Source: a virus
DNA: 35,168 nucleotides
Reading direction: 5' to 3' (one strand)
Virus record (IMG/VR): IMGVR_UViG_3300033148_001126
Coordinates: 1-35,168 of that record
Both the position numbers and the translations under genes were made by a program. Below, one piece after another: positions 1 through 35,168 of this stretch. The first letter of the stretch is position 1. Every line of letters begins with the position of its first letter. The notes under the pieces were generated by a model that saw only the letters and a program-made list of their open reading frames with translations, was not told the DNA's origin and made no database searches.

Positions 1-2
1 GG

Positions 3-698
3 GTGATGATCTTCGGAGATTTACATTTCCCATATACTCATAAGGATGCACTACCCTTCCTATCCGCAGTAAAGGATACACTAGATCCTGATAGAGTGGT
101 TAACCTTGGGGATGAGATCGATAGTCATGCCTTAAGCTTTTATCCCTCTCACCCTGCCCTAGATAATGCTACTAGAGAGCTAAGGATAGGGCGTAAGAGG
201 ATAGTAGAATTAGTGGAGATGTTCCCTGAGTTAGTATGTGTATCTAGCAACCATACTGATAGGGTGTATCGACAGGCAAAGGCAGCAGGGATACCAAAGG
301 AGTTGATACTCCCATATCCTGAGATGCTAGGGGTAGAGGATTACAATTGGGTATGGAGTAAGGATAAAACTATTACATTACCCAACAAGACCCCTGTTCT
401 TCTATCCCACTACAAGGGAGGTAATGTATTACTTGCCTCTCAGAGAGCAGGTATGTCGTTGGTCCAGGGTCATGTGCATTCTAAAAGTAGTCTAGCTTAC
501 TGGGATAATGGAATACAGAATAACTTTGCAATGCAGTGTCCATCCTTAATTGATGATGCTAGCCCTGCCTTTGGGTATAATGTATCTCAACAGATCAGGC
601 CACAGCTAGGGGCTTGTGCTATTATAAATAGTCAGCCAGTATTAATCCCAATGAATTTAAAGAAGAGTGGACGATGGACAAAGACGATAAACATATGA
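3..698 (+). CDS. Calcineurin-like metallophosphoesterase
   Basis: Predicted two-metal phosphoesterase of 230-231 aa. The family motifs are visible in order: GDLH (D6, H8), GDEID (D37), SNH (N83, H84, in place of the usual GNHD), SHYK (H136) and GHVH (H157, H159). These residues normally ligate the two metals. The gene lies at the window edge. Either GTG at 3 or ATG at 6 could be the start, and the true start may be a few codons outside the window, although the first motif is already close to where family members begin. It opens a + strand nucleotide-metabolism cluster and overlaps the next gene by 25 bp. The substrate cannot be inferred; phage members act on phosphomonoesters, phosphodiesters or nucleic acid ends. 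Confident of the family, not of the role. Confidence 0.85.
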   Translation: MMIFGDLHFPYTHKDALPFLSAVKDTLDPDRVVNLGDEIDSHALSFYPSHPALDNATRELRIGRKRIVELVEMFPELVCVSSNHTDRVYRQAKAAGIPKELILPYPEMLGVEDYNWVWSKDKTITLPNKTPVLLSHYKGGNVLLASQRAGMSLVQGHVHSKSSLAYWDNGIQNNFAMQCPSLIDDASPAFGYNVSQQIRPQLGACAIINSQPVLIPMNLKKSGRWTKTINI

Positions 699-955
699 TT
701 AAACCCTTTCTTAATATTAGTCTAGCAGATATATATCTAACTGATGAGGTACAGTCCTTCTCACTGGCTTATGTAGGATATGAGGATGTGGAATCTTGCT
801 TACTAGGATTTACTAGGTTGACTTATATAGATGAGGTAGAGGAAGTTAAGTATATCTCTTACTCTGCTGATATCTTATACTTTACATATTGGCTGTATTG
901 TTTTAAGAGCATTTATAACCTCTTTACTAAAGGTAAGAATAAAGATGAAGAATAA
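674..955 (+). CDS. Hypothetical protein, 93 aa
   Basis: Not recognised. The N-terminal half is mixed. Residues about 66-85 are rich in aromatic and hydrophobic residues (Tyr, Phe, Trp, Leu), so a peripheral or single membrane segment is possible. The C-terminus is charged (KGKNKDEE). ATG 674 is chosen because an AAGAAGAG purine run precedes it. ATG 695 (residue 8) is an alternative that would nearly abolish the 25-bp overlap with the phosphoesterase gene. Its stop overlaps the start of the next gene by 11 bp, which suggests translational coupling. Confidence 0.6.
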   Translation: MDKDDKHMIKPFLNISLADIYLTDEVQSFSLAYVGYEDVESCLLGFTRLTYIDEVEEVKYISYSADILYFTYWLYCFKSIYNLFTKGKNKDEE

Positions 956-1484
956 CCCTTATGTTCCTGAGATGTGGTGTTGTACAGAAAAAGTATTTGA
1001 AGGAGCACCAGAGGATTCTATGAAACAGCAGGAAGTAGACTCTTATAAGAAGATGATGGAGTTAGGAGAGAGAATAGATAAAAGTCGACAAGAGGGTAGA
1101 GATCATAATAATAATAAGGGAGCTGTTGTTTGGGCCAATGATGCTTTGGCTAATATAAATCCTTGTAAGGATGTTGTCCTTAAGTATGATACAGGTAAAA
1201 CTATGCATCATCTAGTTCCAATGGATTGTATTACTGGAGTAGCAAAAGTACTGACCTTTGGAGCTAGAAAGTATAGGGCTAATAGTTGGCAAGGTGTAGA
1301 GCCTGAGAGATATTTTTCAGCTGGTCAACGACACCTTGAAGCTATTGCTAATGGGGAAGAGTTAGATTCAGAGAGTAATATACATCATGCCTTTCATTAT
1401 CTATGTAATGCAGTATTTATTACTTGGAACCTTATTAGAGGAAACAATGGTTGGCTAAAGGAGATGTATCAAGGAGGAGAGTAA
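945..1484 (+). CDS. dATP/dGTP diphosphohydrolase-like protein (DUF5664 type)
   Basis: 179 aa. The C-terminal 100 residues match the pattern I know from the phage family once called DUF5664, now named dATP/dGTP diphosphohydrolase N-terminal domain. The pattern runs KYDTGK, then VLTFGARKYRANSW, then RHLEAIANGEELD, ESNIHHAFHYL and a hydrophobic end. The Arg-His, Glu and His-His positions are the likely functional ones. The first 60 residues are charged and poorly conserved looking. The likely role is hydrolysis of purine dNTPs to dNMP, shaping the precursor pool together with the dUTPase and ribonucleotide reductase nearby. The family is inferred from memory of motifs, and substrate specificity is not shown by the sequence. 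The stop codon overlaps the next ATG (TAATG). Confidence 0.65.
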   Translation: MKNNPYVPEMWCCTEKVFEGAPEDSMKQQEVDSYKKMMELGERIDKSRQEGRDHNNNKGAVVWANDALANINPCKDVVLKYDTGKTMHHLVPMDCITGVAKVLTFGARKYRANSWQGVEPERYFSAGQRHLEAIANGEELDSESNIHHAFHYLCNAVFITWNLIRGNNGWLKEMYQGGE

Positions 1485-1750
1485 TGAGTAGTGTATCATC
1501 AAAATTGATACAGCTTGTATATAGAATAGATATGGCAAATATTCCAAAAAGTAATCTAGCATTAAAGATTAACATGAGGGAGTTTAAGGAGCTTCAAGGT
1601 GGGTTAGTTTTATACAACTTTCCTCACAGTAAGGATAATATGTTTGATGATATGAATTTAGTTGTGGTTGAGGATGAAGAAGATAAACTGAAGAAGGAAG
1701 TAAGTAATCTTAAATCTAAGATAAGTAGGCTTAGGGAGATACTTCGATGA
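1484..1750 (+). CDS. Hypothetical protein with C-terminal coiled coil, 88 aa
   Basis: Not recognised. The ATG at 1484 is preferred over the upstream in-frame ATG at 1451. It is preceded by a strong AAGGAGGAGA ribosome binding site and forms a TAATG overlap with the stop of the upstream gene. The last 30 residues (from about VVVEDEEDKL) are heptad-like and rich in Glu, Lys, Leu and Ser, consistent with a short coiled coil that could mediate oligomerisation. The stop overlaps by 4 bp the ATG (1747) from which the dUTPase reading frame originally started. Confidence 0.6.
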   Translation: MSSVSSKLIQLVYRIDMANIPKSNLALKINMREFKELQGGLVLYNFPHSKDNMFDDMNLVVVEDEEDKLKKEVSNLKSKISRLREILR

Positions 1751-2206
1751 CCCGATGGCTAAAATATCTGAAAGTCAGAGAGGGAGTACCAACCCCCAAG
1801 TATCAGACAGAAGGATCAGCAGACAGAAGGATCAGCAGGGTTTGATCTTAGTGCTATGATAGATGGCCCATTGATCCTCTATGCTGGATGCATTGAGATG
1901 ATCCCTACTGGACTAGCTATCCAATTACCTAATAGGATGTTTGAAGGGCAGGTTAGGCCAAGGAGTGGATTAGCAATCAAGTATGGTATTACAGTAGTTA
2001 ATAGTCCGGGAACTATAGACTCTGATTATACTGGAGAGATTAAGGTAGGATTAATTAACCTTAGTAATGATGCTTATAAGATTATACCTGGGGACAGGAT
2101 TGCACAATTGGTTGTGTGTCCTATTCATCCTTGTATCTTAAAAGAAATGGAGGATTTAGATGACACAGATAGAGGGTCAAACGGATTTGGTAGTAGTGGA
2201 ATATAA
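1747..2206 (+). pseudogene. dut: dUTPase (dut) split by a 16-bp tandem duplication
   Basis: All five trimeric dUTPase motifs are present: motif 1 AGFDLSA (1835-1855), motif 2 PRSGLA, motif 3 GTIDSDYTGEIKVGLIN, motif 4 GDRIAQLVV and motif 5 RGSNGFGSSG. They lie in two reading frames. From ATG 1747 the frame reads MTRWLKYLKVREGVPTPKYQ and on to QTEGSA, then hits TGA at 1843-1845. The rest is in the +1 frame. The break is caused by two perfect copies of CAGACAGAAGGATCAG at 1804-1819 and 1820-1835. Deleting one copy restores a 147-aa protein of normal dUTPase length. As it stands, only ATG 1856 could start the 116-aa remainder. That start has no ribosome binding site, and the product would lack motif 1, whose Asp helps hold magnesium and substrate. 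It is either a true mutation or an assembly error. Confidence 0.9.
1804..1835. repeat. 16-bp perfect tandem duplication inside dut
   Basis: CAGACAGAAGGATCAG occurs twice head to tail with no mismatch and no spacer. Sixteen is not a multiple of three, so the duplication shifts the dUTPase frame by +1. The final CAG is followed by another CAG, so the repeat boundary is ambiguous by a few bases. Slipped-strand replication or misassembly would both produce this. Confidence 0.95.
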
Positions 2207-2402
2207 AGAGATACCAGCTATTACTTTAATGAGGAGTCCTAAGAGAGCATATGATGAGGATTTTGATGAATATAAGCAGGAGATGAAGGTAATGAAGAAG
2301 GCACAGAAAGCTATTAGCTGCTATGGAGTTACCGCTGCTACCTTAACTTGTGAAGTAGATCTTAAAGATAATATCTTAGGGGTGGCTAGATATCATGGCT
2401 AA
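2160..2402 (+). CDS. Hypothetical protein, 80 aa
   Basis: Not recognised. It starts inside the last 47 bp of the dUTPase frame. The ATG at 2160 is supported by GGAGG seven bases upstream (AATGGAGGATTTAG before the ATG). The middle of the protein is acidic then basic (DEDFDEYKQEMKVMKKAQK), probably helical. The C-terminus resembles a short beta hairpin (LTCEVDLKDN). The first 15 residues are read from the codons of dUTPase motif 5, so both proteins constrain this sequence. The stop overlaps the next small gene by 8 bp. Confidence 0.6.
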   Translation: MTQIEGQTDLVVVEYKEIPAITLMRSPKRAYDEDFDEYKQEMKVMKKAQKAISCYGVTAATLTCEVDLKDNILGVARYHG

Positions 2403-2559
2403 GGATAATAAACAATGCTGTGCTAATGCTTGTGTATTCTACCAAGGAGATAAGAAGACTAGGTGTTGGGTATGTTCACTAGGTTTAGAGAGAAAAGAAC
2501 ATACTGATATTAATCCATGCTTTAACTATGAGAAAGAGGTAAGGGAGTTTATTAAATGA
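2395..2559 (+). CDS. Small cysteine-rich protein, 54 aa
   Basis: A 54-residue ORF beginning MAKDNKQCCANAC and containing CWVCSLGLERKEH and NPCFNY. Six cysteines (8, 9, 13, 24, 27 and one near 42) suggest a small zinc-binding or disulfide-rich fold; the CxxC pair at 24-27 and the upstream CCxxxC are the likely ligands. It fills exactly the gap between two other genes. Its ATG lies within the previous gene's end (8-bp overlap), and its TGA overlaps the next ATG (ATGA). This packing is the main evidence that it is real. Function unknown. Confidence 0.6.
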   Translation: MAKDNKQCCANACVFYQGDKKTRCWVCSLGLERKEHTDINPCFNYEKEVREFIK

Positions 2560-2783
2560 GATACTCTTATACTTGTGATAAATGTGGGGCTACCTTTGAG
2601 GAGGATCTGCTTATTAAAGATAGGGATGGCCCCTGTAAAGGGCTCTGTGGTATCTGTGATGGGGTTATTCTTAGAGACGTAGGTAATGGTGGATTTAAAT
2701 TACTTGGCAGAGGGTGGGCCTCAGATAATTATTCTACCTACCTTGGTGATACCCCTGCCTTTAAAAGGGGTTATGGAGGATAG
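2556..2783 (+). CDS. FmdB-like zinc ribbon protein, 75 aa
   Basis: Starts MRYSYTCDKCGATFEE with a CxxC knuckle, followed by a second pair, CGICDG. This is the arrangement of the FmdB-type regulatory zinc ribbon. It then ends in GGFKLLGRGWASDNY, the conserved tail of phage members of this group. It probably binds zinc and may contact nucleic acid or protein. Its start is in an ATGA overlap with the preceding small gene, and the next gene begins one base after its stop, so the three small genes are probably co-translated. Confident of the zinc ribbon, not of the function. Confidence 0.7.
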   Translation: MRYSYTCDKCGATFEEDLLIKDRDGPCKGLCGICDGVILRDVGNGGFKLLGRGWASDNYSTYLGDTPAFKRGYGG

Positions 2784-2987
2784 ATGGCAGAGGGTAAGAT
2801 AAAGAGGAATATAATTAAATGTTTATTCTGTGAGGATATTATTGAGTCTACACATGTGCATGATTATATAGAATGTAAGTGTGGGACTGTAGCTGTTGAT
2901 GGTGGGGTTGATTATCTTAGGAGAATGTGGCCCCCATATACATTAGCTGAAATCTGTTATGAAGAGATGAGTGAGTTTCATGATTAA
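2784..2987 (+). CDS. Small zinc-finger-like phage protein, 67 aa
   Basis: Contains KCLFCEDIIESTHVHDY, then ECKCGTVAVDGGVDYLRR. This is a CxxC pair followed by CxC, with two histidines between, a layout I associate with a widespread family of small phage proteins of unknown function. The four cysteines probably bind one zinc. It starts immediately after the zinc ribbon gene, with GGAGG near the end of that gene serving as ribosome binding site. Its last codons overlap the start of the ribonucleotide reductase gene. Confidence 0.65.
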   Translation: MAEGKIKRNIIKCLFCEDIIESTHVHDYIECKCGTVAVDGGVDYLRRMWPPYTLAEICYEEMSEFHD

Positions 2988-4869
2988 GGATGTGTACGAG
3001 GATTACATTTATCTTAGTAAGTATGCTAGGTGGCTAGAAGACAAAGGCAGGAGAGAGACTTGGGAGGAAACAGTAGATAGATTAATATCCTTCTTATCTA
3101 CTAAGGTTCCAGAGAACCTAAAGGAGGTGCTACATACGAAGATAGCAGATGCTATCCTTAATAAAGATATCATGCCCTCTATGAGGCTTATGATGACTGC
3201 TGGCAAGGCAGCAGAAAGATGTAATACAGTAGCCTACAATTGTGCTGGAATCGCTGTAGATACTCCTAGAGTCTTCGATGAGGTCTTCTATATACTTATG
3301 GGCGGATCTGGAGTAGGGTTCTCAGTAGAGAGGCAGTATATTAACAAGCTATCTACCATAGCAGAGGACTTCTATGAGACTGATACAATTATTAAAGTTC
3401 AAGATTCTAGGACCGGATGGGCTAAAGCGCTTAAAGAACTTATCGCTCTTTTGTATAATGGTGATATTCCCAAGTTTGATGTTAACAAGGTTCGTAGCGC
3501 CGGCCAGCGTCTCAAGACTATGGGAGGTAGAGCTAGTGGGCCTGATCCACTGGTTAAGTTATTCGACTATGCTATTATTTTGTTTAAGAAAGCAGCAGGG
3601 AGGAAACTAAATAGCCTTGAATGTCATGATTTAATTTGCACTATTGCTGATACTGTTATTGTGGGTGGTGTCAGGAGATCCGCGTGTATTAGTTTTAGTA
3701 ACCTTACTGATGATAGAATGCGCAGAGCTAAGTCTGGTCAGTGGTGGATAGAGAATCCAGAGAGAGCACTATCTAATAATAGTATAATGTTTACGGAGAA
3801 ACCTGATCTTGAAAGTTACACCAAAGAATGGCGAAGTATATATAAGTCAAAGAGTGGAGAGAGGGGTATAGTAAATCAAGAGGCGCTAAAGAGTAAGGTA
3901 GGTGATACAGATTATGATGGAGAGTATCTTTTAAATCCTTGTGCGGAAGCCATTCTCAGGGATTCAGGTGGGTTTTGCAACTTAAGTGAGGTTATTATTA
4001 GACCAAAAGATACATTAGATACACTTAAGGATAAGGTCAGACTTGCAACAATACTTGGAACTATACAATCCACTCTTACTAATTTTAAATATCTTAGAAA
4101 AGTATGGACAGATAATGCTGAGGAAGAAAGATTACTAGGTGTATCCTTAACTGGTATTATGGATCATGCTATAATGTCTGGAGATGTGACTAACGATATA
4201 GATGGTAAGACAATAAAAGATTATTTATTGTTGCTTAAAGATAAAGCATGGACAACTAATCAAGAGGTTGCTAAAGTACTGGATATTGAACCATCTCGTC
4301 AGCTGACATTGATTAAGCCATCAGGTACAGTGTCTCAATTGGTAGGATGTTCCAGTGGCATCCACCCTCGCTATAGTAAGCATTATCAAAGGACGATAGC
4401 ACAGGATATAAAAGATCCTCTATCCTTATTGATGATAGATCAAGGTATTCCATACAATCAGGTTGGAGAGAAGTATTACTTTTATTTCCCAATGGAATCT
4501 CCTAAACATAGTATATTACAGAAAGATATAGATGCTATCCAGCAACTAGAGTTATGGAAAATCTATAGAGACTATTGGTGCGATGGGAATCCCTCTCAAA
4601 CTATTTATTATACTGATGATACCTTCTTAGCAGTACAAGACTGGGTATGGAAGAATTGGGACTCAATTGGTGGACTCTCCTTCTTCCCTATCTCGGATCA
4701 TATTTATGATAAAGCACCTTATAAGGAGATAAATGAGGAAGAGTATAAAGGACTGGTATCCTCTTTTCCTGCTAGTATTGATTGGAGTCTGCTTAATGGA
4801 TATGAGCAAGAAGATGGAACCACAAACAGTCATGAAATCAGTTGTGGTGGAGGACAGTGTGAGTTATAG
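2971..4869 (+). CDS. nrdJ: Adenosylcobalamin-dependent ribonucleoside-triphosphate reductase (class II)
   Basis: 632 aa, related to the monomeric B12-dependent reductase of Lactobacillus leichmannii (739 aa). It reduces NTPs to dNTPs through a thiyl radical made by adenosylcobalamin, without oxygen. Visible active-site features are NPCAE (322-326, radical Cys324 and Glu326), GGFC (Cys336), a likely substrate-proximal cysteine in YNCAG (Cys91), GGSGVGFSVER near 111-121, and the C-terminal redox pair CGGGQC (625 and 630) that receives electrons from thioredoxin. No separate small subunit is needed. The start is GTG 2971 or ATG 2980; GTG has GAAGAG just upstream. The protein is shorter than the L. 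leichmannii enzyme, as is common in phages, but all key residues are retained, so it should be active if the host supplies or salvages B12. Confidence 0.93.
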   Translation: MSFMIKDVYEDYIYLSKYARWLEDKGRRETWEETVDRLISFLSTKVPENLKEVLHTKIADAILNKDIMPSMRLMMTAGKAAERCNTVAYNCAGIAVDTPRVFDEVFYILMGGSGVGFSVERQYINKLSTIAEDFYETDTIIKVQDSRTGWAKALKELIALLYNGDIPKFDVNKVRSAGQRLKTMGGRASGPDPLVKLFDYAIILFKKAAGRKLNSLECHDLICTIADTVIVGGVRRSACISFSNLTDDRMRRAKSGQWWIENPERALSNNSIMFTEKPDLESYTKEWRSIYKSKSGERGIVNQEALKSKVGDTDYDGEYLLNPCAEAILRDSGGFCNLSEVIIRPKDTLDTLKDKVRLATILGTIQSTLTNFKYLRKVWTDNAEEERLLGVSLTGIMDHAIMSGDVTNDIDGKTIKDYLLLLKDKAWTTNQEVAKVLDIEPSRQLTLIKPSGTVSQLVGCSSGIHPRYSKHYQRTIAQDIKDPLSLLMIDQGIPYNQVGEKYYFYFPMESPKHSILQKDIDAIQQLELWKIYRDYWCDGNPSQTIYYTDDTFLAVQDWVWKNWDSIGGLSFFPISDHIYDKAPYKEINEEEYKGLVSSFPASIDWSLLNGYEQEDGTTNSHEISCGGGQCEL

Positions 4870-5416
4870 CCTAGATCCTTGGGATCTACCACCAATTAAA
4901 CCGAGGGTAGTAATAGATAAAACTGAGGGAAGGAGATTACAGAAATTCCTTATGGGAATTAATACAAGAAATCTAAGAGATTTAATAATAAATGTATTGA
5001 CAGATGTAGGACTATACTCTGAAGATACTGAGGAGCTGTTGATGTTAACAGCAGCAGTAGAGAGTAACTTAGGTCACTACTTAAATCAGAATGGAGGGGG
5101 TCCAGCAAGGGGAATCTTTCAGATGGAGCCCACTACAGAGCAGGACATCTTTGATAACTATTTAGTATATAACCCTTCCTTACTTAAGAAGGTAAGAGAG
5201 TATCAAGGATTATTCCCTGAGAAAGAGATGGTATATAATCTTGCTTATCAGATTATTATGGCCAGGATACACTATCTAAGAGTGCCGGAGAGACTACCTT
5301 CTACTGATGATATAGAAGGAGTAGCTGACTATTGGAAGAGATATTACAATACCTATAAGGGTAAGGGTACAGTGGAGAAAGCAGTAAAGAAGTATATCAC
5401 TTATGTGAGTGATTAA
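4859..5416 (+). CDS. Transglycosylase/lysozyme-like lysis protein
   Basis: The conserved segment LTAAVESNLGHYLNQ followed by GGPARGIFQMEP resembles lytic transglycosylase/lysozyme-like domains of phages: the Glu of AAVES is the likely catalytic acid and GIFQMEP the following substrate-binding turn. The start is uncertain. GTG 4859 is preferred because GGAGG lies six bases upstream and the overlap with the reductase is only 11 bp (185 aa). ATG 4796 (GGAG upstream), 4814 and 4832 are alternatives. A more upstream ATG (4733) would add a hydrophobic stretch but is deep in the reductase frame. No convincing signal peptide with the chosen start, so export would need a holin or similar. It is the last gene before the terminator, and converges with the lysis-like cluster on the other strand. 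Confidence 0.65.
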   Translation: MSYSLDPWDLPPIKPRVVIDKTEGRRLQKFLMGINTRNLRDLIINVLTDVGLYSEDTEELLMLTAAVESNLGHYLNQNGGGPARGIFQMEPTTEQDIFDNYLVYNPSLLKKVREYQGLFPEKEMVYNLAYQIIMARIHYLRVPERLPSTDDIEGVADYWKRYYNTYKGKGTVEKAVKKYITYVSD

Positions 5417-5422
5417 ATAAAT

Positions 5423-5463
5423 AAGGCCCTAAAGGAGAAATCCAATAGGGCCTTTCTTGTTTC
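5423..5463. terminator. Bidirectional intrinsic terminator
   Basis: A perfect 9-bp stem, AAGGCCCTA (5423-5431) with TAGGGCCTT (5446-5454), encloses a 14-nt loop. It is followed on the + strand by TTTCTTGTTT and on the - strand by TTATTTATTT. It sits exactly between the converging + strand metabolism genes and - strand late genes, so it can end transcription from both sides. Confidence 0.9.
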
Positions 5464-5465
5464 TA

Positions 5466-5807
5466 CTACTTACCCTCCCAGAAAGCAGGGCCACCTAGAT
5501 GAACTACAGCTTCATAGTACTTCAAGGCTCTCCTCCTCCTAAACCAAATCAAGTAACCTCCTTCCCCCTCAATAATCCTAAGCATATTATTTAAGAAGAC
5601 TCTATCTGCTTCCTCCTTCTCCTTTAAGGATACACCAAAGTGATACATCCAATCATGGATCTTACAGGCTTCCTTGATACTTAGTCCGTAAACAGTATCG
5701 GGTACAAAATCAAACTTAGCTTTACTACTTCCACACCCATTACAGATTAAGGCTAGATCAATAGGGTGTGCATCTTCATAAGATTGTGGTGAGTATAATT
5801 TAATCAT
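5466..5807 (-). CDS. Phospholipase A2-like small protein, 113 aa
   Basis: Residues 46-55 read EACKIHDWMY, matching the CxxHD-x-x-Y active-site helix of phospholipase A2 folds (Cys48, His51, Asp52). They are preceded by CNGCG (22-26), which could correspond to a calcium loop or disulfide, and by FVPDTVYGLS. A basic stretch WFRRRRALKYY follows at about 88-98. In secreted PLA2 the His-Asp pair activates water to cleave the sn-2 ester. If active here, it could damage host membranes at lysis or on entry. It is the last gene of the - strand late operon, next to a lipoprotein and a coiled-coil/TM protein. It has no signal peptide of its own. The PLA2 relationship rests on this motif alone. Confidence 0.55.
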   Translation of the reverse strand: MIKLYSPQSYEDAHPIDLALICNGCGSSKAKFDFVPDTVYGLSIKEACKIHDWMYHFGVSLKEKEEADRVFLNNMLRIIEGEGGYLIWFRRRRALKYYEAVVHLGGPAFWEGK

Positions 5808-6030
5808 CTGCCTTACCTATAGCATATACCTTTAAAACGTCTTCCATAATACTAGGACGACCTCTACGATCAATCAATACCTTAGTACCATCAGGCTCTT
5901 GAATCTCTATTAGAGTACCACTAATGACCTCAGAGGAGTACACCCTGCCATCGTCCATTACTACTCTCTGCTCTGGCGTATACAACGAGCAGGAAGATAA
6001 TAGTAGCAGAGGTAATATTAATATTCTCAT
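5800..6030 (-). CDS. Small lipoprotein, 76 aa (possible outer-membrane lysis component)
   Basis: The N-terminus MRILILPLLLLSSCS is a lipoprotein signal peptide with lipobox LSSC (11-14) and predicted lipidated Cys14. The mature part of about 62 residues (YTPEQRVVMDDGRVYSS and onward) looks like a short beta-rich domain. The position in a lysis-like cluster suggests an outer-membrane spanin-type role (o-spanin/Rz1). However, it is not proline-rich like Rz1 and no clear inner-membrane spanin partner is present, so the assignment is tentative. It overlaps the PLA2-like gene by 8 bp and the upstream gene by 1 bp, indicating coupled translation. Confidence 0.65.
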   Translation of the reverse strand: MRILILPLLLLSSCSLYTPEQRVVMDDGRVYSSEVISGTLIEIQEPDGTKVLIDRRGRPSIMEDVLKVYAIGKADD

Positions 6031-6344
6031 TAACTCACCATAACCTTAAATAATAATAAAACTAGGGGAACAAGTACACTAATAGCACCAACCATCTTCC
6101 AAGTGAATATCCTAAGATTGTCTATCTTAATATCTTGTTCCCTATCCTTAATCTCCTGATGTTCCTCTAGTTTGTCTATCTTTGTGTGAAGTCTCTCCAC
6201 ATTCTTCATAGACTCAATTAGTTTAACAGTAGTCATCTTTAATTGATTCTGCCCCTTAAGTAAAAGACCGTTCATCTCCTTCAACTCTTTAACTGCCTCT
6301 ACAATATAGAGGTGAGAGGCACATGTTTCACTGTCACATTTCAT
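6030..6344 (-). CDS. Coiled-coil protein with C-terminal membrane segment (XhlA/holin-like)
   Basis: 104 aa. Residues about 12-78 form a long heptad-rich helix (VKELKEMNGLLLK and later IDKLEEHQEIKDREQDIKIDNL). It ends in one hydrophobic segment at 82-103 (KMVGAISVLVPLVLLLF). This layout, a cytoplasmic coiled coil then one C-terminal TM helix, resembles the haemolysin-like XhlA proteins found in phage lysis cassettes. An i-spanin would have the membrane segment at the N-terminus, so that role does not fit. It could be a holin, a holin partner or an antiholin. Confidence 0.6.
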   Translation of the reverse strand: MKCDSETCASHLYIVEAVKELKEMNGLLLKGQNQLKMTTVKLIESMKNVERLHTKIDKLEEHQEIKDREQDIKIDNLRIFTWKMVGAISVLVPLVLLLFKVMVS

Positions 6345-6872
6345 CTATTCATACCCCTTTACCACTGCCCAGAAATCAGTACACCTTTGCTCAGTAGTAC
6401 CAGTATTGTGTCTAACACCTATAATCAAATTATTTATCCAAGTAGTTGTCTGTACCCCCCATCCCCAGGAATAAGATGTCATAGTTATTGTCAGGTCATT
6501 ACTTGAGACTGTTCCACCAGCAAGTCTACCTATGTTAGCGGCTCCCCCTACTGCAAGTCCACATCTATGATACACCGTAACGTCAGTGATGGTTGTCAGT
6601 GTAGTATCTTCCATTGTGAATAGCCTATCACCAGTGATAATAGTCTCATAAATATACGTGCTATCAGAGTCATCATTTACATCAGTCTCATCTGTAGTTG
6701 CGTCATTCCAAGATGTACCTGAACTCTCCCCATCTGGACGAAGAGTTTCTGTAATCAATGTAGGTCCACCCTCCCCTGTAACGACAGGCATTAGTTGTGT
6801 TATCGTTACACCTAAACATTGATTAACCCAAAGAGCATGAATTAATACTGTATAAAATAATATTTTTATCAT
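6345..6872 (-). CDS. Exported tail-region protein of unknown function, 175 aa
   Basis: The N-terminus MIKILFYTVLIHALWVNQCLG looks like a Sec signal peptide. The rest is a beta-rich domain: RPDGESSGTSWND, then DDSDSTYIYE, then TTLTTITDVTVYHRC, with many Thr and Ser. This resembles a jelly-roll-like domain often encoded beside phage tail fibre genes, where it may bind a surface polymer, but I cannot name a family. It follows the 1205-aa fibre gene by 3 bp and precedes the lysis-like genes without a gap. The signal peptide is unusual for a virion protein. Confidence 0.5.
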   Translation of the reverse strand: MIKILFYTVLIHALWVNQCLGVTITQLMPVVTGEGGPTLITETLRPDGESSGTSWNDATTDETDVNDDSDSTYIYETIITGDRLFTMEDTTLTTITDVTVYHRCGLAVGGAANIGRLAGGTVSSNDLTITMTSYSWGWGVQTTTWINNLIIGVRHNTGTTEQRCTDFWAVVKGYE

Positions 6873-6875
6873 AAA

Positions 6876-9800
6876 CTAAACCCCATCACAATCAGTTGCG
6901 TCATCATCATGAATCCAGCCATCAGGAGATTTACAAAAGATGTCTATACTCCCATCAGATGTTAATACACTACAGCCAAGACTACTTCCCTTCTCTTGAC
7001 CTGCTGTACCTGGAAGACAAATATACTCTGCATCAGATCCAGTTCCATTATTAAGAATAAACTTTTCCCCAGCAGGAGCCTTAAGAAAAATATCAACATC
7101 AGCAGCAAGTTCTTCTGTTGTCCAGAAAATCATACTAGCTCCAGCATCAGCACCAGTGAGAGAAGGATAGTTATAAATTGCATCTCCAGATTGTCCATCA
7201 TTATTAATCATCTGATTGATTTCCAAGGCAGTAAATGTTCTGCCATCTGGATCAACAAGTTCCTCTGGTTTTGCGGTGAGTGCTCCGTCTGCTGCAATGA
7301 AGGCAACATCATTTGTCCCATCATTGAATACGGCAATGTCGTTTGTTCCATCACCAGTGACATGCAACGCGTCCTCTGCTGTTGCCGCTATATCAAATCG
7401 GGCAGCAGTAGTGATGCCAGCATTATCAGATAAACGAAGAAGACCAGTAGAAGCAAGAGTTAACCTATTAACATTTGATCCAGTAGAACGTAACTGAAAA
7501 GCTCCACCTTCGTCGTTCATATCATATGAATATAAAATTCCACCTGTTGACAGGGTGGTTGTAAGATCAGCCTTAAATGCACTATCTTCTAAATCATAAA
7601 ATTTCATTGAAGGGAAATTTGTATCTGTACCATGACCAAAAAATCTTAATTGATTCTGGGTTGTTCCCCGTAAATCTATGTATTGCCCATACTGGTTTAT
7701 ATTACCATTGATAGTAACTATGCCAGTATCACCTATAGTCGGAGCACCAGAAGTATAGTCTTGAATTAATTTTCCAGTTGTACCGCTAAATCTGGCAATT
7801 GCAGTATCAACAGAAGAAGCAGGACCGACCACATCCCCAGACCCTCCACCCATTGTTTCTATCTTATCTCTAATGGCATTCTTTGTAGCAGCATCACTGT
7901 TAGCATCCCAGGATGTAGCATTATATGCAGTATCGTCAGTCGCTACATTAGTAACATTACCTAGAGCCAATGTAGCTCTTTGAGTAGCTGCATCAGCGTC
8001 GTCCATCAATGCTTTGCCTGCTGCGGTAATGGTATCAACAGCCTCATTCAAATAAACCAGGCCACTATCACTCAGGTCATTTAGTGGAGAAACATTACCA
8101 TTCAGGTTATTGTTAGCGATAATGTAATCAGTGCTACCTGTTGCAATAGAAATACCATAATCTTGGTTTGATGTTGTTCCATCTATCCGATAACCGATGT
8201 CGTTGCCAACGATTGAAAAGTTATCAGCACCTTCAAGAACAGCAATTCCATCGGCCCCAGAGTTACCATAATCATTATCTACCAAGGTATTGTTTTTAAT
8301 CGAGACATTAATGGCTCCATTATACAACCGAATACCATCATCATTATTCAACATGATGTTGTTGTTATCTATCTGCAAACCTACTAATGTATTTGCTTCT
8401 CCTGTACGTCCTATCTGGACTCCGATTGAACCTACTCCACCACCTGAGACAACACTATCGGAAATATTAATACCTCCGAAATAACCAGTAGTCGTACCTG
8501 ATATTTCAATTGCAGCAGTACTATCCGACCTATCAAACCAACAATTATTAAACCTAACGCCCCCTAGTTGCTGAGAACCAGTGGCTCGTATAAGAACGTC
8601 GTTTGTTTTTGCTGTTCCTATATGCTGATTATCTACCCACACACCGTCGGCCCCTGCAATATACAGACCCGTAGTAACGTGACCATCAAGATAATCTCGC
8701 GATCTCCAAGAACCATCATTAAAATGGAGATTGGCTGCTTGAGATAAAGGTGAACCTCCTCCTAATACAGAGACATAAGAGTTGGCCACCGATCCACCTG
8801 TCGGATAAAGTGTACCGACTGTAATATCTATATTTGTAACATTGACATTTGCGGCACCCATAAAACTCATGCCGTTATATCCATCAACTAACTCCACATC
8901 ACTTATGGTTGACTTGGAAAGAGCATGAGCATAAATATGAGAACCCGCGGTCATTGGGATAAAGAGCTGCTGTACTCCAAAACCTTTTAAGTTAGAATAA
9001 TAAAGTTGAGTATCACTTGTGCCACCTTTATTTAACTCAATTGTATTTCCATAATCAGTATCGCGAAGTAACCAAGCACCATGTTTGCCTTGATAAGCGA
9101 GAGATGTTCCGTTAGCTTGAATATCTAAAGTATCACTAACGTAACACAGACCGTTATTGAGTTCTACAACTCCATACACATTTGAGTATACAAATGCCTC
9201 AACCGCATCAATTGCTGCTTGAATAGAAGAAGTATCGTCCTGAGTGTAGAAAATAATATTATCATAAGAAGCTGTTGCAGCAGCCGAATCAACTAACTCA
9301 ACGACAGTGGTACTAGTGATTGAATCAATACTAGTAGAAAGAACTATACCACCTGAACCAGCACCATAAACTCTAATTAGCTTCTCGTCATCAGCCCCAG
9401 TAAAAGTAGCACCAACACAAGTTAAAGTTGTTGTTCCATTGGTTATAGAACAACCTGTAGAACTACCATTACCTGCTCTATACTCAGCATCACATATGGC
9501 CCCATATGTTTTAACATTTTTAACGGTGCCTGTGGAGATTTCACCATCTTCAAGTACAACACTCTCAATAGTAACACCATTACCACTACCACTCTCAGTG
9601 ATTGTGTCAGTAGCCACACTAGTTAGGTCAGCAGTACCACCAGTAATCACTACAGCAGCAGGGTTATATTGTTTATAAGTACTACCATCAGCTACATCAT
9701 CAGCATCTATAGCACTTATATCAAGACCATCTACAGTCCCAGATATAGTGATATTGCCTGTAATATCTAGGTCTGAGCCATCATAGGTTAATCCAGTGGT

Positions 9801-10493
9801 TCCTTCAATAGTACCATCACCTGTCCATACACCCACCTGATTATCTACAGGAGTGCCTACCTTAGACACATCTCCAGATCCAGCAGGGGTCGCAAAGGTT
9901 GGTGCAGAGGTAGCTCCATTAGATTTAAGATATGTCCCATCAGAACCTAGCGCTAACTCTGTTACATCTCCAGACCCATCTATATATAAAACTCTATTAG
10001 CTGTACCTGTCATATCAGTAATTACAGATGATCCACTACCACAGGTTTGCCACTCGAAGTCCCCTGTTGTAGTTTCATAGGTAAGACAATATTCATCAGT
10101 AGCCGCATTAACAGATTTAAGCATACCCTCAAGTATTTTATCAGCACCAATAGTCAATGCTCCACTACCCGTTACATCTCCTGTATGAGTAGCATTGGTA
10201 GCCTTAGCCGTATTAGCATCTACTGCTGCTGTAGTAGGTACATCAAGGCATACAGTTGTACCATCCTTTGCTATAGTCCTTACTGCTTGAGTACTTGTGC
10301 AGGAATCACTAATATCCTCCTGCATAGTATTCCATACCTCATTCTTTGTCTCATTAAGGCTGTCATACATCTCACCCTTAGTTGATCCTGGAAAAGCGAT
10401 ATCATCAGGCTCAGTCGTATCAAAACCAAGTGCTGCTGATGCCAGTAGTGATGGAATCAATAACACTGTTAAAAGTATTTTTCTTATTTTCAT
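6876..10493 (-). CDS. Tail fibre/tailspike with right-handed beta-helix, 1205 aa
   Basis: Probable receptor-binding or depolymerase protein. Residues 1-24 (KIRKILLTVLLIPSLLASA) are a classic signal peptide. Residues about 25-320 are repeat-like fibre sequence (VTGSGALTIG and similar). From about 328 (VKTYGAICD) to 420 (DDTSSIQAAIDAVEAF) is the start of a pectate-lyase-3 type tailspike module. Residues about 420-800 have Asn- and Asp-rich beta-helix coils (NCWFDR, DNNNIMLNNDDGI, IKNNTLVDND). The C-terminal third is Thr- and Gly-rich, ending in a small beta domain with cysteines (YICLPG, LGCSV, IFCKSPDGWIHDD). A GGAG ribosome binding site precedes the ATG. Enzymatic activity is not demonstrable here because catalytic residues of such lyases vary. 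Confidence 0.75.
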   Translation of the reverse strand: MKIRKILLTVLLIPSLLASAALGFDTTEPDDIAFPGSTKGEMYDSLNETKNEVWNTMQEDISDSCTSTQAVRTIAKDGTTVCLDVPTTAAVDANTAKATNATHTGDVTGSGALTIGADKILEGMLKSVNAATDEYCLTYETTTGDFEWQTCGSGSSVITDMTGTANRVLYIDGSGDVTELALGSDGTYLKSNGATSAPTFATPAGSGDVSKVGTPVDNQVGVWTGDGTIEGTTGLTYDGSDLDITGNITISGTVDGLDISAIDADDVADGSTYKQYNPAAVVITGGTADLTSVATDTITESGSGNGVTIESVVLEDGEISTGTVKNVKTYGAICDAEYRAGNGSSTGCSITNGTTTLTCVGATFTGADDEKLIRVYGAGSGGIVLSTSIDSITSTTVVELVDSAAATASYDNIIFYTQDDTSSIQAAIDAVEAFVYSNVYGVVELNNGLCYVSDTLDIQANGTSLAYQGKHGAWLLRDTDYGNTIELNKGGTSDTQLYYSNLKGFGVQQLFIPMTAGSHIYAHALSKSTISDVELVDGYNGMSFMGAANVNVTNIDITVGTLYPTGGSVANSYVSVLGGGSPLSQAANLHFNDGSWRSRDYLDGHVTTGLYIAGADGVWVDNQHIGTAKTNDVLIRATGSQQLGGVRFNNCWFDRSDSTAAIEISGTTTGYFGGINISDSVVSGGGVGSIGVQIGRTGEANTLVGLQIDNNNIMLNNDDGIRLYNGAINVSIKNNTLVDNDYGNSGADGIAVLEGADNFSIVGNDIGYRIDGTTSNQDYGISIATGSTDYIIANNNLNGNVSPLNDLSDSGLVYLNEAVDTITAAGKALMDDADAATQRATLALGNVTNVATDDTAYNATSWDANSDAATKNAIRDKIETMGGGSGDVVGPASSVDTAIARFSGTTGKLIQDYTSGAPTIGDTGIVTINGNINQYGQYIDLRGTTQNQLRFFGHGTDTNFPSMKFYDLEDSAFKADLTTTLSTGGILYSYDMNDEGGAFQLRSTGSNVNRLTLASTGLLRLSDNAGITTAARFDIAATAEDALHVTGDGTNDIAVFNDGTNDVAFIAADGALTAKPEELVDPDGRTFTALEINQMINNDGQSGDAIYNYPSLTGADAGASMIFWTTEELAADVDIFLKAPAGEKFILNNGTGSDAEYICLPGTAGQEKGSSLGCSVLTSDGSIDIFCKSPDGWIHDDDATDCDGV

Positions 10494-10509
10494 AATTTAA
10501 TTCTCCTAT

Positions 10510-11340
10510 TTAAGGTATTACTACATGACCTTGTACTACAATATGAAAGGATGTTAGATCTGTTAGATCATCTTGTATGATAACTTGAAGTGTATCTGCA
10601 TCCTCTGGGACCTCATCATTAGTTAATCTAATAGCTACCCCATTCTTATCTTGGCCATTAAAAGATCTACGAAACCTAGTTCCATTCTCTCCAGCAGGAG
10701 CCTTATCTGTATAATATACATCATACATTCGTAAAGCTAGATCACCATTTGTTTTAGCACTAAACCCATTCTTAACTGTGCCGTTAACTCTTCGTAAGAA
10801 GACGCCCTTAGCCAATGCAGCAGCTCCACCAAACTTTCCATCATCTGGAGTACCTGCATGAACCATAGATCCAATCATTCTACACAGATCCCATTCAACA
10901 GCCGCATCAAGTCCACGGGGAGATACCTCAAAGATCCTTGGAACACTGCTTCCATCTACTGCCATATTTACATTCCGTAAACTACAGCCACCTTCCGTAG
11001 TAAATGCAAAGTCTAATTGTACATCCAATCCCAATGTATACTGATTTCCAGTAATAGGGGTTACAGAGACAACTCCACTCTGAGAGAAAGCGCTATTCTC
11101 TTTAAGGCAAAGATTATCCCCTACTAAGGGAGTGTACCCCGTAGTTTCAATATTAATAGTTGTATCATATAATTCAACATCAGCTAAAATCGTAACGGTA
11201 TCTAATCCCTCTGATACATATAGATCAACTATCTCACTAATCTGATCTTGAACATTGATATCTAATGCACCATTAGACCCCACATTAGCTATATATTGCT
11301 CACCAGTACTACCCTTATATGGCCCTTGTATTGTGCCCAT
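10510..11340 (-). CDS. Tail-associated structural protein, 276 aa
   Basis: Not assigned to a named family. The sequence is beta-rich with few charged runs (MGTIQGPYKGSTGEQYIANV at the start, FHIVVQGHVVIP at the end). A central part, AVEWDLCRMIGSMVHAGTPDDGKFGG, looks folded. It sits between two beta-helix proteins in the tail-fibre segment, so it is probably a fibre connector or baseplate-like adaptor. Predicted virion protein by position and composition only. Confidence 0.55.
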   Translation of the reverse strand: MGTIQGPYKGSTGEQYIANVGSNGALDINVQDQISEIVDLYVSEGLDTVTILADVELYDTTINIETTGYTPLVGDNLCLKENSAFSQSGVVSVTPITGNQYTLGLDVQLDFAFTTEGGCSLRNVNMAVDGSSVPRIFEVSPRGLDAAVEWDLCRMIGSMVHAGTPDDGKFGGAAALAKGVFLRRVNGTVKNGFSAKTNGDLALRMYDVYYTDKAPAGENGTRFRRSFNGQDKNGVAIRLTNDEVPEDADTLQVIIQDDLTDLTSFHIVVQGHVVIP

Positions 11341-11370
11341 TTAATTATCCTCTATTTACATTTTCTTATT

Positions 11371-12474
11371 TTATACTCCACTACCCCAGGGCCCAATATG
11401 AATACCTGTCTCATTTGGTATTAGTGTATCAGGTGGATCGACTCCCTCTTCTGGATCATCTACTAGTGGAATAGTATAATCTTCAAGACCAACTATATTA
11501 GGCCAAGTAGAGTCTGGAGCGATGCCTTGTGTATAACCTACATCATCTCCTTGATTTAAACAAGGACTTGTATCATTTAACCTATGTGCGACTGTTAAAT
11601 CTGGATCTGTAGCCCCCAGATCATTTGCTGCTCCAGTATAGTTTACAGTTCCACTATCTAGCTCACTCTCAACTACATTAGCAAAGGTAGGAAGACAATT
11701 AAACCCACCAGCAATGGTGAGTACAGATGAGGCACCATCAGCGGTTAATGTAATATCTGCTATATTATTCTCGGTTGGAGTAACCTTAGTTGTATTATTA
11801 TCTACAGTTATATCTAAGGTATCAGATTGATTGTGATAGATATCTCCATCAGAGTTTAGTACACTAATCACTCCTGTAGATAAATTATGGGCTACTAATA
11901 TACTACTCGACCCCTCTACTAAAATATCCTCTGAAGTATTATCATAAGAGTAATTATATTTAATATCTGGATTAGTGGCTGATGAAATATGAATACCGTA
12001 TCCAGCTCCACCAGTACATTTATTATACCAAGTTTTTGTATTAGTCCCCGTATCAATAATAGTAGAGGTATTCTTCCATACTATGTTGTCTGTACCTGAA
12101 CACTCAACTGAACCAGTATTAGCATATAGTAAACAATCATCTCCATCTATATCTATCAGTCCATTACAATTATATATTGTAAGATAGTCGAAGGTACTTG
12201 TTATCTCTGTTGCTGTAATTTTACGAATCTTTATTGGGTTGCCAGAGTTACCTGATTTTGGAACTGTCAGGGTAGCAGCAAAAGTATCATCCATTCCATC
12301 AAGAGTGTGTCCTGGTAATACACTAGCCCAAACAATACTAGCAAATGTTTGCCAAGGGTCTGCCTTGGTTCCAGAACCTCCATCTGTAATAGCTGTATCA
12401 GCTACATACCAAACTCCTCCAGTAGCCATACCAGAAGCACGACCTGACCAGAGCTGCATAGAAAGATTAAACAT
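11371..12474 (-). CDS. Right-handed beta-helix tail protein, 367 aa
   Basis: The opening motif GVWYVADTAITDGGSGTKADPWQTF matches in type the start of parallel beta-helix domains (WYV, a Gly-Thr-Asp turn, then PWQTF). It is followed by short coils rich in Asn, Asp, Ile and Thr (IYNCNGLIDIDGDDCL, NKCTGGAGYGIHI) typical of pectate-lyase-like stacks. The C-terminus (DSTWPNIVGLEDYTIPL and IGPWGSGV) looks like a cap. Probably binds or trims a host surface polysaccharide. No signal peptide, unlike the neighbouring 1205-aa fibre. Confidence 0.65.
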   Translation of the reverse strand: MFNLSMQLWSGRASGMATGGVWYVADTAITDGGSGTKADPWQTFASIVWASVLPGHTLDGMDDTFAATLTVPKSGNSGNPIKIRKITATEITSTFDYLTIYNCNGLIDIDGDDCLLYANTGSVECSGTDNIVWKNTSTIIDTGTNTKTWYNKCTGGAGYGIHISSATNPDIKYNYSYDNTSEDILVEGSSSILVAHNLSTGVISVLNSDGDIYHNQSDTLDITVDNNTTKVTPTENNIADITLTADGASSVLTIAGGFNCLPTFANVVESELDSGTVNYTGAANDLGATDPDLTVAHRLNDTSPCLNQGDDVGYTQGIAPDSTWPNIVGLEDYTIPLVDDPEEGVDPPDTLIPNETGIHIGPWGSGV

Positions 12475-12487
12475 TATTAACCTCCCT

Positions 12488-12739
12488 TTACATTACTTCG
12501 ATTACCATTGTAGTATCAAGTGTATAAGTATACCCACTACGGATAACCCTAATAGCACCAGCAAGTAATGTCATAGATGAGCCAGCACCATTAACAACAT
12601 AAGTGCAATCTTCTGGTACACAGAAAGCTCGATCTACAACAGTAGGTGTCCACTCACTAGTAGCAGTAATACTCTGTGCCCTAGTTGGTGTAAACCCCTG
12701 CATAATATTTCCATTAGCATCAGATTTTAAACCAGCCAT
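12488..12739 (-). CDS. Small structural protein, 83 aa
   Basis: Beta-rich, with two cysteines (FCVPEDCTYVVNG) and a hydrophobic C-terminal half ending YTLDTTMVIEVM. The composition (Gly, Thr, Val; few charges) is that of a small virion protein such as a decoration or tail accessory protein. It is the first gene after the only sizeable promoter-bearing gap inside the late module. Start ATG 12739 has a GGAG ribosome binding site upstream (AATAGGAGAATT). Function unknown. Confidence 0.6.
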   Translation of the reverse strand: MAGLKSDANGNIMQGFTPTRAQSITATSEWTPTVVDRAFCVPEDCTYVVNGAGSSMTLLAGAIRVIRSGYTYTLDTTMVIEVM

Positions 12740-12774
12740 TTTAATTCTCCTATTTTTCTAATTTAACTAAGTAT

Positions 12775-12829
12775 AAGTGCCCACTTGACAAATATTATAT
12801 ATTACGGTATAATACAGTTAAGGGGCACT
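12775..12829. repeat. Inverted repeats flanking the internal promoter
   Basis: AGTGCCC at 12776-12782 is matched by GGGCACT at 12823-12829, enclosing the promoter. In addition AAGTG (12775-12779) and CACTT (12782-12786) form a compact palindrome that touches the -35 box. These could be operator half-sites or, in RNA, a 7-bp stem closing a 40-nt loop. There is no U-run, so it is not an obvious terminator. Confidence 0.55.
12785..12813 (+). promoter_or_regulatory. Perfect consensus sigma70 promoter, antisense to the late genes
   Basis: TTGACA (12785-12790), a 17-bp spacer and TATAAT (12808-12813) give an exact consensus on the + strand. Transcription would start near 12820 and run antisense into the 3' end of the 1660-aa gene, whose stop codon is at 12834-12836. 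On the - strand the same gap holds a weaker candidate, TTAACT (12821-12816), 16 bp, TATAAT (12799-12794), correctly placed for the downstream tail and lysis genes. The gap may therefore be bidirectional. The -10 and what follows are shared with the element at 35141-35165. Confidence 0.7.
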
Positions 12830-12832
12830 ACT
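12808..12832 (+). repeat. Copy 1 of a 25-bp conserved promoter-like element
   Basis: TATAAT, then ACAG, then TTAAGGGG, then CACTACT. It matches the element at 35165-35141 (- strand) at 23 of 25 positions, differing only in the second base after TATAAT and in the base after GGGG. The conserved part extends well past the -10 into the expected start of the transcript, so more than a sigma factor site may be under selection. Confidence 0.8.
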
Positions 12833-12833
12833 A

Positions 12834-15800
12834 TTATTCTTCTCTTAACCTCTTTCTTAAAGAGGATAGATTGATCTTACTAATCTTATCCTCTTTCTTC
12901 TTACCTCTATTAAAAGTATTAATCTTTCTATTAATCTCTCTAGCCTTGTCTAAGGAGGCTACATCCTTCTTAGCCATCTTTAGTTCCTTCTCTTTACCTT
13001 GTGGAGTAAGTCTTGCATAAGTCTGCCTACCAAACATAGGAACATATTTCATAGATTTATAACTTACCTCTCCTTGAGCAAGATGAACAACATCACTAAG
13101 GAAGTCATCAGCAAATCTAATAGGGGGCAATTGACCACTAATTAAAGAGTTAAGAATATTCTCTGATTTAAAACCTCTTTCAAGAGAGTACCTATTAAGC
13201 ATCATAAGTTGTAGAAAACTATCTATAACACTATCAGAAAGATCCTTCTCTCTGCCCATTAAGAAATCCTTTATCTCATCTGTACCTGCTCCAGCTAAGG
13301 AGAGTAAAGATATTAGAGCTAGAGACTTCTGGATACCTTTCTTATAATTCTTCTGTTTAAACTCAGTATGTGCCTCATTAAGGGTAGCATTTAGTGCCTT
13401 AATAGCAAAAGACTTTAACATCCAGAAGATCCTTAAGTTACCTGCTCCTAAATACTTCTTAGGCATCTCTGATAAAGAGATAGGCTGATACTCAGATAAT
13501 TCGGCAAATAGAATATCTTGTGCTAACTCATTCTCATGAATAGTATCATTCTTAAAAGCCTTATAAGCAGATTGTAATTCTCTTTCCTTACCAAAATCTT
13601 TAAACTCTTTTACAAAGACCTCCTCACCTTGCTTCAAGATATTTCTTTGTTTAGCTCTGAGGAATACTCCTTTACCAAACAGATCTGTCATCTTTAAACC
13701 AGAGAGAGTTAATACTTTATCTAAATATTTAGTAGTACCACCAGTAGCAAACTCCTTTGCTTGTTGATTTAGGTCGAATAGATCAACTAACTTTTTACCT
13801 TTATCTGTTTTAAGATAATCTCCTATAGCCCCTACAGTATTACCAAGACCACTCTCATAAATAGAGAAGACAGGATCAGCTAATTGAGTTACAGCAGAGG
13901 AGATATTACCAAGAGCAAACATTAAACCAACATTCCTAAACTTAGACACTGGTCCATGCATTCCTCTTTCCTTTAACCTCTCCCTAATCATTTCAATAGC
14001 TTCTCTTTGTTCTCCCTTATCCTTAACATAAGTAGAAATAGTATCAGCAATAGAGTCTTCTAGGATCTTATCCTTATCTGCTAATTGATTAGCTGCTTGA
14101 TCTCTTAGTAGCAAATCCTCCTTAGTAGCCTTATCTTCCATCTTATCTATACGTCTGATCTGTTTAACTAACCTCTGTCTTCTAGTAGCACCTACTAAAG
14201 TATCACTAGCTATCTGAGTATTCATTGTATAGATATGATCTATTAAAGCTGTAACAGGTTCCTCATAAAACCTCATAGCATCAGGGTGAACATTGATAAT
14301 GGACCTCTCTTTTGTAGATCCTGCTCTTGGAAGGTTCTGAAATACACCAGTCTTTAATTGCTTAGAGATATCTTCTAACTCAGCCACCTCACCTCTTGTT
14401 AACTCTTTACCTTCCTTCTTAGCTTCCTCTTCTGCCCTCTTCCTAAACCATTCAGTAAGACCATCTATATCCTTAACCTTACGTGGAAAGTATCCATCAA
14501 TCTTATTGACAATTAAACCAAGGAGTTCTGCCTCCTTCTCAATCCTCTTTAATACTTTTTGTAATGAGGCAAAAGCTTTATCATCATTCAATATCTCTTT
14601 TGCTTTGTCCAATTTCCTGTTGTTTAAGGCATAGAATACTTCTGCCTTCTTACCTTTATCTAATCTTTCATAAGCCTTAATAAATGGTTCAGTACTTTTA
14701 TAATCATTCATATTAGAACGATTAATTTTAGATTCCATTTTTAAGAGCATAACTCTTAATTTAGTATGGATGTTTCTTAACCGATTAGAGATTGGCATTC
14801 CAATATCTTTTATTAATCTACCACTATCCTTGAAAAACTCCTTAATTGTTTCCTTCTTACTAGAGGTATCAACCATCCCCTCTTTAACTAAATTAATCTT
14901 CTGTTCCTCAGTCATAGCAGGAGAAACTTCTTCAACCTTACTAGTAACCTCTTTAAACTCACTTTTAATTAACTGCTCTTGAATAGTCAATGCTTCACTA
15001 AGCAAGGTATATTCATCAGGGTTAAGCCCGAAGACCTTCCCCATCATAGCAATAAATTTATCCCAAAGAGTTTTAATCTTATTAGTAGGTTTATCAACCT
15101 TGATACTTTTAAGGAAATCTTGGAAATCCTTATTAGTTGTCATCTGAGCCATAAACTCATACTCGTTTAATAATCCATAGTAAACATCACCACTATAGAA
15201 ATTAAGATCCTTATTAAAACCTTTTAGATTCTTATTAACTTTCTGTGGGGTCCAGTTCTTTAGTAAGGTCAACTCATCTGAAGAAAGATTAGATCGAGCC
15301 TCTTGGAATAACTCTCCCATCCTAGTAGCAAACCATCCACCCTGCTTATATTTATTAACAGTAAGTGCATGATCTAATTCATGAAGCATTATCTCACTAG
15401 CTTTCTGTTTTCCATAAACATTAATTCCCATACCAATAGTAATCTTATGAGCCTTGTGGTTATAGAAGGATTTAACTCCAGGTGCAATTTCTATACCAAT
15501 ATCACCCATCTGTTTCTTACCAGCTATACCTTTAAGATAAGAGGAGATCTTTCCTAATAAGGAATCATAACCATTTAGTTCACCAGCTACTCTTACTATA
15601 TCATCTGCTGTCTTAATCTCTGATATAAGTTTAAGATCTGCTTGACGTTCTTTAGGAGTTCTGATATCCGTAGCTCCCTTAGTCTTCTTACGAGGTACTC
15701 CAGCAGGAAAGATTTCTTCCTGTATCTGTTGTTGAGCTTGTCCAGCAGCCTTCTTAGCAGTAAGACCAACTCCAGTGAAAGTTTTATCTCCAGCCTTATA

Positions 15801-17816
15801 TATTACAGTAAACTCCTTCTTCCCCTTAGTCTTTACTACAGTAGTATCCATAGTATCAGTACCAAAGGATTCCACCATCTTATCTTTTAAGATTTGGAAG
15901 TCAGGAGACCATGTAGCTTTAGGAGCCACTGTAGGCTTCTTTACAGGCTTTTTAATTGCCTCTGGTATGATGGGAGCCTTAGTAACTAAATCCTTCTTAG
16001 GAGTGGGGAATAGGGCATCTATCCCTATCTTAGTCTCAGGGAACTCCTTAAGAATTATATCGGCATTTTTCCTAGCAATAGATAACTCTTTTGCTGCTAC
16101 CTCTAAATGACCTTTAGCCTCTAAAGCTTTAGCAGTATTAATCTTCTGAGTAACCCCATGGTTTATTACAGCGGTTACTCTTTCATCAGTGACCTTCTCA
16201 CTTATAAAGGATGGCTCTGTTGTTCCTAACTTAGTATGAATATCTTCTAACTTAATAGATGCTTCCTGCTCAGGAGTTAAGTTATTAAGGGCAGCAGTGA
16301 CCTCTTTAAGGGCCTTCTCCTTTGTAATCAGCCCCTCATAGAATCTATCCATAGCAGTCTGAGCTTTTATCTGCTGAGGATTGACCCTTTCCCCTATTAC
16401 TGGAGCTGGTTTAACCGCTTCCTGAAATTCTGTTATTGCTTGTACTGGTTCCTTTGCTACAATTGTAGGTACTTCTCTAGCAGCTTCTTGAGCAGTAAGT
16501 TCCTTCTCAAATACTCTCCTCTCAAGCTCTGGTTGACGTTGGATAGCTCCAGCAGTTAATGTAGTTGGTGCCTCTCTTGGTTTAGGTACAAGCACCTCCT
16601 CCTTCTTAACCTCCTCCTTTGGCACTCTTAGAGGACGATGTGACTTACCTACATCACTTAACTGTTTATCAACAGAAGTTTTTACCTCTTCCATCTTATC
16701 TGGATCTGTAGAAAGAATGTCCTCTTTACTAATACTGATAGGAGTCTCTTGATATACTCTCTCAATATCCTCAGCAGCAGTTATTAGTTCCTCGTTAAAA
16801 TTAACTGGCCCCTTCTCAGATACAATCTTAATAGAGTCATCCCAAATTTTAGCTAACTCAGGATCTTTCTTAGAGAGTATATCACTAACCTCTGTAAACC
16901 CCTCTAGTCTAATAAGTGCATTCTCAGATTTTAATTTATTCTTTAATGTTCTCTTTCTAAAATGAGAGATACTCTGACCAATTCCACCAAAAGCCATAGA
17001 CATAATTATAGAAGGGCCAATAGAGTCTAAGGCAGCAGTACCGATATCTTGAGCACCCTCAATCTCAAAGTCTTGCATCCATTGTGCTTCTAGCCCAGAC
17101 TGAACCATCTCAGTGGGTACTTCAATAGCGCCTGTCTTAAGCATTGCCAGTCCGACACCTTTAGCAGAGGTCTCCGTAAGTTGCTTAATAGCTCCCTTAA
17201 TGCCACCTTTAGCAGCAGTTTTGAATAGAGAGCCAACTACACCACCAGTCATTAACTCTAAGGGGAGGGCAATAGCTTCAATACCTACCTCTGTTAATGC
17301 ACTCTTTCTTGCATAAGACTCTGCCTCTTCTTGAGATAGATTATTAGCCAATCCTTCTTTTAGTTTAGAGCCATAAGTACCAGCACCAAATAATGTAGCC
17401 ATAGTACCTATAGCAGCAGTACCTCCAGCTATAGGTCCAGCAAGGAGTGTGCCAGCAATACCAGCTATAAGAGGGGATAAAGATAATGGAGCACTCTCAG
17501 CAGCACCCATAAAACTTTTCTTTATCCAACCCTCTTTATCATAATACTCTCTAATATCTGGTTGAAGAAACTTTCTCTCTTCTCTTTGTTTACGTGCCCA
17601 CTCATCTAGTCCTGTATCCTCACCAGTCATAGTCTCATAAGCATGACCTCCCATCTCTAATACACGGGCACTACCTCTCCCTAATGCAGATGTTAAATCA
17701 GTAAAGAGCCCCCTATCACCAACATAGAAATCTTTTCCATAGGTAGATTCAGGAAGTTCTCCTGGTTGTGTAGCAGTTGGTATAGCTAATATATCATAAT
17801 TAATCTCTGTTGGCAT
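12834..17816 (-). CDS. Giant virion/ejection protein with HExxH zincin motif, 1660 aa
   Basis: Largest gene in the window. Residues about 105-145 are Gly- and Ala-rich and hydrophobic (LIAGIAGTLLAGPIAGGTAA), and 180-240 contain similar amphipathic stretches. About 350-660 is a charged Pro/Lys/Glu linker region. Residues 812-816 read HELDH followed by AL, an HExxH zinc-metallopeptidase signature, with FNHKAHKITIG-type beta strands just before it. The last 600 residues are mainly helical. By size and position at the end of the ejection-protein genes it is probably the functional counterpart of T7 gp16, injected with the DNA and helping cross the envelope. T7 gp16 carries a transglycosylase; here a peptidase-like domain may take that place. 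The third zinc ligand is not identified. Confidence 0.7.
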   Translation of the reverse strand: MPTEINYDILAIPTATQPGELPESTYGKDFYVGDRGLFTDLTSALGRGSARVLEMGGHAYETMTGEDTGLDEWARKQREERKFLQPDIREYYDKEGWIKKSFMGAAESAPLSLSPLIAGIAGTLLAGPIAGGTAAIGTMATLFGAGTYGSKLKEGLANNLSQEEAESYARKSALTEVGIEAIALPLELMTGGVVGSLFKTAAKGGIKGAIKQLTETSAKGVGLAMLKTGAIEVPTEMVQSGLEAQWMQDFEIEGAQDIGTAALDSIGPSIIMSMAFGGIGQSISHFRKRTLKNKLKSENALIRLEGFTEVSDILSKKDPELAKIWDDSIKIVSEKGPVNFNEELITAAEDIERVYQETPISISKEDILSTDPDKMEEVKTSVDKQLSDVGKSHRPLRVPKEEVKKEEVLVPKPREAPTTLTAGAIQRQPELERRVFEKELTAQEAAREVPTIVAKEPVQAITEFQEAVKPAPVIGERVNPQQIKAQTAMDRFYEGLITKEKALKEVTAALNNLTPEQEASIKLEDIHTKLGTTEPSFISEKVTDERVTAVINHGVTQKINTAKALEAKGHLEVAAKELSIARKNADIILKEFPETKIGIDALFPTPKKDLVTKAPIIPEAIKKPVKKPTVAPKATWSPDFQILKDKMVESFGTDTMDTTVVKTKGKKEFTVIYKAGDKTFTGVGLTAKKAAGQAQQQIQEEIFPAGVPRKKTKGATDIRTPKERQADLKLISEIKTADDIVRVAGELNGYDSLLGKISSYLKGIAGKKQMGDIGIEIAPGVKSFYNHKAHKITIGMGINVYGKQKASEIMLHELDHALTVNKYKQGGWFATRMGELFQEARSNLSSDELTLLKNWTPQKVNKNLKGFNKDLNFYSGDVYYGLLNEYEFMAQMTTNKDFQDFLKSIKVDKPTNKIKTLWDKFIAMMGKVFGLNPDEYTLLSEALTIQEQLIKSEFKEVTSKVEEVSPAMTEEQKINLVKEGMVDTSSKKETIKEFFKDSGRLIKDIGMPISNRLRNIHTKLRVMLLKMESKINRSNMNDYKSTEPFIKAYERLDKGKKAEVFYALNNRKLDKAKEILNDDKAFASLQKVLKRIEKEAELLGLIVNKIDGYFPRKVKDIDGLTEWFRKRAEEEAKKEGKELTRGEVAELEDISKQLKTGVFQNLPRAGSTKERSIINVHPDAMRFYEEPVTALIDHIYTMNTQIASDTLVGATRRQRLVKQIRRIDKMEDKATKEDLLLRDQAANQLADKDKILEDSIADTISTYVKDKGEQREAIEMIRERLKERGMHGPVSKFRNVGLMFALGNISSAVTQLADPVFSIYESGLGNTVGAIGDYLKTDKGKKLVDLFDLNQQAKEFATGGTTKYLDKVLTLSGLKMTDLFGKGVFLRAKQRNILKQGEEVFVKEFKDFGKERELQSAYKAFKNDTIHENELAQDILFAELSEYQPISLSEMPKKYLGAGNLRIFWMLKSFAIKALNATLNEAHTEFKQKNYKKGIQKSLALISLLSLAGAGTDEIKDFLMGREKDLSDSVIDSFLQLMMLNRYSLERGFKSENILNSLISGQLPPIRFADDFLSDVVHLAQGEVSYKSMKYVPMFGRQTYARLTPQGKEKELKMAKKDVASLDKAREINRKINTFNRGKKKEDKISKINLSSLRKRLREE

Positions 17817-17827
17817 ATCGTCCTCTA

Positions 17828-18874
17828 TTATCTATGAGCTTGTTTTATTCCTGCCCCTATATCCCGGAACACATTACCTATGCCACTTAATAATCCAGGG
17901 CTTTCAGCAGGAAACCAACGATTAGATGCAGGATCGAACTCAATCTTTACTCCATTTTTATATCCTATCCTAACTCCATCCTCTACTGTAATATTTGTAA
18001 TCTCTCCTGAAGTTGTAGGAGTAGTGGATTTAGTAGTAGTGGTAGTGGGCCTTTGAGTGAGTCTTTGAAGATTCAGTCTGTAAGCATCTTCAATAGCCTC
18101 TAGTGCTACCTTATTTGTAGCCTTCCCTTTCTCTTGTTTATAGTACTTAGTTAATGTCTTCTCAGTTTTAGGCTCAGTGAAATTAGTATAGATATCTTTA
18201 ATAGCCTTTTTTCTTTTAGGTTCAGTATATAACTCAGAGATTCTCCCACCTGTTGCTCCAACAGGTGCTCCGGCACTAAGGGCCACACTATATTCACTTC
18301 GTATATAATCTGCTCTTTCCTGAGTTTGATCTGGTTCAAATAAATCCTTAGCCTGTTCAGAGATCTTTAGGTAAATATCAGACCTATCTTTAGCAGAAAG
18401 CCCCTTACCTGCAAATTGTCCTTGTGCCTGGATAGCCAAAGTATCATCAATAAACCTCTGATAATCTTCATCACTGCCTCCAAAGTCTTTCTTTGGGAAT
18501 GCAGCAGCTACTTGATTACGAGCATCAATCATAGCTTGCTCTCGTTTAAATTTAGTAGCATAGCTTAGATCTTCTCTAGTATCTTTTCTAGCTGTCTCTA
18601 CTTCCCTTAATCTAAACTCTTGGCCTGCCTCTCTCTCACTAACTTTAAACTCTTCACCAGCAACTCTTTCACTAGCCCTAAACCCTTGTTCACTCTTCTG
18701 TAGTTTAGCGGCCTGAGTATTTCTATAATCAGCTATCTGCTTATCCCTATTCATCTGGATAATATTCTGCATCTGAGAATAATTAAACTTCTCTTGCTCC
18801 TTTAAAGAATCCTTATAGGAAGAGGCAGCCCCACCGATTCCAGATAGTAAACCTCTTGTCCAATCTAGTCCCAT
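17828..18874 (-). CDS. Virion protein with long coiled coil, 348 aa (ejection-type)
   Basis: Starts GLDWTRGLLSGIGGAAS. Residues about 20-115 then form a long charged helix with an internal repeat (ASERVAGEEFKVSEREAGQEFRLRE has two copies of a roughly 9-residue unit). A Thr-rich linker (PTTTTTKSTTPTTSG) precedes a small C-terminal domain, and the end again reads LLSGIGNVFRDIGAGIKQA, echoing the N-terminal LLSGIGG motif. Amphipathic ends with a coiled-coil body suit an internal core or ejection protein, consistent with neighbours on both sides. No named family. Confidence 0.6.
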   Translation of the reverse strand: MGLDWTRGLLSGIGGAASSYKDSLKEQEKFNYSQMQNIIQMNRDKQIADYRNTQAAKLQKSEQGFRASERVAGEEFKVSEREAGQEFRLREVETARKDTREDLSYATKFKREQAMIDARNQVAAAFPKKDFGGSDEDYQRFIDDTLAIQAQGQFAGKGLSAKDRSDIYLKISEQAKDLFEPDQTQERADYIRSEYSVALSAGAPVGATGGRISELYTEPKRKKAIKDIYTNFTEPKTEKTLTKYYKQEKGKATNKVALEAIEDAYRLNLQRLTQRPTTTTTKSTTPTTSGEITNITVEDGVRIGYKNGVKIEFDPASNRWFPAESPGLLSGIGNVFRDIGAGIKQAHR

Positions 18875-18876
18875 TA

Positions 18877-19452
18877 TTATGCTCCTCTTGGTACTCTTTT
18901 TTGTAATTGATTATTTACCATCTGTTGTGTAGGTTTAGGAGCTACCCCAGCCTGTTGTCCTATCTGCATACCAACCTGTCGTTGTTCATTTGAGAGCAGG
19001 GGCTCTACTGACTGCTGTAGCTCTACAGGATCAATAGTACCATTCTTAATTCCTTGATGGATATACTGCTGTAAGGTATCCTGAAAAATCTGAGTAACCT
19101 GTCCCTCATCTGTAATACTAAAGATACCAGATGCATTACCAGTCTCAATTAAATCACTTACTAAATAAATACTACCACCAAGCAGTGCATTAGTGGTAGG
19201 AGGAGACCCTGTAGACTGTGCCACCATATTCTCTGCCATAGAGTTAACCTGTAGTGCAGTAGCAGGGACGGTCTGATTGGGGTCTCCGCTCTTAAGCATG
19301 TCTAAAATACTAGAGGAGGTAGCTTTATTATGGATTAAATCCATTAACATAGTAACATAAGAGTCCATCTCCTGCTTATCCTTTGGATTTAATTTATCTG
19401 GATTCGTTAATCCCTCAAGCATTCCTGCCTGTTGTAATTGTTCTTCTGCCAT
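18877..19452 (-). CDS. Putative internal virion protein, 191 aa
   Basis: Gln- and Met-rich, mostly helical protein (MAEEQLQQAGMLEGLTNP at the start, EQRQVGMQIGQQAGVAPKP near the end). No recognised domain. It overlaps the upstream gene by one base (TAATG type) and lies 2 bp before the 348-aa gene, within the run of probable ejection proteins. Assigned as a virion component by position and composition. Confidence 0.5.
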   Translation of the reverse strand: MAEEQLQQAGMLEGLTNPDKLNPKDKQEMDSYVTMLMDLIHNKATSSSILDMLKSGDPNQTVPATALQVNSMAENMVAQSTGSPPTTNALLGGSIYLVSDLIETGNASGIFSITDEGQVTQIFQDTLQQYIHQGIKNGTIDPVELQQSVEPLLSNEQRQVGMQIGQQAGVAPKPTQQMVNNQLQKRVPRGA

Positions 19453-20387
19453 TATATAATACCCCTTCTAGCTTCTGCTGCTCTATCTAAGATTGCTTGT
19501 GTCTTTTGATTTCTTGATCCTATCTCCTCATAGAAGCTATCTCTAAAATCCTCTTGAGCAGTATTAAAACTCTGGCCTAATAATTTAAACATATCACGAC
19601 CCATAGTAGGAATATATAAATTACCAAGACCTACAGCATCAATAGCCTCTTGCTTATGCTGAAACGCCTCAGATGCAGAGAAGGAGAATCTATTAGCAAG
19701 TTCAAGTCTATTACGAAGATCACCATATCTCTTATTAACTTTTAAGGTTGCATCATTAATCCTACGATCTTCCACTCTATTCCAAGTATCAGCATCAGAA
19801 TAGAAATCATCAGGTTTATCTCTCTTTTCTAAGGCATCAGCTAATTCACGCTTATATGCCTCAAACTCCTTATAATTAATCTCTTGAGCATTATACCCAT
19901 CTCCTAACCCAGCTTGGTCTCTAAACCAATTCCCCTCATATGTATCTTTTACACCTTGCTCAGTTATAAGACCAGAGGATAACATTTGATTATACTTCTC
20001 TATACTATCCTTATCCCAATCTACATTCTGCCCTACCTGGGACTCAGTTCCAGAGTCAGGATCATATTCATAAGTAGGTTTAAAACTAAGATTCGCTATA
20101 CCCTTCTCAACATCTGTCATTTCATTTTCAAAGTAATAGGCATGCAGTCCCTCTGATACCAATGAATCTCTTATATCCCCAAGACTTTCTTTTGGAAACC
20201 TATAACCACTCTCCCAGTCTCCCCTCCTTACTAGTACATCTCCACTTTGTTTTTCTACATCTCCCCATAGTTTATCGGGATCTAACATAGAGGGGTTTAA
20301 AGGTTGATCTAATAAGGAACCAGCTTGATACTGATACCCTCCCTCAGTACCATTGAGTAAGCCACCAGCTTGATATTGATAAGCCAT
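19452..20387 (-). CDS. Putative internal virion protein, 311 aa
   Basis: Begins with a short duplicated unit: AYQYQAGGLLNGTEGG, then YQYQAGSLLDQPLN. The middle is rich in aromatic and acidic residues, and the C-terminal 120 residues form basic/acidic helices (RVEDRRINDATLKVNKRYG). No recognised catalytic motif. It is packed between a Gly-rich membrane-like protein and the 191-aa gene. Probably part of the ejectosome or tail. Confidence 0.5.
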   Translation of the reverse strand: MAYQYQAGGLLNGTEGGYQYQAGSLLDQPLNPSMLDPDKLWGDVEKQSGDVLVRRGDWESGYRFPKESLGDIRDSLVSEGLHAYYFENEMTDVEKGIANLSFKPTYEYDPDSGTESQVGQNVDWDKDSIEKYNQMLSSGLITEQGVKDTYEGNWFRDQAGLGDGYNAQEINYKEFEAYKRELADALEKRDKPDDFYSDADTWNRVEDRRINDATLKVNKRYGDLRNRLELANRFSFSASEAFQHKQEAIDAVGLGNLYIPTMGRDMFKLLGQSFNTAQEDFRDSFYEEIGSRNQKTQAILDRAAEARRGII

Positions 20388-20389
20388 AA

Positions 20390-21097
20390 TTATACCCTAT
20401 ACTTTTCAATAGTTGTTTCTTGTAGTGGAGCAGTAGGAACCTCTTTCCTCTCACCAATACCTACACCTAACTCTGCCCTAAAGCCACCAATCTCCCTTCG
20501 TCTCTCATCAGCAGCCGCTTGTAGTTCACTCACTTGTTTTGTTTGAGCCTCTAGTTGCTCCTCTGGAGAATCAGCAAGTAATCCTTTAGCTGCCTCTGTT
20601 ACTCCACCAGCAATCATCTGTCTTGTTGCTATAGTCTTCTGTGCCTCGGTAAGTGCTTCCATACCTGAAGGCGTAGTAGGTCCACTTACTTGTGTCATTG
20701 CAGCAGGCATACTTCCAGGAGTAGCTCCAAGTAGTCCTATATGAGCCGTAGCTCCAGCTTGTGTTAGTGGCCCAGTAACTCCAGGTGCAAGCTCTGGCGC
20801 AATAACTCCAGGAGCAGCAGCAATACCAGCACTAGTGCCTCCTATTGTCCCACTAAAACCAACAGAGGCTATATGACTTATTCCTCCTAGAACTCCACCA
20901 GTAACAAGCCCACCAACAGCACCAGTAAGAATACCCTTTCCAATATCACCACCAGTAATAGCAGCTCCAATGCCCCCAACAACAGCTCCAACAATAGCTC
21001 CACTAATAGCAGTAGATATAATTGTACCAGCTAATGTCATTCCAGCAACAGCAGAACTAGCTGTTAATGCATAGGCAACAGCAATACCTATCCCCAT
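20390..21097 (-). CDS. Gly/Ala-rich hydrophobic virion protein, 235 aa (pore-like)
   Basis: Residues 5-95 are almost free of charge and full of small residues in GxxxG-like spacing (AVVGGIGAAITGG and GGLVTGGVLGGI). Such segments pack as membrane helices and occur in podovirus ejection proteins that form a channel in the host envelope. The C-terminal 70 residues switch to a polar coiled coil (EEQLEAQTKQVSELQAAADERRREI) and a proline-containing tail. The position beside an acetyltransferase-like protein and the giant protein matches the ejection cluster seen in T7-like phages. Confidence 0.6.
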   Translation of the reverse strand: MGIGIAVAYALTASSAVAGMTLAGTIISTAISGAIVGAVVGGIGAAITGGDIGKGILTGAVGGLVTGGVLGGISHIASVGFSGTIGGTSAGIAAAPGVIAPELAPGVTGPLTQAGATAHIGLLGATPGSMPAAMTQVSGPTTPSGMEALTEAQKTIATRQMIAGGVTEAAKGLLADSPEEQLEAQTKQVSELQAAADERRREIGGFRAELGVGIGERKEVPTAPLQETTIEKYRV

Positions 21098-21099
21098 GA

Positions 21100-21525
21100 T
21101 TAATCCTCCTTATACTTAGAGTACATATACATTATCTCATCTTCACTATTAATGCCTGTACCTTTTAATTTACATATCCTTTTTGAACCAAGGAATCCCA
21201 TCATCATTGCTATAGCCCTATTTTCTACAGAGGCAAAATTAATCATTGCCTTACAATCTGTTTTAGAGAACATATAATTCTTAACTTGTATCATAAACTT
21301 TAATAATCTTTTACCTTCAATCCTCTCCTTTCTATGAAGATGGATATCATACCTAGTAAGAGATATAGGTAAGCAGGCACAACAAATATTCTCTTCATCA
21401 TCTATAAAAAGATAGCACTGTTCTTGATTTAATAAGGTAAGTAGCTTACCACTATCTACCTCATCTCCAACGATATCTCGAATAATACCATAATCCATAT
21501 TAGTCTGTGCTCGTCTAATCTTCAT
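21100..21525 (-). CDS. GNAT-like/T7 gp13-like small virion protein, 141 aa
   Basis: The ATG at 21525 forms a TAATG overlap with the upstream stop. An in-frame TTG at 21543 would add six residues but is less likely. The fold pattern fits a GCN5-related acetyltransferase: a beta strand with CYLFIDDEENICCACLPI, then basic ERIEGKRLLKFMIQVKNYMF, then INFASVENRAIAMMMGFLGSKR. The last is the typical asparagine-containing strand and helix before the C-terminal beta strands. The acetyl-CoA loop (Q/RxxGxG/A) is not well preserved, so the role may be structural. Similar proteins (T7 gp13 type) sit in the ejection gene clusters of podoviruses. Confidence 0.55.
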   Translation of the reverse strand: MKIRRAQTNMDYGIIRDIVGDEVDSGKLLTLLNQEQCYLFIDDEENICCACLPISLTRYDIHLHRKERIEGKRLLKFMIQVKNYMFSKTDCKAMINFASVENRAIAMMMGFLGSKRICKLKGTGINSEDEIMYMYSKYKED

Positions 21526-22796
21526 TATGGTGTAACACCCCAAGAAGCTGCATTCTTATAATTCTCTAAAATTACATTAAGACGGGCTTGATCTATATTA
21601 CCCATAGAACCAACTAAATCCATAGACGCATTAGAGTGTGCTAATAAATTATTAAAGGTTACAACAGATGGTGGAAGATCTCCTGGCTGATATCCTTCCC
21701 TCTCCTCATATCCTATATCCCCTGCCATAAAATCATCACTAGCAAGTAATTGGCCAATAGCCGTCTGAGTATTCTGAGAGATTTGAGACATAGCTGACAT
21801 AGAGGAATCATACTGTGCTTGACTAATATCATTAGACTGTAGTCTCATCTGTAAGGTATCACTCATATCCTGTAGCTTAACTCTAGTATCTCTATCCCAG
21901 GTCTGTTGCATATCCGTAAGGTATACTGTATTCTCAAAGTCTACCCTCTTCATCGCCTCTGTAAAGGAGTTTTGAATAGCTTGTGTACTCTGATCTAATT
22001 GAGTTTGAAGTACCTTTAAATCTCCTGATACTGCTCCCTCTGTATAAGTCTGTTGTCTGAGATTCTCTGCTTGCTGTTGAGTTAGGTTGGCTTGAGCAAA
22101 CACTGTAGCATTCTGTGCAGCAATAGGTAATGCACTCTCAATAGCTGCTCTCTCCCCAGCACCGGCTGCAATAGATGTATTTAGTAAACCCCTTGATCCT
22201 ACTTGCTCTGCTGCCCTAGTTCTAGCAGCTTGAATATAAGGAGAATCTCCAGCAAGTAATGTTTGTAGTTGAGTAGAGACTAAAGATTCTGGTGTGACGT
22301 AAGCAGTTCCAGACCTAATATCATAAGCTCTATTAGCTGGGTCTGAATAAGGTCTTGTATATGGACCCTCACTCCATGATCCATCTAAACCACCCGGTTG
22401 TGGGGTATACGGAGAATATGGAGAATCGTCTAGTAAGCCACCAGGAGCAGTAGGCGCAGTCCCAGGGACAGGCATAGTAGTAGAAGTAGGTGTATCTGGT
22501 ACACCTTGTCTTGCAGCTAAACCACTCTCATAAAGGCCAGCAGTTAATCTATTCTGCTCCTCTACTGATGGGAACCCTGAGACACTAGCCATCCCTTGTT
22601 TACCACCATGTACAGTTGGTACTGTAGCAGGATCTACATAAGCAGGGGAAGTGGTTGGTATTTCATAAGGAGTTACATCCCTATTAAATTCAGTAGATAA
22701 TCTACCTTGTTCTTCTGCACTTGGTATTACAGAAGGCTGTAAATCTTTATCTCTCGTACCAAGAATACTTCCTGGTGCATATGGATCATAGGCCAT
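21525..22796 (-). CDS. Putative virion/ejection protein, 423 aa
   Basis: The first 180 residues are Pro-, Gly- and Tyr-rich and low in complexity (YDPYAPGSILGT, PYSPYTPQPGGLDGSW), with SVIPSAEEQGRLST echoed later as GFPSVEEQNRLTAG. Residues about 190-330 are Gln- and Ala-rich helices (RAAEQVGSRGLLNTSIAAGAG, NLTQQQAENLRQQTYTEGA). Such disordered then helical proteins are common internal head or tail proteins. A strong AGGAAGGAGGAGG ribosome binding site precedes the ATG, so it is probably made in quantity. Confidence 0.55.
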   Translation of the reverse strand: MAYDPYAPGSILGTRDKDLQPSVIPSAEEQGRLSTEFNRDVTPYEIPTTSPAYVDPATVPTVHGGKQGMASVSGFPSVEEQNRLTAGLYESGLAARQGVPDTPTSTTMPVPGTAPTAPGGLLDDSPYSPYTPQPGGLDGSWSEGPYTRPYSDPANRAYDIRSGTAYVTPESLVSTQLQTLLAGDSPYIQAARTRAAEQVGSRGLLNTSIAAGAGERAAIESALPIAAQNATVFAQANLTQQQAENLRQQTYTEGAVSGDLKVLQTQLDQSTQAIQNSFTEAMKRVDFENTVYLTDMQQTWDRDTRVKLQDMSDTLQMRLQSNDISQAQYDSSMSAMSQISQNTQTAIGQLLASDDFMAGDIGYEEREGYQPGDLPPSVVTFNNLLAHSNASMDLVGSMGNIDQARLNVILENYKNAASWGVTP

Positions 22797-22810
22797 AGTC
22801 CTCCTCCTTC

Positions 22811-22987
22811 CTATTTATATGGAATATCTACATTTAATTTAGTAGCAATATCTACTAGTAATCTATCTTTATCTACTACTAAACCATATTCTAAGGCTCC
22901 TCTATTCTTAACAAATAGAACTTTTCTTAACTTTGAGTCTTTATTATCAGTTAGGTACTCTGTACCGTCTATCTCAATTGTAACCAT
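22811..22987 (-). CDS. Small hypothetical protein, 58 aa
   Basis: An ORF from ATG 22987 to TAG 22811 filling the gap between two structural genes. It begins MVTIEIDGTEYLTDNKD and ends LNVDIPYK. It is half charged residues, with short beta strands and a central helix predicted by eye. The ribosome binding site is weak. Support comes from the gap it fills, codon use like its neighbours, and a stop codon that lies just before the strong ribosome binding site of the next gene. Function unknown. Confidence 0.55.
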   Translation of the reverse strand: MVTIEIDGTEYLTDNKDSKLRKVLFVKNRGALEYGLVVDKDRLLVDIATKLNVDIPYK

Positions 22988-22996
22988 AATTTATAC

Positions 22997-23527
22997 CTAA
23001 TATGTGTGGTAGTATATAGCGCCTGTTTTAAATACAGTTGATGCATGAGTAAACGTACCTACTCTTGTTGCACGAAGTAGAAAACTATCCTCACAATAAA
23101 ACCTTCTTGTTCCAGTTGTTTCATCCCCTGTGAGACTAACCGTATGATTAGCAGCACCATCAGCAACTACTTTTGCATCAAGAACTATAATACTATCTCT
23201 TATTAATTGTATCCTTATTGCATCACCGGAATCTTCAGCACTTTGTACATCCATTGTTGCTGGATAAATGAAGCCTGGAATAGATAACCAATCAATAGCA
23301 TACTTTCCAGCTAACGAGGCAACTGTTGTCCAATTATCAGGAGTATCAATATCCCCCCCAGAAGCGGCTGCATCTGCTAAATTAGTATTAACACCTGATC
23401 CTGTATAACTCAAGGATGCAATACCCTCATTACCTATAGTCAATGTAGCCCCTGTTCCACTTATACCCGCAGCCTCAACAGTAAAAGGACCATTAGCAAA
23501 CTTACCACCACCAAATGTTCCTGACAT
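22997..23527 (-). CDS. Tail-associated beta-rich structural protein, 176 aa
   Basis: Starts MSGTFGGGKFANGPFTVEAA and continues as beta strands separated by Gly/Asp/Thr turns (GTGATLTIGNEGIASLSYTG, DSGDAIRIQLIRDSIIVLDA). Few lysines and many Gly, Thr, Ala and Val are usual for tail or decoration proteins. It lies 14 bp after the 209-aa gene. No named family recognised. Confidence 0.5.
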   Translation of the reverse strand: MSGTFGGGKFANGPFTVEAAGISGTGATLTIGNEGIASLSYTGSGVNTNLADAAASGGDIDTPDNWTTVASLAGKYAIDWLSIPGFIYPATMDVQSAEDSGDAIRIQLIRDSIIVLDAKVVADGAANHTVSLTGDETTGTRRFYCEDSFLLRATRVGTFTHASTVFKTGAIYYHTY

Positions 23528-23541
23528 AATATCTCTCCTTA

Positions 23542-24171
23542 TTATTTATCATAATCTACATTACCTTCAAGCTCAGAGATATCCCACTCTGTTAATGCAG
23601 TACATTTTAATTTAAAGGCAGTGCCAACTACATCACTCCTTACATATCCACCACTGGCAGAAGAAGTTCCCCCATAAGAAATAGTCTCTCCAGCCTGAGC
23701 CTTTGCTTGAAGGTACTCATTCTCCTTAATTAAAAATTCCCTACAGTAACCAACTACTCCAACTGGTAGTGTAAATATAACTTGTCCAGTTGCTCCAATA
23801 TTAGTAGATGTACTTTTATTTAACATCTCTTCAGATGTGAGTGTGTGATCTGTTGTATGATTTGATTGCTTATTTAAAGTAGTACCAACATATTCTATTG
23901 CACTTGCAGCTTCTACCTTAACTTGATATGTATCTGAACCAACGACAGCAGAGATATCTCTTAACTCAAGAAGGCCAGAAGTATTATTATAGGAGGGAAC
24001 ATACCCTTCTGCTAATATTCCTTGAAATATAGAGGCATCTTTAACTGTATCAAAATCTGCCTCTACTAAAACAAAGGCAGCACTGATTCCATCATTCTGT
24101 GTATTTTGTGTAGTGGATTTTACTAAATATCCTAATGGGATATTGTATAAAGTTTTATTAAAATAAGACAT
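23542..24171 (-). CDS. Tail-associated structural protein, 209 aa
   Basis: Begins SYFNKTLYNIPLGYLVKSTT. A mixed fold then follows, with a repeated strand-turn pattern and a C-terminal half of beta strands (GQVIFTLPVGVVGYCREFLI, then KLKCTALTEWDISELEG). The middle, DASIFQGILAEGYVPSYNNTS, could be a helix. It overlaps the hub gene by one base. Its location right after the tail-hub gene suggests a tail or hub accessory protein. Confidence 0.5.
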   Translation of the reverse strand: MSYFNKTLYNIPLGYLVKSTTQNTQNDGISAAFVLVEADFDTVKDASIFQGILAEGYVPSYNNTSGLLELRDISAVVGSDTYQVKVEAASAIEYVGTTLNKQSNHTTDHTLTSEEMLNKSTSTNIGATGQVIFTLPVGVVGYCREFLIKENEYLQAKAQAGETISYGGTSSASGGYVRSDVVGTAFKLKCTALTEWDISELEGNVDYDK

Positions 24172-25751
24172 TAGCCCTTCCTCCCATTAATTGAGTAATC
24201 CATTATAGCTCCATAGATTGTGTGTGCCTCATCTGTAGATGAGATACTACCAAAAGTAATTCCAAGATTATACCCAATAGCATGAATATATACTTCAGCA
24301 TCACCAATAACTTGGCCATCAAAATATGCATCACCATCAAATACAGCTCCATTATCAAAGAAGATACCACCACCTGAAATAGTTATATCAGTCTCTACAG
24401 GAGATAAGAAATCCGTATTACTGTAATTAGGGTCTACATAAACTTTTAAATTAGTCTCTACAGCAATGTCTGTATTTAACTCTAAGGTTAGCTTTCTAAA
24501 CGTCTTCCAATTTCTAGGATACTTATAATGATAATAAGGTAACCTAACATACGCCTCAATATCTTCCCCATTAAAAGAGGTTCCAGTATCATTCTGATAT
24601 ACAAATCCATCAGAAGATCCGAAATATAACACCTCTGCTCCCGTTGTATCTTCTGCTGCACAAGTACAAATGACATCAGTTAAGAACTCTATGATAGTTC
24701 CACTAATAATCTTACCTTGATCTACTACAAAATATATAGCAGTATTATCACTAAAGAATAATCTATACTGTGACTTATCTTTTGATATAGAGGATGTTAC
24801 TATTAAGCTCTTTCTCTTATCAATAAAGGGTTGTAACTTTCTACTTAAAGAGTTGGTGATATAATTACTATAAGCATCTGTAGCAAGTAAATTACTCATC
24901 CCCCTATCATCATAAAAAAATAACTGTCCGATTTCCTGTACTGTAAACTCCCTTGCTCCAGTTGTCTCTGAATGGTTTTTTAAATCCCAATCAGTAGCAT
25001 CAGAACCATAAAGTACCTTAGTTAAATTATTAGCAAATACTGCTAAGGTGTCTCCAGGCATAGTCTTGATTGCAGTTACATCATCACCTATACCAAACTC
25101 TGCTGCTCCAATTGTACCAGAGAAGTCTGTAGGATCTAAGATAGTAGAGCATTGGAGAGATCCACCTGGGAAAGAGAGCCACAATCTATTCTTATGAGCT
25201 GCTATATGGCTTGGAGTATCAGGCGACATAGCTGTTGCCACTACTGTTAAGGTGGTACCATCATACATCCTAGCCTCATTTACTCCATCTACCCAGAACA
25301 TTTTTATTAGCCCAGTTGATGCATAAAAGTTATGAATTATAAACTCATACTTTCCATCAGGGGCTAGTGTATTAGCAGAGGTATTTACTTCAACCCAACC
25401 AGAGGTAGAGGAGGCATACATTTTAGCTGTAACCCCACCTACTGCATTCCTAAATGCATATACCTTTCCATTAAAATACTGAACTCCTAATACATCTCCC
25501 TCACCAGGAACCTCTGTTATCAGCGCTCTAAGTACCTCTCTTTGGACTAAATCTGATTCAGCAGCAGGAGAGGAACGACCATCAAATACCTCATTACCAT
25601 CTATTCTCTTAGCACCGAGTAATCCAGATACCTCCTCATAATTCCTACAGCCAATCATTTGTCCAGGTTTTAGACCCATAGGTGGAGTTATTAAATCTAC
25701 TCCTCCTCGTATTGGAAAGTAGTCTGTCTTAACACTAGAAAATGCTATCAT
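24171..25751 (-). CDS. Tail hub/stabilisation protein with beta-propeller-like repeats, 526 aa
   Basis: The N-terminus GGVDLITPPMGLKPGQMIGCRNYE is a conserved start in podovirus tail-hub proteins (P22 gp10/T7 gp12-type role, connecting the portal-adaptor to the tail). The body has repeated beta blades (VLGVQYFNGKVYAFRN, HIAAHKNRLWLSFPGG, ISSTDEAHTIYGAIMD). The order adaptor, hub, accessory proteins, ejection proteins supports this. The C-terminus has Gly/Asp-rich short repeats (GGGIFFDNGAVFDGDAYFDG). It shares a 4-bp overlap with the adaptor gene. Assignment by position plus the N-terminal motif. Confidence 0.65.
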   Translation of the reverse strand: MIAFSSVKTDYFPIRGGVDLITPPMGLKPGQMIGCRNYEEVSGLLGAKRIDGNEVFDGRSSPAAESDLVQREVLRALITEVPGEGDVLGVQYFNGKVYAFRNAVGGVTAKMYASSTSGWVEVNTSANTLAPDGKYEFIIHNFYASTGLIKMFWVDGVNEARMYDGTTLTVVATAMSPDTPSHIAAHKNRLWLSFPGGSLQCSTILDPTDFSGTIGAAEFGIGDDVTAIKTMPGDTLAVFANNLTKVLYGSDATDWDLKNHSETTGAREFTVQEIGQLFFYDDRGMSNLLATDAYSNYITNSLSRKLQPFIDKRKSLIVTSSISKDKSQYRLFFSDNTAIYFVVDQGKIISGTIIEFLTDVICTCAAEDTTGAEVLYFGSSDGFVYQNDTGTSFNGEDIEAYVRLPYYHYKYPRNWKTFRKLTLELNTDIAVETNLKVYVDPNYSNTDFLSPVETDITISGGGIFFDNGAVFDGDAYFDGQVIGDAEVYIHAIGYNLGITFGSISSTDEAHTIYGAIMDYSINGRKG

Positions 25752-26422
25752 GCAAGCGGCCTCTGTTTAATCTTCCTAGACGGGAGTTGATTCTTCTGTA
25801 ACTTATTAAGTATCTGTTGGTATTTCACATCAGCTCCAGTACTAACTTCAAGAGAAGAAATAAAGATACCGTAATACCATAATGCTCTATAAACTATTGC
25901 CCTATGATATTGAGTTGGAAAGGAGGGGATATCAGTATCATCCTCCAACTCTGTAGCACCTAGATAATACTTTCCACTAACAGTAAAAATATCTGTTGGT
26001 GCAGTATCTAAGGTCAGGCTATTAGATGGGTTGATTATAAAATAAGAGGGCTTAGTATTTTCAATCTCACCTATATCTAAAATCCTACTCCACCTAATAT
26101 AATCTATATTAGGCAAAGCCCATTGATCTGATAATCCTAGAGAACTCTCATATATTTTAAATGTCTCAAGTTCAAACTTATTAAGATATGTGATACCTAA
26201 ATCAGTTAGTGAATAATCTCTTACTAAGGTAGTTGTGTTAAAAGAGAAGGATGATTGTAGGAATTTCCAATCATCTCTATAATCTTGTATGTCAACCCAT
26301 GCATCGTTAACCCAATCTACAAGCCTTTTAACCATTCCTGTTTGACCTGATACAGTAGTAGGCGTTGCACCTGATATACCAGATTCTTGCATTAACTTCT
26401 GTACGAGTTGTAAGTAATTCAA
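25748..26422 (-). CDS. Head-tail adaptor, P22 gp4-like, 224 aa
   Basis: The first 60 residues (LVQKLMQESGISG, then GQTGMVKRLVDWVNDAWVDI, then DDWKFLQSSFSF) are the typical helical start of phage gp4-like head-to-tail connectors. They are followed by beta strands such as SYFIINPSNSLTLDTAP and a helix with YRALWYYGI. Family members form a ring beneath the portal that closes the DNA exit channel. The gene lies between the capsid gene and the tail hub, as expected. It ends in a basic tail (SRKIKQRPLA). Confidence 0.75.
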   Translation of the reverse strand: MNYLQLVQKLMQESGISGATPTTVSGQTGMVKRLVDWVNDAWVDIQDYRDDWKFLQSSFSFNTTTLVRDYSLTDLGITYLNKFELETFKIYESSLGLSDQWALPNIDYIRWSRILDIGEIENTKPSYFIINPSNSLTLDTAPTDIFTVSGKYYLGATELEDDTDIPSFPTQYHRAIVYRALWYYGIFISSLEVSTGADVKYQQILNKLQKNQLPSRKIKQRPLA

Positions 26423-26434
26423 ATTACTCTCCCA

Positions 26435-26605
26435 TTATTTCTTTTTCTTAGCAGGCCGACCTACTCTCTTCTTCTTAATCTTTAGCTTCTCTACTACATC
26501 TTCAATAAGATCAAGATGTTTTAGCATAGTTCCATATTTTTTCTTAGTGATAATACGAATATCACCATTTATCTTTAATCGTACCTTAACCATATTCTCT
26601 TTCAT
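26435..26605 (-). CDS. Lysine-rich small protein with AT-hook-like tail, 56 aa
   Basis: ORF from ATG 26605 (or ATG 26593) to TAA 26435. It begins MKENMVKVRLKINGDIRI and ends KIKKKRVGRPAKKKK. About one third of residues are Lys or Arg. The GRP core flanked by basic residues resembles an AT-hook, which binds the minor groove of AT-rich DNA, so binding to packaged or host DNA is possible. It sits between the capsid gene and the adaptor gene. Short length and low complexity leave some doubt. Confidence 0.5.
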   Translation of the reverse strand: MKENMVKVRLKINGDIRIITKKKYGTMLKHLDLIEDVVEKLKIKKKRVGRPAKKKK

Positions 26606-26622
26606 AGTATACCTATAAATAT

Positions 26623-26650
26623 GGGCAGGATAGAATTAACTATCCCACCC
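26623..26650 (-). terminator. Hairpin just after the major capsid gene
   Basis: On the - strand an 11-bp stem with two G-U pairs (26650-26640 with 26633-26623; arms GGGTGGGATAG and CTATCCTGCCC) has a 6-nt loop TTAATT. It is followed by ATATTTAT, a poor U-tract. It starts 10 bases after the capsid stop codon. It may be a weak terminator, or an RNA-stabilising or processing hairpin that lets the capsid message accumulate over downstream genes. Confidence 0.6.
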
Positions 26651-26659
26651 ACTATTAAA

Positions 26660-27471
26660 TTAACCTTTATATGCAAACAGGTCTACCAATGCTTCTGGAC
26701 GTACAACCTTACGACCATATACCCAGAGGGTACGGATATACTGACCGAAAGAGGTAGGAATCGGCAGTTTATCTGTCTTAGAAATCTGCATAGCAAAAGA
26801 GGTAGCCTCTTTAGTGCCAGCTACAATCTCAAAACCAGTATTAGTATTACCATCTGTATTACTAGTTAAGTTATTATTAACATATACCATGGTATTATCT
26901 ACCATACCAATCTTACCATTACGGATAACACCAGTAGGATCACCAGTAATATCTGCACGTTTAAGATCACCAAGCTTCAGCAAGGCAGCATACCAGGAAG
27001 GGATAACAATAAAACGTCCTTCATTACCAATATTCTGCTCATCAAGACACTGATTAACCTCTACAATCTTAGTAATAGCATTAGCAGAGGTTACTGCGAT
27101 AGCATTAGTAGTACCAGGAGTAGCGTTATCCCCAAGATCAATAGAGGAACTAATAGCACCAGCAGTATTACCTTTATTACTTGCATGAGCACCATCACCC
27201 ATGGCATTAAGTACATCTGTATCTACAGCTACACGAAGACGATTAGCGCTATCGGTAGCATACATATCAAGCAGACTAATATCTGCCTGTACTTTATCAA
27301 TATCATCACACTGCCAAGCAGTATACTTAGCCTTATCAATAGTCATGTTAGTAGAATCATTAGCAGGAACCTGATAAGTTACAGTTCCACCAACAGTATA
27401 GTCACCTACTGTGATCTCAGGTGCCTGACGAATATAAATCTTATCGCCCTGATTCTTAAACTCGCCTTCAT
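26660..27471 (-). CDS. Major capsid protein, exon 2 (residues 52-321)
   Basis: Second exon of the coat protein; the complete protein is 321 aa after splicing. The exon starts with AT at 27471-27470, which completes a Tyr codon with the T left by exon 1, then reads EGEFKNQGDKIYIRQAPEI. Together with exon 1 this gives NTDYEGEFKNQGDK, the conserved N-arm region of this podovirus coat-protein family. Further on are TAWQCDDIDKVQ, a loop region, and GQYIRTLWVYGRKVVRPEAL near the end. The ATG at 27346 inside this exon could be mistaken for the start, but 41 in-frame family-like codons precede it. The gene follows the scaffold gene and precedes the head-tail adaptor gene. Confidence 0.88.
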
Positions 27472-28315
27472 CTTTATCTTATGTTATAGTTTTTAATATC
27501 TATAACCTTACAGTTTTCTTTCCTGTAAGAAGAGACTATATCATCACCCTTAATCTTAAGGGGTTGTGCGCTCGTGTTATAATAGAATCTTTGTTTATAA
27601 GCCATAGAAGGTATGATATATGGATGTATAATCCTATGAAACTTTTTACCCTCTTTATGAAAACATCTTATAGAATAATTATTTCCATCTTTAAAAGATG
27701 TAAACTTTATATTCCAAGTGTCTTTAAAATACTTACAAATATTATTAGCAATTTCTTTACTGCAACAAGTATGAATATTAGTCCTAGCAGAAGAGCAAGT
27801 ACCATCTTTATATCTATTATTTGCTATCAAAGAACCATCATCCATAAACCAAATAGCTAAAGCTTGTGGTGTTAAATAAGTCAGATACTCATACTTATTA
27901 GGGTATAACCATCTTCTAAGAACTTTAAAATATCTATGACCTACTTCACACCTAACTTGAGGATAACCTTTATCACCAAGATAGTGTACATACTCATTAA
28001 TCTTAGGCTTCTTTCCACCTAATAAAGAATGAAGTAAGTCTCTTTTATATATTAAATACTCTTCTTGTTTCTTAGAATGACATAACTTTAAAGATAAATC
28101 CCTTCTATGAATGTATCCATCACCAATTACTACAGCGATAAGAATTGCTTTTTTATTACGCTTCATAACGACCTCCTGGCCTGAAGTAGTACTCTATTAT
28201 ATTAGTCGTTGAACCTTCCGCTTACATCACGGCTTGGCTGCTGATTCCCATTACAGGGTTCCAGCAATTCACACAATTTAATCGAGAGGATCTCTCCTCA
28301 AGTGACCAAAAATTT
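27472..28315 (-). ncRNA. Group I self-splicing intron in the major capsid gene
   Basis: 844 nt. The 5' exon ends TGACT; the U (28316) pairs as U-G with the internal guide GGTCA (28307-28303), giving a 5-bp P1. The intron ends in G (27472). Core elements on the - strand: P2 hairpin GAGGA-GAGA-TCCTC; the P/Q region with GAATTGCTGGAACCC and AATCAGCAGCCAAGCC (28246-28231); the R element GGTTCAACGACTA (28215-28203); and the P7 3' strand GTCGTT (28172-28167), complementary to AACGAC in R. These are typical of phage and bacterial group I introns. Exon 1 runs into a stop codon immediately without splicing. The homing endonuclease lies 3' of the core, and its stop codon ends two bases before the 3' splice site. 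Confidence 0.92.
27474..28166 (-). CDS. Intron-encoded LAGLIDADG homing endonuclease, 230 aa
   Basis: Two LAGLIDADG motifs: AILIAVVIGDG (7-17, Asp16) and LAIWFMDDG (103-111, Asp110), about 95 residues apart. This spacing is that of single-chain two-motif enzymes. After the first motif comes YIHRRDLSLKLCHSKKQEEY, a typical DNA-contacting strand region. The enzyme should cut intron-less capsid alleles near the insertion site so that repair copies the intron. ATG 28166 has a strong AGGAGGT ribosome binding site, part of which overlaps the P7 pairing of the intron, so translation may depend on how the RNA folds. The reading frame ends in TAA two bases before the splice site. It has no frame continuity with either exon, so this is not an intein. 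Confidence 0.9.
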   Translation of the reverse strand: MKRNKKAILIAVVIGDGYIHRRDLSLKLCHSKKQEEYLIYKRDLLHSLLGGKKPKINEYVHYLGDKGYPQVRCEVGHRYFKVLRRWLYPNKYEYLTYLTPQALAIWFMDDGSLIANNRYKDGTCSSARTNIHTCCSKEIANNICKYFKDTWNIKFTSFKDGNNYSIRCFHKEGKKFHRIIHPYIIPSMAYKQRFYYNTSAQPLKIKGDDIVSSYRKENCKVIDIKNYNIR

Positions 28316-28469
28316 AGTCAGTATTACATACCTCATTATATACAGACTGAGCCCAAAAGTCATAAAAAACTTTCATACTATAAAGTTCTGGAACATAATT
28401 AGAGGTTGCCCAATCAGTTCCGCCACCAGTTACGTTAGCATCATGAGATGCCTGTCGTGTAATTCCCAT
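28316..28469 (-). CDS. Major capsid protein, exon 1 (residues 1-51 plus one base)
   Basis: ATG 28469 (AAGGAG ribosome binding site upstream) starts MGITRQASHDANVTGGGTDW, followed by NYVPELYSMKVFYDFWAQSV and YNEVCNTD. These are the expected first 51 residues of this coat-protein type: a flexible N-arm, the PE-x-YSM motif, and NEVCNTD. After the final Asp comes T and then the intron; unspliced reading gives TAA at once. Splicing 28316 to 27471 makes Tyr and joins to EGEFKNQGDK, for a total of 322 codons including stop, an exact multiple of three. Confidence 0.9.
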
Positions 28470-28487
28470 CTATAAATCTCCTTATAA

Positions 28488-29417
28488 TTATTGGACGATA
28501 TTACCAGATGATACGGCTTTATCAATCCTAGCAGAGATGGCCTTCCATTCACTCTCTCTGCCAATATATTTTCCTCTATTAGCTTTTGCATACTCTTGAT
28601 TGATGTATACTATACTCATAGGTTCATTTGTATTAGTTTGTTGTGTATCTGTACTTCCTACTGCATTATTCACCGGAGTAATACTCTCTTCAAGGATCGG
28701 ATTAATGTGCTCTTTAATACTCTTAAAATCATTAAAGAAACTAGCTACCTCTCGTACATTGCCGAGTTGTTCAGCCGACTTAAATAGATAGCTACGAGGA
28801 TGACCAGATAAAGGTTCAATTTCATTCATATAAGATAGAAAATCAGGATCGACATTTATCTCAACATAATCCTCTACAACATTACCAAGCCTTTCTAAGA
28901 AAGATGCCTGGGTCTTTGCTCTATCAGAACTAATACGAGCTTCTTCTGTCTTACGCAACTTCTCCTTACTCTCAGCTAACTCCTCTTTAAGGGGATTAAC
29001 TGCATTAGAAACTGCTGCCTTAGTTACCTTCTTCATAGAGTCTACTGCCTCTGGACCAAGGATCTCAGTCTCTTCATCCGTAATGACGCCATCAAAGATA
29101 TCTACTTTCCTATCTGTAATAGAATTTTTAAGAAGATCAAACTTAGTATTAAGAGCTGTAATCTCCTCTGACCTATTGGTAAGCTCCTGACGTAGGCTAA
29201 AAATCGTAGCATCAGTTGCATTTTTATAACCAGTAAACCTTTTCTTCCAATTGTTCCTGGGCTTCCTTTCTTTGACCTCGACAGTAGGATCTTCAGTGAT
29301 TGCCTCTACAGGGGCAGACTGTGGCTCCTCCGGGATACTAGCAATAGATTCCTCTACTGGATTAATAACAGCTTCCATAGCTTCGATGTCTTGTTTTAAT
29401 TGTGCTTCTCGATCCAT
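28488..29417 (-). CDS. Probable scaffolding protein, 309 aa
   Basis: Highly charged and helical, with an acidic Pro-rich start (EAVINPVEESIASIPEEPQSAP), a basic patch (KERKPRNNWKKRF), long coiled-coil stretches (SLRQELTNRSEEITALNTKF; KEELAESKEKLRKTEEARIS) and a short C-terminal helix. It lies directly upstream of the major capsid gene, the usual place for a head scaffold, which directs procapsid assembly and then leaves. GGAG precedes the ATG by six bases. Assigned from composition and gene order. Confidence 0.75.
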   Translation of the reverse strand: MDREAQLKQDIEAMEAVINPVEESIASIPEEPQSAPVEAITEDPTVEVKERKPRNNWKKRFTGYKNATDATIFSLRQELTNRSEEITALNTKFDLLKNSITDRKVDIFDGVITDEETEILGPEAVDSMKKVTKAAVSNAVNPLKEELAESKEKLRKTEEARISSDRAKTQASFLERLGNVVEDYVEINVDPDFLSYMNEIEPLSGHPRSYLFKSAEQLGNVREVASFFNDFKSIKEHINPILEESITPVNNAVGSTDTQQTNTNEPMSIVYINQEYAKANRGKYIGRESEWKAISARIDKAVSSGNIVQ

Positions 29418-29448
29418 TGATTACTCCATTTTGTTAATGTGATTCTAA

Positions 29449-29474
29449 CCGGACTACACTCTTGTAGTGGTCGG
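29449..29474 (-). other. Hairpin upstream of the scaffold gene
   Basis: ACTACA and TGTAGT pair around AGAG, with an outer CCG/CGG after a small internal loop. It lies between the small ORF and the scaffold start, about 30 nt upstream of the scaffold ATG. There is no U-run. It may stabilise or separate the scaffold message from upstream RNA. Confidence 0.35.
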
Positions 29475-29494
29475 CTCTGAGACATTGGTGATTG

Positions 29495-29680
29495 TTAATT
29501 AAAGAGTGCTATCACTTCTCTAAATGCTAGAACCTGAGCACGGTGGAAATCAGAACCATCTGTAGACAGTATCGTCTTCTCCGTGGATTCATGCTCTATC
29601 ATCTCTAAATAAGTTAATAGTGAAACAATATCACCCTGCTTAATATTATCTTTTAACTTCCTTTTTTCTTTTTTTTTCAT
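29495..29680 (-). CDS. Small hypothetical protein, 61 aa
   Basis: Starts MKKKEKRKLKDNIKQGDIVS and continues LLTYLEMIEHESTEK. The N-terminus is very basic, followed by an acidic helix and a C-terminus VLAFREVIALFN. The longer ATG at 29740 is rejected because it would overlap the tRNA gene by 30 bp and adds sequence that looks like RNA-coding DNA. The ribosome binding site of ATG 29680 is weak. It follows the tRNA and precedes the scaffold gene. Function unknown. Confidence 0.45.
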   Translation of the reverse strand: MKKKEKRKLKDNIKQGDIVSLLTYLEMIEHESTEKTILSTDGSDFHRAQVLAFREVIALFN

Positions 29681-29710
29681 TAGCTTAGTACTTTGGTAAC
29701 ACTTTACCTT

Positions 29711-29796
29711 TGGAAGAAGGTAGACGAATCGAACGCCCATGTTTTACCATGACCAAGGGTTCAAGCCTTGTTGCCATCCACTTAGCATTACCTTCC
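29711..29796 (-). tRNA. tRNA-Ser (anticodon UGA), 86 nt
   Basis: A complete class II cloverleaf on the - strand. The acceptor is GGAAGGT with ACCTTCT (first pair G-U). The D stem is TGCT/GGCA with loop AAGTGGAT. The anticodon stem is CAAGG/CCTTG, perfect, with loop CTTGAAC, anticodon TGA. The long variable arm is GTCATGGTAAAACAT. The T arm is GGGCG-TTCGATT-CGTCT. The discriminator is T and the encoded 3' end CCA. It reads serine UCA codons. The discriminator U is unusual for bacterial tRNA-Ser, where G is normal. It is transcribed with the late genes between the decoration-like and scaffold genes, so RNase P and other processing must cut it out of the late message. Confidence 0.88.
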
Positions 29797-29803
29797 TATA
29801 ATT

Positions 29804-30358
29804 TTACATATTAGACCAACAAAGTACTACCTCACCAGTGATTAAGGCACCAACATCTCCATCGGCGGCCCATGTATCAGCTACATTAAGGTATACCTCA
29901 TGATCAGCAGCAGCAGCAATCACTGTACCAGATGCAAGTGTAAGCACTGTAGCAGTGCCATCACAATCGGCGGTGGTCTGTCCAGTAAGGATATTCTCTG
30001 TGGTCAGAGTCTCACCAGAGTCAGTTGCGGATAGAGTAGCATAAGCACCTGTAGCAAGGTCAGTACCAAGACCCAGATCCGCTTGATCTGCTGTAATATT
30101 ATCCTCTGTCTGTGTGACAGCTACACTCATCTTAACTGAATGAATTACAATCTCTCCAGCAGGAAAAGTATAAAGCAGCTTACCAAGGGCAAGTGCCGCG
30201 CCGCCAGCAATAGCACCAAACTTAGTCTTAGTGTTAATTACAGTCGTATGATTACGGCTATTACCGTATTCTGTTACGTTTAATCCAGAAGTGGCAGAAC
30301 CTATTCCATCATTAGTAGTCAAGGCACCAACACTCATCCCAGAAATTGTATTACTCAT
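29804..30358 (-). CDS. Probable capsid decoration protein, 184 aa
   Basis: Beta-rich, low in lysine, rich in Thr, Ala and Gly. The segment LYTFPAGEIVIHSVKMSVAV, then TADQADLGLGTDLATGAYATL, recurs in phage genomes between the portal and the capsid genes in my recollection. The end VALITGEVVLCWSNM-like strand closes a sandwich fold. A clean AAGGAG ribosome binding site precedes ATG 30358. High synthesis and position suggest a head decoration or head-fibre base protein, though direct homology to a named family is not certain. Confidence 0.6.
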   Translation of the reverse strand: MSNTISGMSVGALTTNDGIGSATSGLNVTEYGNSRNHTTVINTKTKFGAIAGGAALALGKLLYTFPAGEIVIHSVKMSVAVTQTEDNITADQADLGLGTDLATGAYATLSATDSGETLTTENILTGQTTADCDGTATVLTLASGTVIAAAADHEVYLNVADTWAADGDVGALITGEVVLCWSNM

Positions 30359-30382
30359 TATCTATACTCCTTAATATTTTAA

Positions 30383-32713
30383 TTAGATGCCCTCATAGTC
30401 AGGGCCTTGCATTGATCTTGCGATCTCTCTTACTTGAAGATTCTCTTTATTAGTCTCAACACGTTCTGTTTTAGCTATCTCTACTTGGCCCTTAAGCTGA
30501 TCCTTTTGAGATCCAGCACCAATTCTCATAACCTCAACTTCTCTATCCTTCTCTTTCTGCTGTGTATCTGCTTCAAGTTCTTGCACCTTAAAAGCTTGAG
30601 TCCCTTGATGCATTTCCTTCTGTCCATCAATTTGTATCTGTGTTGCCTGTATTCCAGCCTGTTGAGCTTGTGCTTCCTTCTGTGCTTCGGCTTCCTGCTG
30701 TTGAGCTATCTGCTTATCTCGCTCCTCCTTATTCCTTTTTAAAGTAATAGAATCTGGAATAGGATTAGCAGCTAAACCTAAATCCTTTCCAATCTCTCTA
30801 AGGAGATTAGCCCTTCCTTCTAATCCCATAATCTCTTGATCTATTGGGTTAGAGGTAATCTGTAAGAACTCATTCCTTCTAAGTTGCTGTGCAGCTTTAA
30901 TAGTTAAGGTAGTAGATCCTCTAGGCACTACATTAACATCTCCTGAGAACTTTAAGCTATCTTTATTCTTAATTAAGTTATAATAAAACTGAAACTCAAT
31001 ACGAGGTTTAATCAACCCTATATCAATATTCATTACAGCATCTTTAATTACCTTAGTAGCAGACTCTAAGATTAAGGAGAGGCCAGTAGCAGTAGTACCA
31101 GCACCAGCAGTCTTTTCATTACCATAAGCATACTTAGGTATGCCTGTTACTTCATCCGCCCTCTGTTCAAATTTATCATATACACCAAGTAGCTCTGATG
31201 CATTACTCTGAGGTTGAAAGAAGTTAATTGCTCTGCCACCTGCACCAGTAGGATCAGATGTAAGCTGAAAGATCTTCATTGGCGTAAGTTCCTCTATATC
31301 TCCATCATCAGCAAGACGATCAATATAAACTTCCATCATAGGGCCAGACGCAATACCAAGGTTATTAGATAATGCTCTAGCAGTAGCATTACACATCCTT
31401 TGTATATCTTTCATCATCTCAGGTAAAGAACGACCTTGCCTAGAGCCTGGCCTATTATAAAAGGAGGCGGAGTAGTAGGGTCTACGGAGAAGAGGATCTT
31501 TATTGAGTTCACACTTAATTACTTCTGACCCGGCAAGAATAGCCTCAACTTCAACCTCATCTGTATCATCACAACTCAGTAACTCTAATCCCCAATCTTT
31601 TAACTTACTAGCAGGAACAGAACCAAAGTAATGAAGTCCATGGATAATATCTCTATTCATGTCATACTCGGTTCCTCTTAACTCTTGATCAGCTTTACTT
31701 GACTCAATACCTGTATCAAGCCAAGGAGCATATCCATCCCCTTCTAAGACACGTTCAATTGCAGCTATCTTATATTTCTCATTTCTTTTTAAATCAGATA
31801 ATGTCTTTCTATTGAATCTTACGTGCTCAAGAAGGTTCCCATCTTGGAGTGTCTTAGCAGAGGGTGACTCATACATATCTAATGGATCAACTCTTTGATT
31901 CATAAATGCATAATCATAGACTACAGTAGGTTCTCCATTTACCCATTTAAGTCTCTTCTTCTTAGTAACTACTGGACCTTTCATATAGGCAGTAGGATAA
32001 ATAGTAAAATCCTCTATGAACTCATTTAAGGCATCCTCCCAATTACCTTCTACTAACTGATCTGCAACCTGCTGCTCCATAATTCTCATCTGGAACTTAG
32101 CTTCCTTATTGATCTCATTTACCATCATATTTGTAAGATCACGTTTCTCCTCATTAACCTCACTTAAGGTTTTCTGAGCCTTGTTTATAGAGGAAGTAGG
32201 ACCATTAGGACCATCCGTATCAGTTGGACGGAAAGCAGAGCCATCAGCAGTAACTCCACTGGATATCGTTTTAATATTTGAATCAACTGACTTATTAATA
32301 GCATCTGTCATTTCCTGTGGAAGCTCTGGATTAGGGGTAGGTTCAAAAGACCATACATTATCACTAACACTTCTATAAATATCTGTAATCCAAGACTTAG
32401 CTACTTTTGCTTTAGTAGCAGTAAGGTTCATAAAAATAGAGGAACCACCTTCCTCGCTAATCCTAGCCATATCAGCAGGATCATAATTACCATTATAAGC
32501 ACGAAGAGAGGAGAGTATTCTTTCTTCTGCTCCACTAGACTGACGAGCATCCTTATTAATTTGGAACTCATGTTGTATGTGTCCAGCTAAAGAGGATTTA
32601 AATAACTCCTTTTGTAAAGCCTCCTCGTCTAAGAAACTATCCTCATTACTTAATTTTTCTTCAACGAGTGTAGTAATAGGCACCACATTTATTCCATTAA
32701 GCTGATCTTCCAT
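30383..32713 (-). CDS. Portal protein, 776 aa
   Basis: Large portal of the P22-like podovirus type. The N-terminus is acidic and helical, followed by SSLRAYNGNYDPADMARI and LTATKAKVAKSWITDIYRS. The core beta region includes KGPVVTKKKRLKW and YDYAFMNQRVDPLDMYESPSA. The wing/stem part has MEVYIDRLADDGDIEELTPM, FFQPQSNASELLGVYDKFE and TGIPKYAYGNEKTAGAGTT, a conserved crown/channel motif. The last 120 residues are a long Gln/Glu-rich coiled coil (EERDKQIAQQQEAEAQKEAQ) that could form the barrel reported for P22 portals. Twelve copies make the DNA entry/exit ring. Gene order terminase, portal, scaffold, capsid agrees. Confidence 0.88.
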   Translation of the reverse strand: MEDQLNGINVVPITTLVEEKLSNEDSFLDEEALQKELFKSSLAGHIQHEFQINKDARQSSGAEERILSSLRAYNGNYDPADMARISEEGGSSIFMNLTATKAKVAKSWITDIYRSVSDNVWSFEPTPNPELPQEMTDAINKSVDSNIKTISSGVTADGSAFRPTDTDGPNGPTSSINKAQKTLSEVNEEKRDLTNMMVNEINKEAKFQMRIMEQQVADQLVEGNWEDALNEFIEDFTIYPTAYMKGPVVTKKKRLKWVNGEPTVVYDYAFMNQRVDPLDMYESPSAKTLQDGNLLEHVRFNRKTLSDLKRNEKYKIAAIERVLEGDGYAPWLDTGIESSKADQELRGTEYDMNRDIIHGLHYFGSVPASKLKDWGLELLSCDDTDEVEVEAILAGSEVIKCELNKDPLLRRPYYSASFYNRPGSRQGRSLPEMMKDIQRMCNATARALSNNLGIASGPMMEVYIDRLADDGDIEELTPMKIFQLTSDPTGAGGRAINFFQPQSNASELLGVYDKFEQRADEVTGIPKYAYGNEKTAGAGTTATGLSLILESATKVIKDAVMNIDIGLIKPRIEFQFYYNLIKNKDSLKFSGDVNVVPRGSTTLTIKAAQQLRRNEFLQITSNPIDQEIMGLEGRANLLREIGKDLGLAANPIPDSITLKRNKEERDKQIAQQQEAEAQKEAQAQQAGIQATQIQIDGQKEMHQGTQAFKVQELEADTQQKEKDREVEVMRIGAGSQKDQLKGQVEIAKTERVETNKENLQVREIARSMQGPDYEGI

Positions 32714-32716
32714 TCA

Positions 32717-34114
32717 TTACACCCATAAATATGTTGACTTCTTTATTCTTCTTGGCCTTATATTACGTCGTCTAATTGAGATAGTAGAATTAAAGAAGGT
32801 TAGAGACAGGGAATCAGCAATATCAGGACTCTTGATTCCCTTACTCCTTAGTGATTTCTTAGCAGTTAATTGTATCGCCATTTTACCTGTATAGCCCCAA
32901 GTCATTTCAGAGAGTTCCTTACGAAGTTGATAGTTATCAGGTATGTCTCCTAAATCTAACCATTCTCTCATCTCCCCCCAGAGTTGTGCTCTTAGGTTTG
33001 CATATTGAGTAGGATCATTACTCTTTGAACCAACAACCACATCTATTACATTTAGTCCTAACTCCCTAGCCCTATCTGCTACTGGACCACCTACACCTGT
33101 AGCATCAAGGTATGTTTGATCTATTTGATAAGATGCTACAGCATCCATCATCTTACCCACAACCTCCATTGTATCATCTGTCTGGAAGGATAGGATATCT
33201 ATTATCTTATAACCTTGACGTATAGTAAATACTGTCTTATCTCCACTCTTAGACCGGGCTACATCAACTCCCATAATCTTTGGTTGAGTGGTGTATGCAC
33301 GAACATCTGCCATACACTCTACTGCCTTATCTACTAATGCATGAGGAATGAAAACTGATGAATCAGCACGAGGAAATAAACCAAGTACATTGACACGATA
33401 CTCATCTCCATCTTCTCCATATAATTCCTTTTGTTCATCTATAAACTGCTGGGATACTTGAGCACTTTTTGCAGCAGTAAAGGTAAGCAGCTTCCAAGAG
33501 TCTGGCCTCTTCTCAAAAAGATCAGCATAGAATCCAGATCCCCTTGTTGGATTAGACACAATAACAACAGTACCACCATTCTCAGCAGTACCTAAAGAAC
33601 CTAAGCAGATAGAATAAACCTCATCATCTACAGCAGATCCCTCATCAATAAAATATACTTGAGTCTTTGAATGCACACCAGATAAGGTCTCTGGCTTCTC
33701 AGCAGAAGCAGTAACACATTTAACTATTGATGTTGCCTTCTTATTAGTCTTAAGTATTATCTTATCAGCAAATAATTCATAGAAGGCTTGATAAGCGGGG
33801 GCCATCTGATTATAGAATTTACGAACCTCTCTCATGAAGACACCAGTAAGCTGTTCATAAGATGGAGAGAGTACCCGTATATTGACATCGTCAAAGCAGA
33901 CTAAATACCAGAAGGATAGACCGGCAATTAAGAAGGTCTTACCTGTACCCCTAGCAGATTTAACACATACTCTAGTCCCTGGTTTTACTATCTCATCAAT
34001 AAGCTCTATCTGCTGCTCATCTAAGGTAACCCCAAGTACACCTTTAAAGAAGGCTACAGGATTATTTCTATATATTAGGTTTAACTTTGCTACCTTATCT
34101 GTTAAATTATTCAT
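32717..34114 (-). CDS. terL: Terminase large subunit (ATPase/nuclease), 465 aa
   Basis: DNA packaging motor. Walker A is SARGTGKT (53-60), Walker B VYFIDEG (153-159, Asp157 and Glu158), and a coupling segment follows at VIVSNPT (184-190). The C-terminal RNase H-like nuclease shows GVDVARSKSGDKT (Asp284), TYLDATGVGGPV (Asp337) and DIADSLSL (Asp434), the expected metal ligands. It packages DNA into the procapsid through the portal and cuts the concatemer. It has all motifs and full length. It lies between the 38-aa ORF and the portal gene, with only 3 bp to the latter. The ribosome binding site is weak, so coupling to the preceding gene is likely. Confidence 0.92.
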   Translation of the reverse strand: MNNLTDKVAKLNLIYRNNPVAFFKGVLGVTLDEQQIELIDEIVKPGTRVCVKSARGTGKTFLIAGLSFWYLVCFDDVNIRVLSPSYEQLTGVFMREVRKFYNQMAPAYQAFYELFADKIILKTNKKATSIVKCVTASAEKPETLSGVHSKTQVYFIDEGSAVDDEVYSICLGSLGTAENGGTVVIVSNPTRGSGFYADLFEKRPDSWKLLTFTAAKSAQVSQQFIDEQKELYGEDGDEYRVNVLGLFPRADSSVFIPHALVDKAVECMADVRAYTTQPKIMGVDVARSKSGDKTVFTIRQGYKIIDILSFQTDDTMEVVGKMMDAVASYQIDQTYLDATGVGGPVADRARELGLNVIDVVVGSKSNDPTQYANLRAQLWGEMREWLDLGDIPDNYQLRKELSEMTWGYTGKMAIQLTAKKSLRSKGIKSPDIADSLSLTFFNSTISIRRRNIRPRRIKKSTYLWV

Positions 34115-34117
34115 ATA

Positions 34118-34234
34118 TTATTTTAGTAACTCTTTTAGTTTCTCTGGAGAGATAACATAGATAGCAGCAATATAAGAGAGGGCCACCCCATCCTCTATCC
34201 ACCTCTTAATCTCTCTAAGTTTATATTCACTCAT
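34118..34234 (-). CDS. Small ORF between terminase genes, 38 aa
   Basis: Runs from ATG 34234 to TAA 34118: MSEYKLREIKRWIEDGVALS followed by YIAAIYVISPEKLKELLK. The whole is predicted helical and has the spacing of a helix-turn-helix unit (IEDGVALSYIAAIYVISPEKL). The ATG overlaps the previous stop by 8 bp, and the stop is 3 bp before terL, so it fits the operon exactly. The ribosome binding site is weak (GGGAAAG). It could assist the small terminase or regulate the operon. It may also be chance. Confidence 0.45.
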   Translation of the reverse strand: MSEYKLREIKRWIEDGVALSYIAAIYVISPEKLKELLK

Positions 34235-35003
34235 CTTTACTTTCCCATACTTCCTCAGTAGGAGAGCCAGCAGGTAATAAATCTATATCTGCTTGGGCCA
34301 TCTCAATAAGTTTCTCAATTGCATCTGATGGATCTACCTTCTGTATAGATATCTTATTGTCAAAGCACCCTTGGATAGTTTTACCTAGCATCTCTATCTT
34401 CCTGGACAACAGTTGCTTATCCTTCTGATCATTGGATAACTTTAATCTATTTATCTCTTGTACTATCTCATACTGAACCATCTCCTTAGATAGTTTATAT
34501 GAACCCAGTTTAGCCGCCTTTAGCTCCGCTAACTTATCTGCTATATTGCACTTAGATAATAGATAGGAGGATCGTAAGGTTAATGCATTCTCATAAGCAG
34601 ATACTAAGGGGCCTACCCCCTTATTTAACCCTACATCTAAGTCAGCAGAAGATAAGGATAGCAGAGGACTATCTGTGTGTAACATATGGTAGATAAAGGA
34701 TAATTCATACTCTGTTAACTCTTGCTCTGCTGAGGATATCCTAGATAAAAATAAGGAGGACTCTTTATCATCCTTGTTAAATAAGGTGACTATTTCTTTA
34801 TCTGTAACCATTGTTGATATATCCATATCCTTTAGTTTAATTAGTCTAGCCTCTACCATATTCTTAACTGATAGCAGGTGATTATCTAAGATATATTGTA
34901 TTCTACCTGGAGGAATGTCTAAGTAAGCAGATATATCTAATATACTCCACTTGGTGTATACATATAAATCTATTACTTTATAATCCTTATATTTATATTC
35001 CAT
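34227..35003 (-). CDS. Probable terminase small subunit, 258 aa
   Basis: First gene of the late operon, directly upstream of the terL region. The N-terminal 45 residues have a helix-turn-helix look (IDLYVYTKWSILDISAYLDI, then PPGRIQYILDNHLL), suitable for binding the packaging start site. The middle holds amphipathic helices (LAELKAAKLGSYKLSKEMVQ) that could form the oligomer, and the acidic C-terminus (LLPAGSPTEEVWESKDE) could contact TerL. No named family recognised. The assignment rests on position and HTH pattern. The ATG lies in a long AT-rich leader with no Shine-Dalgarno sequence. Confidence 0.6.
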   Translation of the reverse strand: MEYKYKDYKVIDLYVYTKWSILDISAYLDIPPGRIQYILDNHLLSVKNMVEARLIKLKDMDISTMVTDKEIVTLFNKDDKESSLFLSRISSAEQELTEYELSFIYHMLHTDSPLLSLSSADLDVGLNKGVGPLVSAYENALTLRSSYLLSKCNIADKLAELKAAKLGSYKLSKEMVQYEIVQEINRLKLSNDQKDKQLLSRKIEMLGKTIQGCFDNKISIQKVDPSDAIEKLIEMAQADIDLLPAGSPTEEVWESKDE

Positions 35004-35039
35004 ATTATTATTTATATTATTATTATTATAGTATATATT

Positions 35040-35076
35040 GTTTTAAGAACCATTCACTAACGTTCATACTTAAAAC
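35040..35076. repeat. Inverted repeat in the late-operon leader
   Basis: GTTTTAAG (35040-35047) and CTTAAAAC (35069-35076) are perfect complements. Inside them GAAC and GTTC extend the pairing after a 3-nt bulge, leaving a loop of about 11 nt. It lies 37-73 bases upstream of the first late gene, so it could be an operator or a leader hairpin. Confidence 0.55.
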
Positions 35077-35140
35077 TTAGAATCAAAATATATACCTATT
35101 ATTATTATTTAATTATAATATATTAAAATAATATATATTA

Positions 35141-35165
35141 AGTAGTACCCCTTAACTTTATTATA
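35141..35165 (-). promoter_or_regulatory. Copy 2 of the 25-bp promoter-like element (late operon promoter)
   Basis: On the - strand: TATAAT (35165-35160), AAAG, TTAAGGGG, TACTACT. It matches 23 of 25 bases with the element at 12808-12832. In this copy it points into the late operon, upstream of the terminase genes. The bases 5' of TATAAT end with the window, so the -35 cannot be checked. Confidence 0.7.
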
Positions 35166-35168
35166 CAG

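Follow-up and report, generated by a model that had tools for sequence, protein, structure and literature searches.

A perfect 16-bp tandem duplication separates the start codon from the five conserved motifs of a phage dUTPase gene

Introduction

Does a phage dUTPase gene that carries a short, perfect, frame-breaking tandem duplication represent a broken gene, a gene expressed by unusual means, a reversible switch, or an error in the sequence? The enzyme dUTPase prevents uracil from entering DNA. The gene in question sits in a nucleotide-metabolism cluster of a linear virus record, an uncultivated IMG/VR fragment of 35,168 bases with 38% G+C that is referred to in its entirety as the window. 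The analysis presented here points to an ordinary recent loss-of-function mutation of the dUTPase gene, and not a new system, as the probable explanation.

Results

Two perfect adjacent copies of CAGACAGAAGGATCAG were localized to positions 1804–1819 and 1820–1835, which confirms the perfect 16-bp tandem duplication reported in the preliminary description of this DNA. The repeated string comprises 19 bases at period 16, corresponding to 2.2 copies of the 16-bp unit, and it displays the features of a slippage-type tandem duplication: perfect adjoining copies, a CAG triplet at both ends and a short homology at the junction. No other perfect tandem repeat in the 35-kb window exceeds 9 bp: a scan of periods 8–100 otherwise returned only two 9-bp units, and no further occurrence of CAGACAGAAGGATCAG was found on either strand of the window. 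A chance origin of the repeat was rejected, as the analytic expectation for runs of at least 19 at any period of 8–100 is 2.7e-5 for the window, and none of 200 Markov shuffles of the window produced a run of at least 14. A separate, imperfect 33-bp tandem repeat (2.3 copies, 74%) was observed in frame inside a coding gene at 18612–18687 on the minus strand.

The duplication shifts the dUTPase frame by +1; since 16 is not divisible by 3, ribosomes that initiate at ATG 1747, a codon overlapping the stop of the upstream gene (ATGA), are carried out of frame and terminate at position 1843. The start-codon frame thus specifies 25 residues resembling a dUTPase N-terminus, followed by seven unrelated residues and the TGA (Table 1). 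It had been proposed that the five dUTPase motifs lie in two frames, and this is not so: all five (1832–2200) are contained in a single frame that is open from 1772 to 2206, and only ATG 1747 and the N-terminal stretch MTRWLKYLKVREGVPTPKYQTEGSA fall outside it. The lesion separates the start codon and some 25 N-terminal residues from the enzyme. The predicted length of 147 aa upon removal of one copy agrees with the coordinates (460 - 16 = 444 nt). No ATG, GTG or TTG is present in the motif frame between 1772 and 1855, hence none ahead of motif I, and because the first ordinary start (ATG 1856) follows motif I, there is no conventional product that carries all five motifs.

Coding signal was positive or neutral in frame 1 up to about position 1792 and strongly negative from about 1807, and in frame 2 it was positive from about 1778 to the end of the gene, with one brief dip near 2093; this change of frame at the repeat counts for a former single-frame gene. 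The two peptides also match adjoining parts of a dUTPase profile built from 34 relatives, the upstream peptide at positions 1–26 (weakly, 4.2 bits) and the downstream peptide at positions 18–143 (155.5 bits).

Table 1. Features of the dUTPase locus and its neighbourhood, in window coordinates
Feature	Position	Strand	Basis
Gene for a dATP/dGTP pyrophosphohydrolase-like protein (PF18909), same cluster	945–1484	+	Domain search
Start-codon frame of the dUTPase gene: ATG 1747, 32 codons (MTRWLKYLKVREGVPTPKYQTEGSADRRISRV), TGA 1843–1845	1747–1845	+	Translation; profile positions 1–26
Motif frame, open throughout and containing the five dUTPase motifs; stop 2204–2206	1772–2206	+	Translation; Pfam PF00692, 3e-29
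Copy 1 of CAGACAGAAGGATCAG	1804–1819	+	Sequence, repeat scan
Copy 2 of CAGACAGAAGGATCAG	1820–1835	+	Sequence, repeat scan
Motif I, SAGFDLSA	1832–1855	+	Translation
CAG after copy 2, the first three bases of the unit; 3-bp junction microhomology	1836–1838	+	Run of 19 at period 16; sequence
ATG 1856, immediately downstream of motif I: first conventional start of the motif frame, giving 116 aa lacking motif I	1856–2206	+	ORF list, translation
Motif II, RPRSGLA	1955–1975	+	Translation
Motif III, GTIDSDYTGEIKV	2009–2047	+	Translation
Motif IV, GDRIAQL	2090–2110	+	Translation
Gene next downstream, beginning inside the dUTPase 3' end, GGAGG-type ribosome site before its start; unknown function	2160–2402	+	ORF list, sequence
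Motif V, DRGSNGFGSSG	2168–2200	+	Translation
Intact ribonucleotide reductase (632 aa) of this cluster, B12-dependent-type domains	2971–4869	+	ORF list, domain search

The match of the motif frame to Pfam PF00692 (3e-29), the ordered occurrence of all five conserved motifs in a single frame, and the matches of that frame to PDB entries, of which 7n56 (9e-35) is the best solved relative, settle the predicted family as that of the type I (trimeric) dUTPases. No in-frame start precedes motif I, and the locus is therefore classed as a broken gene of the PF00692 family and not as a working member.

We considered whether a useful protein might still be made from the two-copy gene, through a +1 frameshift ahead of TGA 1843, initiation at the non-standard codon ATC 1802, or reinitiation at ATG 1856, which lies 10 bases past the stop. 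A full-length chain would result from a +1 shift at any point from 1772 to 1843, since the motif frame is already open at 1772, and two candidate shift sites were recognised: CCC followed by A (1795–1798) and the faintly RF2-like GTT-TGA-T (1840–1846). However, a shift at GTT-TGA would place five extra residues inside motif I, and an RF2-like frameshift at this site was rejected as the main reading because it lacks a spaced upstream AGGGGG-like element, has a codon other than the CTT of the RF2 site, and shows no conservation. Starts at ATC are very rare, which counts against ATC 1802, whereas ATG 1856 has no good ribosome site and would yield a product lacking motif I. The two-frame layout, which in a programmed +1 frameshift gene of the RF2 type would be kept in relatives, was found in none of the other 114 dUTPase loci. 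Continued expression of a useful protein by any of these routes is, on balance, improbable.

Comparison of 115 dUTPase loci, the window included, identified a single interrupted gene, that of the window; some loci are overlapping pieces of the same contigs, and the number of independent genes is somewhat smaller. Every other gene compared is complete in one frame except that of L116, which is cut by a contig end and not interrupted, and L026 and L027 had been flagged solely because their start codon falls one residue inside the profile match. The closest dUTPases in the viral contigs and phage records share at most 56% protein identity with that of the window, and the comparison with related phages called for in the preliminary description could be run only at this distance, where no dUTPase has the duplication. 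At the affected stretch, the uninterrupted gene of L020 reads PKYATEGSSGMDL where the window reads PKYQTEGSA / GFDL. DNA searches of phage and plasmid records returned no near relative, nor did a pattern allowing one or two copies in the viral contigs. The terminase search returned one relative (54%), and no relatives were found for the portal in the viral contigs or for the major capsid protein in bacterial or archaeal genomes. No near relative thus appeared in the phage, plasmid, viral and bacterial-genome collections searched; relatives with at most 56% identity have uninterrupted genes, and a single copy is the presumed ancestral state.

Several further features of the window were recorded in their own right. 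The major capsid gene (26660–28470, minus strand) appears to be interrupted by a group I intron. Its C-terminal part, at about 26660–27460 on the minus strand, matches the PHROG major head protein (7.6e-39), a LAGLIDADG endonuclease gene (27474–28166, minus strand) lies within the putative intron, and a match to Rfam RF00028 at 28186–28321 scored 36.1 bits (E 2.8e-7), under the gathering score of 50. A protein of 1660 aa encoded among the structural genes (12834–17816, minus strand) has only a weak PHROG match (5.7e-8) and an unknown function. The phage also encodes a tRNA-Ser with anticodon TGA (29711–29796, minus strand).

A serious rival to a real mutation is an artefact, in which the phage has one copy and the second arose through library amplification, contig joining or gap filling. 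That the source record is an uncultivated linear IMG/VR fragment counts for this reading. To gauge the base rate, 125 sequences (1.62 Mb, some overlapping) were scanned for perfect tandem duplications of period 8–80. Periods that are a multiple of three accounted for 59 duplications, and the other two classes for 18 and 15. An open frame that switches at a duplication was encountered in few cases, namely the window, two in L044, and one each in L017 (a hit on both strands), L019 (where the dUTPase gene of that locus has its stop codon) and L046 (a CAG-rich simple run). L044, IMG/VR contig 3300033153_003091, encodes a relative of the reductase of the window in four pieces (3489–5412) with three frame changes, two of which fall at perfect tandem duplications, one of 43 bp (4559) and the other of 29 bp (5159); the third lesion is a gap near 3974, and another perfect duplication, of 17 bp, is located upstream at 1078. 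So many lesions in 6.7 kb suggest that the breaks in this reductase gene probably stem from faulty assembly, and hence that such errors can occur in this collection.

For the window, in contrast to L044, only one lesion was recognised in 35 kb. The reductase and terminase genes of the window are open over their full length, which speaks against generally poor sequence. A repeat of 19 bases would be too short for an assembly-graph loop at k of at least 21, if the assembly used such values, and a single-copy genome should offer no repeated string on which to loop, so that the junction k-mers would require real molecules. The 3-bp microhomology fits a polymerase slip, although amplification could also produce such a slip. 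Taken together, an artefact appears unlikely, but not to the degree of the other alternatives to a real mutation.

Returning to a recent loss-of-function mutation, we envisage that a former single-frame trimeric (type I) phage dUTPase gene took the 16-bp duplication just before motif I, probably when replication slipped from one CAG triplet to another at a distance of 16 bp; the 3-bp CAG microhomology at the junction fits strand slippage. As judged from the sequence, the sequenced genome would yield a 32-residue peptide and no active dUTPase, a loss that might be tolerable if the host supplies its own dUTPase or if some phages in the population are unmutated. All five motifs are retained in the motif frame, which is free of stops. 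If 42 of the 126 codons are taken as motif, a random substitution has a chance of about 28% of creating a stop or a motif change, and up to about nine neutral substitutions (2.4% of sites) are compatible with zero damage at the 5% level, which is a rough bound. The absence of damage in the motif frame thus indicates that relaxed selection, if any, is young. Part of the original interpretation is upheld, namely a former type I dUTPase with a frame-breaking perfect duplication, nothing else wrong and an event that is either recent or an artefact; its distribution of the motifs over two frames is not supported. In a single genome, fixation, polymorphism and artefact would look alike.

Short tandem duplications can revert through slippage, which is established genetics, and the gene could be repaired, like any gene with a short tandem duplication, by simple RecA-independent deletion between the copies; use of such repair by the phage as a switch would be conjecture. 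In a contingency-like switch, the copy number of the 16-bp unit would switch dUTPase production within the phage population between on and off, perhaps in answer to dUTPase-detecting satellites or host sensors. Contingency loci have longer arrays, of many repeat units, whereas the window has only 2.2 copies, whose contraction to one is practically one-way. Among one to four copies, only one and four keep the frame, and no relative has a dUTPase frame broken at the duplication site. The contingency-like reversibility raised in the preliminary description is thus weakly supported, since two copies with one-way contraction do not make a cycling switch. Phages that escape SaPI satellites with a frameshifted dut do exist: in laboratory evolution against these satellites, for which the phage dUTPase is the inducer, some escape phages had nonsense and frameshift dut mutations (PMC4619825). 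We nevertheless regard a switch as very improbable, and still less is to be expected of a population that keeps both one-copy and two-copy dUTPase alleles, with the latter as a reversible escape from a host or satellite dUTPase sensor. A search of the open literature gave no usable rates at which short tandem repeats revert in phages.

Discussion

If the duplication is real, the window presents a freshly broken dUTPase gene alongside a reductase gene that the phage has kept, and a small case for studying when phages manage without a dUTPase. Because the L044 cases, among the few frame-breaking ones in 1.6 Mb, look faulty, a perfect tandem duplication seen in one viral contig should be verified in the reads before it is given a biological interpretation.

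In comparison with known systems, the locus shares with the trimeric dUTPases of PF00692 all five motifs in order and differs in that the 16-bp duplication has put its start codon and N-terminus in another frame than the motifs. The L044 reductase is likewise a conserved nucleotide-metabolism gene broken by perfect tandem duplications, but with at least three lesions in one gene it is more like a faulty assembly. With the phage dut null alleles selected by SaPI satellites (PMC4619825), the locus has in common a frameshifted phage dUTPase gene; a satellite, or selection by one, would be conjecture for the window. Frameshift indels have been described as reversible gene silencing in Mycobacterium tuberculosis (PMC8339072), where the likeness is a frame-breaking indel that could later be undone; that work drew on thousands of genomes, and the window is one genome with no sign of reversal. 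The locus also matches frameshifts by slippage-type short tandem duplication, with which it shares perfect adjacent copies, a 3-bp microhomology and a length that is not a multiple of 3, and from which it differs only in the gene affected.
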